Origin: Thermus brockianus
Lineage (GTDB): Bacteria > Deinococcota > Deinococci > Deinococcales > Thermaceae
Reading direction: 5' to 3'
DNA length: 64,000 nt
NCBI RefSeq assembly: GCF_001880325.1
Contig: NZ_CP016312.1
Location: forward strand, 372,001 to 436,000
A model generated the notes under the pieces. That model saw only the letters and a list, made by a program, of their open reading frames with translations. It ran no database searches and had not been told where the DNA came from. The position numbers and the translations under genes were made by a program. Position 1 is the stretch's first letter; every line of letters starts with the position of its first letter. Shown piece after piece: positions 1 through 64,000 of this stretch.

Positions 1-205
1 AGCGGGCCACCTCCTCCACGGGGAGGTTGATGGCCCCGGGCACGTGCCCCTGGGCAAACTCCTGGGGCGTGCGCACGTCCACCACATAGGCCCCGGAACC
101 CAAGGCCCGGTAGAGCTCCTCCGGGCCCACGTTCTGGTAGCTCCCCTTGGGCCCGCAGGCGAAGAGGAGGAGGGGGAGAAGGGCAAGAAGGGCGCGGCGG
201 GTCAT
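1..205 (-). CDS. Rhodanese-domain lipoprotein (partial, runs off the left edge)
   Basis: This reading frame is open from the ATG at 205 to the window edge, so the C-terminal part is missing. The first 17 residues form a lipoprotein signal: two Arg, a Leu-rich stretch, then a lipobox-like LFAC with Cys17 as the expected lipidation site. The following residues look like the start of a rhodanese domain (VVDVRTPQEF, then GHVPGAINLP). The active-site Cys loop lies outside the window. The start is 1 nt after the stop of the disulfide oxidoreductase gene, so the two are very probably co-transcribed. A periplasmic or membrane-anchored sulfurtransferase fits the persulfide context; the substrate is unknown. 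Confidence 0.8.
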   Translation of the reverse strand, partial: MTRRALLALLPLLLFACGPKGSYQNVGPEELYRALGSGAYVVDVRTPQEFAQGHVPGAINLPVEEVAR

Positions 206-206
206 C

Positions 207-896
207 TTAGGCCTGGACCCCCACGGCCTTGCGGATGGCCTGGAGGAACTGGGAAAGGGGCTGGGCCCCGAGCACCCGCTCCTTGCCCTCGTTGATGATG
301 GTGTCGGGTACCCCGTGGATGTGGTAGCGGTTGGAAAGCTCGGGGAACTCGTTGGCCTCCACCATCTCGCCCCAAACCTTGGGGGAGGCGTAAGCCATGC
401 GGTGGGCGGTGCGCACCGCCTGCGGGCAGTAGGGGCAGGTGGGGGTAACGAAGACCTGGAGCCGCACCTCCTCGGGGAGGCTATTCAGCTCCTGGACCAC
501 GTTCTCCGGCAGGCCGTGCCCATCCCGGCCCAGCATCTCCAGGTCCTCGAGGAGGCTTGCGAACTCGTAGCCCGCCGGGATACCCCGGTAGCGGAGGTTT
601 ATGGCCTCGGAACCCTTCTCCCGCAGGATCAGGGTGGGGGCCGCCTCCACCTGGTAGGCCTTGGCCTTCTCCTGACCCTCGGGGGTGGCGAGGTCGTAGA
701 CCACCAAGTGGAGCTTGTCGGAAAGGCCAGCGAGCTCCTCCAGAAGCTGCTTGGTTTCCTTGCAGTAAAGGCAGGGCTCCTTGCCCGGGGCGATGAGGGT
801 GGAGGAGTCGGTGAAAAGCACCATCTCCACATCCCGGGTCAGGGTGGAAAGCCGCTCGCGCACGATTTCCTGTTCCTTTGGTCCCAGCAACGGCAT
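207..896 (-). CDS. Protein disulfide oxidoreductase (PDO/glutaredoxin-like, two thioredoxin folds)
   Basis: A 229-residue cytoplasmic protein with two thioredoxin-type units. The N-terminal unit has CLYC at 42-45 and the C-terminal unit CPYC at 154-157, followed by a cis-Pro loop (GVPD) near 195-198. This two-fold, two-CxxC layout is that of the PDO family of thermophiles, which forms or reduces cytoplasmic disulfides. The start is supported by GAAGGAGG 5 nt upstream. It is transcribed divergently from the persulfide dioxygenase operon and shares a control region holding two CsoR/CstR-type operators, so a role in reducing persulfides or glutathione-type trisulfides is a fair inference. It is followed directly by the rhodanese lipoprotein gene. 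Confidence 0.9.
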   Translation of the reverse strand: MPLLGPKEQEIVRERLSTLTRDVEMVLFTDSSTLIAPGKEPCLYCKETKQLLEELAGLSDKLHLVVYDLATPEGQEKAKAYQVEAAPTLILREKGSEAINLRYRGIPAGYEFASLLEDLEMLGRDGHGLPENVVQELNSLPEEVRLQVFVTPTCPYCPQAVRTAHRMAYASPKVWGEMVEANEFPELSNRYHIHGVPDTIINEGKERVLGAQPLSQFLQAIRKAVGVQA

Positions 897-912
897 CGCT
901 TCCTCCTTCGGT

Positions 913-934
913 CAGATACCCCCGTAGGGGTACG
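913..934 (-). promoter_or_regulatory. CsoR/CstR-type operator over the probable -10 of the disulfide oxidoreductase gene
   Basis: The palindrome TACCCCCGTAGGGGTA (917-932) has TACCCC/GGGGTA arms, the G/C-tract layout bound by CsoR-family regulators. On the minus strand it runs into TATCTG (918-913), a plausible -10 for the leftward operon, with AAGGAGG and ATG downstream. No well-spaced -35 is visible. Sulfide/persulfide-responsive members (CstR) control cstA, cstB and tauE-like genes in other bacteria, the same gene types as here. Confidence 0.6.
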
Positions 935-998
935 TCCTTTGACAAATATAGCAGATGGGGCCCTTCCTTCATAGGGGGGAGGCTCACGTTGCCCGGGC

Positions 999-1028
999 TT
1001 GACACCCTGTACCCCCATAGGGTATGTT
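999..1028 (+). promoter_or_regulatory. Promoter of the persulfide operon with embedded CsoR/CstR-type operator
   Basis: The -35 is TTGACA (999-1004) and the -10 is TATGTT (1023-1028), spaced 18 bp. The spacer carries TACCCCCATAGGGTA (1010-1024), a second copy of the G/C-tract palindrome found at 917-932. A repressor bound there would block RNA polymerase directly. The ribosome binding site GGGAGGT follows before the ATG at 1069. Confidence 0.7.
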
Positions 1029-1068
1029 CAGGCCGAGGGGACAAAGGTCCCGATAGGGAGGTAAAGCC

Positions 1069-2478
1069 ATGATCTTCCGGCAGATCTACGAGGAAGGCCT
1101 CGCCCAGATGAGCTACCTGCTGGGATGCGCCGCCACCGGGGAAGCCTTGGTGGTGGACCCCAAACGGGACGTGGACACCTATCTGGAGCTCGCCCAGAGC
1201 CTGGGCCTCCGCATCACCGCCATCGCCGAAACCCACATCCACGCCGACTACCTCTCGGGGGCCCGGGAGCTCGCCAAGGCCACCGGGGCCACCTTGTACC
1301 TCTCCGACGAGGGAGACGAGAACTGGAAGTACCGGGGCCTGGAAGGCTTCTCCTACGTCCTCCTCAAGGACGGGGATGCGTTTAAGGTGGGGAACATCCG
1401 CGTTCAAGCGGTGCACACCCCCGGCCACACCCCCGAACACCTCTCCTTCCTGGTGGCGGACGGGGCGGTGACGGACGAGCCCCTCCTTTTCCTCACCGGG
1501 GACTTCGTCTTTGTGGGGGACGTGGGCCGGCCCGACCTCTTGGAGGAGGCCGCCGGGTTTAAGGGCACGGCGGAACCTGGGGCCCGGCGCATGTTCCAAA
1601 GCCTAAAGGAAAAGTTCCTCACCCTTCCCGACCACGTGCAGGTCTGGCCCGGCCACGGGGCAGGGAGCGCCTGCGGCAAGGCCCTGGGAGCCCTTCCCGC
1701 CACCACCGTGGGCTACGAGCGCCGCCACGCCTGGTGGGCGGAGTACCTGGAAAGGAACGACGAGGCCGGTTTCGTGAAGGCCCTCCTAAAGGGCCAGCCG
1801 GAAGCCCCCACCTACTTCAAGGAGATGAAGCGGCTAAACCGGGACGGGATGCCCATCCTGGGCGGCGTGCCCCACCCGGGCCGCCTTACCCAGGCCCAGT
1901 TCCTCCGTTGGCTCCGGGAAGGGGCCATCCTGGTGGATACCCGGGACAAGTTCGCCTTCGCCGGGGGGCACCTGAAGGGGGCCATCAACATCCCCGCAGG
2001 AAAGAACTTCGCCACCTGGGCGGGCTGGCTTCTCCCCTACGACCGGCCCCTCGTCCTCCTCGCCCACCCCTCGGAGGTGGAGGCCCTCACCCGGGCCCTC
2101 ATCCGCATCGGCCTGGATGAGGTGGTGGGGTACATCCCGGGGCTTCAGGGGTACGCCGAGGGCGAGCTGGAAACCGTGCCCCAGATCACCGCCAGGGAGG
2201 CCAAGGCCCTTTGGGAGCGGGGGGAGGCGGTGGTCTTGGACGTGCGGGGGCGGGACGAGTACCTGGCAGGGCACATCCCGGGCGCCCTGAACATCCATGC
2301 GGGCCGCATCCTCGCCCACCTGGACCGGCTTCCCAAGGACAAGCCCTTGATCGTCCACTGCGTGGGTGGGGACCGCTCCAGCACGGCCATCTCCGCCCTC
2401 CTCTCCCACGGGTTCGGGAACGCCCTGAACCTCACCGGGGGATTAGGGCCTGGCAGGAGGCGGGCTTCCCCGTGGTGA
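1069..2478 (+). CDS. Persulfide dioxygenase-rhodanese fusion (CstB/ETHE1-like), C-terminus frameshifted
   Basis: This 469-residue protein joins a metallo-beta-lactamase-fold persulfide dioxygenase (residues 1-260), a rhodanese-like domain without an active-site Cys (265-365) and a rhodanese domain with Cys431 (375-460). Iron ligands typical of ETHE1 are visible: the HIHAD motif at 56-60, His120 in TPGHTPEH and Asp145 in LTGD. The order dioxygenase, pseudo-rhodanese, active rhodanese is that of CstB, which oxidises low-molecular-weight persulfides to thiosulfate. The last 17 residues are aberrant. A one-base deletion in the G run at 2437-2441 shifts the frame; the other frame continues with IRAWQEAGFPVV and ends at 2504, where the next ribosome binding site sits. 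The catalytic core is unaffected. The start has a GGGAGGT ribosome binding site. Confidence 0.88.
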   Translation: MIFRQIYEEGLAQMSYLLGCAATGEALVVDPKRDVDTYLELAQSLGLRITAIAETHIHADYLSGARELAKATGATLYLSDEGDENWKYRGLEGFSYVLLKDGDAFKVGNIRVQAVHTPGHTPEHLSFLVADGAVTDEPLLFLTGDFVFVGDVGRPDLLEEAAGFKGTAEPGARRMFQSLKEKFLTLPDHVQVWPGHGAGSACGKALGALPATTVGYERRHAWWAEYLERNDEAGFVKALLKGQPEAPTYFKEMKRLNRDGMPILGGVPHPGRLTQAQFLRWLREGAILVDTRDKFAFAGGHLKGAINIPAGKNFATWAGWLLPYDRPLVLLAHPSEVEALTRALIRIGLDEVVGYIPGLQGYAEGELETVPQITAREAKALWERGEAVVLDVRGRDEYLAGHIPGALNIHAGRILAHLDRLPKDKPLIVHCVGGDRSSTAISALLSHGFGNALNLTGGLGPGRRRASPW

Positions 2479-2515
2479 AGGGCGAGGAGCTGGTAACCGC
2501 CTAAGGAGGTCCCTC

Positions 2516-3172
2516 ATGTACGAGACGCCCGTGAAAGACCTTTCCCCCGAGGAGGCCAAGCGGCTTTACGAGGAAGGCGTGCCCTTCTTTGACGTGCGCG
2601 AGGTGGAGGAGTACGCCCAAGCCCGCATCCCCGGGGCCCGCCTCCTTCCCCTTTCCGAGTTCATGGCCCGCTTTGGGGAAATCCCCAAGGATCGGCCCGT
2701 GGTCCTCTACTGCCGCACGGGCAACCGCTCCTGGCAGGCGGCAGCCTGGCTCACCGCCCAGGGGTACCAGGTGTACAACCTGGATGGGGGCATCGTGCGC
2801 TGGTACCGCGCCGGGCTTCCCGTGGACACCACCCCGGTGGAGGTGGGCTACGCCGCCACCCCCTACCGGGAGGTGGGGCCCCTCGAGGCCAAGGACCTCC
2901 TGGAAAGCGCCCTGGTGGTGGACGTGCGGGAGGCCTGGGAGTACCCGGAGGGCCACGTGCCGGGCGCCATAAACATCCCCCTTTCCACCCTGCCCCAGCG
3001 CCTGGCGGAACTCCCCAGGGAGCGGCCCATCCTCCTCGTCTGCAACTCGGGAAACCGCTCCGGGGTGGCGGCGGACTTCCTGGTGGAGCAAGGCTTTGAC
3101 GGGGACAAGGTGTACAACCTGGAGGGGGGCACCTACGCCTGGGCCGCCTCCGGCCTCCCCCTGGAGCGATGA
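2516..3172 (+). CDS. Tandem-domain rhodanese sulfurtransferase
   Basis: A 218-residue protein made of two complete rhodanese domains, each with an active-site loop: CRTGNRS starting at Cys66 and CNSGNRSG starting at Cys176. Both halves carry the DVRE and PGA-x-x-P signatures, so both may accept sulfane sulfur. There is no signal peptide, so it is cytoplasmic. It lies 11 nt after the corrected end of the persulfide dioxygenase gene with AAGGAGG before the ATG, and overlaps the exporter gene by 4 nt (ATGA). The likely role is to pass persulfide sulfur between low-molecular-weight thiols, sulfite and protein acceptors, as CstA-type proteins do. Confidence 0.88.
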   Translation: MYETPVKDLSPEEAKRLYEEGVPFFDVREVEEYAQARIPGARLLPLSEFMARFGEIPKDRPVVLYCRTGNRSWQAAAWLTAQGYQVYNLDGGIVRWYRAGLPVDTTPVEVGYAATPYREVGPLEAKDLLESALVVDVREAWEYPEGHVPGAINIPLSTLPQRLAELPRERPILLVCNSGNRSGVAADFLVEQGFDGDKVYNLEGGTYAWAASGLPLER

Positions 3173-3912
3173 CGCTAGCCCTCCTCGGCGCCCTCCTCAT
3201 CGGCCTTTCCTTGGGGCTTTTGGGCTCGGGGGGCTCCATCCTCACGGTGCCTGTCCTGGTCTACCTCCTGGGGGAGCCCCCCAAGCAAGCCATCGCCGAA
3301 AGCCTCCTCATCGTGGGGGGGATCGCCCTTCTGGGAGCCATCCCTTACGCCCTCAGGGGCCTCGTGGACGGGCGGAGTGTCCTCTTCTTCGGCCTGCCGG
3401 GCATGGCGGGCACCTACCTGGGCGCCTTCCTCTCTCAGTTCGTTTCCGGCCAGGTGCAACTCCTGGTCTTCGCCCTGGTGATGCTCCTCGCCGCCTACTT
3501 CATGGCCCGCCCCGTCCCCTTGGCCCAGGGCGGGAAGCGCAAACCCTGGAAAATCGTCCTAGAAGGCCTCGCCGTGGGAGCCCTCACGGGGTTCGTGGGG
3601 GTGGGGGGTGGGTTCCTCATCGTGCCGGCTTTGGTCCTCCTAGGGGGGCTTCCCATGCACCTGGCGGTGGGCACGAGCCTTCTCATCATCGCCCTCAAGT
3701 CCTTCGCCGGGTTTTACAAGTACCTCCACCTCCTCCCCGCCCATGGCCTCTCCGTGAACTACGCCGTGGCGGGGCTTTTCGTGGGGGTGGGCTTTTTGGG
3801 AAGCCTCCTTGGGGGAAGGCTCGCCCTTAAGGTACCCCACGAAACCCTCAAGCGGGGCTTCGCCCTCTTCCTGGTGGTCATGGGGGTCTACATCGTGGCC
3901 CAAAGCCTCTAG
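3169..3912 (+). CDS. TauE/SafE-family sulfite/anion exporter
   Basis: A 247-residue integral membrane protein with about eight hydrophobic helices and the two Gly-rich repeats of the TauE/SafE family: GLLGSGGSILTVP near the N-terminus and GFVGVGGGFLIVPAL near residue 145. The start overlaps the rhodanese stop (ATGA), so it is translationally coupled. In CstR-controlled operons TauE-like proteins are thought to export sulfite or sulfonates produced by persulfide oxidation. That role is inferred from context; the substrate cannot be read from sequence. Confidence 0.87.
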   Translation: MTLALLGALLIGLSLGLLGSGGSILTVPVLVYLLGEPPKQAIAESLLIVGGIALLGAIPYALRGLVDGRSVLFFGLPGMAGTYLGAFLSQFVSGQVQLLVFALVMLLAAYFMARPVPLAQGGKRKPWKIVLEGLAVGALTGFVGVGGGFLIVPALVLLGGLPMHLAVGTSLLIIALKSFAGFYKYLHLLPAHGLSVNYAVAGLFVGVGFLGSLLGGRLALKVPHETLKRGFALFLVVMGVYIVAQSL

Positions 3913-3927
3913 GGGTATGCTAAGGGG

Positions 3928-4776
3928 GTGCCGTTCCGCACCCTCTTGGCCGTGCAGGCGGAGGTCCTGCCGGAGGCCTACCGCACGGAGGAAGCCTTCC
4001 GGGAACGGGTCCATAGCCTTCTAAGCCCCCTAAAGGGTACCCCCACCCCCCGCCTCGCCGCCTTCCCCGAGCTCTTCGGCCTCCCCCTCCTCCTCCACCT
4101 GGAGGGGGCGTTTCACCCCAGAGAGCTCCTGAAAGACCCCCTCGCCCCCTGGCGGCGGGCAAGGCGGGCCTACCGGGTTTTCCACCGGGTGATGGCGGAG
4201 GCGGCGAAGGCCTATGGCACCTACCTCCTCGCGGGAAGCCTCCTCTCCCCTCCCTACGAGGAGGAGCTCGCCCGGGGGCTTTTCCCCCGAAGCCCCTTCT
4301 TCCAGAACCTGGCCCTCTTCTTTAACCCCGAAGGCCGCCTCCTGGCCCAGGTGCCCAAGATGGAGCTCACCCCACCCGAGCGCTGGCTTAAGCGGGGAGG
4401 CTTCGGCCCCCACCTGGTGGAGACCCGGGCGGGCCGGGTGGGGATCCTCATCTGCCTGGACGGCTTTTTTGAGGGGCACCTCGCCCGGCTGGACGCCCTG
4501 GGGGCCGAGATCCTCCTGCAACCCTCCGCCAACCCCGCCCCCTGGGAAAGGCCCTGGCCCCCGGACCCTTCCCGGCGGGAAGGGGAGGTGTGGCTGGCCT
4601 CGGCCCGGGCAAGGCTTTTGGGGCGGGAGCACCTGAAGGTGCTCCTAAACCCCATGCTGAACGGGAAGATCCTGGGGCTTCGCTTTGAGGGGCAAAGCGG
4701 CATTTACGCCCCCGGGGAGGCCTTGGCCCTGGCCCAAAGGCCCCTGGGGGACGAGGCCCTCCTCCACTTTCCCTAA
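3928..4776 (+). CDS. Carbon-nitrogen hydrolase (nitrilase superfamily)
   Basis: A 282-residue cytoplasmic enzyme with the nitrilase-superfamily catalytic triad: Glu48 (AAFPELFG), Lys144 (VPKMELTP) and Cys176 (ILICLDGFF). The family cleaves nitriles or amides; the substrate is not predictable here. The GTG start at 3928 is preceded by TATGCT (3916-3921) and 6 nt, the leaderless promoter pattern of this genome, so it has its own promoter although it is only 15 nt after the exporter gene. Its stop overlaps the stop of the convergent PPIase gene. Confidence 0.85.
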   Translation: MPFRTLLAVQAEVLPEAYRTEEAFRERVHSLLSPLKGTPTPRLAAFPELFGLPLLLHLEGAFHPRELLKDPLAPWRRARRAYRVFHRVMAEAAKAYGTYLLAGSLLSPPYEEELARGLFPRSPFFQNLALFFNPEGRLLAQVPKMELTPPERWLKRGGFGPHLVETRAGRVGILICLDGFFEGHLARLDALGAEILLQPSANPAPWERPWPPDPSRREGEVWLASARARLLGREHLKVLLNPMLNGKILGLRFEGQSGIYAPGEALALAQRPLGDEALLHFP

Positions 4777-5687
4777 AGCCTCTCGGGGAAAAGCCGGATG
4801 GGGTAGGGGCGGGTGAGGGCCTTGGCGAGCTTTTCCCAGGCCCGGTCCTTCACGCCCAAGGCGAGCTCCTCCGCCACCTCCTCCAAGGGGTAGCGCCCGG
4901 CGGGCTTCACCGCTTCCAGAAGGATGACGTGGAAGCCAAACGGGGTCCCCACCGGGCCGGACACCTCCCCCGGCTTCAGGCGCAAAAGGGCGCTCTCAAA
5001 GGCGGGGATGTAGGTGCCCTGGGGCTCGCACCCCAAGGCGCCCCCCGCCTCCTTGGAGCCGGGGTCTTGGGAAAGGGCCTGGGCCACCTGGGCGAAGGGC
5101 TCCCCCTTCTCCAAACGGCCCAAGGCCTCCCGGGCCTCTTCCAGGGTGGGCAGGAGGATATGCCGGGCGCAGTAAAGGGTTTCGTGGCGGTACTCCGGCG
5201 AAAGGAGCCAAAGGGCCTTAAGGGCGGCAGGAGATACTTGGAGCTTCTCCCGGTAGTGCCCTTCCAGGGCCTCGAGGGCCAAGGCCTCCGCCAGGAGGAG
5301 GCGGTACGTGGCGAGGTCGGGAAGCCCCGCCCCCTTCAGGGCCTCCGCCAGGGCGTTTTCATCGGGGAAGGCCTCCATAAGGGCCTGCACCCGGGCCTCC
5401 ACTGCCTCGGGCCTGGGCCAGAAACCTTGGGCCTTGGCCACCTGCAAAAGGGCCCGCTCCTCCGCCAGAGCCTCCAGGTACTGGGGCCGGTACTGGGCGA
5501 GGAGGGCCCGGGTCTCCTCGGTGTCGGGCAGGCCCAGTTGCCTCAAGGCGCTCTTGGCGAAAAGGCCAAAGCGGAGGTCAAACTGGCTCTTGGTGAGGGT
5601 TTCCGTCCCCACCTGGGCCACCACGGGGTCTTCCTGGGCCAAGGCCAAAGGGGTTAGAAGGGCTAAGGCGACAAGGAAAGCGCGCAT
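4773..5687 (-). CDS. Secreted peptidyl-prolyl cis-trans isomerase (parvulin/PrsA-SurA-like)
   Basis: A 304-residue exported protein. The start at 5687 gives a clear signal peptide (MRAFLVALALLTPLALA); a longer in-frame start would place 29 non-signal residues in front and run into hemE. An N-terminal SurA-like region (about 20-165) precedes a parvulin PPIase domain (about 170-265) containing ARHILL, a Gly-rich GGALGCEPQGTYIPAF stretch and GPVGTPFGFHVI. It should assist folding of exported proteins in the periplasm. Its promoter faces that of hemE: TAGCAT at 5698-5693 on the minus strand lies 5 nt before the ATG. Confidence 0.82.
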   Translation of the reverse strand: MRAFLVALALLTPLALAQEDPVVAQVGTETLTKSQFDLRFGLFAKSALRQLGLPDTEETRALLAQYRPQYLEALAEERALLQVAKAQGFWPRPEAVEARVQALMEAFPDENALAEALKGAGLPDLATYRLLLAEALALEALEGHYREKLQVSPAALKALWLLSPEYRHETLYCARHILLPTLEEAREALGRLEKGEPFAQVAQALSQDPGSKEAGGALGCEPQGTYIPAFESALLRLKPGEVSGPVGTPFGFHVILLEAVKPAGRYPLEEVAEELALGVKDRAWEKLAKALTRPYPIRLFPERL

Positions 5688-5692
5688 GCCCC

Positions 5693-5709
5693 ATGCTAGC
5701 ATGGGGGGC
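5693..5709. promoter_or_regulatory. Shared palindromic -10 element of the PPIase gene and hemE
   Basis: The 10-bp palindrome ATGCTAGCAT (5693-5702) reads TAGCAT on both strands. On the plus strand TAGCAT (5697-5702) is followed by 7 nt and the hemE GTG at 5710; on the minus strand TAGCAT (5698-5693) is followed by 5 nt and the PPIase ATG at 5687. The two -10 boxes overlap, so the two genes should compete for RNA polymerase. Confidence 0.6.
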
Positions 5710-6726
5710 GTGAACGACCTCGTCCTCAAGGCGGCCCGGGGGCAGGCCACCCCCAGGCCCCCCGTCTGGTTCATGCGCCAGGCGGGCCGCTACCAAAGGT
5801 CCTACCGGGCGCTCCGGGAGCGCTACACCCTGCCGGAAATCGTGCGCCAGCCCGAACTCGCCGCCCAGGTGACCCTAAGCCCGGTGGAGGAGCTTGGGGT
5901 GGACGCCGCCATCCTCTTCGCCGACATCACCACCCCCCTTTACGGCATGGGGGTGGACCTGGACCTGGTGGAGGGCAAGGGCCCGGTGATCCACCGCCCC
6001 ATCCGGGATGCGAGGGGGGTGGAGGCGCTCCTGCCCCTAGAGCCCGAAAGCGCCGTGCCCTATGTCCTGGAAACCATCCGCATCCTAAAGCGGGCCCTTA
6101 AGGTGCCCCTCATCGGCTTTGCCGGAGGGCCCTTTACCCTGGCGAGCTACCTCGTGGAGGGGGGGCCAAGCCGCCACTTCCTCCAGGTGAAGGCCTTCAT
6201 GTACGGGGACGAGGCGCTTTGGCACCGCCTCATGGAGAAGCTCACCGAGGCCATGGCCCGCTACCTGAGGGCCCAGGCGGAGGCGGGAGCAGACCTCCTC
6301 CAGGTCTTTGACTCCTGGGTGGGGGCCTTGAGCCCGGCCGACTACCGCCGCTACGTGAAGCCCCACATGGCCAGGCTCTTCCAAGCCCTAAGGCCCCTGG
6401 GGGTGCCGGCCATCCACTTCGGGGTGGGGACCATGGGGCTCCTGGCGGAGATGCGGGAGGCGGGAGGGGATGTCCTGGGCCTGGACCACCATACCCCCCT
6501 CCCCTGGGCCCGGGAGGTCCTGGGGGAAACGCCCGTGCAGGGCAACCTGGACCCGGCCCTCCTCTTCGCCCCCAAGGAGGTCCTGAAGCGCGAGGTCCTC
6601 CGCATCCTGGAGGAGAACGCCGGGCGGCCCGGGCACATCTTCAACCTGGGCCACGGCATCCTGCCCAAGACCCCAGAGGAGAACGTGCGCTACGTGGTAG
6701 AACTCGTGAAGGAGGTGGCGGCGTGA
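5710..6726 (+). CDS. hemE: Uroporphyrinogen decarboxylase
   Basis: A 338-residue enzyme that decarboxylates uroporphyrinogen III to coproporphyrinogen III in haem synthesis. Signatures are PPVWFMRQAGRYQRSYR at the N-terminus, GFAGGPFTLASY, and HIFNLGHGILP near the C-terminus. I chose the GTG at 5710 because TAGCAT stands 7 nt upstream in the leaderless pattern and the resulting MNDLVLKA start is typical of the family. An ATG at 5701 in the same frame overlaps that -10 box. The stop overlaps the hemH start (GTGA). Confidence 0.93.
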   Translation: MNDLVLKAARGQATPRPPVWFMRQAGRYQRSYRALRERYTLPEIVRQPELAAQVTLSPVEELGVDAAILFADITTPLYGMGVDLDLVEGKGPVIHRPIRDARGVEALLPLEPESAVPYVLETIRILKRALKVPLIGFAGGPFTLASYLVEGGPSRHFLQVKAFMYGDEALWHRLMEKLTEAMARYLRAQAEAGADLLQVFDSWVGALSPADYRRYVKPHMARLFQALRPLGVPAIHFGVGTMGLLAEMREAGGDVLGLDHHTPLPWAREVLGETPVQGNLDPALLFAPKEVLKREVLRILEENAGRPGHIFNLGHGILPKTPEENVRYVVELVKEVAA

Positions 6727-7676
6727 ACGTACTCCTGATGGCCTACGGCACCCCCTACGCCCCCGAGGAGATTGAGCCCTACTACACGGATATCCGCCGG
6801 GGCAAAAGGCCTTCCGAGGAACTCCTGAAGGAACTCGCCGAGCGCTACGAGCAAATCGGCAAAAGCCCCCTGAACGAGATCACCCTGGTCCAGGCCCTGA
6901 GGCTCCAGGCCCTTTTGAACCTCGAGGCCCCTCCCCTTCCCAAGCGCCTCCTGGGCCCCTTCCCGCCCCGCGCCCCCCAGGGGCCGGCCCGGGTCTACGT
7001 GGGCACCAAGCACTGGCACCCCACCATCGGCGAGGCGGTGGCCGCCATGCACGAGGACGGGGTGCGCCGGGCGGTGGCCATCGTGGCGGCTCCCCACTAC
7101 TCCCTAAGGAGCGTGGCGGAGTACAAGGAGAAGGTGGAGGCGGCCCTGAAAGCCCTTCCCGAGCCCATCCACTTCGTCTGGGTGGAAAGCTACGAGGCCC
7201 ACCCCGGCCTCATCGCCGCCTACGCCAGGCGGCTGGAGGAGGCCATCTGGCGGCTTAAGGACCCCAAGCGGGCGGCCTACGTCTTCACCGCCCACTCCAT
7301 CCCCGTGGCGGCGGTGGAGCGGGGGGACCCTTACCCGCGCCAGGTGGAGAAGACGGCGGAACTTGTAGCCAAAAGGCTCTCCCTGCCCCGCTTCCAGGTG
7401 GCCTACCAGTCGGCGGGGCGTACCCCCGAGCCCTGGCTTGGGCCGGACATCAACGAGCTTTTGCGGCAACTCAGGGAAGAGGGCTACACCGAGGTGGTGG
7501 TGCAGGCGGTGGGCTTCCCCGCCGACCACCTGGAGGTCTTTTACGACCTGGACCTCGAGGCCCAGGCCACGGCAGAAGCGGTGGGCCTCAGGCTCCTCCG
7601 GGCCCGAAGCCTCAACGCCGATCTAGACTACATCCAGGTCCTTAAGGACCTGGTGGAGGCGGCGTGGCTCAGGTAG
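6723..7676 (+). CDS. hemH: Ferrochelatase
   Basis: A 317-residue protein of the ferrochelatase family, which inserts Fe(II) into protoporphyrin IX or coproporphyrin III. Recognisable parts are LLMAYGTP at the N-terminus, the FTAHSIPV motif with the metal-site His, the YQSAGRTPEPWLGPD motif, and VGFPADHLEVFYDLD. It overlaps hemE by 4 nt (GTGA) and hemY by 13 nt, so the three genes form one operon. Whether the substrate is protoporphyrin or coproporphyrin depends on a coproheme decarboxylase encoded elsewhere; none is in this window. Confidence 0.93.
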   Translation: MNVLLMAYGTPYAPEEIEPYYTDIRRGKRPSEELLKELAERYEQIGKSPLNEITLVQALRLQALLNLEAPPLPKRLLGPFPPRAPQGPARVYVGTKHWHPTIGEAVAAMHEDGVRRAVAIVAAPHYSLRSVAEYKEKVEAALKALPEPIHFVWVESYEAHPGLIAAYARRLEEAIWRLKDPKRAAYVFTAHSIPVAAVERGDPYPRQVEKTAELVAKRLSLPRFQVAYQSAGRTPEPWLGPDINELLRQLREEGYTEVVVQAVGFPADHLEVFYDLDLEAQATAEAVGLRLLRARSLNADLDYIQVLKDLVEAAWLR

Positions 7677-9043
7677 CCATCGTGGGTGGGGGCTGGGCCG
7701 GGCTCGCCGCCGCCCTCGCCCTGAAGGAAGCAGGGGCCGACTTCCTCCTCCTGGAGGCCAGTCCCCGGCTTGGGGGCAAGGTCTTCACCCACCGGGGGGA
7801 AGGGTTTTTGGTGGAAGGGGGGCCCGACGCCAGCGTGCGCTACAAGCGGGAGGTCCTGGCCTTGGCCGAGGCCCTGGGCCTGGAACCCATGGGCACCCTC
7901 CCCGCCAAGCCCTCCGCCTACATCCTGCGCAAGGGAAAACCCCATCCCCTCCCCGAGGGGCTATTGCAGGTGGTGCCGGGGGACCTGAAGGCCCTGGCCA
8001 AGACGCCCCTCCTCTCCCTTTCCGGGAAGCTTCGCGCCCTCTACGACCTCTTTCTCCCTCGAGGGGGCGGGGAGGACGAAAGCCTAAAGGCCTTCGTGGA
8101 AAGGCGGCTCGGCCCGGAGGTCTTCCAGGCCCTGGTGGCCCCCTTGGCCGGGGGGATTTACGGGGGCGAGCCCGAGGAGCTCTCCATGCGGGCCGCCTTC
8201 CCCGCCCTCTTGGAGCTAGAGCGGAAACACCGGAGCCTCCTCCTCGGGGCCATGCGCTCCCGGAAAGGGCGGGGAAGCCGCGAAGGGGGAAGCCTCTTCT
8301 TCTCCTTCGCCGAGGGCCTTTCCGCCCTCACCCGGAGGATGGCGGAAAGGGTGGCGGACCACGTCCTCCTCGCCACCCCAGTCCTCCTCCTAGAGCCTTT
8401 AGGCAACCGCTTCCGCCTCCACACCCCAAGGGGGGCCCTCGAGGCCGAGGCGGTGATCCTCGCCACCCCAGCCCCCACGGCCGCCAACCTCCTAAGGCCC
8501 TTCCTCCCCGGGGCCACGGCCCTCCTCAAGGGCATTCCCCACACCCCGGCGGCCACGGTGAGCCTGGCCTTTAAGGAGGAACTCCCCGTAAGCGGGCACG
8601 GCCTCCTCATCGCCAAAGGGGAAGGCTACCAGGCCCGGGGCTTCACCTGGACCCACCGCAAGTGGCCGGGAAGGGCCCCCGAGGGGTGGAGCCTGGTGCG
8701 GGCCTACTTCTCCGGGGAGGCGGCGAGGCTTTCCGAAGGGGAGCTCGCCCGCCTCGCCCTGGCGGAGCTTCGCCGGTACCTGGGCCGGGAGGTGCGCCCG
8801 GAGCGCACCTTCGTCTTCCGCTTCCCCGAGGGCATGCCCGCCTACCGCGTGGGGCACCAGGAGCGGATAGCCCGCCTGGAGATGGTCCTTCTCCAGGCCC
8901 CGGGGCTCTTCCTGGCCGGGAACTACCTTTCGGGGGTGGGCCTTCCCGAGGTGGTGCGCTCGGGGGAAAAAGCGGCCGCCAGGGCCCTCGCCCACCTCTC
9001 CCTGACCCCCCCTGGCGAAAAGGAAACCCCCCGGTTAGGATAA
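7664..9043 (+). CDS. hemY: Protoporphyrinogen/coproporphyrinogen III oxidase (HemY/CgoX type)
   Basis: A 459-residue FAD-dependent oxidase. The N-terminal dinucleotide-binding motif VAIVGGGWAGLAAAL is followed by the LLEASPRLGGKV stretch; the C-terminal FAD motif LFLAGNYLSGVGLPE is near residues 420-435. It oxidises proto- or coproporphyrinogen by six electrons in the last steps of haem synthesis. The GTG start overlaps the hemH end. Gene order hemE-hemH-hemY is the classical operon of the oxygen-dependent pathway. Demand for haem is high here because of the cytochromes and haem-copper enzymes encoded downstream. Confidence 0.9.
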   Translation: MAQVAIVGGGWAGLAAALALKEAGADFLLLEASPRLGGKVFTHRGEGFLVEGGPDASVRYKREVLALAEALGLEPMGTLPAKPSAYILRKGKPHPLPEGLLQVVPGDLKALAKTPLLSLSGKLRALYDLFLPRGGGEDESLKAFVERRLGPEVFQALVAPLAGGIYGGEPEELSMRAAFPALLELERKHRSLLLGAMRSRKGRGSREGGSLFFSFAEGLSALTRRMAERVADHVLLATPVLLLEPLGNRFRLHTPRGALEAEAVILATPAPTAANLLRPFLPGATALLKGIPHTPAATVSLAFKEELPVSGHGLLIAKGEGYQARGFTWTHRKWPGRAPEGWSLVRAYFSGEAARLSEGELARLALAELRRYLGREVRPERTFVFRFPEGMPAYRVGHQERIARLEMVLLQAPGLFLAGNYLSGVGLPEVVRSGEKAAARALAHLSLTPPGEKETPRLG

Positions 9044-9050
9044 TCCCAAC

Positions 9051-11291
9051 ATGCGTCTCCCCTATCCCGCCATCGCCCTGGGGGCACTTCTCCTTGGGCT
9101 CTTGGCCGGGGTCTTGGGGTATAGCGACCCCTATGTCCTTCCCTGGTTCATGATCTTCACCGCCACCCTGGCCAGCGCCCGGGGGCTTGGGGTGGGCCTG
9201 GGGGCGGCCTTCCTCTCCACCCTTCTCCTCCTTCTCTTTCCCGGCTTTGAGCTGGTGGCGGCGGCCCTTCTTCTTCTCTCCGCCCTCCTCGCCCACCAGG
9301 TGGGCGAAAGCCTCCGCCTGGCCCACCGCCAGGCCAAGCACCTGGCCCGGGTGCAAAGGCTTTTGGCCGAGGCCCTCGAGGCCCTCCCCCAGGCCGAGGA
9401 CCGGGAAACCCTCTTGCGCACCTTCCCCGAAAGGCTCGCCGCCCTAGGGGAAGGGGGGCACATCGGGGTCTGGGTCCCGGTGCGGGAGGGCTTCCGCCTC
9501 CTAGCCAGCGAGCCCCCCCTCGCCCTGGACACCATCCCCGCTACCGGGGTGGTGGGACGGGCCTTCAGGGAAGGGAAGCCCATCCACGTGCCCGACGTGC
9601 GCCAAGAACCCGCCTACATCAGCGCACCCGGCCACCAGGCCCTGGCCGAGCTGGCCCTTCCCCTCCTGGAACGGGGGGAGGTGGTGGCGGTCCTCAACGT
9701 GGAACGCAACCGCCCCTTCAGCGGGGAGGAGGTGGAAGGCCTTACCCGCTTCGCCCAGGCGGTGAGCCTCCAGCTTTCCCGCCTGGCGGACATGGAGGAG
9801 CGGAGGCTCCTCGCCGAACTCGCCCAGAGGATGCAAAGCGCCGCCACCCCCGAGGAGGCGGCCCAAAAGGCGCTAGGCCTCCTCCTGGAGGTCCTCAGGT
9901 TGGAAAGCGGGACCCTGTGGGAAGCTAGGGGAAGCCGCCTGGTCGCCCTGGCCTACCAAGGGGTGAAGGAACCTAGCCTCCTCCAGGTGATTGCCGAAGG
10001 CCTCCCCTATGGGGTGGGCCTCGCTTGGCAGGTCTACGAATCCCATAGCCCCTTCTTCACCGCCCGCTACGCCGAGGAAAGCCGGACCGTTCCCGCCCTC
10101 AGAAACCTGGGTTGGCGCACCTTCGCCGCCTTGCCCATCCCCTCCCCGGGAAGCCCCCGGGCCCGGCGGGTCTTGGTGGTGGGGCAGAGGGAGGAAAGGC
10201 TTTGGCGCAAGGCGGAAGAGGAGCTTCTCCTCTCCGCCTGCCGGGCCGTGGGCCTTGGCTTGGAAGGCCTTACGGAAAAGCGCCGGCACCAGGCGGTGAA
10301 CCAGCTTTTCCTGGAACTAGTGGAAAGGCCCCTGGAAGAGCTTTACCAAGCCATTCTGGAAGAGGCCATCCGCCAGGTCCCGGGCTCGGAAGCGGGGAGC
10401 CTTTTGGTGCTGGAAGGCGGGGAATACCGCTTCCAGGCGGTGGTGGGCTACGACCTGGAGGGGCTCAAGGCGGTGCGCTTCAGCCCTGAGGGCATGCTCT
10501 TTTGGTACGGCCGGGGGGAGGAAGAGGCCCGCCGGGGAGAGCCCCGGATCATGAGCGTGGAGGACCGCCCCATCCCCGAGATCAGCCACCAGACCGCTCC
10601 CCCGGAGGTTATTGACACCACCGGCCGGGCCAAGGAGATCCAGGCCAACCTCTGCCTCCCCGTGCCCTACAAGGGCGAGGTGCTTGCCTACCTGAACCTG
10701 GACAACCACCACGACCCCCGGGCCTTCGGGGAGGACTCCCTCCAGGTGGCGCGCTTCTTCGCCGCCCCCCTGGCCACCCTCCTCCACGAGCACCGGACCC
10801 GGCGCCTCCTGGAAGAAGCCGCCCTCACCGACCCCCTCACGGGCCTCCTCAACCGCCGGGCCTTTGACCGCTACTTCCTGGAGGAGCTCAAGCGGGCAGA
10901 GCGCTACGGCTACCCCCTATCCCTGGCCATCTTGGACCTCAAGGGTTTCAAACCCGTGAACGACCGCCTGGGCCACGCCACGGGGGACCTCGCCCTCATG
11001 AAGGTGGCGGAGGTCCTGCAGCGGGAACGCCGCAACGGCGACCGCATCTTCCGCTGGGGCGGGGACGAGTTTGCCGTCCTCTTCCCCCACACCCCCAAGA
11101 AGGGGGCCATCGCCGCCGCCTACCGCTACGCCCAGGCCATAGAAAGACTTTGCTTTGGCGAGATCTGCCTGGGGGTGAACATCGGGGTGGCCACCTACCC
11201 CGAGGACGGCACCACGCCCGATGAACTCTTAAGCGCCGCCGACACCCGCATGTACCAGGCCAAGGCCCTGGGCCAGGCGGTGGTGGCCTGA
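9051..11291 (+). CDS. Membrane GAF-GGDEF diguanylate cyclase
   Basis: A 746-residue protein predicted to make cyclic di-GMP. Three or four hydrophobic segments fill residues 1-85. Three GAF-like sensor domains follow (about 105-250, 265-400, 425-580), then a GGDEF domain from about 590. The active-site GGDEF is at 670-674, and an RxxD inhibitory site (RNGD) lies five residues upstream, so product inhibition is expected. The mRNA is probably leaderless: GATAAT (9039-9044) is followed by 6 nt and the ATG. It is the first of three consecutive cyclic-di-GMP genes. Its third GAF resembles the second GAF of the next protein (QAVVGYDLEGL versus VAAQGYDLEAL), pointing to duplication. Confidence 0.88.
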   Translation: MRLPYPAIALGALLLGLLAGVLGYSDPYVLPWFMIFTATLASARGLGVGLGAAFLSTLLLLLFPGFELVAAALLLLSALLAHQVGESLRLAHRQAKHLARVQRLLAEALEALPQAEDRETLLRTFPERLAALGEGGHIGVWVPVREGFRLLASEPPLALDTIPATGVVGRAFREGKPIHVPDVRQEPAYISAPGHQALAELALPLLERGEVVAVLNVERNRPFSGEEVEGLTRFAQAVSLQLSRLADMEERRLLAELAQRMQSAATPEEAAQKALGLLLEVLRLESGTLWEARGSRLVALAYQGVKEPSLLQVIAEGLPYGVGLAWQVYESHSPFFTARYAEESRTVPALRNLGWRTFAALPIPSPGSPRARRVLVVGQREERLWRKAEEELLLSACRAVGLGLEGLTEKRRHQAVNQLFLELVERPLEELYQAILEEAIRQVPGSEAGSLLVLEGGEYRFQAVVGYDLEGLKAVRFSPEGMLFWYGRGEEEARRGEPRIMSVEDRPIPEISHQTAPPEVIDTTGRAKEIQANLCLPVPYKGEVLAYLNLDNHHDPRAFGEDSLQVARFFAAPLATLLHEHRTRRLLEEAALTDPLTGLLNRRAFDRYFLEELKRAERYGYPLSLAILDLKGFKPVNDRLGHATGDLALMKVAEVLQRERRNGDRIFRWGGDEFAVLFPHTPKKGAIAAAYRYAQAIERLCFGEICLGVNIGVATYPEDGTTPDELLSAADTRMYQAKALGQAVVA

Positions 11292-11296
11292 AGCCG

Positions 11297-11339
11297 TTGC
11301 AAAAGCTCCCCAAAGGCGTAAAATGGGCTCGGTCCGAGC
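11297..11339 (+). promoter_or_regulatory. Promoter and leader palindrome of the GGDEF-EAL gene
   Basis: TTGCAA (11297-11302) and TAAAAT (11319-11324) are spaced 16 bp. Between the -10 and the ATG at 11340 is the palindrome GCTCGG-T-CCGAGC (11327-11339), with too small a loop for a good hairpin, so a protein-binding site is more likely. No ribosome binding site is visible. Confidence 0.5.
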
Positions 11340-13919
11340 ATGCGCCTTCTTGGGGGAAGCCTAACCCAACTTCTCCTCCCCCTCCTTCGGAAGGGGTTGC
11401 CAGGGCTTCCCGAAAGCCTAAAGAACGTGGCCCAGCTCCTTAAGGCCCACCGGGCCTACCTCTTCCGCTTGGAGGAGCGGCAAGGGATCTGGTACGCCAG
11501 CCAGCTAGCGGAGTGGGCCAAAGAAGACGTAGAACCCCAGATCCAGAACCCCGCTTTGCAAAACCTGCCCATGGTGGAGTCCGGCTACGGGCGCTGGCTA
11601 GCGCGCTTTTTGGCTGACCGAAGCGTGGGCGGCCCCGTGGCCACCTTCCCCGAGAAGGAAAGGCCCCTCCTCGAGGCCCAGGCCATCCAAAGCCTCCTGG
11701 TGGTGCCCATCTTTGTGGAGGGAAGGCTTTGGGGGTTTTTAGGGGTGGACGACTGCGCCCGGGAAAGGGCCTTCACCCGAGAAGAGGAGGCTACCCTTCG
11801 GGCCCTAGCCGGGGTTTTGGCCCAGACCCTGGAGCTTTGGGAGCGCACCCGTTGGCTCCAGCTCTTGGTGGAGCTATCCCCCTTTTACCTGGCCCGGTTC
11901 TCCCCAGAGGGGAGGTTGCTGTACGCCAACCCCGCCTTAAAGGGCGCTTTTCCCCAAGGGCTTTCCCTGCCCTTAAGCGAAGCCTTGGCCCAACCTGGCC
12001 GCCCCTTTACCCACCTTTCCCGAAAGGAGCGGGTGGTGGAGTGGACCCTCCTTGGGGTACCGGGGCCGGGCAAGGAGGCGCTGGAGGTGCTGGCCCTAGG
12101 GGTGGACGTGACGGAAAGGGAGGAGGCCCAGGCGCGGGAAGCCCGCTGGAACGCCTTCCGGCGGAACCTGCTCCGCGTTTACGAAACCCTCATGGCCGAG
12201 AGCCTTTCCGACTCCATCTTCGGCCTCATCCTGGACGCCGCCTTGGACACCATCCCCAGCGCCCAGGCGGGTAGCGTCACCGTGCTCATGGAAGACGGCT
12301 GTTACCACTTCGTGGCCGCCCAGGGCTACGACCTCGAGGCCCTCCGCCAGGTCTGCCTCCGTCCCGAAGAACCCCTCTCCCTCACGGGCCACCGGGAAGC
12401 CCAGGTCTTCACCTGGCAGGACCTCATGCGCTTCAACGCCCGCCTGGACCCCCAAAGGCGCCGGGTCATGGAGGAAGCGGGCCGGGTGCGGGACATCAAG
12501 GCCATCCTCTCCGTACCCGTCTTCTTGGCCGGGGAGCGCAAGGCTTTCTTGTATCTGGACAACTTTGAAAGCGCCGACGCCTTTACCCCCCTGGACCTGG
12601 AGCTCGCCCAGGCCTTCGCTAGCCAGCTTGGGCTTCTCCTGCGGCGGCTGGAGCTGGAAGGGGCGCTCCAGCACCTGGCCTACCACGACCCCCTCACGGG
12701 CCTTCCCAACCGCCTGTTCTTCCTGGAAAAGCTGGCCCAAGCCCTACAGGAAGAACCCGAGTCCTTGGCCCTCCTCTACCTGGACCTGGACGGGCTCAAG
12801 CTGGTGAACGACCTGGACGGCCACGCCGCCGGGGATGAAGCCCTCCGGGTGGTGGCCGCCCGCTTACGGGCCACCTTGCGCCCCCGGGACCTGGTGGCCC
12901 GGCAAGGAGGGGACGAGTTTCTGGTCCTCCTAACCCACCTGAAAAACCCCGAGGAGGCGGTGGCCGTGGCGGAAAGGCTTTTAGAGGTGGTGCGCCTGCC
13001 CATTCCCTTGCGGGAGCGGGTCTACCACCTCACCACCTCCATTGGCCTGGCCCTGGGGGAAAGGGGCCTCGGCCCCGGGGAGCTTTTGCAACGGGCGGAC
13101 CTGGCCCTTTACCGGGCCAAGGGGGAAGGAAAGGACCGCCTGGCCTTTTTTGAGTCCCACCTCCAGGAAGCCCTGCGGCGGGAGATGCACCTTTTGGAAG
13201 CCCTGAGGCATGACCTGGAGCGGGAAAAGGGCCTTTGGCTCGCCTACCAGCCCATCGTGGACCTGAAGACAGGTAAACCCGTGGCCCTGGAGGCCCTTCT
13301 GCGCTGGCGCCTCGCCTCGCCCGGGGAGTTCATTCCCCTAGCGGAGCGCCACCGGCTCATGGCCTCTTTGGGCCAGTTCGTCCTGCGGCGGGCCTGCCAG
13401 GAGCAACCCCGCCATGGCCTGCCCGTTCACGTGAACGTGAGCCCCCATGAGCTTTTGGACCCCCATTACCCCGCCCACGTGGCCCAGATCCTAGAGGAAA
13501 CGGGTTGCGCCCCGGAGAATCTGGTCCTGGAGGTCACGGAGTCCACCCTAATCCCCGACGAACGGGGCCGGGAGGCCACGGGGAGCCTGCAGATCCTAAG
13601 GCGGCTTGGGGTAAGGGTCTTTTTGGACGACTTCGGAAGCGGCCACTCCAGCCTGGAGCGCCTGGCCCAGCTCCCCGTGGACGGGCTCAAGCTGGGCCAG
13701 GCCTTCACCCAGGCCCTGGGAAGTCCCCCTGATCCCCAAAGCCCCGCCGCCCGGGTGGTGGCCGCCGTCTTGGCGTTGGCCAAGACCTTGGGGCTCCAAG
13801 CCGTGGCCGAAGGCGTGGAGGACGAGCACGTGCTGGCCTACCTGAAGGCCCTGGGCTTTCGCTTAGGTCAGGGGTATCTCCTGGGAAAGCCCACGCCCTT
13901 ATACTCAGAGGAAGAGTGA
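11340..13919 (+). CDS. GAF-PAS-GAF-GGDEF-EAL cyclic-di-GMP enzyme
   Basis: An 859-residue soluble protein with a GAF-like domain (1-150), a PAS domain (155-245, ending VDVTEREEAQ), a second GAF (255-420), a GGDEF domain with intact GGDEF near 523-527, an RxxD inhibitory site (RPRD) five residues before it, and an EAL domain from about 605. The EAL domain keeps the ALEALLRW motif (Glu near 650), NVSP, LEVTES, DDFGSG and AEGVED, so it looks able to hydrolyse cyclic di-GMP. Both activities may be present and switched by the sensor domains. The next gene starts inside its last codons (13916). Confidence 0.88.
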   Translation: MRLLGGSLTQLLLPLLRKGLPGLPESLKNVAQLLKAHRAYLFRLEERQGIWYASQLAEWAKEDVEPQIQNPALQNLPMVESGYGRWLARFLADRSVGGPVATFPEKERPLLEAQAIQSLLVVPIFVEGRLWGFLGVDDCARERAFTREEEATLRALAGVLAQTLELWERTRWLQLLVELSPFYLARFSPEGRLLYANPALKGAFPQGLSLPLSEALAQPGRPFTHLSRKERVVEWTLLGVPGPGKEALEVLALGVDVTEREEAQAREARWNAFRRNLLRVYETLMAESLSDSIFGLILDAALDTIPSAQAGSVTVLMEDGCYHFVAAQGYDLEALRQVCLRPEEPLSLTGHREAQVFTWQDLMRFNARLDPQRRRVMEEAGRVRDIKAILSVPVFLAGERKAFLYLDNFESADAFTPLDLELAQAFASQLGLLLRRLELEGALQHLAYHDPLTGLPNRLFFLEKLAQALQEEPESLALLYLDLDGLKLVNDLDGHAAGDEALRVVAARLRATLRPRDLVARQGGDEFLVLLTHLKNPEEAVAVAERLLEVVRLPIPLRERVYHLTTSIGLALGERGLGPGELLQRADLALYRAKGEGKDRLAFFESHLQEALRREMHLLEALRHDLEREKGLWLAYQPIVDLKTGKPVALEALLRWRLASPGEFIPLAERHRLMASLGQFVLRRACQEQPRHGLPVHVNVSPHELLDPHYPAHVAQILEETGCAPENLVLEVTESTLIPDERGREATGSLQILRRLGVRVFLDDFGSGHSSLERLAQLPVDGLKLGQAFTQALGSPPDPQSPAARVVAAVLALAKTLGLQAVAEGVEDEHVLAYLKALGFRLGQGYLLGKPTPLYSEEE

Positions 13920-16900
13920 GGCTTAGCGAGCCTTGGAAAATCACTTTCGCCTATATCTTCCTCTCCTTGGCCTGGGTTTTGGGAAGCGACCGGCTCCTCC
14001 TTGCCCTCAACCCTTCCCCAGAAACCCTTACCCTTTGGCAAAGCGCCAAGGGCGTGGTCTTTGTCTTCCTCTCTGGCGGGCTCATCCTCCTCCTGACCCG
14101 AGGCCTGGAGAACCTGTGGCGGAGGAGTGTCCGGTCCTTGGAGGCCTGGGAGCGCCGCTTCCGCGCCATGGTGGAGCATAGCCGCGAGCTCATCTACCTC
14201 CTGGATGCCAAGGGGTACATCCGCTACGCCTCCCCCAACGTGGAACAGGTACTGAACTATGACCCCCTGGGCTACACCCGCCAGGACCTCTTCGTCCTAG
14301 ACTTCGTCCACCCGGAGGACCGCCCCTATGCCGAGGCGGCCTTGGAAGACCTCCTCCGCCACCCAGGGGAGGTGCGGGAGTACCGGTTCCGTATCCTGGA
14401 CGGCTGGGGCAGGGTGCGGACGGTGCAGGTCTGGGGGAAAAACCTCTTGGGAGACCCCGCTATTGAAGGTATCGTCCTCAACATCCAGGACGAGACCGAG
14501 CTGGAGGAGGAGCGGGCCAGGCTCAAAGGCATCTTGGAAGCTCTTCCGGGGGAGGTGTACCAGGCCCGGGTGGCCGAAGGCCAAGACCCCGCCTACGCCC
14601 CCCTGCTCTACGCCGCCCCTCGCCAGGCGGAAACCCTCCTGGGCTACCCCGCCCAGAGGCTTTTGGAAGACCCCGCCTTCTACTTCACCCAGGTCCACCC
14701 CGAGGACCGAACCCCCCTGATGGACACCGTGCGCCGAGCGGTGGCCGAACCCGGGGTGGTGCAGGTCTGCACCTACCGCTTCTGGCACGGGGGGCAACAA
14801 GCCTGGGTCTGGCTCCGGGATACCCTGGTCTTTGACCGGGCAACCCGCCTCCTCACGGGCTACACCTACGACGTGAGCCAGGAGGTGGCCCAGGAGGAGC
14901 GCTTCCGCCTCCTCTTCCAGGCCCACCCCCTGCCCATGTGGGTATACGACCGGGAAACCTACCGTTTCCTGGAGGTGAACGAGGCGGCGGTGCGGAAGTA
15001 CGGCTACGCCCGGGAGGAGTTTCTCTCCATGACCATCCTGCACATCCGTCCAGAAGGAGAGCGCCCCCGGCTCCTAGAAGACCTCAAGCGCCCTCGGGAA
15101 CCCTACCAGGTTTCCGGTCCCTGGACCCACCGCCTGAAGGACGGGCGGGAGATCCAGGTGGAAATCCACTCCCACACCCTGGAGTACGCTGGCCGCCCGG
15201 CGGTCCTGGTGGTGGCCGTGGACGTCACGGAAAAGCTGAAGGCCGAAGCCACCCAAAGGCTTTTGCAGAAGGCCCTCGAGGCCGCCCACGAGGCCGTGGT
15301 CCTCACGGATAAGGACGGGCGCATCACCTGGGTCAACCCCGCCTTCACCCGCCTCACCGGCTACACCCCCGAGGAGGCCCTGGGCCAGAACCCCCGCATC
15401 CTCAAGTCGGGCCGCCATCCCCGGGAGTTCTACCAACACCTGTGGGCCACCATCCTAGCGGGCCAGGTGTGGGAGGGGGAACTCATCAACCGCCGTAAGG
15501 ACGGGACCCTCTACACCGAGCACATGACCATCACTCCGGTCCTGGAGGAAGGCCAGGTGGCCCACTTCATCGCCTTCAAGCGGGACGTCACCGAAGAGAA
15601 GGCCAAGGAGCAAGCCCTGCGCGAGTCCGAGGCCCTTTTCCGCACCCTAGCCGAGACCGCCCCCGCCCTCATCCTCCTCTGGCAACTGGAAAACCCCGAG
15701 GACCCGGGAAGCGCCCGCCTCGCCTTCGCCAACCCGATGGCCACGGAAATCACCGGCTATTCCCAGGAGGAATTGGCCGCCCGGCCCATCTGGGAGTTCG
15801 TCCACCCCGCCGACCGGGAGATGGTGCAAAAGCGGGGCCTGGCCCGCCTAAGGGGGGAAACGCCCCCGGGACGCTACGCCTTCCGCATCCTGACCCGAGG
15901 GGGAGAGGTGCGCTGGCTAGACTACTCCGCCGCCCGGGTGGAAATCGGGGGCAGGCCCGCCATTCTGGGCGTGGGCTTGGACATCACCGAGGCTAAGGAG
16001 AAGGAGCTGGCCCTGGAGGCCTTCGCCCGGGTAAGCCTCGCCCTGCGCAAAAGCGAAAACCTCAAGGAGATGATGGAAAGCGCTCTGGACGCCGCCTTGG
16101 CCACCCTGGAAGCCCCCGTGGGGAGCATTCTCCTCTACGACCAGGACACGGGCCGCCTGGAGGAGGCGGCAAGCCGGGGGTGGCTGAGCGCCATCCCCAC
16201 GCCGCCCACCCTTGCGAGGGAGGGCATGGTGGCCCGGGCCTTCCAGGGGGAAGTGGTGGTGAGCCAGGACCTGAAAAACGATCCTCGGGTGCGGCCAGAA
16301 GCCAGGCCCTTGGTACCGGAGGGCTTTAGCGGGGTGGTGGTACCCATCCTGGCAGGGACGGAACCCGTGGGCGCCCTAACCCTGGCCTGGCCCCACCCCC
16401 GCACCCCCACCCCGGCGGAGGTGGAGCGAGCCCAGCTTATGGCCGAGGCCATGGGCAACGCCGTGCGGCGCGCCAGCCTGCGTAGAAAACTGGCCCAAAG
16501 GGTAGAGCATCTGGAGGCCCTCCGGGCCATTGACCAGGCCATCGCCGCCTCCTTGGACCTCACCCCCACCCTGCAGGTCTTTTTGAACCAGGTGATGCGC
16601 CTCCCCCTGGATGCCGCCGCCTTCTTCCTGTATCGCCCCCGGGAACGGACGCTGGAACTCGTAGAGCTTCGGGGCTTCCTTACCCCCAAACGGCTCTGGT
16701 CCAAAACCACCCTTTTGGGCCAGGGCCACGTGGGGCGGGCCGCCTTGCGGGGCCAGCCGGTGCACGTGGGCGACCTAGCCCTAGACCCCGGGGCCCTTCC
16801 CGACCTTACCCTTAAAGAGGGGTTTGTATCCGAGCGGGTCTATCCCCTTTTTGCCAAGGGTAGGCTTCTGGGGGCGCTGGCCGTCTTCACCCGCAAACCC

Positions 16901-17593
16901 TGGGACCTCTCTCCAGAGCAAGAAGAGTTCTTGGAGGCTTTGGTGGGCCAAGGGGCTGTGGCGCTGGACAACGCCCTCACCTTTCAAGAGCTCCAAAGAA
17001 GCCAGCGGGAGCTGGAAGCCGCCTACGACCTCACCCTCTGGGGCTGGGCTAAAGCGGTGGAACTGCGCGACCAGGAAACCGCCGGCCACACGGAACGGGT
17101 CACGGAACTCACCCTACGCCTCGCCCGCGCCCTAGGGGTGCCCGAGGAGGACCTGGACGACCTGAGGCGGGGTGCCATCCTGCACGATGTGGGCAAGATC
17201 GCCATCCCCGACGCCATCCTCCTGAAACCAGGCCCCCTCACGGAGGAGGAGTGGCAGGAGATGCGGAAACACCCGGTCTACGCCTACGAGTGGCTTTCCG
17301 GCATCCCCTTCCTCAAGAAGGCCCTGGAGATCCCCTACGCCCACCACGAGCGCTGGGACGGCTCCGGGTATCCCCGGGGGCTAAAGGGCTCGGAGATTCC
17401 CCTTTCCGCCCGCATCTTCGCCGTGGTAGACGTGTACGACGCCTTAACCTCCGACCGGCCGTACCGCAAGGCTTGGCCCCGGGAAAAGGCCTTGGCCTAC
17501 CTGCAGGAACAAGCGGGCAAGCAGTTTGACCCCGAAGTGGTGGCAGCCTTCCTCCGGCTCATGGCGGAGGAAGGCCCCGAGTCCACCCCCTAG
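13916..17593 (+). CDS. Multi-PAS/GAF HD-GYP cyclic-di-GMP phosphodiesterase
   Basis: A 1225-residue membrane protein. Two transmembrane helices (about 10-30 and 45-62) are followed by five PAS-type units (about 75-190, 190-320, 320-440, 445-565, 570-700), two GAF domains (about 700-850 and 855-1020) and a C-terminal HD-GYP domain. That domain has [12 protein letters not shown] (HD at about 1090) and [14 protein letters not shown] (GYP at about 1151-1153), with the later DVYDAL and RPYRKA blocks. HD-GYP enzymes hydrolyse cyclic di-GMP to GMP. The GTG start overlaps the preceding stop region, so the protein is translationally coupled to the GGDEF-EAL enzyme. PAS domains could bind haem or flavin, but no ligand residue can be assigned. 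Confidence 0.88.
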
Positions 17594-17889
17594 TCCCAGC
17601 CCAAAAGCCGCCGGGCCTCGGGGGAAAGCCTGGCCGGGGTCCAGGGGGGGTCAAAGGTGAGCTCCACCGCCACCTCTTCCACCCCGGGCAGGAAGGACAA
17701 GGCCCGCCGCACCGCTTCCCCCAGGCTGTCGTGCAAGGGGCAACCCGGGGTAGTGAGGGTCATGCGCACCAAGGCCCGGGGAGGCTCCACCTTAAGCTCG
17801 TAGATGAGCCCGAGATTGACCACATCCAGGCCCAGCTCGGGATCGTAGACCGCTTTGAGCAGGTTCCATGCCTGTTCTTCCAGCGTCAT
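17590..17889 (-). CDS. DUF59/MIP18-family protein (SufT/PaaD-like Fe-S assembly)
   Basis: A 99-residue protein covering one DUF59 domain, with [17 protein letters not shown] near residues 16-32 and [15 protein letters not shown] at 46-60, the conserved Cys being Cys50. Members assist Fe-S cluster maturation, for example SufT and the MIP18 group. The start at 17889 follows GGGAGGTG and overlaps the stop of the upstream membrane protein gene (ATGA). The pair is driven by a TGAC-type palindrome promoter upstream of 19037, so repair of Fe-S clusters under nitrosative stress is a reasonable inference. Its stop overlaps that of the convergent HD-GYP gene. Confidence 0.85.
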
Positions 17890-19037
17890 CGCCGCATCAC
17901 CTCCCAAAGGGCGAAGGCGTGCACCGCCGCCCCAAGGGCCAGGGCCCACCCCGCCCAGGGGAAGAGGGGAAAGGCCAAGGCCCCAAGCCCCCAAAGCCCC
18001 CCCGCCAGGTACCCAAGCCCCTCTGGGAGCATGTCCTTGAGGAGAGGTACCCGTTCCTTCCCCGCCCTGGGAGCGTAGCGGTGGGTCCAGACCAAAAAGG
18101 GAAGGATTTTGTAGAGCATCCCGCTCACCACGAGCCCCACAAACCCCAGGGCGAACCACCAAACGGCCCAGAGGGGCCTAGCGGGAAGGGCCATCAGGGC
18201 CAGGCCCAGGAAACCAAGCCCCGCCAGGTAGTGCCGCACCCCGATGTCCAGGTTCCGCTTTGCCCGGTGGCGAAGGATCCGGTAGGTATCGTAAAGAGCA
18301 AGGCCATAGGCGAGGAGGAGGAGAACATACCCAAGCCTCTCCCCCAAAGTAAGCCCCCCAAGCCCCAGGTTGGCCACCCAGAGGAGAAGCCCCAAGACCC
18401 CCTCGTCCACCCCGTGGGTGAGGGTGAACATGGAAAGGAGCTTGTACCCTACCCCCAGGATGGAAAGGAGGAAAACCCCGCCGAGCCCGGCGAGGAGGTG
18501 CCAAGCCAAGCGCTCGGGGTCGTAGAACCCGAAGCGGAGGGCAAGGGCCTGGACCAAGCCCAAGAGGGGGGTTAGGACCAGGTAGAAGACCACCCAGGCG
18601 AGGGCGGTGGCCACCCGGTTCCAGCGGGGGGCGAGGCGGAAGGTCCGGTAGGCATGGTAGGCAAAGAGGAGGAGGGCGCAAAGGGCCAACCCCCCGCCCA
18701 GGGGGACGAGGACTGGCAGCCAGGCAAAGCCCAGGGCCAAGAGCGCTACCCCCAAGGCCCAAAGGGCCATCACCGGGTAGCCGAGGCCGGGGCGGTAGAG
18801 GGGGGCTTCCAGCACTACGGGCAAAAGCTGGTGCATGGCCCCGAGGAGCACCCCTACCCCAAAGCCCAAGAGGTAGAGGTGGGCCCCCGCCAGACCCACG
18901 GGGTGCCGGGGCACGAGGAACGCCTCCGGGTGGAGGACCCAAAGCCAAGCCCCCCAAAGGAGAAAGGCTTCCCCCAGGAAGATAAACCCGGCGGGAACAG
19001 CCAAGGGGATAACCCGGGTGTGGGCGGTCGCCACCAT
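17886..19037 (-). CDS. Polytopic membrane protein with haem-copper-oxidase-like motifs
   Basis: A 383-residue, roughly 12-helix membrane protein that I cannot name. It repeats a pattern seen in subunit I of haem-copper enzymes, a His followed by Leu-Gly-Phe/Gly and a Gly-x2-Tyr/His-x2-Leu-Pro end: HLYLLGFG...MHQLLP near residue 53, HLLAGLGG...GYKLLS near 180, and [16 protein letters not shown] near 300. Such His could bind haem or metal. It starts a two-gene transcript with the DUF59 gene. The start codon is leaderless: GAGGAT (19049-19044), 6 nt, ATG at 19037, with a CRP/FNR-type site centred exactly 41.5 bp upstream. A role in NO handling or electron transfer is inferred from that control and from the nar neighbourhood. 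Confidence 0.75.
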
Positions 19038-19043
19038 GCCCTA

Positions 19044-19085
19044 ATCCTCAGGGCCCCACGCAGGCTTCGCCATAACCTAGGTCAT
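19044..19085 (-). promoter_or_regulatory. Leaderless promoter with CRP/FNR-geometry site (centre -41.5)
   Basis: The site ATAACCTAGGTCAT (19072-19085) fits NNGAC-N4-GTCNN with one weaker half. Its centre, 19078.5, is 41.5 bp from the A of the ATG at 19037, the class II activator position. The -10 is GAGGAT (19049-19044 on the minus strand), 6 nt before the ATG. Confidence 0.6.
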
Positions 19086-19087
19086 GG

Positions 19088-19930
19088 CTAGCGCCCGGGG
19101 GGAAGCAGGGTGAGGGTATCTCCCTCGGCCAAGAGGGTGGCCAGGCCCTTTAGGTAGCGCACGTCCCGGCCGTTTAAGAGGACGGCGAAACGGGGGCGGA
19201 GGCGCCAAAGGGTTTTGGGCTCCAACCAAAGCCCCACCGCCTCCTCGGCAAAGAGGGGCTCTAGGGAAACGTCCCTTAGGGCGGGGAAGGCGGTATACAC
19301 CTTGCGCAAGGCCTCCTCCACGCTACCCGCCCGCAGGGAAAGGGGCTTGGGCAAGGCGGGGTAGGCCAGGCCTAGGGCCTGGAAGCGGACGGAAACCCCT
19401 CCTTCCCGTAGGGCCAGGGCGGCGTCAAAGCCTTTGCGCATCACCTCCTCTTGGGCGGAGAGGTAGACGAGCCACGGGCGGACGTCCCCCACCCTTTCCG
19501 CCACGTACCGCCCCACCTGGGCGAAGGAAAGGCCCACGTACTCCGGGGGGATGTAGGCCCCCTTGGGCCCCAGGCCCCCGTGCCAAAGCCCGGCCCGGTA
19601 GACCTCCCGGGCGAACTCCGCCGAAGTGTCCACCCCCAGGGTGCGCGCCAACCAGGCGGCGAAAAAAGCCCGCCTAAGGTAAAGCTCCCCCTCGGGCACC
19701 CGTCCTTCCCAGCCTAAGGCCCTGGCCGTGCCGGGGTGGCGGCTTAGGTGCTCGTAAACCTCGGCCACGAAGCGGGAAGCCCCCTCCAGAAGCCGCTCCG
19801 TATCCAGGCGCATGCCCCGCTTGGCCTCCTCGGTAAGCCCCCCAAAGGCCAAGAGGTCCTGGAAAACCTCCTCGGGCAAGGGGGGTAGCTCTAGCGCAAG
19901 GGTTTCCACCCCCACCTCTACCGGCTTCAC
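19088..19930 (-). CDS. Globin (protoglobin-like) fused to a MoaD/ThiS-like ubiquitin fold
   Basis: A 280-residue cytoplasmic protein. Residues 20-170 resemble the globin domain of protoglobins and globin-coupled sensors, with His117 (YRAGLWHGGLG) in the position of the haem-binding proximal His. Residues 181-280 resemble MoaD, the sulfur carrier for molybdopterin: GSVEEALRKVY, VLLNGRDVRYLKGL, AEGDTLTLLPP. The protein ends PPGR instead of the Gly-Gly tail that MoaD needs for thiocarboxylation, so the domain is probably a binding module. The start is the GTG at 19930, with GGAGG upstream and overlap with the preceding stop (GTGA). A haem NO/O2 sensor or dioxygenase that contacts the molybdenum-cofactor machinery or NarG is a hypothesis only. 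Confidence 0.75.
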   Translation of the reverse strand: MKPVEVGVETLALELPPLPEEVFQDLLAFGGLTEEAKRGMRLDTERLLEGASRFVAEVYEHLSRHPGTARALGWEGRVPEGELYLRRAFFAAWLARTLGVDTSAEFAREVYRAGLWHGGLGPKGAYIPPEYVGLSFAQVGRYVAERVGDVRPWLVYLSAQEEVMRKGFDAALALREGGVSVRFQALGLAYPALPKPLSLRAGSVEEALRKVYTAFPALRDVSLEPLFAEEAVGLWLEPKTLWRLRPRFAVLLNGRDVRYLKGLATLLAEGDTLTLLPPGR

Positions 19931-20364
19931 GCCTTCCTCCTTTCCCGCTCCTCGCGCATTTTCCTCAGCATATCCGCCGTCACCACCCGCTTGCCCATGG
20001 CGTGGGCGAATACCAAGGTGGCGAGAAGCTGCAAGGCCCCCCCAAGGGCAAGCCAGGGGCGAAGCCCCTCGTGGCCCATAAGGTAGAGGGGCTCCAAGGC
20101 AAGCCGCAGGAGGAGCCCGGCGTTGAGGAGGGAAAAGGTCAGGGCCTCGAGGGCCTCCTGCCGAAGCCCGCCAGGCCTGGGCATCATCCAGTAAGCCACG
20201 CCCATGACCATCTGCAAGAAAAACCCCACGAGGCCTGCGTGCACGTGGCTTGGACGAAAGGGGCCCACCAGGGAAGGAAAAAGGTAAAAGAGGCTTCCCA
20301 GGAGGGCGGTGTACACCAGGTACAAAAGAGCCGCCCGCACGAAGAGGAAGTGCCAAAAACCCAT
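19927..20364 (-). CDS. Small haem-copper-oxidase-like membrane protein
   Basis: A 145-residue protein with about four membrane helices. HVHAGLVGFFLQMVMGVAYW, followed by MMPR, in the second helix closely resembles a helix of subunit I of haem-copper oxidases and NO reductases (His, Gly-Phe-Phe, Gly-x2-Tyr, Pro). A related protein lies at 44864-45241. The start shares bases with the stop of the upstream DUF1858/DUF2249 gene (TAATG). It may carry haem between NO-related proteins or be a stand-alone haem-binding subunit; the function is unknown. Confidence 0.75.
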   Translation of the reverse strand: MGFWHFLFVRAALLYLVYTALLGSLFYLFPSLVGPFRPSHVHAGLVGFFLQMVMGVAYWMMPRPGGLRQEALEALTFSLLNAGLLLRLALEPLYLMGHEGLRPWLALGGALQLLATLVFAHAMGKRVVTADMLRKMREERERRKA

Positions 20365-21158
20365 TACCCTCCCTTGCGGATGAGGAGCTTCACCTGGCCC
20401 GGACCCAGGTCCTTTAGGGCGTAGGCGTGCCCTTCCTCCTCCAAACGGGCGAGGAGATGGATGGGGCGGCGCACGTGGTGGACCAATAGCTTCTCCCCCG
20501 GCCTCAAGGAGGCCAGCGCCTCCAAAACCCGCACCATCGGCAGGGGAGGCTCGAGGTTCTCCTCAACGACCACCTCCGCCTGGTAGTCTTCCCAATCCTC
20601 CTCGGCGAGGGAGCGCAACGGGGGGGCTTGCTGACTCTCCCCCACGCTTTCCCGGTAGAAGTGGGCGCGGAAGTGGTTCTCCCCTAGCTTTTCGCACCAG
20701 GCGGCAAAGCCCTGCTTACCCAACACCCGGTAAAGGGGCACGGGCTCAAAAAGAACCTCCAGCACGAGCCTCTTTCCGGGACCCACCTCCTTAGCGGCGG
20801 CCATGATGTGGGCAAACGGTTCCCCACCCCTTTCCAGGATGGGGCGCACGTCCAGGTGAAAGCCCACGGGGGCATCCAGCCAGGGAGGGGGCGGGGTAAG
20901 AAGGAGGCTTTCCTCCAAGGAGGAAGGCGGTGGGGCCTCCGAGGCCACCCCCAAGGCCTGGTTGAGCCGCGCCACCAGCTCCTCAGGAGCGAGCCCGGCC
21001 ACCCTGGCTGCCTGGGCCACGGTGACCAGGTTGGACATGGTCCGGCGCAGGAGAGGGTTCTTCAGCTTCTGGAAAGCAGGGCTAGCCTCCAAAAAGACCT
21101 CCAGGAGCCCAGGCCAGCGCTTTAGGACCTCCGCCACCTTCATCTCCGGCCGGACCAT
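20364..21158 (-). CDS. DUF1858 + DUF2249 domain protein
   Basis: A 264-residue cytoplasmic protein. Residues 1-65 match DUF1858 (VAEVLKRWPGLLEVFLE, later LLRRTMSNLVTVAQAARVAG). Residues about 95-165 and 185-264 look like two DUF2249 units, a TusA-like fold (LDVRPILERGG...; LEPPLPMVRVLEALASLRPG). These domains cluster with NO-stress and Fe-S repair genes in many bacteria, but their chemistry is not settled. I chose the ATG at 21158 because AGGAGG precedes it by a good distance; a longer frame lacks such a site. It is the second gene of the transcript beginning at 21385. Confidence 0.8.
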   Translation of the reverse strand: MVRPEMKVAEVLKRWPGLLEVFLEASPAFQKLKNPLLRRTMSNLVTVAQAARVAGLAPEELVARLNQALGVASEAPPPSSLEESLLLTPPPPWLDAPVGFHLDVRPILERGGEPFAHIMAAAKEVGPGKRLVLEVLFEPVPLYRVLGKQGFAAWCEKLGENHFRAHFYRESVGESQQAPPLRSLAEEDWEDYQAEVVVEENLEPPLPMVRVLEALASLRPGEKLLVHHVRRPIHLLARLEEEGHAYALKDLGPGQVKLLIRKGG

Positions 21159-21166
21159 ACCGCCTC

Positions 21167-21385
21167 CTACTGCCGGGTGATCCGAACCCGCCACACCTCC
21201 GGCCCGGCCTCGAGGTACTCCCAGGCGAAAGCCCCGGGCCGCTCCGCCTGGAACTGGTAGTAAAGGGGCCTGGGGTCGTGGTCGTTGACCAAAACGAAGC
21301 TCTGCCCCGGCTTCAAGCTGTCAAAGACGCCAAAAATCCGTGGGTGCCGCTCTCTTGGGGGTATGGTGCGAACGTCCAGCTCCAT
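21167..21385 (-). CDS. DUF2249-domain protein
   Basis: A 72-residue single-domain protein: LDVRTIPPRERHPRIFGVFD, then LKPGQSFVLVNDHDPRPLYYQF, the hallmark of DUF2249. It heads a four-gene leftward transcript (this gene, the DUF1858/DUF2249 protein, a small haem-copper-like protein, the globin-MoaD fusion). A CRP/FNR-type palindrome is centred 45.5 bp before the ATG and GAAACT (21400-21395) can serve as -10, which would give a transcript with only about 4 nt of leader. A role in NO or metal handling is inferred from the operon. Confidence 0.82.
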   Translation of the reverse strand: MELDVRTIPPRERHPRIFGVFDSLKPGQSFVLVNDHDPRPLYYQFQAERPGAFAWEYLEAGPEVWRVRITRQ

Positions 21386-21394
21386 AGCGCCCTC

Positions 21395-21437
21395 AGTTTC
21401 CCCGGGCCAGTCCCCCTTTCGCCATGACCTGGGTCAA
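21395..21437 (-). promoter_or_regulatory. Promoter with CRP/FNR-geometry site for the DUF2249 operon
   Basis: On the minus strand TTGACCCAGGTCAT (21437-21424) is identical to the site before the DUF542 gene at 44323. Its centre is 21430.5. With a transcript start near 21389, the site is at -41.5 and GAAACT (21400-21395) is the -10. Confidence 0.65.
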
Positions 21438-21445
21438 AGGGAAAA

Positions 21446-21466
21446 GCCCCCGCCAAAGGCGGGGGC
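21446..21466 (-). terminator. Intrinsic terminator of the nar operon
   Basis: A perfect 9-bp stem GCCCCCGCC/GGCGGGGGC with an AAA (TTT on the minus strand) loop, followed on the minus strand by TTTT. It is 19 nt after the narK2 stop and separates the nar operon from the DUF2249 operon. Confidence 0.85.
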
Positions 21467-21484
21467 CACCAGCCAGGCCTGGAT

Positions 21485-22816
21485 TCAACAGGGCTTCTCC
21501 GCCCCCTTACGGGCATAGTAGTACCAGTTCAGGAAGAGGTTCAGAGCGTAGAAGACCATGAGGCCGTAGAAAAAGGCGGTAAAGCCCCCCGTGGCCTTTT
21601 GGGTGTAAGCGGCTAGTGTGGAGAAGATAAAGGGCCCGTAAGCGCCGATGGCCGCCGTCCAGCCGATCACCCCACCCGCCTGCCTGGGGGGGAAGATCAT
21701 GGGCATCTGCTTAAAGGTGCTGGCGTTGCCCACCCCGCTAAAGAAGAAGACCAGGAGCATGGCCAGCACAAAGAAAGGGAATTGTTCCAAGGACGTAGGG
21801 CGGGTGAAGAGGGTAACCAGGAGGGCCGAAAGGAAGATGCCCATGGCGGCCACCTGGGTCACGATGGCCCCGCCGAAGCGGTCCGTAACGGGCCCGGCCA
21901 TCACCCGGGCCAAGGAACCCACCAGGGGCCCAAGGAAGGCATAGCGCAAGGGATCGGGGGCGCCATCAAACTTCCCGTAGACCTCCCGGATGAGCAGGGG
22001 GAAGATGGCGGAAAAGCCCGAGAAGGAACCGAAGGTCATGATGTAGAGGCTGGTCATGATCCAGGTGTGCTTATCCCGGAAAATGTCCAGCTGCTCGCGG
22101 AAGTTGGCCCGCACTGGGACGCTCCGCAAAAAGGTCCAGGCAAGCCAGGCTCCCACCAGCACAAAGGGAATCCAAACAAACGTGGCGTTTTGCAACCAGA
22201 TGGGCTGGCTGACGCCAGGCTTAGGGGTAAAGGTCTGGGAACTCCCCAGCAGGGAACTGGAGAGGGCAAAGCCGATGACCCAAGGGGTTACGAACTGCAC
22301 CACGGAAACCCCAAAGTTGCCGATCCCCGCCTGCAAGCCCAAGGCCGTTCCCTGTAGGCGTTTGGGGAAGAAGTAGCTGGTGGAGGGCATGAAGCCGGAA
22401 AAGTTCCCTCCGCCCACGCCGGCCAAAAAGGCGAGCAGGAGGAGAACCCAGTAGGGAGTATTCGGGTTCTGAACGGCGAAGCCCCAGCCCAATAACGGCA
22501 CAAGGAGGAGCAAGGTGGAAAACGTCACGAGATGCCGGGTGCCCAGGATAGGCGGTAGGAAGGTCCAAACGATGCGCAACGTCCCTCCCGCCAACCCCGG
22601 CATGGCGGTGAGCCAGAAAAGCTGGGTCGTGTCCAAGGGGAAGCCGGACTTGGGCAGGCGCACCACCAGGGCGCTCACCACGTACCAGGTGATGAAAGAG
22701 AGGGTGAGGTTGAAGGTGGTGATCCAAAGGGTGCGCCAGGCCAAGGCAGGGTCCCAGCGCTTGGGATCCTCGGGATCCCACTCTTTGAGCCAGGTGCCTT
22801 TGAGGGTCTTGATCAT
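21485..22816 (-). CDS. narK2: Nitrate/nitrite transporter NarK2 (NarT) type
   Basis: A 443-residue major facilitator protein with about 12 membrane helices. The two NarK nitrate-signature-like Gly-rich stretches are visible: GVGGGNFSGFMPSTSYFFP near residue 133 and FSGVGNASTFKQMP near 370. It is the last gene of the narCGHJI-K1-K2 operon, overlapping narK1 by 4 nt (ATGA). In Thermus two NarK paralogues have been linked to nitrate uptake and nitrite export. If narK1 is truly frameshifted, this would be the only intact nar-linked transporter. Confidence 0.9.
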   Translation of the reverse strand: MIKTLKGTWLKEWDPEDPKRWDPALAWRTLWITTFNLTLSFITWYVVSALVVRLPKSGFPLDTTQLFWLTAMPGLAGGTLRIVWTFLPPILGTRHLVTFSTLLLLVPLLGWGFAVQNPNTPYWVLLLLAFLAGVGGGNFSGFMPSTSYFFPKRLQGTALGLQAGIGNFGVSVVQFVTPWVIGFALSSSLLGSSQTFTPKPGVSQPIWLQNATFVWIPFVLVGAWLAWTFLRSVPVRANFREQLDIFRDKHTWIMTSLYIMTFGSFSGFSAIFPLLIREVYGKFDGAPDPLRYAFLGPLVGSLARVMAGPVTDRFGGAIVTQVAAMGIFLSALLVTLFTRPTSLEQFPFFVLAMLLVFFFSGVGNASTFKQMPMIFPPRQAGGVIGWTAAIGAYGPFIFSTLAAYTQKATGGFTAFFYGLMVFYALNLFLNWYYYARKGAEKPC

Positions 22817-24140
22817 GGCCGGTCTCCTTTGAGTTCAAAATCGTGCTTGAGGTGCTTGGCCTCCTCTTGGAGAAGTTTGATCACCGTGAGGTGCATCCAA
22901 AGGAAGGCGAGGGCGGTGAGGACGAAGAGCACGAAGAAGGTCATCTGGGGAAGTCCTGTCCAAGCCTGGGCGTAGGCGAAAAGAGGCGGGAGGAAGAAAC
23001 CCCCCAAAGCCCCAAGCATCCCCACCAATCCCCCCACCGCTCCCACGTCCTGAGGGAAGTAGGTGGGGATGTGCTTGTAGACCGCCGCCTTACCGATGCC
23101 CATCCCCACCCCGATGAGGAAGACCAGAAGGGTGAACAGCCAGACGTTCATGGTAAAGCGCATAACCTCCTTGGTCCCCCCTTGGTGTAGAGGACGATGT
23201 GCCCTTCGGGCATCATGAGGATGCCCGAGGCGAGGAGGATGATGCCGAAGGTCCAGTACATGACCCGCCGGGCCCCAAGCCGGTCGGAGAAGTAGCCACC
23301 CACGGGGCGGAGGAGACTCGCTGGGAAGATGAAAAGGGCGGTGAGGAGCGCGGCTTCGTGCAACGGTAGACCGAAGACATCCACGTAGTACTTGGGGAGC
23401 CAAGCGGACAACGCCACGTAAGCGCCGAAGACCACCACGTAGTAGAGGCTGAAGCGCCAGACCCGCACGTACCTGAGAGGCCTAAGCATCTCCAAGAAAG
23501 GCCTTCCCTGCCCTGGGCGCTTGTCTTGCCGGGGGGTGCCGAACCACAGCGCCAGGCCCATGAGGATCAGAAGGATGCTGTAGAGGAAGGGGATGAAGCG
23601 CCAACCCCCAGGGATGAGCCCCCCCAGATACCCGGCAGGCGGGATACTGGCGATGAGGGCAGGGCCGATGAACTTGGTGAGGCTGGCCCCCACGTTCCCC
23701 GCCCCGAAGACCCCTAGAGCGAACCCCTGTTGCTCCTTGGGGAACCAAGCGGAGTTCCAAGCGATACCCACACTGAAGCTGTTCCCGGCAAAGCCCACCA
23801 AGAAGGCGTAGAGAAGTAGCTCCTCGTAGCTTCCGGCGCGGGACACCAGGTAGGCGGGGATGGCGGTGAAGAAGAGCATCAGGGTGAAGACCAGCCGTCC
23901 CCCGTAGCGGTCAGCAAAGATGCCCGCCAAGAGACGCCACAAGGAACCATTCAGAATGGCCACCGCTGAGAGCCAGGAAAGCTGCACATCCGTGAGGCCA
24001 AACTCCTTACGGATGGGCACGCCCAGCACCCCGAACATCAGCCAGACGGCGAACATCAGGGTGAAGGCCAAGGTGGAAAGCCAAAGGACGCGGAGCCGCT
24101 CCGGCTTTTCCCTTTCCAGTTGCGCAGGGTCATGGACCAT
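22813..24140 (-). pseudogene. narK1: Nitrate/nitrite transporter NarK1, with an apparent -1 frameshift
   Basis: The 5' frame encodes a NarK-type transporter up to PEGHIVLYTK and then runs out of frame, stopping at 23148. The remaining C-terminal part (TKEVMRFTMNVW onward, about four helices) continues in another frame to 22813. The break is in a run of six C on the plus strand (23176-23181, G on the coding strand); seven would restore one frame of about 442 residues. NarK-type features include GFAGNSFSVGIAWNSAWFP. The downstream narK2 start overlaps the restored stop, which supports an originally intact gene. Either the strain has lost NarK1, or the homopolymer was miscounted in sequencing. 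Confidence 0.82.
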
Positions 24141-24143
24141 GGT

Positions 24144-24821
24144 TCACCTCGCCAGCTTCCTAACCCAGATCACGATCTGCCAGGGCCGCACCAGGTACCC
24201 CAGGGGAACCGTGACGATGTGCACGAGCCGAGAGAAGGGGAAGACAGCGAGCAGGAGCCAGAAGTTGAACACGTGGAGCTTGGTCCAAAAGGGTAGGTCC
24301 AGAACGAGTTCGGACCTAGGCTGAAGGGTGAAGACGGACCACAGGTAAGGGGTCATCACCGCAGGGAACCAGTAGCTCCCGTAGCGGTAAAGGAGGGCGG
24401 TGAGGACCCCAGTGAGGGCGGAGAGGAAGACCAGAACCAAGACGAGATAGTCCATGGCGGTGGAGGCCGCCCGCACCCGGGCCACGGCGATCCGGCGGGT
24501 GAGGAGGACGTACGTGCCCACAAGGGCCCACAGGCCTAGGCCAAGTCCGGTGATCTCCAAGAGGTAAAGCCGCAAGGGGACAGCGTTCCAAAGGAGAAGC
24601 CCTTTGGGAAGCAAGAGGGCCAGAAGATGGCCTAAGAGGACGATGACCAACCCCCAGTGCATGGCGGTGGAGCCGAAGAAGAGGCGTTTTTGCTCCAGAA
24701 GCTGGCTGGACTGGGCGGAAACGGAAAAGGGCCGGTAGACCATGCGGTAGGCGGTAACCGCCACCGCTAAGGTGAGGGCGATGTAGGGAAAAACGCCGAA
24801 AAGGAGGGTGTTCCAGCTCAT
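24144..24821 (-). CDS. narI: Respiratory nitrate reductase gamma subunit (cytochrome b)
   Basis: A 225-residue membrane protein with five predicted helices that carries two b haems and passes electrons from quinol (or NarC) to NarH. Haem-ligand His are visible in MHWGLVIVLLGH (about 54 and 64) and in KLHVFNFW and SRLVHIV near the C-terminus. It has the usual NarI length and sits between narJ and narK1 with 3-nt gaps on both sides. Confidence 0.93.
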   Translation of the reverse strand: MSWNTLLFGVFPYIALTLAVAVTAYRMVYRPFSVSAQSSQLLEQKRLFFGSTAMHWGLVIVLLGHLLALLLPKGLLLWNAVPLRLYLLEITGLGLGLWALVGTYVLLTRRIAVARVRAASTAMDYLVLVLVFLSALTGVLTALLYRYGSYWFPAVMTPYLWSVFTLQPRSELVLDLPFWTKLHVFNFWLLLAVFPFSRLVHIVTVPLGYLVRPWQIVIWVRKLAR

Positions 24822-24824
24822 CCT

Positions 24825-25337
24825 TCACCTCCCCGTCAAGACCCCTTGCAAGGCCTCCCGGACAGCCTCGAGGACCAGAAGGTAGGGGTTTTTGGCGTCC
24901 AGGGTCCGCAGGGTGCGTTCCATCTCCGAAAGCGCCTTGGGCAGGATTTCCAAAAGCTCAGGCAAGGGAGCCTGGCAGCGGGCCAAATAGCGGAGGACAT
25001 TCGCCAGGTGGTCGGGAAGCTCGCTCCCCGGGTCAAGGCCGAGCTCCCGATAAGCCCGCACCAAAGCCGCCAAAAGCTCGCCCCGATGGTAGCTTTCCCC
25101 GTAAGCGGCGTAGCCCACATAGGGAGCGGTGGTGGGGGTAAGGTCCAGGGTCCGGGTGTAGAGCTCCTCCCACTCGCCCAAGGAAAGATCCTCCACCTGT
25201 CGCAAGAAGCGCTCCAACCGTTGCTTGGCTGGACCCCTGGGGCACTCAATCCACCGGCGCCAAAGCTCCTCCAGCCGCCCCGGCACCGGGTAGTCCAACG
25301 CCAGGGCCAGGGTTTCCAACAGGGTGGGGTTCAGCAT
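24825..25337 (-). CDS. narJ: Nitrate reductase assembly chaperone NarJ
   Basis: A 170-residue soluble protein of the NarJ/TorD-type chaperone family, which inserts the molybdenum cofactor into NarG before membrane attachment. Conserved features are LALALDYPVPGRLEELW, then EWEELYTRTLDLTPTTAPYV with the typical Tyr-Thr-x-Thr-Phe/Leu-Asp segment, and a helical C-terminus. It is shorter than the E. coli protein but normal for Thermus-like operons. It lies between narH and narI. Confidence 0.9.
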   Translation of the reverse strand: MLNPTLLETLALALDYPVPGRLEELWRRWIECPRGPAKQRLERFLRQVEDLSLGEWEELYTRTLDLTPTTAPYVGYAAYGESYHRGELLAALVRAYRELGLDPGSELPDHLANVLRYLARCQAPLPELLEILPKALSEMERTLRTLDAKNPYLLVLEAVREALQGVLTGR

Positions 25338-25346
25338 GCTTCCCTC

Positions 25347-26882
25347 CTACTCCCCCCGCACGGGCGGCTGGATGTAGCCAAAGCCCACCTCGCCCTTGGC
25401 GGCCAGGGGGTCGTTCCACACCTCGGCGGCCATCTCCCGGTGGTAAGGGGGCAGAACGAACCGCTCCTCCAAGGTGGGCAAGGTGGTGAGGCGGTAGATG
25501 GCCTCGGCCTCCTCTAGGGAAAGCCCCGCATCCGCCAAAACCTTCAGGGCCTTTTCCGTGGGGCGGCCCTCGAGGCTCTCCTGCCGCTTCAGGATGCGCA
25601 CCGCCAGCATCTTTTTGAGGATGGGAAGGATGAGGGCCTCGTTCCCAGCGGCGAAGAGGTTCGCCAGGTACTTCACGGGCATGCGGGCCTTTTCCAAACC
25701 GGCGTAAAGTTCAAAGTCCAGGTCGGTTTCGGGCAGGTCCAGCCGCACCAGGCCCCCGTTACCCTGGCTCGCCCGCAGGGCCTTCTCCACCGTGGCCACC
25801 ACCGGGGAGAGGGGGGGAACGTAGAACATCATGGCCAGGGTGCGGTACTCGGGGTGGAGGGGCAAAGCGAGCCCCCATACCTTGACGAACTTGTAGATGG
25901 GCGAATTCTGGGCCGCCTTGATCCAGCCTTCGTCTATCCCTTCGTCCCGTGCGGCGGCGATAACCTCGGGGTCAAAGGGATCCAGGATGAGGGAGAGTTG
26001 AGAGGCCACCAGGTCCTCGTCCGGCACCATGGCCGCCTCGGGGATGCGGTCGGCATCGTAAAGCAAGACCCCCATGTAGCGGATCCGCCCCACGCAGGAG
26101 TGGGCGCAGGCCGGGGCCTGGCCGGTTTCCAGCCGGGGAAAGCAAAGGATGCACTTCTCGCTCTTGCCCGTGGCCCAGTTGTAGTAGACCTTCTTGTAGG
26201 GGCAAGCGGCCACGCACATCCGCCAGGCCTTGCACTTGTTCTCGTTGACCAGGACCACGCCGTCCTCGGCCCGCTTGTAGATAGCTCCGCTGGGGCAAGC
26301 GGCCACGCAGGCGGGGTTCAGGCAGTGGTTGCAGATCCGGGGCAGGTACTGGAAGACCACCCCCTCAATCTCCTGAAGCTGCGCCCGTACCTCGGGGTCT
26401 AGGGCCTTTAGGTTGGGGTCGTTTTGGGCGTAGAGAGGGCTTCCCCCCAGGTCGTCGTCCCAGTTGGGCCCCGCCTCCGGGGTCATGGGCTCTCCGGTGA
26501 TCATGGACACGGGGATGGCCGTGGGCTGGTACTCGCTTTCAGGAGCGGTGAAAAGGTCGGAATAGCGGAAGGTGTAGGGTTCGTAGTAGTCGTCCAAGGA
26601 AGGCAGGGCGGGGTTGAAGAAGAGGCGGAAAAGGCCCTGGGCGCGGGAGTGGAGCCTAAGGTCCAGATGGCCGTCCTTGTACGCCCACCCCCCCTTGAAG
26701 CGCTCCTGGTCCTCCCAGCCCGTGGGGTAGCCAGCCCCAGGCCGCGTTTCCACGTTGTTCCACCACATGTACTCCGCGCCCTTGCGGTCGGTCCAAAGGT
26801 TTTTGCAGGCGATGGAGCAGGTGTGGCAGCCGATGCACTTGTCCAGGTGGAAGAGCATGGACATGTGGGCTCTAACCTTCAT
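25347..26882 (-). CDS. narH: Respiratory nitrate reductase beta subunit
   Basis: A 511-residue Fe-S protein that carries electrons from NarI to NarG on the cytoplasmic side. All four Cys groups are present: CIGCHTCSIACK, CNHCLNPACVAACP, CKAWRMCVAACPYKK (the Trp-containing motif of the 3Fe-4S cluster) and CILC with later CAHSC. The spacing matches NarH and gives three 4Fe-4S clusters plus one 3Fe-4S cluster. It sits 12 nt after narG. Confidence 0.96.
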   Translation of the reverse strand: MKVRAHMSMLFHLDKCIGCHTCSIACKNLWTDRKGAEYMWWNNVETRPGAGYPTGWEDQERFKGGWAYKDGHLDLRLHSRAQGLFRLFFNPALPSLDDYYEPYTFRYSDLFTAPESEYQPTAIPVSMITGEPMTPEAGPNWDDDLGGSPLYAQNDPNLKALDPEVRAQLQEIEGVVFQYLPRICNHCLNPACVAACPSGAIYKRAEDGVVLVNENKCKAWRMCVAACPYKKVYYNWATGKSEKCILCFPRLETGQAPACAHSCVGRIRYMGVLLYDADRIPEAAMVPDEDLVASQLSLILDPFDPEVIAAARDEGIDEGWIKAAQNSPIYKFVKVWGLALPLHPEYRTLAMMFYVPPLSPVVATVEKALRASQGNGGLVRLDLPETDLDFELYAGLEKARMPVKYLANLFAAGNEALILPILKKMLAVRILKRQESLEGRPTEKALKVLADAGLSLEEAEAIYRLTTLPTLEERFVLPPYHREMAAEVWNDPLAAKGEVGFGYIQPPVRGE

Positions 26883-26894
26883 GGGCTTCCTCCT

Positions 26895-29800
26895 TTACCA
26901 CTCCGGGGGCTTCTCCAGCTTGCGCACGAAGACCCAGGTGTCCCGGTTTACCCCCACAGGCCCCCAGTAGTTGAAGGCATAGGTGAACTGAGCGTAGCCG
27001 CCCGACATCAGCACGGGCTTGAGGCGGGCGCGGGTGATGGAGTTGTTCATCCCCGCCCGTTGGCCCCTCAGCGGGCTCTTGGGAATGCCCACCGTGCGCT
27101 CCGTGGCGTGGTAGACGAAGACCGTGCCCCGGGGAATGCGGGCGGAAACGATGGCCCGCTGGACGAAAACGCCGTTGTCGTTGAAAAGCTCCACCCAGTC
27201 GTTGTCCTGGATGCCGAGCTCGGCAGCGTCCTTATCGTTGAGCCAGATGGGGTAACCGCCCCGGGAAAGCGTCATCATGCGGTGGTTCTCGGAATAGGTG
27301 GAGTGGATGGACCACTTGCCGTGGGGGGTGATGTAGTTCATGAGCTTGCCTTGAGCCTCTTTGGCGCTTCTTTCCGTTTCCTGGAGCATGTGAACCTCGG
27401 GGCGAGGCTTGTAGGTGGGCAGGTGTTCGCCCCAGGCCAGGTAGTTGGGGTGGTCCAGGTAGAAGTGCTGCCGCCCCGTGAGGGTGCGCCAAGGCACCAT
27501 CCGTTCCACGTTCAGCGTGTAGGGGCTATAGGCCCGGCCGTGGTTGAGGATGGCGCTCCAGGTGGGCGTGGTGAGCTGGCGCCGGGGCTGGGCCACGAGG
27601 TCCTTGAAGGAGATGCGCACGTGGCGGTTGCCCTCCGCCAGATCGGTGAGCCTCACCCCGGTCTTCTTCTCTTCGTCCAAGAAAGCGCGGTAGGCGAGCT
27701 CGCCGTTGGAAACGGGGTCCAGGAAGAGGATGGCCTCCGCCACCTGGCGGGGCTCCTCGAGGCTGGGCCGCTTCTCCCCTTGGTAAAGCCGGGGTTGGCG
27801 CTCGGCAAGCTCCTTGTAGAAGTCCTCCACGGGGATGGAAAGCCCGTGCATCCCCACCCCGTTCTTCTCCACGGCAGGACCGAGGGTCACCATCTTCTCG
27901 TAGAGCTGGGTGTAGTCGCGCTCCACCACCCGGAACTTGGGCATGGTTTTCCCGGGGATGGGTTCCACCTCACCCCGCTTCCAGTCCCGGTCCTCAGGCT
28001 GGGCCAGCTCGTCGGGGGTGTCGTGCTGCAAGGGGATCATGACGATGTCCTTTACGGGCTTGGGCAGGTGGACCTTGGACAACTCGGAGACCTTTTTGGC
28101 GATGGCCTTGAAAATCTCCCAGTCGGGCTTGGACTCCCAGGAAGGGGGCACGGCGGCCTGCAGGGGGTTGATGAAGGTATGGAGGTCGGTGGTGTTCAGG
28201 TCGTCCTTCTCGTACCAGGTGGCGGCGGGGAGAACGAGATCGGAATAAAGGGCGCTGGTGTCCATGCGGAAGTTGAGGTCCACCACCAGGTCCAGCTTTC
28301 CCTCGGGGGCAGGTTTGCGGTACACCACCTCCGCCACGTGCCCTTCCGCCACCTCCTCGGCGATGGCGTTGGTGTGGGTACCTAGGTAGTGTTTCAGGAA
28401 GAACTCGTGCCCCTTGGCGCTGGTGCCGATGGCGTTCCCCCGCCAGATGAACCAGACCCTCGGCCAGTTCTCCGGGGCATCCGGGTCTTCCACGGCGAAC
28501 TTAAGCTCACCCCGCTTCAGGGCTTCCACCACGTACTGGACCACCTCCGCCTCGGTTTTGGCCCCTTTGGCCTCCGCCTCCTTCACCACCTCCAAGGGGT
28601 TCTTGTTGAACTGCGGGAAGAAGGGAAGCCACCCCTTGCGCACGGCCCGCACCTGGTGGTCTACGGTGTGGTCGGCAAGCCCTTGGGCCGTCTTGTCGTA
28701 GGCGGAGAAGCCCCGTTCGTAGCGCCACTGGTCCGAGTGGACGTAGTGGAAGCTCGGCGTGTTCTGTTGCCGAGGGGGGTAACCCCAGTCGGTGGCGAAG
28801 GCGATGGGGCCCCAGCTGGCCTGGTTGGCGAGCTTCTCCTGACCCACGTAGTGGGCGAGGCCGCCCCCGTTCACGCCCACGCTCCCCGTGAGCATGAGGG
28901 CCACGATCCCAGCGCGGTACATGAGGTTGTTGTGGTACCAATGGTTGATGCCCGCGCCGATGATGATGAGGTTCTTCCCCTGGGTCTTGAGGCCATTTTC
29001 CCCCCAGGCCCGGGCGTACCGGAGGAGGGTTTCCCGGTGGATCCCCGTCCATTTCTCCTGCCAAGCCGGGGTGTAGGGCAGGTCGTCCTCGTAGCTTTGC
29101 GGGTAGTCCCCGGGCAAACCCCGGCCCACCCCGAACTGGGCCATGAGCAGGTCAAAGACCGTGGCCACCGCCACCTTTTCCCCTTCCTTGGTGGTGAGGT
29201 ACTTTACGGGAACCCCGCGCTTGAGCTTGCGGTCAGAGGCGAAATCGTCCAGCTCCACCAGGACCACCGCATCCTCCACCCCCAGGAGGCTCAAGCGGGG
29301 GTTAAGGGGTTCGCCGGTTTTGGGGTCTTCCAGCTTCAGGTTCCACTGGCCTTTTTCCTTCTGCCAGCGAAAACCCAAGGTCCCACCGGGCATCCGGGCA
29401 CCCTTGGCCTCGTCATAGACGAGAAGCTTGAAGTCGCCGTTTTCCTCCTCGGCGTAGGCCGAAAGGCGGTTCGCCCGGAGGTAGCGCCCGGGGCGGCCGT
29501 CCTTGATCTCCACCAGGAAGGGGCTATCCGTGTAGCGCTTTAGGTAGTCTTGGAAGTAGGGCACCTCCTTATCGGCGTAGAACTCCTTTAGAAGGACGTG
29601 GTTCACCGCCATCCAGAAGGCACCGTCCTGACCGGGGTTTATGGGAATCCACCAGTCGGCGTACTTGGAAACCTGGGAGAAGTCGGGGCTGAAAACGGTG
29701 AGCTTAGCCCCGGCGTGCCGCACCTCAGCGATGAAGTGGGTGTCCGGGGTACGGGTCATGTTGAGGTTGGAGCCCATGACGGCGATGAAGCGGGCGTTAT

Positions 29801-30485
29801 ACCAGTCGGCGGACTCGTGGACGTCCGTCTGCTCCCCCCAGATCTCCGGCGAGGCGTTGGGCAGGTCGCAGTACCAGTCGTAAAAGCTCATGGGTACGCC
29901 GCCCAAAAGGGAGAGGAAACGGCTTCCGGCGGCGTAGGAAATCTGGCTCATGGCGGGGATGGGGGAAAACCCGATGACCCGGTCAGGCCCGTAACGCTTC
30001 ACCGTGGAAACCACTGCGGCGGCGATGAGTTCCAGCGCCTCGTCCCAGGTCACCCGGCGGAAACCCCCCTTGCCCCTCGCCTTTTGGTAGCGCTTGCGCC
30101 GGTGGGGGTCGTTCTGGATGGCTTCCCAGGCAGCCACGGGGTCTGGGTGCTTGGCCTTAGCCTCCCGCCAGAGGTCCAAAAGGGCCCCGCGGGCGTAGGG
30201 GTACTTCACCCGGATAGGGCTGTACTGGTACCAGCTAAAGCTGATGCCCCGCTGGCACCCCCGGGGCTCGTAGGGGGGGAGGCCCGCCTCGAGGCTCGGG
30301 TAGTCCGTGGCCTGGAGTTCCCAGGTGACGATGCCGTCCTTGACGAAAACTTCCCAGGAGCAAGAGCCGGTGCAGTTCACCCCATGGGTGGTGCGCACCC
30401 TTTTGTCGTGCTGGAAGCGGTTGCGGTAAAACTCCTCCCACTTCCTTTCCGCCGGGTTTTCCACTTCCTTAATCCAGTCTTTCAT
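26895..30485 (-). CDS. narG: Respiratory nitrate reductase alpha subunit
   Basis: A 1196-residue molybdopterin enzyme that reduces nitrate to nitrite. The N-terminal FS0 cluster ligands His34, Cys38, Cys42 and Cys77 have the same spacing as in E. coli NarG. The Asp that binds molybdenum is in the [18 protein letters not shown] block near residue 215. There is no twin-arginine signal, so this is the cytoplasm-facing membrane type. I chose the ATG at 30485 because AGGAGGTG precedes it; a GTG two codons earlier overlaps the narC stop. It is the second gene of the nar operon. Confidence 0.96.
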
Positions 30486-30487
30486 GC

Positions 30488-31276
30488 TCACCTCCTAAGC
30501 TGGCTCCGGATGCGCTCCGCCAAGCTCTTGGGGCGGAGCTGCCAAACCGCCGCCTGGTAGATCAGAAGAAGCCCCAAAAGAAACACCCCGGCCACCAAGA
30601 AGCGGCCCAGGTACAGGGAAGATGGCCTGGGGGTTTCCTGCGAAACCTGCACCAAGAACGCAGCCAAAGCGGCGGCCTCAGCCTCGGTGAGGGGCTTGCC
30701 CTTATACGCCTCCCGCATCACCGGAAAGGCGGGGTTGGTGAGCAAGGCAGTAAGCCCCGCCTCCCCTCCCAGCCGCTTGGCGGCGTCCGTGAGGTCCTTG
30801 CCCAGGGAACCACCCCCCAGGAACCCCAACCCGGCCACGGTGTGGCAGGCCTGGCAGGGAGCGCCGCCGTTTTGCAAGGGCCTTTGGCCCAGGTATAGGG
30901 CCCGGCCCAAGGCGGGGTCCCCTTGGGTCGCCACCGGCGCTGGTCCCTGGGGCTCGGCTCCGGAAAGCCCCTTCAGGTACTGGGCGATGGCCCGGGCCTG
31001 GGCCTCGGAAACCTGCGGCATGGGAGGCATGACCCCGTTGTAGGTGACGCCCCCCACCTCCAAGGGCCCGGAAAGCCCTTGGCGCACCACCTGGACCACG
31101 TGGGTTTCGTCCAAGGCCCTGGGGTTCCCGGCCAAAGGCGGGATAGCCCCGGGAATGCCCTGGGCCTCGGCCCCGTGGCAACCGGCGCAGAACTGGCCGT
31201 AAAGGGCCTTCCCCTCCTGGGCCAAGGTAGGGGCCAGGAGGAAGGCCAGGACCAGGGGATAGAGCCTTCGCTTCAT
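30488..31276 (-). CDS. narC: NarC, dihaem cytochrome c of the nitrate reductase operon
   Basis: A 262-residue exported cytochrome. A signal peptide (residues 1-20) is followed by two haem c sites, CAGCH (Cys30, Cys33, His34) and CQACH (Cys141, Cys144, His145), and a C-terminal membrane anchor near 232-252. In Thermus nar operons NarC is the first gene and is needed for active nitrate reductase and electron supply. The ATG at 31276 follows GGAGGTGAGG. The stop overlaps the narG start region. The upstream region shares a palindrome with nirK. Confidence 0.92.
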
Positions 31277-31332
31277 CCTCACCTCCGGCCCTTAGTGTGG
31301 GGACACCACCTCACAGACACTGGCCCGGCCCG

Positions 31333-31344
31333 GGACATCTGTCC
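31333..31344. promoter_or_regulatory. Palindrome between narC and dnrS, shared with nirK
   Basis: GGACA-TC-TGTCC (31333-31344). The minus-strand 12-mer GACAGATGTCCC is repeated exactly at 40502-40513 upstream of nirK. The NGAC-N4-GTCN spacing is that of CRP/FNR sites. The centre (31338.5) is 33.5 bp before the dnrS ATG and 62.5 bp before the narC ATG. It may control both directions. Confidence 0.6.
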
Positions 31345-31371
31345 TAAGAGAAGAGGCCTACCCTGAAGGCG

Positions 31372-33168
31372 ATGCGGCCCTTAGCCCGGCTCAGGCTTAC
31401 CGCCGAAGGGTTGGCCGAGGTCCTGGAGGCGGACCCCTCCTTGGGCCTGGAAGGCCGAGGCCCCTGCGCAGAGCTGGTGCAGGGGCAAGACCCCTTTGGC
31501 CGCCCCTTGTGCTCCCGTTGCCCGGTGCAGCGGGAGCTGAAGCGGGGCGCTTACCGGGCCAGCACCCCCCTTCTCCTCAAGGGAAAGCGGCTTCGCTGCC
31601 AGGGCTACCGGGAAAATGGAGGGTACCTGGTGGAGCTCTACCCCGAACGGGCTGAACCCCCGGATCTGCTTTTGGAGCTTTCCCGGCTCACCCGGCACCT
31701 CCTGCGCCACCCAGAAGCCTTCCCCGACGCCTTGGAAAGCTTCCTGGGCGTCTTGCGCCAGGGGTTGGGCATGGACGCCGCCGAGCTCTTCCTCGCCGAC
31801 CCCGAGGGACACCACCTGATCCTCACCGCTTATGAGGGGCTACACCGGGAAGCGTTTTTGGAAAAGCCCTGGTTTCACCTGGGCGAGGGCTACCCGGGCA
31901 TCGTGGCCCTCCATCGGGAACCCCTCTTCACCCACGCCCTACAGCAAGACCCCCGGTACCTCCGGCAAAAGGTGAAACAGCTAGGATACCAGACCTACAT
32001 CTGCTACCCCCTGGAGCTTCCCCACGGCCTCATCGGCGTGCTCAACCTGGCGGCGCGTAACCCCGAATTGGACCACCAGGAGGCCCTCGAGGCCCTTTCC
32101 CGCATCGCTCCCCTCTTCGCCAGCACCCTCTACACCCTCCTCACCCGCCTGGGCGAGGTGGGGCTTTTGGCCCTAGGGGAACGCCTCTACCGGGGGGAGG
32201 TTGCCGAGGCCCGGCACACCTTCCTCCAGGCGCTCAAACGGCTCACCCAGGCCACCGGGGTAAGGCTGGTGACTCCCGGCGGCGAGCGGATGGAGCTGGG
32301 GCTTGTCCCCCCGTGCGCCATGCGGAACTGCCCCGCTTGGCGGGGGGAGGTGGTGGGCCTGAAAAACGGTCTTCCCGACTGCCCCGAAGCGGAAGGGAGG
32401 CCCAGGATCTGCCTGCCCCTTTGGGCCAAGGGGCAGGTGGTGGCCGTGGGCACCTTGTTCCACGCCCGCCCGCCCAAGCCTCCCACCGGCCCCGCCGCCC
32501 CCGCACTGTGGTTTTCCCGGCTCGCCACCCCCCTCCTCTTTCCCCACAACGAGGCGCAGGAGCTGGACCTCGAGGTTTACGCCTTGGGAGGCTTCCGCCT
32601 CCGCTTCCGGGGCAAGGAGCTCTCCCCCAAGGACTTTGGCCGCAGCGGGGCTTACCGCCTCTTCAAGTTCTTCTTGGCCAACAAGGACCGGGCCCTCTAC
32701 ACAGATGACCTGGCCGAAGCCTTCTTTCCCGAGCTGGAACCCGAGCGGGCCCGGCAGGAGGTTTACGCCCTCGTTTACCATCTGCGCAAGACCCTACCCG
32801 GCATCGTGGAGCGGGAAGGGGAGTATTACCGTCTACACCTCCCGGAGCGGCGCTTCCTGGACTTTGAGCGCTTTGAGGAGCTCATGCGCAAAGCGGACCT
32901 GGAGGAGGGGCTTTCCGCCTTCAAAACCCTGCGCCAGGCCCTGGAGCTTTATAAAGGCCCCCTGTTCGGCGACGACCCCTACGGGGAGTGGGCGGAGGCG
33001 GAACGGACCTACCTCCAAGAAAGGGCCCTTTCCGGCCTGCTGCGCCTAGGGGACCTGGCCGAGGCCCTGGGTTACAAGGAGGTGGCCAAGGAAGCTTACG
33101 CCCGCGCCTTAAAGCTGGAACCCTTCCTCCAGGAAGCCAAAAGGCGCCTCGAGGCCCTGAAGGGGTGA
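31372..33168 (+). CDS. dnrS: DnrS-like regulator (GAF sensor + BTAD winged helix)
   Basis: A 598-residue cytoplasmic regulator. The N-terminal part is Cys-rich (Cys32, Cys47, Cys50, Cys76), followed by a GAF-like domain (about 100-260), a second Cys-rich stretch (about 314, 320, 336, 346), and a C-terminal winged helix plus bacterial transcriptional activation domain of the SARP/BTAD type (about 395-598). This architecture, the position divergent from narC and the CRP-like gene 4 nt downstream identify the dnrS-dnrT pair of Thermus nitrate-respiration islands, needed for anaerobic nar expression. The Cys groups could hold an Fe-S cluster or sense O2. It is leaderless: TACCCT (31359-31364), 7 nt, ATG. 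Confidence 0.85.
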   Translation: MRPLARLRLTAEGLAEVLEADPSLGLEGRGPCAELVQGQDPFGRPLCSRCPVQRELKRGAYRASTPLLLKGKRLRCQGYRENGGYLVELYPERAEPPDLLLELSRLTRHLLRHPEAFPDALESFLGVLRQGLGMDAAELFLADPEGHHLILTAYEGLHREAFLEKPWFHLGEGYPGIVALHREPLFTHALQQDPRYLRQKVKQLGYQTYICYPLELPHGLIGVLNLAARNPELDHQEALEALSRIAPLFASTLYTLLTRLGEVGLLALGERLYRGEVAEARHTFLQALKRLTQATGVRLVTPGGERMELGLVPPCAMRNCPAWRGEVVGLKNGLPDCPEAEGRPRICLPLWAKGQVVAVGTLFHARPPKPPTGPAAPALWFSRLATPLLFPHNEAQELDLEVYALGGFRLRFRGKELSPKDFGRSGAYRLFKFFLANKDRALYTDDLAEAFFPELEPERARQEVYALVYHLRKTLPGIVEREGEYYRLHLPERRFLDFERFEELMRKADLEEGLSAFKTLRQALELYKGPLFGDDPYGEWAEAERTYLQERALSGLLRLGDLAEALGYKEVAKEAYARALKLEPFLQEAKRRLEALKG

Positions 33169-33171
33169 AGC

Positions 33172-33825
33172 ATGGACCTCTCCCAAGTACCCCTCTTCCG
33201 CGAGCTGGACCCCAAGGACCTGGAAGCCCTGGCCCGGGAGGCTAGGCCCCGCCCCTTGCAAAAGGGCGAGGTGCTCTTTCTGGAGGGGGAGCCCGTCCGG
33301 GCCCTCTTTGTGGTGCAAAAGGGGCTCATCAAGGTCTACAAGCTAGACCCCGAGGGCAGGAAGCAGGTGGTCCTCCACGTGGAGGGGCCAGGCCGGGTCC
33401 TGGCCGAGGTGGCCCTTTTCCTGGAACGGCCCACCTACCCTGCCAGCGCCGAGGCTCTGGAGGAAAGCCAGGTCCTGGCCATTCCCAAGGAAGTCTTCTT
33501 CCGCCTGGTGGAGGAAAGACCCCCCCTGGCCCGGGCCCTGATCCGCTACCTGGCCCGCCGGCAAGGCCAGCTCCTCCACCTCCTGGACCGCCTGGTCTTC
33601 CACGAGGTGCGGGAGAGGCTCTGCGAGTTTTTGCTGGAAGAGTTGCGGGCAAAGGGACAGGGCTTCCCCTTACCCACCAACCCCGAGCTCGCCGCCCTTT
33701 TGGGCACCGTGCCCGAAGCGGTTTCCCGCAACCTGGGGGAGCTTTACCGGCGGGGGCTAATCCGCCTTTCCGGCCGGAAGGTGGAAATCCCTAACCCCAT
33801 GGCGCTAGAGGAGGAGATCTTGTGA
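33172..33825 (+). CDS. dnrT: DnrT-like CRP/FNR-family regulator
   Basis: A 217-residue transcription factor with a cyclic-nucleotide-binding-like beta domain (residues 1-120), a dimer helix and a C-terminal helix-turn-helix. The recognition helix reads VPEAVSRNL, the E-x2-SR signature of FNR/DNR proteins that read TTGA half-sites, so it could bind the TGAC-N4-GTCA sites found at five promoters in this window. It has a single Cys, so it carries no Fe-S cluster of FNR type. It is co-transcribed with dnrS. In Thermus, DnrT activates nar, nir and nor promoters. Confidence 0.87.
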   Translation: MDLSQVPLFRELDPKDLEALAREARPRPLQKGEVLFLEGEPVRALFVVQKGLIKVYKLDPEGRKQVVLHVEGPGRVLAEVALFLERPTYPASAEALEESQVLAIPKEVFFRLVEERPPLARALIRYLARRQGQLLHLLDRLVFHEVRERLCEFLLEELRAKGQGFPLPTNPELAALLGTVPEAVSRNLGELYRRGLIRLSGRKVEIPNPMALEEEIL

Positions 33826-33826
33826 G

Positions 33827-33897
33827 AGCGATTATCGCTTTTAACCTAGGAAATCCGAGCAAAATACTTGACTTTTGCCCCGAACCTACCCTAGCCT
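33827..33897 (+). promoter_or_regulatory. feo promoter region with a palindrome
   Basis: AGCGA-TTA-TCGCT (33827-33839) lies just after the dnrT stop and is followed by TTTT, so it may be a weak terminator or an iron-regulator site. Downstream, TTGACT (33868-33873) and TAGCCT (33892-33897), spaced 18 bp, form a promoter for feoA, whose AGGAGGT ribosome binding site follows. Confidence 0.5.
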
Positions 33898-33917
33898 CAG
33901 GAGCAGGAGGTGCCCCT

Positions 33918-34145
33918 ATGTATCCCCTTTCCCAGCTTTCTCCCGGCCAACGCGCCCGCGTGCTCCAGGTGGCACCTGAGCGCCGCCGCCTCCTCGCCTT
34001 GGGTCTCCGTCCCGGGGCCCTCGTGGAGGTCCTGCTCCAGGCCCCCCTAGGCGACCCCCTGGAGGTACGGGCGGGGGAGGCCTTCTTGCTCCTGCGCAAA
34101 GAAGAGGCGCAAGCGGTGATGGTGGAGGCCTTAGAAGAAGCATGA
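33918..34145 (+). CDS. feoA: FeoA-family SH3-like protein
   Basis: A 75-residue protein of the FeoA family, a small SH3-fold partner of the ferrous iron transporter FeoB. It shows LSQLSPGQRARVLQV, then RRRLLALGLRPGALVEVL and DPLEVRAGEAFLLLRKEEA, which cover the FeoA core. The ATG at 33918 has AGGAGGT upstream; a longer frame would begin inside the promoter. It overlaps feoB by 4 nt (ATGA). Confidence 0.9.
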   Translation: MYPLSQLSPGQRARVLQVAPERRRLLALGLRPGALVEVLLQAPLGDPLEVRAGEAFLLLRKEEAQAVMVEALEEA

Positions 34146-36220
34146 GCTGCCCCCGGTGCGCACCCCAGGCTCCCTTGGCCCTAAAGGCGGAGGAAAGGTG
34201 GGCCTTGGTGGGCAACCCCAACACCGGCAAGTCCTCCCTCATCAACGCCCTGGCGGGGGCGGACCTCGAGGTGGGCAACTGGTCCGGGACCACCTTAGAG
34301 CGCCTTTCCGCCCACCTGTCCGTGGGCGAGGGCCGGGTGGAGCTTGTGGACCTGCCCGGCACCTACAGCCTCCTACCCACCTCCCCGGAGGAGGCCCTTG
34401 TCCTAAAAGAACTCCTGCAAAACCCCCCGGACCGGATCCTGAACGTCCTGGATGCGGGCAACCTGGAACGCAACCTGGTCCTCACCCTGGAGCTCATGGA
34501 ACTCGGCCTGCCCATGGCCTTGGTGGTGAACCTCCTGGACGAGGCCGAGGCCAAGGGGCTTCGGGTGGACCTGGAGGCCTTGGCCGAAGCCCTGGGCCTG
34601 CCCGTGGCCGGCGCCATAGCCGCCCGGGGCCAGGTAGAAGGGGTTTTGGAGGCGGCGCTAGGGGCCCTGGCGCCCAAGCCCCCCGTGCGCTACCCCGCCC
34701 CCCTCGAGGAGGCCTTGGCCGCCCTGGAACCGTCCTACCCCAACCGGGGGCTGGCCCTTCTCGCCCTTTTGGGGGAGGCGGTGCCGCTACCCGAACCCCT
34801 CCTTAGGGCAGCCCAGGAGGAGCGGGAAAAGCTCCTACGCAAGGGGCACGACCCCTACCTGTTGGCCTTGGAAGGACGCTACCAGAAGGCCAAGGAAGTG
34901 TACGAAAAAGCGGTCCAGCGCCACGGCACCCCTTCACCCCTCACCGAGCGCCTGGACCGCCTGGTCCTCCATCCCCTTTTGGGCCTACCCCTTTTCCTCC
35001 TGGCCCTTTTTCTCGCCTTCCGCTTCACCTTTGCCCTTTCTAGCCCCTGGGTGGACCTCATCGGCCGGGTGCAAGAGGTGCTTGCGGGATGGATTGCCGC
35101 CTCACCCCTGCCGCCCCTTCTCCGCTCCTTCTTGGCGGAGGGCGTGGTGGCGGGGGTGGGCACGGTGCTGGCCTTCACCCCGGTGCTCTTCCTCCTCTAC
35201 CTGGCCCTGGCTTTTTTGGAAACTTCCGGGTTCCTCGCCCGCATGGCCTTCGTGGCCGACCGGGTCATGCAGTGGGCGGGACTTCCCGGAAAGGCCTTCA
35301 TCCCCTTAGTCCTGGGGTTTGGCTGCAACGTGCCCGCCGTCTACGCCACCCGGGCCCTCGCCCACCCCCTAGACCGCCTGCGGGTGGCCTTGGCCCTCCC
35401 CTTTTTGGCCTGCGGGGCCCGGCTTCCCGTCTTCACCCTGTTCGCCTTCGTCTTCTTCCCGAAAAACGCCCCCCTGGTGGTGCTTGGCCTCTACCTCCTG
35501 GGGCTTCTCGTGGGGCTCGCCACCGCTTTGCTCCTTGGGCGCCTCTTCCAAGCCGGGCGGGGCGAGGGGGCCATGGAGCTTCCCCCCTACCGCTTCCCGC
35601 CTCTAAAGCTCCTCCTCCGCCTCTCCTTGGCCCGCACGGGAAGCTTCGTGCGGGGGGCCGGGGGGCCCATCCTGGTAGCCGTCCTCCTCATCTGGGCCCT
35701 CCTTCACGTGCCCTTGGGGGCAACCAGCCCCTACGCCCTTCTGGCCCAAGCGCTGACCCCCCTGTTTGACCCCCTGGGCGTGGGGGACTGGCGGCTCGTG
35801 GGGGCCCTCATCCCGGGCTTCGTGGCCAAGGAGGTGGTGGTGGGGGCCTTGGGGGTGAGCTTCCTGGGCGAAGCGGGCCTGGCCCCCTTGGGCCTCCTCG
35901 AGGGCCTGCGCACCCTAGGCGAAGCCTTCGGCCACGCCCTGGCGGGCACCCTGCAAGGCCTCCTTTCCCTGGTCGCCCCCGTGAGCTTTTCCTTGGCCCT
36001 CGAGCCCACCCCCTTGCAGGCCGTCCTGAAGGACGCCGTGGACCCCATGGGGGCCCTGGCCTACCTGGTCTTCGTCCTCCTCTACACCCCCTGCGTGGCC
36101 ACCCTGGCCGCCTTGCGCCAGGTGGTGGGGACGCGCTGGGCCGCCTCGTCCGTGGCTTACCAGCTCCTCTTGGCCTACGCTCTGGCCTTCCTCGCCGGAC
36201 ACCTCCCCCTTAAGCCATGA
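34142..36220 (+). CDS. feoB: Ferrous iron transporter FeoB
   Basis: A 692-residue protein with an N-terminal GTPase domain (G1 GNPNTGKSS at 25-32, G3 DLPGTYSL at 70-77, G4-like VVNLLDEAE near 120) followed by a membrane domain of about eight helices with the two gate-like Gly-rich repeats (LGFGCNVPAVYATR and VGALGVSFLG). The N-terminus carries a CPRC pair. It imports Fe(II), which is the available form under the anaerobic conditions that induce denitrification and is needed for haem and Fe-S proteins. It overlaps feoA and feoC by 4 nt on each side. Confidence 0.95.
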   Translation: MSCPRCAPQAPLALKAEERWALVGNPNTGKSSLINALAGADLEVGNWSGTTLERLSAHLSVGEGRVELVDLPGTYSLLPTSPEEALVLKELLQNPPDRILNVLDAGNLERNLVLTLELMELGLPMALVVNLLDEAEAKGLRVDLEALAEALGLPVAGAIAARGQVEGVLEAALGALAPKPPVRYPAPLEEALAALEPSYPNRGLALLALLGEAVPLPEPLLRAAQEEREKLLRKGHDPYLLALEGRYQKAKEVYEKAVQRHGTPSPLTERLDRLVLHPLLGLPLFLLALFLAFRFTFALSSPWVDLIGRVQEVLAGWIAASPLPPLLRSFLAEGVVAGVGTVLAFTPVLFLLYLALAFLETSGFLARMAFVADRVMQWAGLPGKAFIPLVLGFGCNVPAVYATRALAHPLDRLRVALALPFLACGARLPVFTLFAFVFFPKNAPLVVLGLYLLGLLVGLATALLLGRLFQAGRGEGAMELPPYRFPPLKLLLRLSLARTGSFVRGAGGPILVAVLLIWALLHVPLGATSPYALLAQALTPLFDPLGVGDWRLVGALIPGFVAKEVVVGALGVSFLGEAGLAPLGLLEGLRTLGEAFGHALAGTLQGLLSLVAPVSFSLALEPTPLQAVLKDAVDPMGALAYLVFVLLYTPCVATLAALRQVVGTRWAASSVAYQLLLAYALAFLAGHLPLKP

Positions 36221-36432
36221 CCCAGAAGGCCCTGGACCTCCTCAAAACGCCCAAGACCGCATCCCAACTGGCCCGGGAACTGGGCCTCACCCCGGAGGCG
36301 GCAAGGCTCCTCCTCCACCAGCTTGCCCGTCGGGGTTACGCCAAACCCCTCCCCTGCGGCACCGCCTGCGGGACTTGCGCCTTCCGGGGCGCGTGCCAAG
36401 AACCCGGGGAGGTCTACTGGTGGCGTACCTAA
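36217..36432 (+). CDS. feoC: FeoC-like winged-helix protein with Cys cluster
   Basis: A 71-residue protein: a winged helix (KTASQLARELGLTPEAARLL) followed by four Cys in CGTACGTCAFRGAC, which is the pattern of FeoC, proposed to bind an Fe-S cluster and regulate FeoB. It overlaps feoB (ATGA). Its stop overlaps the stop of the convergent ferredoxin gene. Confidence 0.82.
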   Translation: MTQKALDLLKTPKTASQLARELGLTPEAARLLLHQLARRGYAKPLPCGTACGTCAFRGACQEPGEVYWWRT

Positions 36433-36698
36433 CCCTGGGGTTCCAGAACGTGCACGTTGGGCAGGGTCTGGGCCCAGAGCCGGTTCTTCTCCACGTAGTC
36501 CCGCCACTTCTCGGGAACGTCCTCCTCGGGGTAGATGGCGTTCACCGGGCAGGCGGGCACACAGGCACCGCAGTCAATGCACTCGTCCGGGTGGATGTAA
36601 AGCTGCTCCCCGGCATCGTAGATGCACTCCACCGGGCAGACCTCCTGGCAGGACCGGTCCTTCACACCGATACAAGGCTCGCAGATCACGTGGGGCAT
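36429..36698 (-). CDS. 7Fe ferredoxin
   Basis: An 89-residue ferredoxin that begins MPHVICEPCIGVKD, like the known Thermus thermophilus [3Fe-4S][4Fe-4S] ferredoxin. Cys6, Cys9, Cys17, Cys21 and Cys25 form the first group and Cys40, Cys43, Cys46 and Cys50 the second. The start at 36698 has GGGAGGTGG upstream. A CRP/FNR-type palindrome is centred 55.5 bp before the ATG; with CAGAGT (36723-36718) as -10 the transcript would begin near 36712 and the site would be at -41.5. It is therefore probably a ferredoxin induced with denitrification. Confidence 0.92.
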   Translation of the reverse strand: MPHVICEPCIGVKDRSCQEVCPVECIYDAGEQLYIHPDECIDCGACVPACPVNAIYPEEDVPEKWRDYVEKNRLWAQTLPNVHVLEPQG

Positions 36699-36717
36699 AG
36701 GCCACCTCCCAAGGCGC

Positions 36718-36760
36718 ACTCTGGAGGACAGCCCCAGCACGGGTCCATGACCCAGATCAA
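36718..36760 (-). promoter_or_regulatory. Ferredoxin promoter with CRP/FNR-geometry site
   Basis: On the plus strand ATGACCCAGATCAA (36747-36760) has the TGAC-N4-NTCA spacing with one changed base. Its centre, 36753.5, is 55.5 bp from both the ferredoxin ATG (36698) and the divergent regulator ATG (36809). CAGAGT (36723-36718, minus) is the likely -10 for the ferredoxin gene, placing the site at -41.5. Confidence 0.55.
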
Positions 36761-36808
36761 GCCCCCGCATGGGCCCCTTGCTCCGGGGCCTTTGCATACG
36801 CTAAGGGT

Positions 36809-37264
36809 ATGCTCCGTAAACCCTTACTCTCCTGTACCCTTTACCCTCCCCAGGGAGCGAAGGTCTACCTCCCTGACCTTAAGGGAGGGCCCTCTGTCTG
36901 GATGCGGGACAAGGCCCTGGCCGCATTGGAGCGGAAAGGGCTTCTGGTGCGGGAAAAAGACCCCAAAGACGGACGCCGCTTCCGCCTCGCCCCCACGGCG
37001 GAAGGAGGGCGCCTCGCCGAAGCCCTAAAGGGCTACGCCCAACCCTTGCGGAAGGCCTTAGCGGGGGTAGATGCCGAGGCACTCCTAATCCCCCTCATGG
37101 CCCTCCTCGAGGGGCTCGTGCGCCAAGGGGTGATGGCCGATACCGGCCTCTGCCTCACCTGCCGCCACCTGCGGCGGGAAGGAGGGTTTTACTGCGCCCT
37201 CCTCCGCCTCCACCTCGCCCCAGAGGACTTGCGCCTCGCCTGCCCGGACCACGCACCCGCCTGA
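36809..37264 (+). CDS. MarR-like winged-helix protein with C-terminal four-Cys motif
   Basis: A 151-residue protein. Residues about 28-75 are a winged helix with a MarR-type wing (ALERKGLLVREKDPKDGRR). The usual N-terminal dimer helices of MarR are largely missing. The C-terminus adds a motif I do not recognise, CLTCRHLRREGGFYC followed by a fourth Cys (LRLACPDH), which could bind zinc or an Fe-S cluster. It is leaderless (TACGCT at 36797-36802, 6 nt, ATG) and divergent from the ferredoxin gene. A redox or NO-responsive repressor is a guess from this layout. Confidence 0.65.
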   Translation: MLRKPLLSCTLYPPQGAKVYLPDLKGGPSVWMRDKALAALERKGLLVREKDPKDGRRFRLAPTAEGGRLAEALKGYAQPLRKALAGVDAEALLIPLMALLEGLVRQGVMADTGLCLTCRHLRREGGFYCALLRLHLAPEDLRLACPDHAPA

Positions 37265-37273
37265 AGTTATCCT

Positions 37274-37702
37274 CTACCGGGTAGGCCTTCCCTTAAGCAC
37301 CTCTTGCGGGGTTAAGCGCCTTTCCCGAGCCTTTTGAACCTCAACAGGCGTAAAGGGTTGCGGGTTTCGGTTGCCGAAGCTAGCGCCTATGTGGTTGAGC
37401 AAGCGGGCGATCTCCTCGTCTCCCAGCTGGCCGATAGGGGGCATCAGGCCGTTATAGGTAAAAGAACCCACCTTAAGAGAGCCTTGCAGGCCAAAGGCCA
37501 CCACCTGCACCAAATAGGCCCGCCCCTTAGGGTCCTTGAATAAAGGATCTAACCCCACCAGGGATGGAAAGGCTCCCGGTACTCCTTGCCCCGTGGGCTG
37601 GTGGCATCCGGCACAATACTGGGCGTAAAGCTTGCCTCCATCCTGGGCCAAGGCCATCCCCCATAACCCCAACGCTAAGATCATCCACCCGTTCCTCATC
37701 AT
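37274..37702 (-). CDS. Monohaem cytochrome c, similar to the first domain of NarC
   Basis: A 142-residue exported cytochrome: signal peptide to about residue 20, haem site CAGCH (Cys30, Cys33, His34) and a probable Met ligand in YNGLMPPIGQ near 88. The sequence is visibly related to the first haem domain of NarC (AQYCAGCH and TYNGLMPP versus GQFCAGCH and TYNGVMPP). The start overlaps the stop of the radical SAM gene (ATGATGA), so both are co-transcribed. It could supply electrons to nitrite reductase. Confidence 0.85.
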   Translation of the reverse strand: MMRNGWMILALGLWGMALAQDGGKLYAQYCAGCHQPTGQGVPGAFPSLVGLDPLFKDPKGRAYLVQVVAFGLQGSLKVGSFTYNGLMPPIGQLGDEEIARLLNHIGASFGNRNPQPFTPVEVQKARERRLTPQEVLKGRPTR

Positions 37703-38838
37703 GCTTCCTTCCTTTCCGCAAGAGGACGCTTGCCCTTTAAGTCCAACCATGCGGGAGGCACATAGGCGCAGCGGGGATCAGCAGCCAGGTAGTCCCCCGT
37801 TTCCGCCCAGGCCCGGGCCCGGCTCCCCCCACAAACATAGCGATACTCACAAACCCCGCACTTCCCCTTGAGGAGGTTTTTGTCACGGAGTTCGCGGAAG
37901 AGCAAGCTTTCCCGGTAAATCTCCAGAAGGGGCTTTTCGCGCACGTTACCTGCATACACCGGCAAAAAGCCCGACGGGGCCACATTCCCCGTGGCAGAGA
38001 CGAAAACGAAGCCGTTGCCATCCGTAACCCCTAGGCGGGAGTGTTCCATCCCGTCCTGGAAGTACTCCTGGTACAGGCTCTCCCCTGCCGCCAGGGCCCG
38101 GTCAGGCCTTCCCTCCGCCTTCCGCCTTTGCAGAACCACCCGGCGGAAGTGGTGGGCCTCGGTGGTTTTCACATGAAAGGGGTAGGTTCGGGAAACCTCG
38201 TAAAGCCAGTGGAGGACCTCCTCAAACTGCCGGGCGGAAAGTTGCTTCAACACCTTTCCCCGACCCACCGGGACCAAGAAGAACAGGCTCCAGAGCACCA
38301 CCCCTTTCTCCGCCAAAAGAGGGGGAAGCGCCTGGATTTCCGGCCAGTTGTCCTGGGCCACGGTGGTGTTCACCTGGGTGGGAAGCCCTGCCTCCTTGGC
38401 CCAGTCCAGGGCCTCGAGGGTCCGGGCAAAGGTTCCCCTTTCTCCCCGGAAAGCGTCGTGGGTTTCAGGGGCCGCCCCGTCTAAGGAAAGGGCGAGCCGG
38501 TTAACCCCCGCCTCTTTAAGGCGGAAAACCATCTCCCGGGTTAGAAGCGGCGTAGCCGCAGGAGTGAGCCCCACCTTGAGCCCCTGCTCCTTTGCCTTTT
38601 CCAGCAGGAGAAAGAGGTCGCTTCGAGCCAGGGGATCACCCCCGGTAAGAAGCAGGAGGGGCTTAGGCCGGTAGGTGGCCACCTCCTCCAAAAGCCGTAG
38701 GCCCTCTTCCGTAGAAAGCTCATCAGGAAGGGGATGCGGCATGGCCGAGGCCCGGCAGTGCCGGCACGCCAGCATGCAGGCGTTCGTCACCTCCCAGGCG
38801 ACGAGGTAAGGGTATTGGGCGAAATCGGGGCGTTCCAC
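37699..38838 (-). CDS. Radical SAM/SPASM protein, NirJ/AhbD-like
   Basis: A 379-residue radical SAM enzyme: CMLACRHC (CxxxCxxC) near residue 20 for the SAM cluster, LLTGGDPLARSDL, LALSLDGAAPETHD, and a C-terminal SPASM-type Cys group (GKCGVCEYRYVCGGSR). It resembles enzymes of haem d1 or alternative haem synthesis (NirJ/AhbD group), but the exact reaction is uncertain. I chose the GTG at 38838: AAGGCT (38850-38845) lies 6 nt upstream and a perfect palindrome is centred exactly 41.5 bp upstream. An upstream in-frame ATG at 38886 falls inside that palindrome. The upstream nirS scar supports an original role in haem d1 supply. Confidence 0.78.
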   Translation of the reverse strand: MERPDFAQYPYLVAWEVTNACMLACRHCRASAMPHPLPDELSTEEGLRLLEEVATYRPKPLLLLTGGDPLARSDLFLLLEKAKEQGLKVGLTPAATPLLTREMVFRLKEAGVNRLALSLDGAAPETHDAFRGERGTFARTLEALDWAKEAGLPTQVNTTVAQDNWPEIQALPPLLAEKGVVLWSLFFLVPVGRGKVLKQLSARQFEEVLHWLYEVSRTYPFHVKTTEAHHFRRVVLQRRKAEGRPDRALAAGESLYQEYFQDGMEHSRLGVTDGNGFVFVSATGNVAPSGFLPVYAGNVREKPLLEIYRESLLFRELRDKNLLKGKCGVCEYRYVCGGSRARAWAETGDYLAADPRCAYVPPAWLDLKGKRPLAERKEA

Positions 38839-38844
38839 GTTTCT

Positions 38845-38886
38845 AGCCTTCGCTATAAGGCCCTCGCCGTCCATGACCCGGGTCAT
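38845..38886 (-). promoter_or_regulatory. Leaderless promoter with perfect CRP/FNR-geometry palindrome
   Basis: ATGACCCGGGTCAT (38873-38886) is a perfect 14-bp palindrome of TGAC-N4-GTCA form, centre 38879.5. AAGGCT (38850-38845, minus) is the -10, then AGAAAC, then the GTG at 38838. The site is at -41.5 if transcription starts at the G of GTG. Confidence 0.75.
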
Positions 38887-38904
38887 GTCTCTTCCTCCAG
38901 CCCC

Positions 38905-38955
38905 CTAGTAGATGTCGTAGGCGGTGTTGGACACGTTGAGCTTGCCCGTAGGGGT
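38905..38955 (-). pseudogene. nirS: C-terminal remnant of a cytochrome cd1 nitrite reductase (nirS scar)
   Basis: Reading the minus strand, the 17 codons TPTGKLNVSNTAYDIY plus stop match the conserved end of NirS proteins (pattern T-P-T-G-K-x-N-V-x-N-T-x2-D-x-Y). The frame is open for only a few codons further upstream (stop near 38980) and the rest is unrelated. No other NirS sequence is present. The scar lies between the nirK terminator and the promoter of the NirJ-like gene, where a nirS gene would be expected. The match is from memory of NirS C-termini and is short but very specific. Confidence 0.6.
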
Positions 38956-39020
38956 ACCAGTCTCTCCCTGCCCCAAGCCTCACCGCACGCCATTCGCTGT
39001 GGGGGGGTTCCGCACGAAGA

Positions 39021-39047
39021 GGTCCCCGGAGGGGTCCTCCGGGGACC
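39021..39047 (-). terminator. Hairpin terminator downstream of nirK
   Basis: A perfect 12-bp stem GGTCCCCGGAGG/CCTCCGGGGACC with a 3-nt loop, 12 nt after the nirK stop. On the minus strand it is followed by TCTT only, so termination may be partial. Confidence 0.7.
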
Positions 39048-39058
39048 TTACCCGAGTC

Positions 39059-40423
39059 CTAGTGCGTGGGGGAGTGGGCCTTTTGCTCGGCGGGCGCGTA
39101 CACCCGGATCACACCCTTCATGTAGGGGTGGATGCTGCAGATGTAGGTGTACTCCCCGGGCTGGGTAAAGGTGATGCGGTACCGCTCCCCGTGACCCAGC
39201 TTGGGGGTAACAAAAGGCTCGGGCCCTTGGACGTTGATGACCACGGCATCATGCCGTCCCGTGCGCTCTCCTTCCAAGAGGTCAAAGACGTCCTCGTTGA
39301 CAAACTCCACTGTAGTTCCCACAGGGATTTCTAAGATTTTCGGGTAGAAGGAGTTGCCCACCATTTGTACCCGCACAGGTAAGGGCTCCAGGGCCTTCGC
39401 TCCCACGGCCACGGGTTGGGTCAAGGCGGGGTCCAGGGGCATGCGCACCGTGTGCTCGTGATCAGGGGTTCCCAGGCCGTAGGGGTCCAGTACCCGCTTC
39501 GCATCCGCAGGGATGGCGGTGAGGGCCTTCGGTCCCTCTGCCGGCACCGCGCGCACCCGCGGGGCATCCTTCTTTGCCCGCAAAATTCCCACGGCCCCCT
39601 TGATGGCGGTATTGAACACGTGGGTCACCAGGGTGTAGTCCCCCTCCACCGGAGGTACCCGCCACTCAATAACCCAGGAGTCCGAAGGGCCTGCCAACAC
39701 GGTCTGGCTTCCTTTCATGACGTTGTCCGGGTTGCCTTGGTAGTAGATGTACTCCCAAACGCCCCCCACCACGTGGAAGGTGCTGGTGAGGCTGGGACCG
39801 GCGTTAAGGAAGTAAATGCGAATGTAGTCGCCCGGCCGCACGGGAATAGGCTCGTTGACGTAGCGGAAGTTGTACCCGTTAAAAACCACGTAGGTAGCCT
39901 TGCCATCAAAGAAGTCCCTTCCCGAAGCGTACCACTCGCTCTGGACGATGTAGAGCTTGAGGTCAGGTGGGCGCTTGAGCTCAGCCTCGAGGCGGTACTT
40001 CTTCTTCGGCTCCACCACGATCATGCCGTGCTGACCACCCATGGTATGGGCCATAATCCCGTGCCCACCCGGGGCGCAGTGGTACATGAAGACACCTGGG
40101 AAGTCAGCGGTGAAACGGAAGACCCGTTCCTCCCCGGGCTGGACGTTGCCCAGGAATTTGGAGGTCTGGGTGTTGGCGGCGTGGATGGAAAGCCCATGGG
40201 CTACGCTATCCACATTCTTCAGAACGATTTCCACCGTGTCGCCTTCCTCCACCACCAACATGGGCCCCGGGCTCATGCCGTTAAAGGAGAACCCCTTTAC
40301 GTAAACCCCCTCGTCCACGGGGAATACACTGCTTTGCGCCGTCAGCTCAAAACGCTTGACCGCCGCTAGGGCAGGCACCCCCAGGGCCACCGCCGCCATC
40401 AGTAAGAACCTTGCGCCTTTCAT
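39059..40423 (-). CDS. nirK: Three-domain copper nitrite reductase
   Basis: A 454-residue periplasmic enzyme with a signal peptide (1-20), two cupredoxin domains and an extra C-terminal cupredoxin domain (about 350-445). Type 2 copper ligands are His81, His115 and His268; type 1 ligands are His76, Cys116 and His126. The axial Met of ordinary NirK is Gln131, and the usual catalytic Asp is Ser79 (HGLSIH); the second catalytic His is His217. The third domain has its own type 1 site: His391, Cys429, His432, Met435. All this matches the atypical NirK described from Thermus scotoductus. It reduces nitrite to NO. The ribosome binding site is GGAGGTGAG. Confidence 0.92.
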   Translation of the reverse strand: MKGARFLLMAAVALGVPALAAVKRFELTAQSSVFPVDEGVYVKGFSFNGMSPGPMLVVEEGDTVEIVLKNVDSVAHGLSIHAANTQTSKFLGNVQPGEERVFRFTADFPGVFMYHCAPGGHGIMAHTMGGQHGMIVVEPKKKYRLEAELKRPPDLKLYIVQSEWYASGRDFFDGKATYVVFNGYNFRYVNEPIPVRPGDYIRIYFLNAGPSLTSTFHVVGGVWEYIYYQGNPDNVMKGSQTVLAGPSDSWVIEWRVPPVEGDYTLVTHVFNTAIKGAVGILRAKKDAPRVRAVPAEGPKALTAIPADAKRVLDPYGLGTPDHEHTVRMPLDPALTQPVAVGAKALEPLPVRVQMVGNSFYPKILEIPVGTTVEFVNEDVFDLLEGERTGRHDAVVINVQGPEPFVTPKLGHGERYRITFTQPGEYTYICSIHPYMKGVIRVYAPAEQKAHSPTH

Positions 40424-40436
40424 CGCTCACCTCCGG

Positions 40437-40456
40437 CAGGTCCCAACTCGGACCTG
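40437..40456 (-). promoter_or_regulatory. Stem-loop in the nirK leader
   Basis: CAGGTCC/GGACCTG, a perfect 7-bp stem with a 6-nt loop, ends 8 nt before the GGAGGTGAG ribosome binding site on the minus strand. With a transcript start near 40464 it would be at the 5' end of the mRNA, a position that protects transcripts or tunes translation. Confidence 0.55.
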
Positions 40457-40470
40457 TTCATCCGTGTTTT

Positions 40471-40513
40471 AGCATCTACCCCTAAGGACAGGTGTCCTTG
40501 TGACAGATGTCCC
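40471..40513 (-). promoter_or_regulatory. nirK promoter with two GGACA-N2-TGTCC-type palindromes
   Basis: Site 1, AAGGACAGGTGTCCTT (40484-40499), has perfect 7-bp arms. Site 2, GACAGATGTC (40502-40511, with CC following), is centred 15 bp away and matches the narC/dnrS site exactly over 12 bp. GATGCT (40476-40471, minus) fits the -10 pattern; the start would be near 40464, putting site 2 at about -42 and site 1 at about -27, where a bound protein would block the promoter. Confidence 0.55.
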
Positions 40514-40545
40514 TATCGCCCCACATCCTGGGACAGGGCTACGTC

Positions 40546-40588
40546 TTGACCTAGCCCAAGGTCAAACCTCGCAGGGCGGGCATAGACT
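40546..40588 (+). promoter_or_regulatory. Leaderless promoter with two TTGAC half-sites
   Basis: TTGACC (40546-40551) and GGTCAA (40560-40565) form an inverted repeat with a wider gap than the other CRP/FNR-type sites, centred 40.5 bp before the ATG at 40596. TAGACT (40583-40588) plus 7 nt precede the ATG. Confidence 0.45.
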
Positions 40589-40595
40589 TAGAACC

Positions 40596-40979
40596 ATGCG
40601 GCTCGTTTACCTTATACTCGGCCTACTCTTCGCCGGGTTTGGCTTTTTGGGGACCGTGCTTCCCGTCCTCCCCGCCACCCCCTTTTTTCTGGTGGCGGTA
40701 TATCTTTTTTCCCGTAGCCACCCGGGCTTGGAACGTTGGCTTCTCTCCTTGCCCAGGATCGGCACTCTGCTCCAGAGCTACCGCGAAGGCCGCGGCATAC
40801 CCCTCAACACCAAGCGCCTAGCTACCGGCATGGCCTTGGTAGCGGCGCTTTTCAGCACCCTTAGCCTCCCCCACCCTTGGATCCGGGCCCTCGTCTTCCT
40901 CCTCGTCGCCTATGGGGTCCATTTCCTTTGGTGGCGGGTCCCCACCCTAGCGCCGCAAGAAGGCCCAAAACACCAATAA
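40596..40979 (+). CDS. DUF454 (YbaN-like) inner membrane protein
   Basis: A 127-residue membrane protein of the DUF454 family: LGLLFAGFGFLGTVLPVLPA followed by TPFFLVAVYLFSRSHPGLERW, with three to four helices. The function of the family is unknown; members are often found near haem and respiratory genes. The ATG at 40596 is leaderless (TAGACT, 7 nt). It is divergent from nirK, and its 3' end overlaps the convergent membrane protein gene by 33 bp. Confidence 0.82.
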   Translation: MRLVYLILGLLFAGFGFLGTVLPVLPATPFFLVAVYLFSRSHPGLERWLLSLPRIGTLLQSYREGRGIPLNTKRLATGMALVAALFSTLSLPHPWIRALVFLLVAYGVHFLWWRVPTLAPQEGPKHQ

Positions 40980-41390
40980 CTCCCACAGGGCCAAAAACCC
41001 GCCCAAAGGATCCCAGGCCGCCCGGCCTCCCCAGGCTAGGCCGTAGGGCGTGGGAAGGGGCAGGCCAAGGAGCCTCGAGGCCAGGTAGAACGCCGCAAGG
41101 CTTAAGGCCAAAAGCGCCGAAGAGGCCCGGAGCAAGGTTCCCAGACCACCCCTCAAAGCCTCCGGCAGTACCAAACTGAGGAAAAGAAGGGTATAGCCTA
41201 GACCCCCCTGAAGGATTAGCCCCCACAACAAAACGCTTTCGTAGAAAAAGGCTTCCGCCGCACCCCCATAAGCCCTTTGTCCTAGGCTTGCCAACAGGTC
41301 CCCGCAAAACCCCTTCCAGCCCAACCCTGCACCCAAACTCTGTAGGTGAGCCGGCAAGAGGGCCATCAGGGAAGGAAGCCACAAGGGCAT
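40947..41390 (-). CDS. Hypothetical membrane protein divergent from the haem-copper operon
   Basis: A 147-residue protein with about three hydrophobic helices (about 50-75, 85-108, 128-147). I do not recognise the family. Support for it being real: TAAACT (41402-41397), 6 nt and ATG give a leaderless promoter, and the gene fills an otherwise empty stretch between the DUF454 gene and the haem-copper enzyme operon. An accessory role for the enzyme encoded next door is possible but unproven. Confidence 0.6.
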   Translation of the reverse strand: MPLWLPSLMALLPAHLQSLGAGLGWKGFCGDLLASLGQRAYGGAAEAFFYESVLLWGLILQGGLGYTLLFLSLVLPEALRGGLGTLLRASSALLALSLAAFYLASRLLGLPLPTPYGLAWGGRAAWDPLGGFLALWELLVFWAFLRR

Positions 41391-41396
41391 AGACCA

Positions 41397-41455
41397 AGTT
41401 TAGGGGACCCCCCAGGGACTTTTGTACTTGACGCCCCCCCAGCTTTTCATAAAAC
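41397..41455. promoter_or_regulatory. Divergent promoters of the haem-copper operon and the membrane protein
   Basis: Rightward: TTGACG (41428-41433) and TAAAAC (41450-41455), spaced 16 bp. Leftward: TAAACT (41402-41397 on the minus strand) 6 nt before the ATG at 41390. A C7 run (41434-41440) follows the -35. Confidence 0.55.
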
Positions 41456-41490
41456 TCGGATGTGTAGGTCGTAGTTAAAGGAGGTGGCAC

Positions 41491-41616
41491 ATGCCCGAAA
41501 AGGAACACTGGCTCTTAGACAACCCCTGGCTCCTCCTCGGCATCCACGTGGTCCTCTTTGTCGGCCTCTACCTCGTGTGGGGTTGGCTGGACATCAGCCG
41601 TATCCCTAGGCCTTAA
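41491..41616 (+). CDS. Small single-helix subunit of the haem-copper enzyme
   Basis: A 41-residue protein with one transmembrane helix (about residues 12-32) and a charged N-terminus, MPEKEHW. It has AAAGGAGGTGG before its ATG and lies 10 nt upstream of the subunit II gene. B-family (ba3-type) oxidases contain a one-helix subunit IIa of similar size and gene position, so this is probably its counterpart. Confidence 0.75.
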   Translation: MPEKEHWLLDNPWLLLGIHVVLFVGLYLVWGWLDISRIPRP

Positions 41617-41626
41617 GGAGGTTTCC

Positions 41627-42169
41627 ATGGCCCTCTATCCTCCCAAGGACTGGCAAAACGAATCCGTTGCTCGCGAAGAGCGAATTTGGTTGACCCTGGC
41701 TGCCCTCTTCGCCATCGTTTTCCTATCCGCCTTCATGGGCATATGGCACCTCACGGGCCGCCAAACCACCCATGGCGAGGCATACCGGGTAGATCCCCAG
41801 GCTTATCGGCAAAAGGTCTTGGAGTTTACAGAATTGCATCGCGTGGGGGAGCTAAACGGAATCCCCGTAGTGGCTCCACCTCCTGGAGACATTTACCTCA
41901 TGGCCCAAGCCTTCAGCTGGTACCCTGTCCTAAAGCTTAAAGAGGGGGAAACCTACAGGCTCCACGTAGGCTCTGTGGATTTCCCCCACGGCTTTAGCCT
42001 TTACCCCCACGAGTGGAGCCTCCAGCTTTACCCGGGATACGAGTGGGTATACACTTTTAAGCCCACCAAGGCCGGCGAATACACCCTCGTCTGCAACGAC
42101 TATTGCGGTTTAGGACACCATACCATGCTAGGAAGAATCCTGGTGGAGAAGGAGCAGTCAAGGAGGTGA
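41627..42169 (+). CDS. CuA-containing subunit II of a haem-copper oxidase/NO reductase
   Basis: A 180-residue protein with one N-terminal membrane helix (about 20-42) and a periplasmic cupredoxin domain. The CuA ligands are His121 (DFPHGF), Cys156, Cys160, His164 and Met167 in CNDYCGLGHHTM. It takes electrons from a cytochrome or cupredoxin and passes them to subunit I. The ATG at 41627 has AAGGAGG upstream. It is shaped like B-family (ba3-type) subunit II. Context and subunit I changes suggest NO reduction. Confidence 0.9.
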   Translation: MALYPPKDWQNESVAREERIWLTLAALFAIVFLSAFMGIWHLTGRQTTHGEAYRVDPQAYRQKVLEFTELHRVGELNGIPVVAPPPGDIYLMAQAFSWYPVLKLKEGETYRLHVGSVDFPHGFSLYPHEWSLQLYPGYEWVYTFKPTKAGEYTLVCNDYCGLGHHTMLGRILVEKEQSRR

Positions 42170-42172
42170 ACC

Positions 42173-43858
42173 GTGGCCCTGCCTCTAGAACGCACGTGCC
42201 CTGCCACAGGGCTTAGGCTCTTTGGCGTTGCCGAAACCCTGGTCCGGTGGAACGCCGTAGCTGCTGTGGTCTTCCTGCTTTTGGGTTTTCTCTGGGTAAT
42301 CCCCACCACCTTGAACCGGGTTCTTGGGCCAGAAGTGGTTTCCCCCAACCTGTACTATCAGGCTACCTTCCTGCACGGCTGGAACATGCTCATTTTCTGG
42401 ATCCTCTTCTTTGAGGTGGCCCTCCTCTACTTTGCCGCTTCCGCCATTCTCAAAACGCCCTTGGCCCTGCCCCAGCTCGCGTGGGGAGGGTTCGGGCTCA
42501 TGCTAGGCGGGGCGGTCCTCATCAACTACCTGGGCATGGCCCAGCCCCTTTCGTTCCTGCCCTTTACCCCCTATGTGCCCCTAAAGGCCCCCCCTCTTTT
42601 CTACCTAGCGGTCCTCCTCTTCGCCGTGGGTGCCATCTTGGCCGTCTGCGTTTTCTTCCTCACCCTCCACCGCGCCTGGAAAACAAAGGTCTACGGCCCC
42701 TCTATGCCCCTAGCCGCTTTCGGAGCACTCACCGCCGCCATCCTGGCCACCACCACCCTCCTCTCGGGAGCGATCGCTTTCATCCCCGCTTTTCTCTGGT
42801 CCTTAGGCCTCCTACCGAGCTTAGATCCCTTGTGGTGGCGGCACACCTACTGGGGTTTCGGCCACGGAGCCCAACAGGTCAACCTGGCCGCCATGGTCAC
42901 CGCTTGGTACCTCCTGGCCCTCTTCACCGTGGGGGGCACAACTCCAAGCGAGAGGCTATCCCGCATTGCGTTTCTGCTTTACCTGCTAGGGATTAACCTG
43001 GGCTCGGCTCACCACCTCCTCACCGAACCGACGGGGGCGCTCTCTAGCGCCTGGACCTGGGTGAACACCGGCTACCTCATCCATGTGGCCGTTCTGGGAA
43101 GCTTGATTCATGCCTTTTCCGTGCCTGCAGCCATTGAACGCGGGTTGCGCATGAAGGGCTTTACCCAGGGGCTTTTCACCTGGCTCCTTCGCGCCCCTTG
43201 GGGGAATCCCGGTTTCTCCGCCCTTTTCCTTTCTGTAGTCCTCTTCGGCCTGCTGGGCGGCGTAAGCGGGGTAACCATGGGTTCCTACGACATGAACCTG
43301 AAGTGGCACAATACCCTGGCCGTGGTAGGCCACTTCAAGGGGACAGTGGTGGTGGGAACGAGTCTCGCTTTTATGGGGCTGACCTACTACCTCCTTCCGC
43401 TTCTTTTCCGCCGGAAAGTGGTTTTGCCGCGCCTGGCCGCCTGGCAACCTTGGCTCTTCGGCCTAGGGATGGCCTTGCTTTCCCTAGCGATGATGCGCCT
43501 TGGTGTGGTCTACGGCCTCCCCCGGCGGTTCGGAGATACTTTCCAGTTTGGGGGAAGCCCCTTTGGCTTCGCTTACCCCCCGGAGGCTTCTACCCTTCTT
43601 GCCGCCATGGGCATTGGCGGTGCGCTGTCCCTGGCAGGGGGGCTGCTCTTTGTCCTTCTGGTGGTGGGCTCGCTCTTTGGGGGCAAACGGCTAAGCGATG
43701 AGGAGATTCGCCTCACCTACGCCGTGCGCTCCGAGGAAGGCCCCGCCACCCCCAAAGGCGTTTACCTGCTCGCCCTGCTCTTTCTCGCCTTCTTCCTCCT
43801 GTACTATCTTTACAACCACTACTTCCTTTCCCAAGCGTGGCCCATCGGCATCCGGTAA
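42173..43858 (+). CDS. Haem-copper oxidase-family subunit I, probable nitric oxide reductase
   Basis: A 561-residue protein with about 13-14 helices, closest to B-family (ba3-type) subunit I. His68 (FLHGW) is a low-spin haem ligand; His231, His280 and His281 are the active-site metal ligands; His387 is the high-spin haem ligand. Two changes stand out. The Tyr that is cross-linked in O2 reductases (H-P-x-x-Y) is Gln235 (HGAQQ), and the second His of HFH, the other low-spin haem ligand, is Lys389 (HFKGT). Loss of the Tyr is typical of CuA-type NO reductases that evolved from B-family oxidases. It follows nirK and precedes an NsrR-like regulator. The start is GTG after AAGGAGGTG. Confidence 0.88.
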   Translation: MALPLERTCPATGLRLFGVAETLVRWNAVAAVVFLLLGFLWVIPTTLNRVLGPEVVSPNLYYQATFLHGWNMLIFWILFFEVALLYFAASAILKTPLALPQLAWGGFGLMLGGAVLINYLGMAQPLSFLPFTPYVPLKAPPLFYLAVLLFAVGAILAVCVFFLTLHRAWKTKVYGPSMPLAAFGALTAAILATTTLLSGAIAFIPAFLWSLGLLPSLDPLWWRHTYWGFGHGAQQVNLAAMVTAWYLLALFTVGGTTPSERLSRIAFLLYLLGINLGSAHHLLTEPTGALSSAWTWVNTGYLIHVAVLGSLIHAFSVPAAIERGLRMKGFTQGLFTWLLRAPWGNPGFSALFLSVVLFGLLGGVSGVTMGSYDMNLKWHNTLAVVGHFKGTVVVGTSLAFMGLTYYLLPLLFRRKVVLPRLAAWQPWLFGLGMALLSLAMMRLGVVYGLPRRFGDTFQFGGSPFGFAYPPEASTLLAAMGIGGALSLAGGLLFVLLVVGSLFGGKRLSDEEIRLTYAVRSEEGPATPKGVYLLALLFLAFFLLYYLYNHYFLSQAWPIGIR

Positions 43859-43874
43859 AACCCTTCCCTCCCAG

Positions 43875-43895
43875 CCCCCGGGGGAATCCCGGGGG
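43875..43895 (+). terminator. Intrinsic terminator of the haem-copper operon
   Basis: Stem CCCCCGGG/CCCGGGGG with a 5-nt loop followed by TTT, 16 nt after the subunit I stop. The T run abuts the -10 (TACCAT, 43898-43903) of the next gene. Confidence 0.75.
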
Positions 43896-43909
43896 TTTAC
43901 CATAGGGGC

Positions 43910-44326
43910 ATGCCCGTGCGCAGCCTTCTTCGGCGGGAAGAGTCCTATGCCCTCCATGCCCTCCTCCTTTTGGCGGAGGAACCCGGCCTATCCGCAATGG
44001 AGATCGCCCAAAAACTCAAGGCTCCACCTGCCTTCATGGCCAAGGTGCTTTCCAAGCTGGCCAAGGCGGGGCTGGTGGAAAGCCGGATGGGACGTGCGGG
44101 AGGGGTATGGCTCAAAGGCACCCCTGAAGAGATTAGCCTCCTCAAGGTCATGGAGACCCTCTCTGGCCCCGTGGCCCTGGACCTCTGCGCCACCCTAAAA
44201 CGCTGTCCCACCGAGGAGAGGCGGGGCGTCTGCTACCTCAAGCCCAACCTGGTGCGCATGAACCTAGAAATCCGGAAAGCCCTAGGGAGCCTCACCCTTA
44301 AGGACCTCCTTCCCGAAAAGGTTTGA
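43910..44326 (+). CDS. Rrf2-family regulator, NsrR-like
   Basis: A 138-residue winged-helix regulator. The helix-turn-helix covers LSAMEIAQKLKAPPAFMAKV and the wing GRAGGVWL, followed by the Rrf2 dimer helix. Three Cys in CATLKRC and GVC (C-x5-C-x8-C) sit where NsrR and IscR hold an Fe-S cluster, so NO or redox sensing is likely. It is leaderless: TACCAT (43898-43903), 6 nt, ATG. Its stop overlaps the CRP/FNR-type site of the next transcript. It probably represses NO-response genes nearby. Confidence 0.85.
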   Translation: MPVRSLLRREESYALHALLLLAEEPGLSAMEIAQKLKAPPAFMAKVLSKLAKAGLVESRMGRAGGVWLKGTPEEISLLKVMETLSGPVALDLCATLKRCPTEERRGVCYLKPNLVRMNLEIRKALGSLTLKDLLPEKV

Positions 44327-44364
44327 CCCAGGTCATGGCCCCGCCCACCCTTATCCCCCAGGCT
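44323..44364 (+). promoter_or_regulatory. Leaderless promoter with CRP/FNR-geometry site (centre -41.5)
   Basis: TTGACCCAGGTCAT (44323-44336), centre 44329.5, is exactly 41.5 bp before the ATG at 44371. CAGGCT (44359-44364) is the -10, followed by AAGGGC and the ATG. Confidence 0.72.
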
Positions 44365-44370
44365 AAGGGC

Positions 44371-44574
44371 ATGGAAGGAATCGCCCTGACGACCCCGGTC
44401 AACGAGATCTTGCGGCGTTACCCGGAAGCGGTGCGGCTTCTGAGCGGGCTTGGCCTGGACACCTGCTGCGGCGGAGCTGAGCCCCTGGAGGAAGCGGCCA
44501 GGCAGGCAGGGCGGGACCCCATAGAGGTCCTGAACGCCTTAACAAACTTCCTGCAAAAGGAGGTGCGCCAATGA
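44371..44574 (+). CDS. DUF542 protein (RIC/ScdA N-terminal domain)
   Basis: A 67-residue protein consisting only of the DUF542 domain found at the N-terminus of the RIC/ScdA di-iron proteins that repair Fe-S clusters after NO damage. The signature LGLDTCCGG is present. The haemerythrin part is absent. I chose the ATG at 44371 because it fits the leaderless promoter with the activator site at -41.5; an in-frame ATG at 44323-type position is inside that site. It overlaps the cupin gene by 4 nt (ATGA). Confidence 0.85.
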   Translation: MEGIALTTPVNEILRRYPEAVRLLSGLGLDTCCGGAEPLEEAARQAGRDPIEVLNALTNFLQKEVRQ

Positions 44575-44867
44575 ACCTGCGAGAAAAGGCCCGCTATGGG
44601 GCGGTGCGGGGTGTGGAACTTCTGGCCGACTACCCCGAGGTGCGACTGGTCCTCTTCAGCCTGCAAGGGGGCCAAGAGGTGCGGGGGAGGGGGGAGCCTC
44701 GAGTCCACCTCCTCTGCCTGGAAGGAGAGGGCACCCTCTTCGCTGGGGAACGGGAGGTCCTGGCCCGGCCAGGCACGCTCCTGGACGCCTCCCCAGGCGA
44801 GCCCCACGGGGCGCGGGCCGACCAGGGGCGTTTTTTGGTCCTCGGCATCATCACCCCCCACCCATGA
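44571..44867 (+). CDS. Small cupin-domain protein
   Basis: A 98-residue single-cupin protein: GGQEVRGRGEPRVHLLCLEG, then GEREVLARPGTLLDASPGEPHGARA. One His of the usual metal set (His in GEPHG) is clear and the first motif is reduced. It is coupled to the DUF542 gene and the small haem-copper-like membrane protein by ATGA overlaps, so the three make one NO-response transcript. The function is not known. Confidence 0.8.
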   Translation: MNLREKARYGAVRGVELLADYPEVRLVLFSLQGGQEVRGRGEPRVHLLCLEGEGTLFAGEREVLARPGTLLDASPGEPHGARADQGRFLVLGIITPHP

Positions 44868-45241
44868 TCCCCGCAAGCCGCCTGGCCCTGACCAGCGCCC
44901 TCTTTTGGTTCCTGGTAGCCAACCTCCTCGGTGTTCTAATGGGGCTTGGCGCCCTACCCCTTACCTGGAAACCGGCCCATGCCCATACGCAACTTTTAGG
45001 CTTTGTGAGCCTCATGATCTACGGCGTGGCCTACCACGCCCTGCCCCGGTTTCGGGGCGTGGTCTTCCGACGGCCTGGGCTTGCTCTCTTTCAGGTGGGT
45101 CTCGCCAACCTAGGGCTTCTGGGCATGGCCTTGGGTTGGGGGTTGGCTTGGGGCCCAACCCTTTGGGGGGTCTTCGCCGGGGTTTCTGCTGTGGCCGGGC
45201 TTCTTTTCGCCTTGTTGATGCTGGAGGTGCTGTGGGGCTAA
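44864..45241 (+). CDS. Small haem-copper-oxidase-like membrane protein
   Basis: A 125-residue protein with about four helices. HAHTQLLGFVSLMIYGVAYH, followed by ALPRF, resembles the helix with HVHAGLVGFF at 19927-20364 and helices of subunit I of NO reductases and cbb3 oxidases. The start overlaps the cupin stop (ATGA). It is expected to be co-activated with DUF542 by the CRP/FNR-type site upstream. It may bind haem; the role is unknown. Confidence 0.75.
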   Translation: MIPASRLALTSALFWFLVANLLGVLMGLGALPLTWKPAHAHTQLLGFVSLMIYGVAYHALPRFRGVVFRRPGLALFQVGLANLGLLGMALGWGLAWGPTLWGVFAGVSAVAGLLFALLMLEVLWG

Positions 45242-45284
45242 AGGACTTTTGCCCCTACGCCCTTCCCCTACCCTGGAGGCAAGG

Positions 45285-46385
45285 ATGCGCGTGCAGAGCG
45301 TCCCTCTAAAGTCGGTGGCCCTGCCTGCGGAGCACGGGGGCTGGGGCTTCACCTTGGAGCCGGTTTTCTTGGGCCTTCTCCTTGCCCCGGGGCCCGCCAC
45401 CCTGGGGATCTTCCTCCTCGGCCTTTTCGGCTTTTTGGCCCGGCACCCGCTGAAGCTCGCCTACCAGGACCTGCGGAAGGGAAAGCGCTACCCCCGCACG
45501 GACCTGGCCCTAAGGGTAGGCGCTTTTTACCTCCTCCTGGCCCTTTCGGGCCTCCTCCTCGCTGCCCTTACCGCCCAAGGGCCCTTCCTCCTGCCCCTCC
45601 TCTTGGCCCTCCCCCTTGCCGCCTACGTGGCCTACGCCGACGCCAAGAACCGGTCCCGGGAACTTTTCCCCGAGCTGGCGGCGGCCCTCTTCATGGCCGC
45701 CTTGGCCCCGGCAGGGGCGCTTGCGGGCGGCCTCGAGGCGGGGGTGGCCCTGGGAAGCTTCCTCGCCCTGGCCCTAAGGGACGTGGCCGCCCTCTACTAC
45801 GCCCGGACCCAGGTGCTAAGGGCCCGGGGCGCCTCTCCCAAGCGCTACCCCGCCTTCCTGGCCCTTTCCCTTTCGACGGCCCTAGCTTTCCTCCTCGCCC
45901 AGGGTGGCCTTCTCCCCTACCCTGTCTTCTTTGGGCTTCTGGCCCTCGCCCTTTACGGAAGCTACGCCCTCCTCCGCCCCCCGGTGCCGGCCCGGGTCAT
46001 CGGCTGGACCCAGATGGGGTTTGGCCTCCTTTTGGTCCTCCTCACCGCCTTCGGCTACACCCAGAGGGGGCTTCCCACCGCCCTTTTGGGGGTGCCAAGC
46101 CTCCACCGGCTTCTGGGGTGGGCCCTGGTGGGGCTCGCCTTCGCCCTGAGCCTTTGGCTTCTCTTCCGCAAGGAGGTGCCGCGGGCAGCCCGCTTCGCCC
46201 TGGGGCTTTACGACCTGAACGCCCTCTTGGGCCTCCTCTACCTGGCCTTGGGGGCGCCGCTATCCCCGCACCCCTTCCTGGCCCTCCTCGGGGTGGCGCT
46301 GGCCCACGCCCTGCTCCGCAGGCCCCACCCTTGGCCGGGGGTGGGGTTTTTCCTCCTGGGGCTTCTCCTCCTCGGGCACGGATAG
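45285..46385 (+). CDS. YwiC-like membrane protein
   Basis: A 366-residue protein with about ten helices. The N-terminal signature PAEHGGWGFTLEPVFLGLLL and FGFLARHPLKLAYQDL identify the YwiC-like family; Bacillus ywiC lies near the narK-fnr region, and here too the gene borders a nitrate island. The function is unknown. The ATG at 45285 has GGAGG 5 nt upstream; longer in-frame starts lack such a site. Confidence 0.8.
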   Translation: MRVQSVPLKSVALPAEHGGWGFTLEPVFLGLLLAPGPATLGIFLLGLFGFLARHPLKLAYQDLRKGKRYPRTDLALRVGAFYLLLALSGLLLAALTAQGPFLLPLLLALPLAAYVAYADAKNRSRELFPELAAALFMAALAPAGALAGGLEAGVALGSFLALALRDVAALYYARTQVLRARGASPKRYPAFLALSLSTALAFLLAQGGLLPYPVFFGLLALALYGSYALLRPPVPARVIGWTQMGFGLLLVLLTAFGYTQRGLPTALLGVPSLHRLLGWALVGLAFALSLWLLFRKEVPRAARFALGLYDLNALLGLLYLALGAPLSPHPFLALLGVALAHALLRRPHPWPGVGFFLLGLLLLGHG

Positions 46386-46432
46386 TGGCCTTACGTACTC
46401 TGGCCCCTTGAAGCCTAGGGAAGCATGGGGGT

Positions 46433-47443
46433 ATGCGCAAAGCGTGGGGCCTACTCGTCCTCCTGCCCCTGGCCCTGGCCCTCCTTTCCCTCTCCCTCCG
46501 CCTCCTCACACCCCCTCGCCCTTGGACTGAACCCATCCAGGCACCCCCCGAAACCCTCCAAACCCTCTACGCCGAGGCCCATCCCGCCGTTCTCCGCATA
46601 GAGGGCCCCGAGGGAAGCCGGGGCACGGGGTTCTTTTACGCCCGAGGCCTCGTCCTCACCGCCTACCACGTGGTGGCGGAAGGGGGGCCTTACACCCTGG
46701 TGCTCGCCAACGGCAGGCGGGCTTCGGCCCAGCTTTTGGGCTTCGCCGAACCCTTGGACCTAGCGGTGCTCTCCCCGGAAGGAGAAGCACCCAAGACCCT
46801 CCCCTTGGAAACGGAAAGGCGGCCCCGGGTGGGGGAGGCTGTGCTCCACATCGGTAACGGCCGCAACCAGTTCATCGCCCCCCGGTACGGGCGGGTGACC
46901 CGCCTCGAGGTGAGCCCCTCCCCGTTCCTCCCCCAAGGCCTCGTGGAAACCTCCCTCCCCCTCGCCCCGGGGGATTCGGGGGGGCCGGTGCTGGACGCAA
47001 GCGGGAAGGTCCTGGGGGTGGCGGTGGCCATCGGCCAGACGAAGGAGGGGTTCCGGAGCTTCTACACGCCCCTCCTGGGGCGGCAAGGGGTTCTCACCGC
47101 ATTGGAACGGGGAGAAAGGCGCTACTGGCCTTACCTGGGCCTCAGGGGGCCTAGGGCCCTCACCCCGGACCTCGCCCAACAACTTGGGCTTACGCCGGGC
47201 GGGGTGCTGGTGGGCGAGGTGGTCCCGGGTGGGGCGGCCCACCGGGCGGGGCTCAGGGGGCTGGAGTCCGGCGGCGTGCCCGACGTAATCCTCGAGGTGG
47301 ACGGCACCCCCGTGAACTCCTTTGAGGACCTCCTGCGGGAGGTGCGCAAGCGGGAGGTGGGGGAAAGGGTGCGCCTCACCGTGCGCCGAGGGGCCGAGGT
47401 CTTCCAGGTGGAAGCGGTCCTCGCCCCCTTCCCGGGGCGCTAA
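46433..47443 (+). CDS. HtrA/DegP-like serine protease with PDZ domain
   Basis: A 336-residue membrane-anchored or exported protease. An N-terminal hydrophobic segment (5-26) precedes a trypsin-like domain with His79 (TAYHVV), Asp109 (PLDLAV) and Ser182 (GDSGGPV), and a PDZ domain (about 225-330: PGGVLVGEVVPGGAAHRAGL). It probably degrades or monitors damaged periplasmic proteins. The ATG is leaderless: AAGCAT (46421-46426), 6 nt, ATG. Confidence 0.87.
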   Translation: MRKAWGLLVLLPLALALLSLSLRLLTPPRPWTEPIQAPPETLQTLYAEAHPAVLRIEGPEGSRGTGFFYARGLVLTAYHVVAEGGPYTLVLANGRRASAQLLGFAEPLDLAVLSPEGEAPKTLPLETERRPRVGEAVLHIGNGRNQFIAPRYGRVTRLEVSPSPFLPQGLVETSLPLAPGDSGGPVLDASGKVLGVAVAIGQTKEGFRSFYTPLLGRQGVLTALERGERRYWPYLGLRGPRALTPDLAQQLGLTPGGVLVGEVVPGGAAHRAGLRGLESGGVPDVILEVDGTPVNSFEDLLREVRKREVGERVRLTVRRGAEVFQVEAVLAPFPGR

Positions 47444-48414
47444 CCCATCTGGTCCCGGTAAGCGGGCACACCCGGCATCCCCTCCGCCAGGAGGACCGCC
47501 CGGGCGATGGCCCGGGCCACGGCGTCGGCGGCGTAGGCCCCTAGGCGCAAAAGGCCCATGGGCCCAACTCCCCGCCCATCCCCCAAGGCCAGGGCAAAGA
47601 CCACATCCCCGTCCAAGGGGGTGTGGGCGGGGCGGATGGCCCGGGAAAGGCCGTCCTGGGCCATGATGGCGAACCGTCTGGCCTCCGCCTTGGTGAGGGG
47701 AGCGTCCGTGGCCACCACGGCCAAGGTGGTGTTCTGGCCCAAAAGCGAGGGAAAGCGGTAGTCCTCGGGGAAACCCCGGTAGCGGGCAAGGTCGGGCAGA
47801 AGGGCCCGTTCCCCCTCGGCCAGGAAGGGCTCGGCGTAAAGCCTCCCCGTGGAAGGGTCAAAGGGGCGGCCTAGGCTGTTCACCGCCACCAGGGCCACCA
47901 CCCTAAAGCCCTCCTCCAGGCGGTAGCCCGCAAGGCCCACCCCCCCCTTGACCCCGCCCGCCACCGCCCCCGTGCCCGCCCCTACGCTACCCTCCGCCAC
48001 CTCCTCCCCTGCGGCCAAGGCGGCCCTGTAGCCCGCCTCGGGCGAGGGGAGCCGGAAGACCTTCCCCCGGCCGAGATCGTAGAGCACGGCGGCGGGGACG
48101 ATGGGCACCACCCCGGCCGGGGTGGGGAAACCCCTGCCCCTTTCCCGGAGGTAGGCCATGACCCCCTCCGCCGCCCCCAAGCCAAAAGCGCTCCCCCCGG
48201 TGAGGAGGACGGCCTGTACCCTTTCCACGGTGTTCTCGGGGAGGAGGAGGTCCGTCTCCCGCGTGCCCGGGGCTGCCCCCCGCACGTCCGCCGCCGCCAC
48301 CGCCCCCTCCTCCACCAGGACCGCGGTGCACCCGGTGCGGGCCTCGAGGTCGGTGAAGTGCCCCACCCTAACCCTAGGGAAAAGCGCCTCCTTGCCCCAC
48401 AAGGCTTCCGCCAT
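47440..48414 (-). CDS. P1-family peptidase (DmpA/S58 type)
   Basis: A 324-residue protein of the self-processing P1/S58 peptidase family, with GTRETDLLLPENTVERVQAV, LTGGSAFGLGAAEGV and the NTTLAVVATDA motif where cleavage and the new N-terminal nucleophile are expected. Substrates of this family include beta-peptides and D-amino-acid amides; here they are unknown. The ATG at 48414 is leaderless (CATACT at 48426-48421, 6 nt, ATG); an in-frame start ten codons earlier would lie upstream of that -10. Its stop overlaps the HtrA-like gene stop. Confidence 0.83.
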   Translation of the reverse strand: MAEALWGKEALFPRVRVGHFTDLEARTGCTAVLVEEGAVAAADVRGAAPGTRETDLLLPENTVERVQAVLLTGGSAFGLGAAEGVMAYLRERGRGFPTPAGVVPIVPAAVLYDLGRGKVFRLPSPEAGYRAALAAGEEVAEGSVGAGTGAVAGGVKGGVGLAGYRLEEGFRVVALVAVNSLGRPFDPSTGRLYAEPFLAEGERALLPDLARYRGFPEDYRFPSLLGQNTTLAVVATDAPLTKAEARRFAIMAQDGLSRAIRPAHTPLDGDVVFALALGDGRGVGPMGLLRLGAYAADAVARAIARAVLLAEGMPGVPAYRDQMG

Positions 48415-48458
48415 AGGGCCAGTATGGGGTAGGCTTAGGGGCAAGACAAGGAGGCGGT

Positions 48459-49520
48459 ATGTGGGAGTACCTCATCCACGGCGAACCGTCGCCCAGGCTG
48501 CAAGCTTTTTTGGAAGGGGTGGGCAAGGCGCTGGAGGCCCAGGGTTTTCGCTTCAACCCAGAGGCGGAAGCCCCCAATCTGGTCCTGAACGCCATTACCC
48601 CGGAAAACCCGAGGCCCTACCGCCGCAAGGCCCAGGCCACCTTCGTGGCCTCCGTCCTGGAGCTCCCCGAGTACCCGGAAGACCCCTTGCGCCAGCTCTA
48701 CCCTTACCTGGTCCGGGCCCTTTCCAACGTCCTCCTGGCCTACGTGCCGGGAAAAGGGGTGAAGTTCCTCACCCTGGAACTGGGGCACTACCAAGAACCC
48801 GAGGGGGAAGGCTTCTTTGAAAGGGTGGCGGCCCGCCTAAGGCCCATCGCCTGTAGCCGCCTGGTCATCAACAACCTCTTTGAGCAGGACCTCGAGCCCG
48901 AACTTTGGCACGGGGACGAGCTTACGGAGAGCATGTACCGGGCGGGGAAGAAGCTTAAGGAATGGGACCTCCTCCCCGCCCCCTTCCCCATTGAGGAGAT
49001 CCTGCCCCCTGAGGACCTCCGCCACGTGAAGCGCCTCTACGGCATCGGGGGGCTTTCCTACGGCAACCTCTCCGTGCGCAAGGACGAAAGGCGCTTCTGG
49101 ATGTCGGCCAGCGGGGTGGACAAGGCGAACCTTAGGGAGATCGGCCGGGACATCCTCATGGTGAAGGACTACGACCCCAAGCGGAACGCCATCCTCCTCT
49201 CCGTCCCCCCCCACGTGGAGCCCAGGCGGGTGAGCGTGGACGCCATAGAGCACTGGATGATCTACCGGGAACACCCCGGGGTAGGGGCCATCCTGCACGT
49301 GCACGCCTGGATGGAGGGGGTGCCCGCCACCTCCTTCAACTACCCCTGCGGCACCTACGAGCTGGCCCAGGCGGTGGCGGAGAAGGTGCGCCAAGCGCCC
49401 GACCCTACCCGGGCGGTGGTGGGACTTAAGAACCACGGGCTCACCATCACCGGGCGGAGCCTGGACGAGATTTTGGAGCGCATTGAGGGCAAGCTCATCC
49501 GCACCGTCCCCATGTCATGA
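48459..49520 (+). CDS. Class II aldolase/adducin-family protein with an extra N-terminal domain
   Basis: A 353-residue protein. Residues about 175-353 are a class II aldolase/adducin domain with GGLSYGNLSVR, the zinc-binding HVHAW motif and NHGLTITG. Residues 1-170 form a domain I do not recognise, with no signal peptide or membrane segment. The family acts on sugar phosphates or related metabolites by aldol cleavage or epimerisation. The start has AAGGAGG. It overlaps the dehydrogenase gene by 4 nt (ATGA), so both act in one pathway. Confidence 0.8.
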   Translation: MWEYLIHGEPSPRLQAFLEGVGKALEAQGFRFNPEAEAPNLVLNAITPENPRPYRRKAQATFVASVLELPEYPEDPLRQLYPYLVRALSNVLLAYVPGKGVKFLTLELGHYQEPEGEGFFERVAARLRPIACSRLVINNLFEQDLEPELWHGDELTESMYRAGKKLKEWDLLPAPFPIEEILPPEDLRHVKRLYGIGGLSYGNLSVRKDERRFWMSASGVDKANLREIGRDILMVKDYDPKRNAILLSVPPHVEPRRVSVDAIEHWMIYREHPGVGAILHVHAWMEGVPATSFNYPCGTYELAQAVAEKVRQAPDPTRAVVGLKNHGLTITGRSLDEILERIEGKLIRTVPMS

Positions 49521-50611
49521 AGGCCCTCCTCTATACCCCCTCCCTCCCCCGCTTCTTCGGGGCTAGGCTCCTGGGAAAGCGCTTCCCCAAGGGGCTCCTC
49601 CCCCTCGCCCTCACGGAAATCCCCCTGCCCGAACGGGAAGGCTTCGTGCGGGTACGGGTCCGGCTCAGCGGGGTCTGCGGCTCGGACCTCGCCCTCCTCT
49701 ACGGCAAAAGCCCCCCCTCCATAAGCCCCTTCTTCTCCTTCCCCGCCGTCTTGGGCCACGAGATCCTGGGGGAGGTGGAGGGGAGCCTGGTGGCGGTGAA
49801 CCCCCTTTTGGCCTGCGCCGACCGGGGGCTTTCCCCCTGCGCCCGGTGCCAGGCGGGGGAGGAGGGCCTATGCCAAAACGTGGCGGAGGGGGCCCTGGCC
49901 CCGGGGATGCTGGGCTACAACCGGGACCTGCCCGGGGGGTGGGGGGAGTGGGTCCTGGCCCGGCCCGAGCGGCTCCATCCCATCCCGGACGGGGTCCCGG
50001 AGGAAAGGGCCGTGCTCTCGGAGCCCTTGGCCGTGGTCCTAAGGGGCCTCAAGAAGCTCAGGCCCTGGCCCGGGGAGGTCCTCGTCCTCGGCATGGGCAC
50101 CCTGGGCCTCCTCGCCGTGCGCCTCCTCCGGGCCTTGGGCTACGGGGGGAAGGTCTTGGCCGTGGCCAAGTACCCCCACCAGGCGGAAAGGGCGAGGGCC
50201 TTCGGGGCAGACGCAGTCTACAGAAGCGCCCGGGAGGCCCTCGAGGCGAGAAGCCGGCGCTACCGCTACCTCCTCTTCACGGGCCATAGGGGGGGGTACC
50301 AAGGGGTGGTAGAGGCCTCGGGAAGCGGCCGGGGCTTCCGGGAGGCCCTCACCTTGGCGGAGGAAGGGGGAAAGGTCCTCCTTTTGGGGGCGCCAGGGCT
50401 AGAGGCCGTGGATCTCTCCCCCTTCTGGTTCAAGGAGGTGGGCCTCGTGGGAAGCTACACCTACACCCGGGAGGAGTTCGCCGAGGCGGTGGCCCTCCTC
50501 CCCGAGCTTGGGGGCCTGGAGGCCTTCATCGGCGGGATCTATCCCCTTCCCGCCTGGAAGGAGGCCCTCTCCGCCCGGGGCAAGGCCCTCTTCCGGCCAA
50601 ATGTGCCCTAG
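49517..50611 (+). CDS. Zinc-dependent MDR-family dehydrogenase
   Basis: A 364-residue medium-chain dehydrogenase. The catalytic zinc region has GVCGSDLAL and GHEILGEV; a structural zinc lobe has four Cys (ACADRG, PCARC, GLC); the nucleotide-binding fold has VLGMGTLGLLAVRLL. It oxidises an alcohol or sugar alcohol with NAD(P). It is coupled to the class II aldolase-like gene. The substrate cannot be told from sequence. Confidence 0.85.
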   Translation: MKALLYTPSLPRFFGARLLGKRFPKGLLPLALTEIPLPEREGFVRVRVRLSGVCGSDLALLYGKSPPSISPFFSFPAVLGHEILGEVEGSLVAVNPLLACADRGLSPCARCQAGEEGLCQNVAEGALAPGMLGYNRDLPGGWGEWVLARPERLHPIPDGVPEERAVLSEPLAVVLRGLKKLRPWPGEVLVLGMGTLGLLAVRLLRALGYGGKVLAVAKYPHQAERARAFGADAVYRSAREALEARSRRYRYLLFTGHRGGYQGVVEASGSGRGFREALTLAEEGGKVLLLGAPGLEAVDLSPFWFKEVGLVGSYTYTREEFAEAVALLPELGGLEAFIGGIYPLPAWKEALSARGKALFRPNVP

Positions 50612-50638
50612 GCGGGGATGGCCCCAAGGGGCTAAGGC

Positions 50639-50644
50639 TATACT
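50639..50644 (+). promoter_or_regulatory. -10 element of the MoxR/VWA cluster
   Basis: TATACT (50639-50644) lies 24 nt before the ATG at 50669, whose ribosome binding site is GGAGGGGG. No convincing -35 is visible. Confidence 0.4.
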
Positions 50645-50668
50645 CCCGGCAAAGCGGAAGGAGGGGGC

Positions 50669-51706
50669 ATGCCCTGGGAGGAGGAACCCTTTATAGAGGC
50701 GGGCGAAAAGCTTAGGCGGCTCCTCAAAGAGGTCAAGCGGGTCATCGTGGGCCAGGACCACCTCCTGGAGCGGATGCTTTTGGCCCTCTTGGCCCGGGGC
50801 CACCTCCTCATTGAGGGGGTGCCCGGCCTGGCCAAGACCCTGGCGGTGCGGACCCTGGCGGAGACCCTGGGGGGGAGCTTCAAGCGCATCCAGTTCACCC
50901 CGGACCTGGTGCCGGCGGACCTCCTCGGCACCCGCATCTATAACCCCAAGGAGGGGGAGTTCCGCACGGAGCTCGGGCCCATCTTCGCCCACCTCCTCCT
51001 GGCGGACGAGATCAATCGGGCCCCGGCCAAGGTGCAGTCGGCCCTCCTCGAGGCCATGCAGGAACGCCAGGTGACCTTAGGCAAGGAAACCTTCCCCCTG
51101 CCCAAGCCCTTCCTCGTCCTGGCCACGCAAAACCCCATTGAGAGCGAGGGCACCTACCCCCTCCCCGAGGCCCAGCTGGACCGCTTCCTTCTCAAGGTGG
51201 TGGTGGACTACCCCGCCTTCCACGAGGAGTTGGAGATCGTCCGCCGCATGACCACGGGGGAGGAGATCCGGGTGGAAAAGGTGCTCTCCCTGGAGGAGCT
51301 TCTGGAGCTCTCCCGCCTGGCCGACCGGGTCTACGTCCACCCCAAGGTGGCGGAGCACGCCGTGGCCCTGGTCCAGGCCACCCGGAACCTGGAAGGGGCG
51401 GGGCTAAAGGAGCTCAAACCCTACGTGGCCTACGGGGCAAGCCCCCGGGCCTCCTTGGCCCTGGTCCAGGGGGCCAAGGCCTTGGCCCTGGTGCGGGGCA
51501 GGGCCCACGCCCTCCCCGAGGACGTGCGCGACCTCTACCTGGACGCCCTCCGCCACCGCCTGGTCCTCTCCTACCAGGCCCTGGCGGAGGGCATCACGGC
51601 GGAGGCGGTGCTCAAGGCCATCCTCGCCCACTTCCCCGCCCCCTTCGTACCCCTGCATGACCCTTATGGAGACGCCCGAAGCACTCCTAGCCCGCCTGGA
51701 GCTTAA
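50669..51706 (+). CDS. MoxR-family AAA+ ATPase
   Basis: A 345-residue AAA+ ATPase of the MoxR group: Walker A EGVPGLAKTL, Walker B LLLADEINRAPAKVQSALLE, sensor 1 LATQNPIESEG and a C-terminal lid. MoxR proteins work as chaperones together with the DUF58 and von Willebrand A proteins encoded next, often for maturation of envelope or metal enzymes. The last 50 nt overlap the DUF58 gene. Confidence 0.92.
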   Translation: MPWEEEPFIEAGEKLRRLLKEVKRVIVGQDHLLERMLLALLARGHLLIEGVPGLAKTLAVRTLAETLGGSFKRIQFTPDLVPADLLGTRIYNPKEGEFRTELGPIFAHLLLADEINRAPAKVQSALLEAMQERQVTLGKETFPLPKPFLVLATQNPIESEGTYPLPEAQLDRFLLKVVVDYPAFHEELEIVRRMTTGEEIRVEKVLSLEELLELSRLADRVYVHPKVAEHAVALVQATRNLEGAGLKELKPYVAYGASPRASLALVQGAKALALVRGRAHALPEDVRDLYLDALRHRLVLSYQALAEGITAEAVLKAILAHFPAPFVPLHDPYGDARSTPSPPGA

Positions 51707-52535
51707 GGTGGTGCGTCCTCTGGATGGCCTCCTTTTTGGGGACTACCGGGGGGTGTTCTACGGCAAGAGCCTGGAGCTTGCCGAGATCGCCCCCTACCAG
51801 CCCGGGGACGAGGCGGAGCGGATTGACTGGCCCGCCACCGCCCGCACGGGGGAGGTCCACGTGCGCCGCTTCCGGGAGGAGAAGGAGCTCACCCTTTGGC
51901 TCTTCCTGGACGGGAGCCCCTCCATGCGCTTCGGCTCCAAGCGGCGGGAGAAGTACGCCCTGGCCCTGGAACTCGCCCTGAGCATGGCCTACATCGCCCT
52001 AAGGCACGGGAACCGGGTAGGGGCGGTCCTCCCCTCTGGCCTCCTGCCCCCCAGGGGCGGAAAATCCCAGGCCCTCCTCCTGGCCCAAGAGGCGCAAAAG
52101 GGAGGCCCTGCGAGGCCTCTCGCCGAGGGGCTTGACCTCCTTGGGCGGGTGGCCCGGCGGCGGAGCCTGGTCTTCGTCCTCTCGGACTTCCTGGACCCCT
52201 TTGCCGAGGCCCTCGCCCGCCTCGCCGCCCGGCACGATGTGGTGGCGGTCCTGGTGGAAGACCCCCTGGAGCGGGCCCTGCCCGAAGGGGGGGTTTGGCG
52301 CTTCCGCGACCCGGAAAGGGGTTTGGAGGTGGAGGTGAACGCCTTTGACCCCCGGGTGCGGGAGGCCTACCGGAAGCGGGCGGAGGCCCTAAGGGCGCAC
52401 CGGATCCGGGAGATCGGGAAGGTGGGGGCGGACCTCCTTTTGGCCTCCACGGAGATGGACCTCCTCCCCCTCCTCCTCGGCTTTGTGGAAAGGAGGCGCA
52501 GGTGGCCTTCAAGAGCCCAGAAACCCTTCTCCTAG
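51657..52535 (+). CDS. DUF58 (VWA-like) protein of the MoxR cluster
   Basis: A 292-residue cytoplasmic protein of the DUF58 family: GDYRGVFYGKSLELAEIAPY followed by QPGDEAERIDWPATAR and a degenerate von Willebrand A fold starting LFLDGSPSMRFG. It partners MoxR ATPases. The start is uncertain: ATG at 51657 or 51666, both inside the end of the moxR-like gene, and neither has a good ribosome binding site, so translation is probably coupled. Its end overlaps the next gene by 34 nt. Confidence 0.85.
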   Translation: MTLMETPEALLARLELKVVRPLDGLLFGDYRGVFYGKSLELAEIAPYQPGDEAERIDWPATARTGEVHVRRFREEKELTLWLFLDGSPSMRFGSKRREKYALALELALSMAYIALRHGNRVGAVLPSGLLPPRGGKSQALLLAQEAQKGGPARPLAEGLDLLGRVARRRSLVFVLSDFLDPFAEALARLAARHDVVAVLVEDPLERALPEGGVWRFRDPERGLEVEVNAFDPRVREAYRKRAEALRAHRIREIGKVGADLLLASTEMDLLPLLLGFVERRRRWPSRAQKPFS

Positions 52536-53422
52536 GGGCCTTCCTCCTGGGGGTGGCGGGCCTCGTCCTCTTCCTCCTTTGGGCAGGGGGTAGGAGGCGG
52601 CTGGAGGCGGCCCTGGACCCCCCCTTCGCCCCCAGGCCCAAGCCCATTCCCCTCCCCTACCTCCTCGCCCCCCTCCCTCTCCTCCTGGCGGCAGGCCGGC
52701 CCGAGGCCAGCCTCCCCTGGCGGGAAAACCTCACCCAAGCCGTGGTGGTGGTGGACACCAGCCACTCCATGGCCGCCGACGACGAGGACCCAAGCCGCCT
52801 GGAAAAGGCCAAGGCCCTGGTCCGGGCCTTCCTCAAGGGCCTGGACCCCTCGGTGAAGGTGGGCCTCGTGAGCTTTGGCCCCCAGGCCGTTTTGGTCCTT
52901 GCCCCCTCCACCGACCGCCAGACCTTCCTGGAAGCCCTCTCGGGCCTGAAGCCGGGGGGTGTAAGCCCCTTGGGCCAGGGGTTGGAACAGGCCAGGCGGG
53001 TCCTCCGCCCCGAGGGCCCCGAACGGGACCTCCCGGAGGCGAGGCCCCCCGCCGCCATCCTGCTCCTTTCCGACGGGGCGGCCAACGCCGGCAAAGACCC
53101 CTTGGAAGCGGCGGCAGCCCTTGGCCGCTCCCGGCTTCCCGTTTTCGTCCGGCCCCTGGGGGACCCCCGGGGGGCGGTGAGCCGCATCGGGGAGGGGCTT
53201 TACTTCGTGCCCACGGACCCCGGCACCCTCCTCCGCCTGGCCCAGGCCACGGGGGGCGGGGTGCTCCAGGAGGACTTCCGCCCCCTTTACCAAGCGCTTA
53301 AGCCCCACTACGTCTGGAAAACCCGCCCCCAGGAGCTCACCCAGGCCCTGGTGGTGGCGGGGTTTCTGCTCCTCGGGTTTGGGGCCTACGTGGCCCTGGC
53401 CCGGGAAGGGAGGTGGCCGTGA
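52502..53422 (+). CDS. Membrane-anchored von Willebrand A protein (BatA-like)
   Basis: A 306-residue protein with N-terminal hydrophobic helices (about 8-28 and 50-62), a VWA domain with an intact metal site (DTSHS near residue 85) and a C-terminal membrane helix (about 280-300). BatA/BatB proteins sit next to MoxR and DUF58 genes and take part in envelope stress or complex assembly. The GTG at 52502 has AGGAGG 5 nt upstream. It overlaps the following gene. Confidence 0.84.
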   Translation: MAFKSPETLLLGAFLLGVAGLVLFLLWAGGRRRLEAALDPPFAPRPKPIPLPYLLAPLPLLLAAGRPEASLPWRENLTQAVVVVDTSHSMAADDEDPSRLEKAKALVRAFLKGLDPSVKVGLVSFGPQAVLVLAPSTDRQTFLEALSGLKPGGVSPLGQGLEQARRVLRPEGPERDLPEARPPAAILLLSDGAANAGKDPLEAAAALGRSRLPVFVRPLGDPRGAVSRIGEGLYFVPTDPGTLLRLAQATGGGVLQEDFRPLYQALKPHYVWKTRPQELTQALVVAGFLLLGFGAYVALAREGRWP

Positions 53423-54351
53423 GCCTCCTCGCCCCGGAGGCTTTAAGCCTCCTTCTCCTCCTGGCCTTCCTCCTCCTAGGGCTTTGGCGGGGAAGGCCCA
53501 AGGCCAGCCTGCCCCACCCCCTGGCAGCCCTCCTCCAGGAGGCGGCCCGGGAGGCCAAGGGGCCTCTCCCCTGGCTTCCCACGGCCCTTTTCGCCCTAGG
53601 GCTTTTCCTCCTCGCCCTCGCCGCAAGCCGCCCCCTCTTGCCCCTCATAGGGCGGACGAGCGAGAACGTGGTGGTCCTGGTGGTGGACGTGAGCCGGAGC
53701 ATGATGGCCACGGACCTGAAGCCGAACCGCCTCGAGGCCGCCAAGGAAGCGGCCCGCACCTTCCTCAATGAGGCCCCCAGGGGGCTCCGCATCGGCCTCG
53801 TGGCCTTTAGCGGCTACGCCCAGACCGTCCACCCCCCCACCCCGGACCGCAAGCGGCTATGGGACAGCCTGAATAGCCTGGAGTTCGGCCGCTCCACCGC
53901 CATCGGGGAAGGGATCATGGAGGCCCTAGCCCAGATCCGCCAGGCCGGGGGCAAAGGGGAGATCCTCCTCCTCACCGACGGGCGGAACCGCACGGGCATA
54001 GACCCCCTGGAGGCAGCCGCGGAAGCGGCCAGGATGGGCGTGAAGGTCCACGCCGTGGGCGTGGGGGTGCCGGGCTGGACCCCAGGGCCCGAGGACCCGG
54101 TCATGGGCTTCGGCTTCTTCCCTGGGGCCTACGAGGTGGACGAGGAGCTCCTTTGGGCCATCGCCGAGATGACGGGTGGGGAGCACCATCTCATCCGCTC
54201 GGAAGGGGAGCTTGCCTCCCTTTACCGCCGCCTCGCCCAAGGGGTGCGCCTGGAGGTGGCCAAGGAGGAGGCCACGGGCCTCTTCGCCCTCCTGGGCGGG
54301 GTCTTCGCCCTTCTGGGGGTGGGGCTAAGGCGCTACCTCTCCCCCGCTTAG
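53419..54351 (+). CDS. Membrane-anchored von Willebrand A protein (BatB-like)
   Basis: A 310-residue protein with N-terminal helices, a VWA domain with the metal-site motif DVSRS (near residue 93) and a C-terminal helix near 288-305. It is a paralogue of the preceding protein. I chose the GTG at 53419 because GGGAGG is 6 nt upstream and it overlaps the previous stop (GTGA); an in-frame GTG two codons earlier abuts the ribosome binding site. It ends the four-gene MoxR-type cluster. Confidence 0.84.
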   Translation: MSLLAPEALSLLLLLAFLLLGLWRGRPKASLPHPLAALLQEAAREAKGPLPWLPTALFALGLFLLALAASRPLLPLIGRTSENVVVLVVDVSRSMMATDLKPNRLEAAKEAARTFLNEAPRGLRIGLVAFSGYAQTVHPPTPDRKRLWDSLNSLEFGRSTAIGEGIMEALAQIRQAGGKGEILLLTDGRNRTGIDPLEAAAEAARMGVKVHAVGVGVPGWTPGPEDPVMGFGFFPGAYEVDEELLWAIAEMTGGEHHLIRSEGELASLYRRLAQGVRLEVAKEEATGLFALLGGVFALLGVGLRRYLSPA

Positions 54352-54593
54352 GAGCCGCCAAAGGGGTTGGGCACGGGCTCCACCGGGAAGAGCTCCTGGG
54401 GCTCGCCGCCCGGGACGGGAAGCATGCGGAAAAACTGCCCGTTTAGGAAGAGGTAGACCTGGGGCTCGCAGGCCTCCTCCCCTTGGGCAGGCGGCAAGGC
54501 GAACTGCACGGGCGCCTCTCCAGGACGGGCCAGGAAGGCCACCCCCGCCCCCAGAAGCCCTCCCAGGGCCAAACCCCAAAGGAAGGGTTTCAT
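54348..54593 (-). CDS. Small exported or membrane-anchored hypothetical protein
   Basis: An 81-residue protein with one N-terminal hydrophobic helix (residues 4-22) and a short Pro-rich tail ending PNPFGGS. It has no recognised family. It is supported by a leaderless promoter (TAGGCT at 54605-54600, 6 nt, ATG) and by exact stop-to-stop packing against the convergent VWA gene. Confidence 0.65.
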   Translation of the reverse strand: MKPFLWGLALGGLLGAGVAFLARPGEAPVQFALPPAQGEEACEPQVYLFLNGQFFRMLPVPGGEPQELFPVEPVPNPFGGS

Positions 54594-54696
54594 AGCCCAA
54601 GCCTAGCAGCCCCGGCCTCGGAGGAAAAGGCGGGGGCTCCCTTTCCTTGGGGGCCAGGCCACCTTTTTTTCCAAAATCCCCCTTTAGGCTAAGGGT

Positions 54697-55182
54697 ATGC
54701 GCTCCCTGGCCTTCCTCCTCCTTCTAGGCTTCCTCCGGGCGCAAGCCCTCGCCCCCGGGGATAAGGCCCCCCTCCTAGAAGCCCAGGACAGCTACGGCCG
54801 CCCCGTGGACCTCCGGGGAAGCCACGTGGTCCTCTGGTTCTACCCCAAGGCCAAAAGCCCCGAATGCACCGCCCAGGCCAAGCGCTATAGCGAGCTCTAC
54901 GAGGAGTTCCGAAGCCTGGGCGTGCGGGTCTACGGCGTAAGCCACGATCCCGCCGGCGAGCAGTGCGATTTTATAGATAAACTTTCCCTAAAAGGCGGCA
55001 TGCTCCCCGACCCCCAAGGCCGGCTCGCCCGGGCTTACGGGGTGCGGAGCCTTTTCGGCTTCTACAGCCGGGATACCTTCCTCCTGAACCCCGAAGGACG
55101 TGTGCAAAAGATCTGGTGGGGGGTGAACCCCTTTAAGGATGCGGACACCGTCTTGGCCTACCTGCGGGAGCGCCTGCGTTAA
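54697..55182 (+). CDS. Exported peroxiredoxin (BCP/AhpC-TSA type)
   Basis: A 161-residue protein with a short signal peptide (to about residue 18) and a peroxiredoxin fold. The peroxidatic Cys is Cys57 in KSPECTAQ, in the place of the TPGC motif of BCP; a possible resolving Cys is Cys109-region (GEQCDF). It would reduce peroxides in the periplasm. The ATG is leaderless: TAGGCT (54685-54690), 6 nt, ATG. A cytoplasmic paralogue lies at 62748-63212. Confidence 0.83.
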   Translation: MRSLAFLLLLGFLRAQALAPGDKAPLLEAQDSYGRPVDLRGSHVVLWFYPKAKSPECTAQAKRYSELYEEFRSLGVRVYGVSHDPAGEQCDFIDKLSLKGGMLPDPQGRLARAYGVRSLFGFYSRDTFLLNPEGRVQKIWWGVNPFKDADTVLAYLRERLR

Positions 55183-55229
55183 AGGCCATCTCATCCGCAA
55201 GCCCCAAGGCCCTGCGTAAGATGTAGGGC

Positions 55230-56084
55230 GTGTACGCCATCCGCCAGGGCTTAAGGCAGATCCTCCGCCACCCCACGGCCAGCCTCGCCACCTTCTTCAC
55301 CGCTTTGGTTTCCTTCGCCCTCCTCTACTTTCTCGGGCTTCTCCTTTGGAACCTGGAGCGGGTGGTGGAAACCCTGGAAAGGGATTTGGAGGTGGCGGCC
55401 TTCCTCAAGCCCGAGGCCAACCTGGAGGCCATCCTCACCGAGATCCAGGCCTGGCCCGAGGTGGGGGAGGTGCGCCTCCAGACCAAGGAGGAGGCCCTGG
55501 CCCAGCTGGTCCTGGACTACCCCTACCTGGCGGAGGCCAAGGACCTGGTGGAAAACCCCCTCCCCGACACCCTGCGCCTGCGGCTCAAGGACCCCGAAGA
55601 GGTGCGCAAGGTGGCGGAGCGCCTGAAGAACCTCCCCGGCGTGGAGGAGGTGGAGTACGGGGGCGAGCTCACGGAGCGCCTGGTGCAGGTGCTTTCGGGA
55701 AGCCGCCTCGCCATGGGGGTTTTGGTGGGGCTTCTCCTCCTCAACACCTTCTTCAGCGTCATGGGGGCGATCCGGCTTTCGGTGGAAAGCCGCAAGGAGG
55801 CCCTTTCCATCATGCTCCTGGTGGGGGCCACCCGGCGGTTTATCCAGGGGCCTTTCGTGGTGGAGGGGCTTCTCCTCACCCTGGGGGCGGGGGCCTTGGC
55901 CCTGGTCCTGGGCGGGCTCCTCTACCGGGGCCTGGCCCAGGCGGTCCAGGGGCTTCTTCCCTTCGTGCCGGTCCTAGGCCCGGGGGACCTCCTGCGCACG
56001 GGGCTTGGGGTTTTGCTCCTGGCCGGGGTCCTGGGGGCGGGCGGGGCCTACATGGCGAGCCGGGCTTACCTGAAGGAGGTCTAG
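55230..56084 (+). CDS. ftsX: Cell division protein FtsX
   Basis: A 284-residue membrane protein with four helices and the FtsX extracellular loop between helices 1 and 2 (ERDLEVAAFLKPEA and VEYGGELTERLV). With FtsE it controls peptidoglycan hydrolysis at the division site through an EnvC-type activator, which is encoded immediately downstream. The GTG at 55230 is leaderless: TAAGAT (55217-55222), 7 nt, GTG. FtsE is not adjacent; it is at 57945-58673 on the other strand. Confidence 0.92.
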   Translation: MYAIRQGLRQILRHPTASLATFFTALVSFALLYFLGLLLWNLERVVETLERDLEVAAFLKPEANLEAILTEIQAWPEVGEVRLQTKEEALAQLVLDYPYLAEAKDLVENPLPDTLRLRLKDPEEVRKVAERLKNLPGVEEVEYGGELTERLVQVLSGSRLAMGVLVGLLLLNTFFSVMGAIRLSVESRKEALSIMLLVGATRRFIQGPFVVEGLLLTLGAGALALVLGGLLYRGLAQAVQGLLPFVPVLGPGDLLRTGLGVLLLAGVLGAGGAYMASRAYLKEV

Positions 56085-56085
56085 G

Positions 56086-57348
56086 GTGCGGCTTTGGCCC
56101 CTTCTCCTCTTGGCCCTCTCCCTCCTGGGCCTAGCCCAGGACCTCAAGGCCCAGGAGGAGGCGGTGCGCCGCCTCGAGGCCCAAACCGCCCGGGCCAGGG
56201 CCCTGGAAGAGGAAGCGGCAAGGCGCATCCAGACCCTCAACCGGGAGCTTAGCCGCCTCTCCCAACGGGTGAAGGGCCTCCTTGAGGAAAAGGCCCGCCT
56301 GGAAGGGGAAATCGCCCGCCTGGAGGGCGAGCGCGCCCGGCTACGCCAGGAGATCGGCAGGCTCAAGGAGGCGGTGCGGGAAACCGAAGGGCGCATCGCC
56401 AAGCTGGGGAAGGACCTGGAAAACCTCAAGGCCAGGCTCCAAGCCCTCATGGGAAGCCTTCACCGGGAAAAGGCTGGGCGCTACCTGCCCCTCCTCAGGG
56501 CCCAGTCCTTCGCCGACTTGGCGGTGAGGGCCCGCTGGGTGGGCTACCTCTCCCGGCAGGACGCCGCCTTGGTGCGCACGTTCCAGGCCACCTTGAAGGC
56601 CCTACGGGAGGAAAGGGAGCGGCTAAGCCTCCTCCTCGCCGACCTTTCCCAGAAGGAGAGGTCCCTGGCGCAAACCCAAGCCACCCTGGAGCGGGAAAGG
56701 CGGGGCCTCGAGGCCACCCTAGCCGCCCTCCAAAGGGAAGAGGAGGGGAAAAGGGCCCTCCTGCGGGACACCCTCCAGGAAAGGCAGCGCCTCCAGGCGG
56801 AGCTCGCCGCCCTCCAGGCCCGGGTCCTAGCGGAAAGGACGCGGCTTTTGGAACTAAGGCGGCAAGAAGAGGAGAGGAGGCGGCAAGAGGAGGCGCGAAG
56901 GAGGGAGGAGGCTGCCCGCCGCCAGGCCGCCCTGCGCCCCCAGGCGGTGGTGCCACCCCCACCCCTCCCCGCCCAGGTGGGCCGCCTGGCCTTCCCCGTG
57001 CCCGGAGGGCGGGTCCTGGTGCCCTACGGCCGGGAGGGCCCCTTCCAGGTCATCCAGGGGCCCGCCCCGGGAAGCCCGGTCCAGGCCGCCGCCGAGGGGT
57101 ACGTGGCGGGCATCCTCTACCTCCCCAACCTGGGCTACACGGTAATGCTGGTGCACACGGAAACCCTCTCCACCGTCTACACCAACCTGCAAGAACCCCT
57201 GGTCCAGGAGGGGCAGAAGGTGGAACGGGGCCAGCTCCTCGGGTACACGGGGGGCGGCCTCCTCATCCGCCCCGAGGAGCTGGAGTTCCGCGTGGCGGTG
57301 CGGGTGGGAAGCGAGACCCGCTTCGTGGACCCCGCCGCCTATTACTAG
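56086..57348 (+). CDS. EnvC-like murein hydrolase activator (coiled coil + degenerate LytM domain)
   Basis: A 420-residue exported protein: signal peptide (to about 18), a long coiled coil (about 20-280, ending in an Arg/Glu-rich stretch near 255-285) and a C-terminal M23/LytM domain (about 300-420). The catalytic HxH of LytM enzymes is replaced by LEFRVA, so the domain is likely an activator rather than a peptidase, as in EnvC. The GTG start has AAGGAGGT and lies 1 nt after the ftsX stop, so it is the probable partner of FtsEX. Confidence 0.85.
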   Translation: MRLWPLLLLALSLLGLAQDLKAQEEAVRRLEAQTARARALEEEAARRIQTLNRELSRLSQRVKGLLEEKARLEGEIARLEGERARLRQEIGRLKEAVRETEGRIAKLGKDLENLKARLQALMGSLHREKAGRYLPLLRAQSFADLAVRARWVGYLSRQDAALVRTFQATLKALREERERLSLLLADLSQKERSLAQTQATLERERRGLEATLAALQREEEGKRALLRDTLQERQRLQAELAALQARVLAERTRLLELRRQEEERRRQEEARRREEAARRQAALRPQAVVPPPPLPAQVGRLAFPVPGGRVLVPYGREGPFQVIQGPAPGSPVQAAAEGYVAGILYLPNLGYTVMLVHTETLSTVYTNLQEPLVQEGQKVERGQLLGYTGGGLLIRPEELEFRVAVRVGSETRFVDPAAYY

Positions 57349-57351
57349 CCT

Positions 57352-57378
57352 CGCCCCGGGGCTTCCCAGGGCGGGGCG
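57352..57378. terminator. Hairpin between convergent envC-like and hpf genes
   Basis: CGCCCC (57352-57357) and GGGGCG (57373-57378) enclose a further GC-rich inner stem. No long T run follows on either strand, so this is a weak or factor-aided terminator for the two convergent genes. Confidence 0.4.
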
Positions 57379-57387
57379 GGTGGGCTT

Positions 57388-57948
57388 TCAGGCGGGCTCA
57401 ATGAGCCCGTAGTTCCCGTCCTTGCGGCGGTAGATGACGTTGATCTCCTCGGTTTCGGCGTTGCGGAAGACGAAGAAGTCGTGCCCCAAGGCCTCCATCT
57501 GGAAGGCGGCCTCCTCGGGGGACATGGGCTTCATCTCAAAGCGCTTCACCCGCACGATCCTGGGGCCTTCCTCCTCCTCGGGCTTGCGCAGGGCCTCGAG
57601 GTCCCGCACCTCGGGAGGAGGAGGGCCCTGGTAGGAGTGGCGCTTACCGATGAAGCGCCGCTCCCTGAAGCGCTTGAGCTGGGTTTCCAAACGGTCCACC
57701 ATCCGGTCAATGGCGGCGTAGAGGTCCGGGTCCTCCTCCTCCACCCGCACCAGCCCCCCGGGGAGGTCCACCTGCACCTCGGCCTTGGCCTTCCTTTCCA
57801 CATGGGGGCTCGCCGCCAAGGAGAGGACCACCTTGGCCATGAGCTCCCCGTTCTGGTAGCGGTCCAGGCGGGAGAGCTTCCTTTCCACATACTCCCGGAT
57901 GGCGTCGGTGATCTCCAGGTTGCGGCCGATGAGCTTGTAGACGTTCAT
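57388..57948 (-). CDS. hpf: Ribosome hibernation promoting factor, long form
   Basis: A 186-residue protein with an N-terminal ribosome-binding domain (MNVYKLIGRNLEITDAIREY, AEVQVDLPGG) and a C-terminal dimer domain (RVKRFEMKPMSPEEAAFQME, HDFFVFRNAETEEINVIYRR). Long HPF pairs two 70S ribosomes into inactive 100S dimers in stationary phase. It overlaps the ftsE stop by 3 nt (ATGA) and has AAGGAGG upstream, so it is co-transcribed with ftsE. Confidence 0.94.
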   Translation of the reverse strand: MNVYKLIGRNLEITDAIREYVERKLSRLDRYQNGELMAKVVLSLAASPHVERKAKAEVQVDLPGGLVRVEEEDPDLYAAIDRMVDRLETQLKRFRERRFIGKRHSYQGPPPPEVRDLEALRKPEEEEGPRIVRVKRFEMKPMSPEEAAFQMEALGHDFFVFRNAETEEINVIYRRKDGNYGLIEPA

Positions 57949-58673
57949 GTGCCCTCCTTTCCGCCCCGGTCAGGGCTTTCCCTTACCCTTATGCTACCAC
58001 CTTCCCCGGGACGCTCGTCCCGCACCACCTGGCCCGCCTTGAGGACCACCACCCGGGCGGGATAGGCCTCCAGAAGCTCGCGGCTATGGGTGGCCACCAC
58101 CACCGTGGCCCCGCGGCTGTGGGCGGCCTTGAGGATGTCCAGGACCTGGAGGGCGTTTTCCAGGTCCAGGTTGCCTGTGGGCTCGTCCGCCAGGATCACG
58201 GGGGGATCCAGGAGGAGGGCGCGGGCGATGGCCACCCGCTGGGCCTCCCCCACGGAAAGCTCCTCGGGAAAGGCCCGCTTCTTGTGGGCAAGCCCTACCC
58301 GGCGAAGGGCGGTGGCGATGCGCTCAGGCCATTCCTTGCGGGGCACGCCCTGCACCTCCAGGACGAAGGCCAGGTTCTCCTCCACGGTTAGGTCGGAAAG
58401 GAGGCGGTGGTCCTGGAAGACCATGCCGATGCGCCGGCGGTGGAGGGCCACCTGGTCGCCCCGGAGGCTTTTCAGGTTCTGGCCGGCGAAGTAGACCGCT
58501 CCCTGGGTGGGAAGGAGCCGCCGCAAGATGAGGGAGAGGAGGGTGGACTTCCCCGCCCCCGAGTGCCCCACCACGTAGACGAACTCCCCTTTCTTCACCT
58601 CGAGGTTCACGTTGTAAAGCGCCTTGGTCCCCGTGCGGGGGTACTCCAGACCCACCCGGTGGAAGGCGATCAT
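57945..58673 (-). CDS. ftsE: Cell division ATP-binding protein FtsE
   Basis: A 242-residue ABC ATPase: Walker A GHSGAGKST at 36-44, Walker B VILADEPTGNLD, and a signature LSVGEAQRVAIA that has Val in place of the usual first Gly. The region MIAFHRVGLEYP and the D-loop are FtsE-like. The ATG at 58673 is leaderless (TATAGT at 58685-58680, 6 nt, ATG); an in-frame ATG nine codons earlier lies upstream of that -10. It is separated from ftsX by two genes and is on the opposite strand. Confidence 0.9.
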   Translation of the reverse strand: MIAFHRVGLEYPRTGTKALYNVNLEVKKGEFVYVVGHSGAGKSTLLSLILRRLLPTQGAVYFAGQNLKSLRGDQVALHRRRIGMVFQDHRLLSDLTVEENLAFVLEVQGVPRKEWPERIATALRRVGLAHKKRAFPEELSVGEAQRVAIARALLLDPPVILADEPTGNLDLENALQVLDILKAAHSRGATVVVATHSRELLEAYPARVVVLKAGQVVRDERPGEGGSIRVRESPDRGGKEGT

Positions 58674-58679
58674 GCCCCC

Positions 58680-58729
58680 ACTATACGGGAGGCGGGCCAC
58701 GGTTGCTTCTCATGGAAGGGCGCTATAGT
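58680..58729. promoter_or_regulatory. Divergent promoters of ftsE and the S41 protease gene
   Basis: Two TATAGT boxes face outward: 58685-58680 on the minus strand (6 nt before the ftsE ATG) and 58724-58729 on the plus strand, with TTGCTT (58703-58708) as a possible -35 for the protease gene, whose ATG at 58751 has GAGGGAG upstream. Confidence 0.55.
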
Positions 58730-58750
58730 GGAGGCTAGGTGAGGGAGAAG

Positions 58751-60070
58751 ATGAAAAAACGCGCGTGGTTCATCGCCGGGATCGGGGTGCTCCTCGCCCT
58801 GGTCTACGCCCAGCTTCCCAGGCCCCAGGCGGAAAGCCTCCTGCAAAACCCCAACGGCCAGGCCCTCCTGGAGGTTTACCAGCGGATTCAGCAGGACTAC
58901 CTGGAAACCCTGCCCAAGGAGAGGCTCAACGCCCTCCTGGAAGGGGCCATCGGCGGCATGGTGGCCGCCCTAAAGGACCCCTTCACCAGCTACTCCCCGC
59001 CCCAGCGGGCAAGCCTGCGCCAGGAGGACCTTAGGGGCGAGTTCTACGGCATCGGGGCCACCCTAAGCCCCGCCAACCCCGACGGCACCGGGGCGAGGAT
59101 TGAGGGGGTCATGAAGGGCCTTCCCGCCCAGCGGGCGGGGATGCGGGCGGGGGATGTGATCCTCGAGGTGGACGGGGAGGACGTGACCGGCCTGCCCTTG
59201 CAGGAGGTGGTGGCCCGCATCCGCGGCCGGGAGGGGACCAAGGTCACCATCAAGGTGCGCCGGGAAGGGGTGCCGGCCCCCTTGGTCTTTGAGCTCATCC
59301 GGGAGAAGGTGGAGATTATCTCGGTTTCCACCGGCAAAATCGGCGACGTGGGCTACATCGCCCTGGAAACCTTCGCCAACTTCAAGGTGGAGGACCAGCT
59401 CAAGAAGGCCGTTGAGGACCTGAAGGCCCAGGGGGTCAAGAAGCTCATCTTTGACCTAAGGGACAATGGGGGTGGCCTCCTGGACCAGGGGTGCGCCGTG
59501 GCGAGCGCCTTCCTGAAAGAGGGCCCCATCGTCTACACCCGCACCAAGAACCTCACCCGGGTTTGGTGCGAGGCCTCGGGAAGGCCCCTTTGGGATGGCC
59601 CCATGGTGGTCTTGGTGAACGGCAACTCCGCCAGCGCCAGCGAGATCGTGGCCGGGGCCCTCCAGGACTACGGGCGGGCCAAGGTCATCGGGGAGAAGAC
59701 CTTCGGCAAGGGCGTGGGCCAGACCCCCTACACCCTGGCCAACGGCGGGGAGCTCACCCTGGTCACCTTTGAGTGGCTCACCCCCAAGCGCCGCGCCATC
59801 AACCAGGAGGGCCTAAAGCCCGACGTTGAGGTCAAGGACACCCGCTTCCCCACCCCCTTCTCCTTCCAAGGGGCCGGGGCCCCGCCGGGGGCGGAAGTGA
59901 GCGTCACCCTCAACGGGAAGACCGTGAAGGTGAAGGCGGACGCCGAGGGCAAGTTCACCTACGCCGAACCCCAGCGCCAGCGGCCTCTCCCCGAGGAGCG
60001 GGGCCAGGCGGTCTTGGACCCCGAAAACGACGCCATCCTCAAGCGGGCCCTGGAGGAGTTGAACCGGTAG
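58751..60070 (+). CDS. Carboxyl-terminal processing protease (S41/CtpA) with PDZ domain
   Basis: A 439-residue exported protease. An N-terminal helix (8-20) is followed by a PDZ domain (about 95-180: GLPAQRAGMRAGDVILEVDG) and the S41 domain with Ser295 in NGNSASASEI and Lys320 in TFGKG as the Ser/Lys catalytic pair. These enzymes trim C-termini of exported proteins and regulate cell wall hydrolases, which fits the neighbouring division genes. I chose the ATG at 58751 (GAGGGAG upstream) over a GTG four codons earlier. Confidence 0.9.
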   Translation: MKKRAWFIAGIGVLLALVYAQLPRPQAESLLQNPNGQALLEVYQRIQQDYLETLPKERLNALLEGAIGGMVAALKDPFTSYSPPQRASLRQEDLRGEFYGIGATLSPANPDGTGARIEGVMKGLPAQRAGMRAGDVILEVDGEDVTGLPLQEVVARIRGREGTKVTIKVRREGVPAPLVFELIREKVEIISVSTGKIGDVGYIALETFANFKVEDQLKKAVEDLKAQGVKKLIFDLRDNGGGLLDQGCAVASAFLKEGPIVYTRTKNLTRVWCEASGRPLWDGPMVVLVNGNSASASEIVAGALQDYGRAKVIGEKTFGKGVGQTPYTLANGGELTLVTFEWLTPKRRAINQEGLKPDVEVKDTRFPTPFSFQGAGAPPGAEVSVTLNGKTVKVKADAEGKFTYAEPQRQRPLPEERGQAVLDPENDAILKRALEELNR

Positions 60071-60082
60071 CCCCTACGATTT

Positions 60083-60108
60083 GGGGCCGGGGCTAAAGCC
60101 CCGGCCCC
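60083..60108. terminator. Hairpin between convergent S41 protease and metG genes
   Basis: A perfect 12-bp stem GGGGCCGGGGCT/AGCCCCGGCCCC with an AA centre, between the two stops (60070 and 60113). No long T run follows, so termination may be factor-aided. Confidence 0.6.
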
Positions 60109-60112
60109 CCTT

Positions 60113-62023
<1,911 letters not shown>

Positions 62024-62024
<1 letters not shown>

Positions 62025-62047
62025 TAGCGCCGGGGCATGCCCTTCAT
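62024..62047 (-). CDS. Putative leaderless leader peptide of metG (MKGMPRR)
   Basis: ATG AAG GGC ATG CCC CGG CGC TAG on the minus strand: seven codons, two of them Met. The ATG at 62047 is 7 nt after TAAACT (62060-62055), the same spacing as the other leaderless genes of this window, so it would be the first codon of the metG mRNA. Its 3' part contains the GCCCCGG segment able to pair with the terminator arm. It may be a control element rather than a functional peptide. Confidence 0.45.
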
Positions 62048-62054
62048 GGGAAGG

Positions 62055-62060
62055 AGTTTA
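62055..62060 (-). promoter_or_regulatory. Predicted -10 element of metG
   Basis: TAAACT (62060-62055 on the minus strand), just after the rpiA stop, fits the TAnnnT consensus and stands 7 nt before an ATG. The transcript would carry about 80 nt of structured leader before metG. Confidence 0.5.
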
Positions 62061-62064
62061 CACC

Positions 62065-63212
<1,148 letters not shown>

Positions 63213-63220
63213 GGCGGGCA

Positions 63221-63706
63221 TTATAGCTTGTAGCCGAAGCGGCGGAGGAGGTCCTTGCGCCAGGCCACCTCGGCCTCGTCCTCCACCCCGAGGGGCTTAA
63301 ACCCGTCCATCACCCCCAGGATGGCCCGCTGCTCCCCTTCCTCCGCCACCACCACCTTGAGGGGGTTGGCGGTGGCGGCGAAGATGCGCACCACCTCGGG
63401 GCAGGCCTTCACCGCATGGAGGACGTTGATGGGGAAAAACCCCTCCCCCAGGACGATGAGGAAGGTGTGCCCCGCCGCCAGGTTCAGGAGGTTTTTCACC
63501 GCCAGCTCCACCAAGCCCTCGTTCGTGCCCGAACGGCGGATGAGGCGCTTGCCGCTCGCCTCGGAGAAGGCGAGGCCGAACTGGATGCCGGGCACGGCGG
63601 TCACCAAGGCCTCGTGCAGGTCCTCCACGGTCTTGATGAAGTGGGCCTGGCCCAGGATCACGTTCAGGTTGTCCGGCTTTTCAATGGGGATGAGCTTGAG
63701 CTCCAT
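63221..63706 (-). CDS. Adenosine-specific kinase family protein (DUF355)
   Basis: A 161-residue protein of the small archaeal/thermophile family annotated as adenosine-specific kinase: MELKLIPIEKPDNLNVILGQ, HFIKTVEDLHEALV, GIQFGLAFSEASGKRLIR, and FIVLGEGFFPINVL-like LIVLGEGFFPINVLHAVK. The biochemical role is thinly established. The ATG at 63706 is leaderless: TACAAT (63718-63713), 6 nt, ATG. A longer frame upstream covers the promoter and overlaps mqnC on the other strand, so I reject it. Confidence 0.87.
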   Translation of the reverse strand: MELKLIPIEKPDNLNVILGQAHFIKTVEDLHEALVTAVPGIQFGLAFSEASGKRLIRRSGTNEGLVELAVKNLLNLAAGHTFLIVLGEGFFPINVLHAVKACPEVVRIFAATANPLKVVVAEEGEQRAILGVMDGFKPLGVEDEAEVAWRKDLLRRFGYKL

Positions 63707-63770
63707 GGGGCCATTGTACCCGTGGGCCAGGCCCCCATGCCGGGGGGCTCTCCGGTGTAGCATAGGGGGC

Positions 63771-64000
63771 ATGGACGTCCTGGAGAAGGCCGTGGCCGGG
63801 GAGAGGCTTTCGGAAAGGGAGGTCCTCGCCCTCTTTGACCTCCCCCTTCCCGAACTGGCCGCCGCCGCCCACGAGGTGCGGCTCAAGAAGACCGACCCCG
63901 AGGTGGTCACCTTCCTCATAGACCGCAACATCAACTACACCAACGTCTGCACCGTGGCCTGCGCCTTCTGCGCCTTCTACCGCACCAAACGCCAGAAGGA
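63771..64000 (+). CDS. mqnC: MqnC-like radical SAM enzyme of the futalosine menaquinone pathway (partial, right edge)
   Basis: The first 76 codons are present. After a helical N-terminus (LSEREVLALFDLPLPELAAA) come the conserved RNINYTNVCTVACAFCAFYR residues, with the CxxxCxxC radical SAM cluster, as in MqnC (dehypoxanthine futalosine cyclase) and related MqnE/CofH proteins. MqnC is the best match, but MqnE cannot be excluded from this part. Menaquinone is the quinol used by the NarI-type reductase. The ATG is leaderless: TAGCAT (63758-63763), 7 nt, ATG. Confidence 0.82.
   Translation, partial: MDVLEKAVAGERLSEREVLALFDLPLPELAAAAHEVRLKKTDPEVVTFLIDRNINYTNVCTVACAFCAFYRTKRQK

Follow-up and report, generated by a model that had tools for sequence, protein, structure and literature searches.

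The operon at positions 41491–43858 of the window, by which we mean the whole 64,000-nucleotide stretch of Thermus brockianus DNA that was analysed (source genome of 2,388,273 bases in three contigs), most likely encodes a CuA NO reductase that belongs to the eNOR family but has a changed haem ligand. The change is found at residue 389 of the catalytic subunit, where Lys occupies the position of an axial His of the low-spin haem. This ligand-site change is real, has occurred more than once and, to the extent that we could check, has no earlier description, and we consider that Lys389 is probably a true axial ligand of that haem. The operon, its key codons and the neighbouring genes are listed here by window position.

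39059–40423, minus strand: NirK, copper nitrite reductase that forms NO, transcribed divergently to the eNOR genes (TIGR02376, 1.8e-44, below cut-off)
40947–41390, minus strand: 147-aa membrane protein with no Pfam or NCBIfam match, found in all Thermus eNOR loci examined (69–97% identity)
41418–41490, plus strand: promoter-like conserved block upstream of the operon (GGACWTTTGTACTTGAC, CAAAACTnnGAnnnGTAnnTC; eight-copy Thermus alignment)
41491–41616, plus strand: first operon gene, for a small subunit of 41 aa with one helix that resembles subunit IIa (ORF; sequence MPEKEHWLLDNPWLLLGIHVVLFVGLYLVWGWLDISRIPRP)
41627–42169, plus strand: eNOR subunit II with CuA domain (C-N-D-Y-C-x3-H-x2-M and an upstream His)
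42173–43858, plus strand: eNOR subunit I, haem-copper catalytic subunit of 561 aa (GTG start; PF00115, 3.8e-53)
42875–42877, plus strand: Gln235 codon at the cross-linked Tyr position (ba3 Tyr237), the eNOR hallmark (HGAQQ; PMC8756737)
43331–43333, plus strand: His387 codon, high-spin haem proximal ligand (ba3 His384; from alignment)
43337–43339, plus strand: AAG codon of Lys389, which aligns with the axial His of the low-spin haem (ba3 His386; HFKGT)
43910–44326, plus strand: nsrR, Rrf2-family regulator (PF02082, 3e-28)
44323–44574, plus strand: nsrS, DUF542/ScdA_N-domain protein (PF04405, 5e-12)
44571–44867, plus strand: nsrT, AraC-type cupin domain protein (PF02311, 8e-5)

The operon starts at 41491 with the ATG of the 41-aa subunit, which was absent from the first-pass annotation of this DNA. 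Annotations of three other loci (L031, L032 and L035) list the small protein as a CDS of its own, further Thermus copies have it too, with or without annotation, and a small ORF of the eNOR locus in Defluviimonas (L034) matches it at 41%. Subunit II is CoxB-like (NCBIfam TIGR02866, E 5e-9, under the family cut-off), and T. thermophilus plasmid records label it cytochrome oxidase subunit II; it is a cupredoxin CuA subunit encoded in the same operon as subunit I and carries a complete set of CuA residues (CNDYCGLGHHTM and DFPHG), and the C-x3-C-x3-H-x2-M motif is kept in all eNOR loci examined. Subunit I scores 181 bits against the COX1 Pfam model PF00115 (cut-off 34.8), which establishes it as a haem-copper homolog, and retains five of the six conserved His ligands of haem-copper proteins, with Lys389 in place of the sixth. 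Because the homology is clear and only five of these His residues are present, we call it a variant within the haem-copper superfamily, to be distinguished from the typical proteins of that group.

These assignments come from an alignment to the ba3 oxidase of the same genome, free of gaps at these motifs, in which His68, His231, His280, His281 and His387 of subunit I align with ba3 His72, His233, His282, His283 and His384, while Gln235 pairs with Tyr237 and Lys389 with His386. All seven of these positions had been named correctly in the first-pass annotation, and the full CuA site that it described in subunit II is indeed there. The two enzymes share their fold, CuA and alignable CuB and proximal haem ligands at about 26% identity, and differ in having Tyr237 and His386 in the oxidase but Gln235 and Lys389 in the Thermus eNOR. 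The Thermus ba3 enzyme is a B-family O2 reductase (structures 1EHK and 1XME). Where the B family has HPxxY, with the Tyr cross-linked to a CuB His, subunit I reads HGAQQ, and Gln235 is found in all 31 of the eNORs in our final set (used for residue columns and trees) whereas Tyr is found in all B-family O2 reductases compared. Nor does the complex resemble the cNORs, which are defined by a NorC partner and an active site of the NorB type that includes Glu, as here Gln235 is accompanied by a CuA subunit; and the residue at the Tyr site also differs from those of sNOR, gNOR and CuANOR (bNOR), which have Asn, Asp or Asn, respectively (PMC8756737 table).

A phylogenetic analysis placed subunit I amongst the eNORs, which form one clade apart from the B-family O2 reductases (support 100/100, in trees without the family's published reference sequences added by name). 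The family name is reportedly associated with Hemp and Gennis 2008. In the literature eNOR is defined by Gln at the Tyr site and a Thermus protein, WP_015717644.1, sits in the published eNOR tree (PMC8756737), and so the Tyr-to-Gln change is a known hallmark of the family and is not new. WP_015717644.1 is almost surely an ortholog of the window subunit I, since the haem-copper subunit I proteins of 27 Thermus genomes are limited to a few kinds, namely caa3-type and other long A-family-like oxidases, ba3, NorB, eNOR and small fragments. The published eNORs, including that of Ardenticatena maritima (PMC8756737; PMC4653789), share with the Thermus operon the Tyr-site Gln, a CuA subunit II, a haem-copper subunit I and proximity to NirK, but the low-spin His of helix X is kept in the eNORs we compared outside Thermus and one other lineage (L050 and L072, see below), whereas Thermus has Lys. 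The Thermus eNORs are sister to those of Armatimonadota (100/100) and not to five proteins from another family of Thermus's own order (L042–L046), and this suggests that eNOR was acquired by Thermus through horizontal transfer. The latter five constitute a distinct eNOR clade with HFH, and eNOR probably entered the order more than once.

Genome content points to NO as the substrate of the Thermus eNOR, and we regard this as very likely. When NirK and NirS were called at the family cut-off in 27 Thermus genomes, NirK was found in nine, NirS in 16 and either in 18. Seven of the nir-positive genomes have eNOR and 11 have NorB (broken in one), with both in one genome; thus eNOR or NorB is present in 17/18 genomes with nirK or nirS and in 0/9 without (Fisher p 2e-6, a statistic that ignores kinship), and the two occur together in only 1/18 (exclusion p 0.0025, also ignoring kinship), with eNOR in place of cNOR in six genomes. 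For three of the NorB proteins the motifs HLWVE and HGH verified the assignment, which for the rest was deduced from score, length and place. The Thermus cNOR (norCBH) has the same probable function and genomic place as eNOR but is a separate family, with an HxxxE-type NorB active site and HGH in helix X. In the source genome the other haem-copper proteins are caa3 and ba3, and no NorB was found. It is improbable that the operon instead encodes a ba3-like O2 reductase with an altered active site that happens to lie within a denitrification cluster: while public annotation names the protein cytochrome oxidase subunit I, and it is homologous to B-family O2 reductases, the Tyr of all O2 reductases compared has been replaced, among Thermus genomes eNOR is confined to the nitrite reducers, in which it and cNOR hardly ever occur together, the genome already has caa3 and ba3, and the operon adjoins nsrRST and nirK.

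The first-pass annotation had also read the complex as an NO reductase, which the genomic context and census support, although part of this reading had already been published (PMC8756737, PMC7694296). In T. thermophilus NAR1, 'cbcBA' genes were suggested to use NO, and nsrR, which is NO-responsive in T. thermophilus, lies with nsrST directly downstream of them; these genes, also reported beside nsrRST in T. scotoductus, are the same as ours in kind and place, but the excerpted text of that paper makes no eNOR assignment and mentions neither Gln235 nor Lys389 (PMC7694296). For nir-positive, nor-negative Thermus strains NO has been proposed as the end product, yet N2O formation was recorded for three strains of T. 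antranikianii, in which no nor gene was found, and for a single strain of T. brockianus (PMC9270275). We find eNOR with HFK, and no NorB, in a genome that we assign by inference to T. antranikianii (G004), and a 97% identical eNOR with HFK in T. brockianus YIM 77927 (L025). The latter strain is listed as lacking nor. Against the NO-reductase reading, N2O went undetected in three of the four T. brockianus strains, YIM 77927 apparently being one of them, and this strain seems to be among those that consumed nitrate with no detectable nitrite, N2O or N2, a phenotype that was read as NO accumulation (PMC9270275). The Thermus eNOR would supply the NO reductase missing from nir-positive, nor-negative genomes, some of which make N2O, and toxic NO would then no longer have to be assumed as the end product of all such strains. 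N2O acts as a greenhouse gas, and eNOR-type genes usually carry cytochrome oxidase annotations.

The Lys itself is a fixed feature of the Thermus enzymes. HFK is found in 10/10 Thermus sources (seven genomes and three T. thermophilus plasmids, at 83–97% protein identity), and the residue which follows varies (HFKGT, HFKAT and HFKST) while the Lys is constant. Pairwise comparisons of the other Thermus copies with the window copy give dN/dS values of 0.05–0.11 at dS 0.26–1.13, and subunit I is under strong purifying selection; together with the ten HFK sources, this means that Lys389 is not the result of chance or sequencing error. It is also very improbable that Lys389 is a damaging mutation in an unused gene and the operon a decaying or silent relic. 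Such a view could draw on the absence of N2O from T. brockianus YIM 77927 (PMC9270275), on a plasmid copy cut by a transposase (L036) and on the broken NirK of T. thermophilus NAR1 (PMC7694296), but the low dN/dS persists at dS values of up to about 1.1, the three-gene operon is intact, its upstream block is conserved, Lys is fixed in all copies, and it has a second origin elsewhere.

This second origin is seen in L050 and L072, two eNORs from a small candidate phylum with HFK and about 49% identity to the window subunit I. Their Lys codon is AAA, as opposed to AAG in Thermus, and a protein from the same genus (L073) has HFH with the His codon CAC; five Armatimonadota relatives (about 57% identity) and the B-family oxidases compared also have HFH. 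Forcing all Lys eNORs into one clade lowered the log-likelihood by 76.9, and a single Lys clade of Thermus with L050 and L072 is rejected (AU p 8.2e-5). Lys at column 389 thus very probably arose twice independently from His, with the alternative of one early gain followed by losses needing more steps. At no column other than 389 do the two Lys lineages share a residue that all His eNORs lack. A possible co-change may involve Trp50, which is present in 20/21 His-type eNORs but is Val in Thermus and His in L050 and L072. In the locus around L050 (L074), genes for an SCO1-like copper chaperone and a cytochrome b/ferredoxin protein come after the Lys-type eNOR, much as in the Defluviimonas locus.

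The low-spin haem has a pair of His ligands in every other haem-copper protein compared, and the possibility raised in the first-pass annotation, that another His might have taken over the low-spin role, is not borne out: a search of the alignment columns for replacement ligands found no position at which both Lys lineages had gained a His, Met or Cys. Three Thermus-specific residues (His224, His304 and His549) were rejected as candidates as they have no counterpart in the second lineage, where a different His is found (His50); His224 takes the place of Leu or Thr in the helix carrying His231 and aligns with no low-spin haem ligand. The missing sixth-ligand His and the absence of a shared replacement would also fit an NO-reducing eNOR with no six-coordinate low-spin haem, in which Lys389 is unbound, the site has either no haem or one that is five-coordinate through His68, and electrons reach the active site from CuA by a different route. 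We think this unlikely, as the two independent changes were both to Lys, which is capable of binding iron, and not to varied residues, His68 and the PRR motif are retained, and His-to-Lys changes in cytochrome bc1 leave a low-spin haem in place (PMC4807273). An AlphaFold2 model built with six sequences had a mean pLDDT of 51, which is too poor for a fold search or the placement of Lys389.

The bc1 precedent is the H212K and H198K mutants of Rhodobacter capsulatus, in which the low-spin haem was kept with Em raised by 50–155 mV (PMC4807273). They have in common with the Thermus eNOR a His-to-Lys change at a transmembrane haem b ligand, but were engineered or selected in the laboratory, with function kept, whereas the Thermus Lys is natural. 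The bc1 authors, writing in 2016, knew of no integral membrane protein in which Lys naturally ligates an internal haem, and expected natural membrane His-Lys haems to await identification (PMC4807273). The literature that we searched, a set to which the main 2024 eNOR paper did not belong, yielded no later report of such a haem, no description of Lys389, and no assay or spectrum for an eNOR of the Lys type. That paper, reportedly in PNAS, is one in which a mention of the Lys is possible. The first-pass annotation had held that a Lys-ligated or missing low-spin haem would be new, and for the Lys this stands in so far as we found no prior natural membrane case, while the accompanying Tyr-to-Gln change was already published. 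On the present alignments we lean towards a natural His/Lys low-spin haem in an integral membrane haem-copper NO reductase, evolved at least twice from a bis-His form; if the ligand is natural, this would be the case that the bc1 authors predicted should exist (PMC4807273), and the matched His and Lys relatives amongst the eNORs could be used for tests of the effect of the ligand on haem potential and NO turnover.

The working model that we somewhat favour is of a three-subunit CuA eNOR with its low-spin haem on His68 and Lys389 which removes NirK-derived NO. Electrons from a periplasmic carrier would enter at CuA in subunit II, pass to the low-spin haem and from there to the centre formed by the high-spin haem (His387) and CuB (His231, His280 and His281), where, with Gln235 in place of the redox Tyr, two NO would be converted to N2O. 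As the sole NO reductase found in the genome, the enzyme would clear NO from the neighbouring NirK, probably under the control of nsrR.

Several further observations concern the surrounding region. NirK is 94–97% identical in the other Thermus eNOR loci, and the 147-aa membrane protein lies between nirK/ybaN and the eNOR operon, overlapping the end of ybaN. Upstream of the operon, GGACWTTTGTACTTGAC followed by CAAAACT is conserved in eight Thermus copies and may be a promoter or regulator site. The operon has been lost in some strains, and in the T. thermophilus SNM3-3 plasmid (L036) a transposase sits ahead of the final 161 residues of subunit I, and there is no subunit II. A search of viral contigs gave no match. 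The narK1 gene (22813–24140, minus strand) appears frameshifted here: it is split into two MFS pieces that lie in different frames, and comparison with the gene of T. thermophilus NAR1, which is intact, shows a gap of one base. Finally, proteins of 125 aa (44864–45241, plus strand) and 145 aa (19927–20364, minus strand) have weak matches to the C-terminal part of COX1 (PF00115), and a homolog of the former is found near the eNOR of another phylum (L079).
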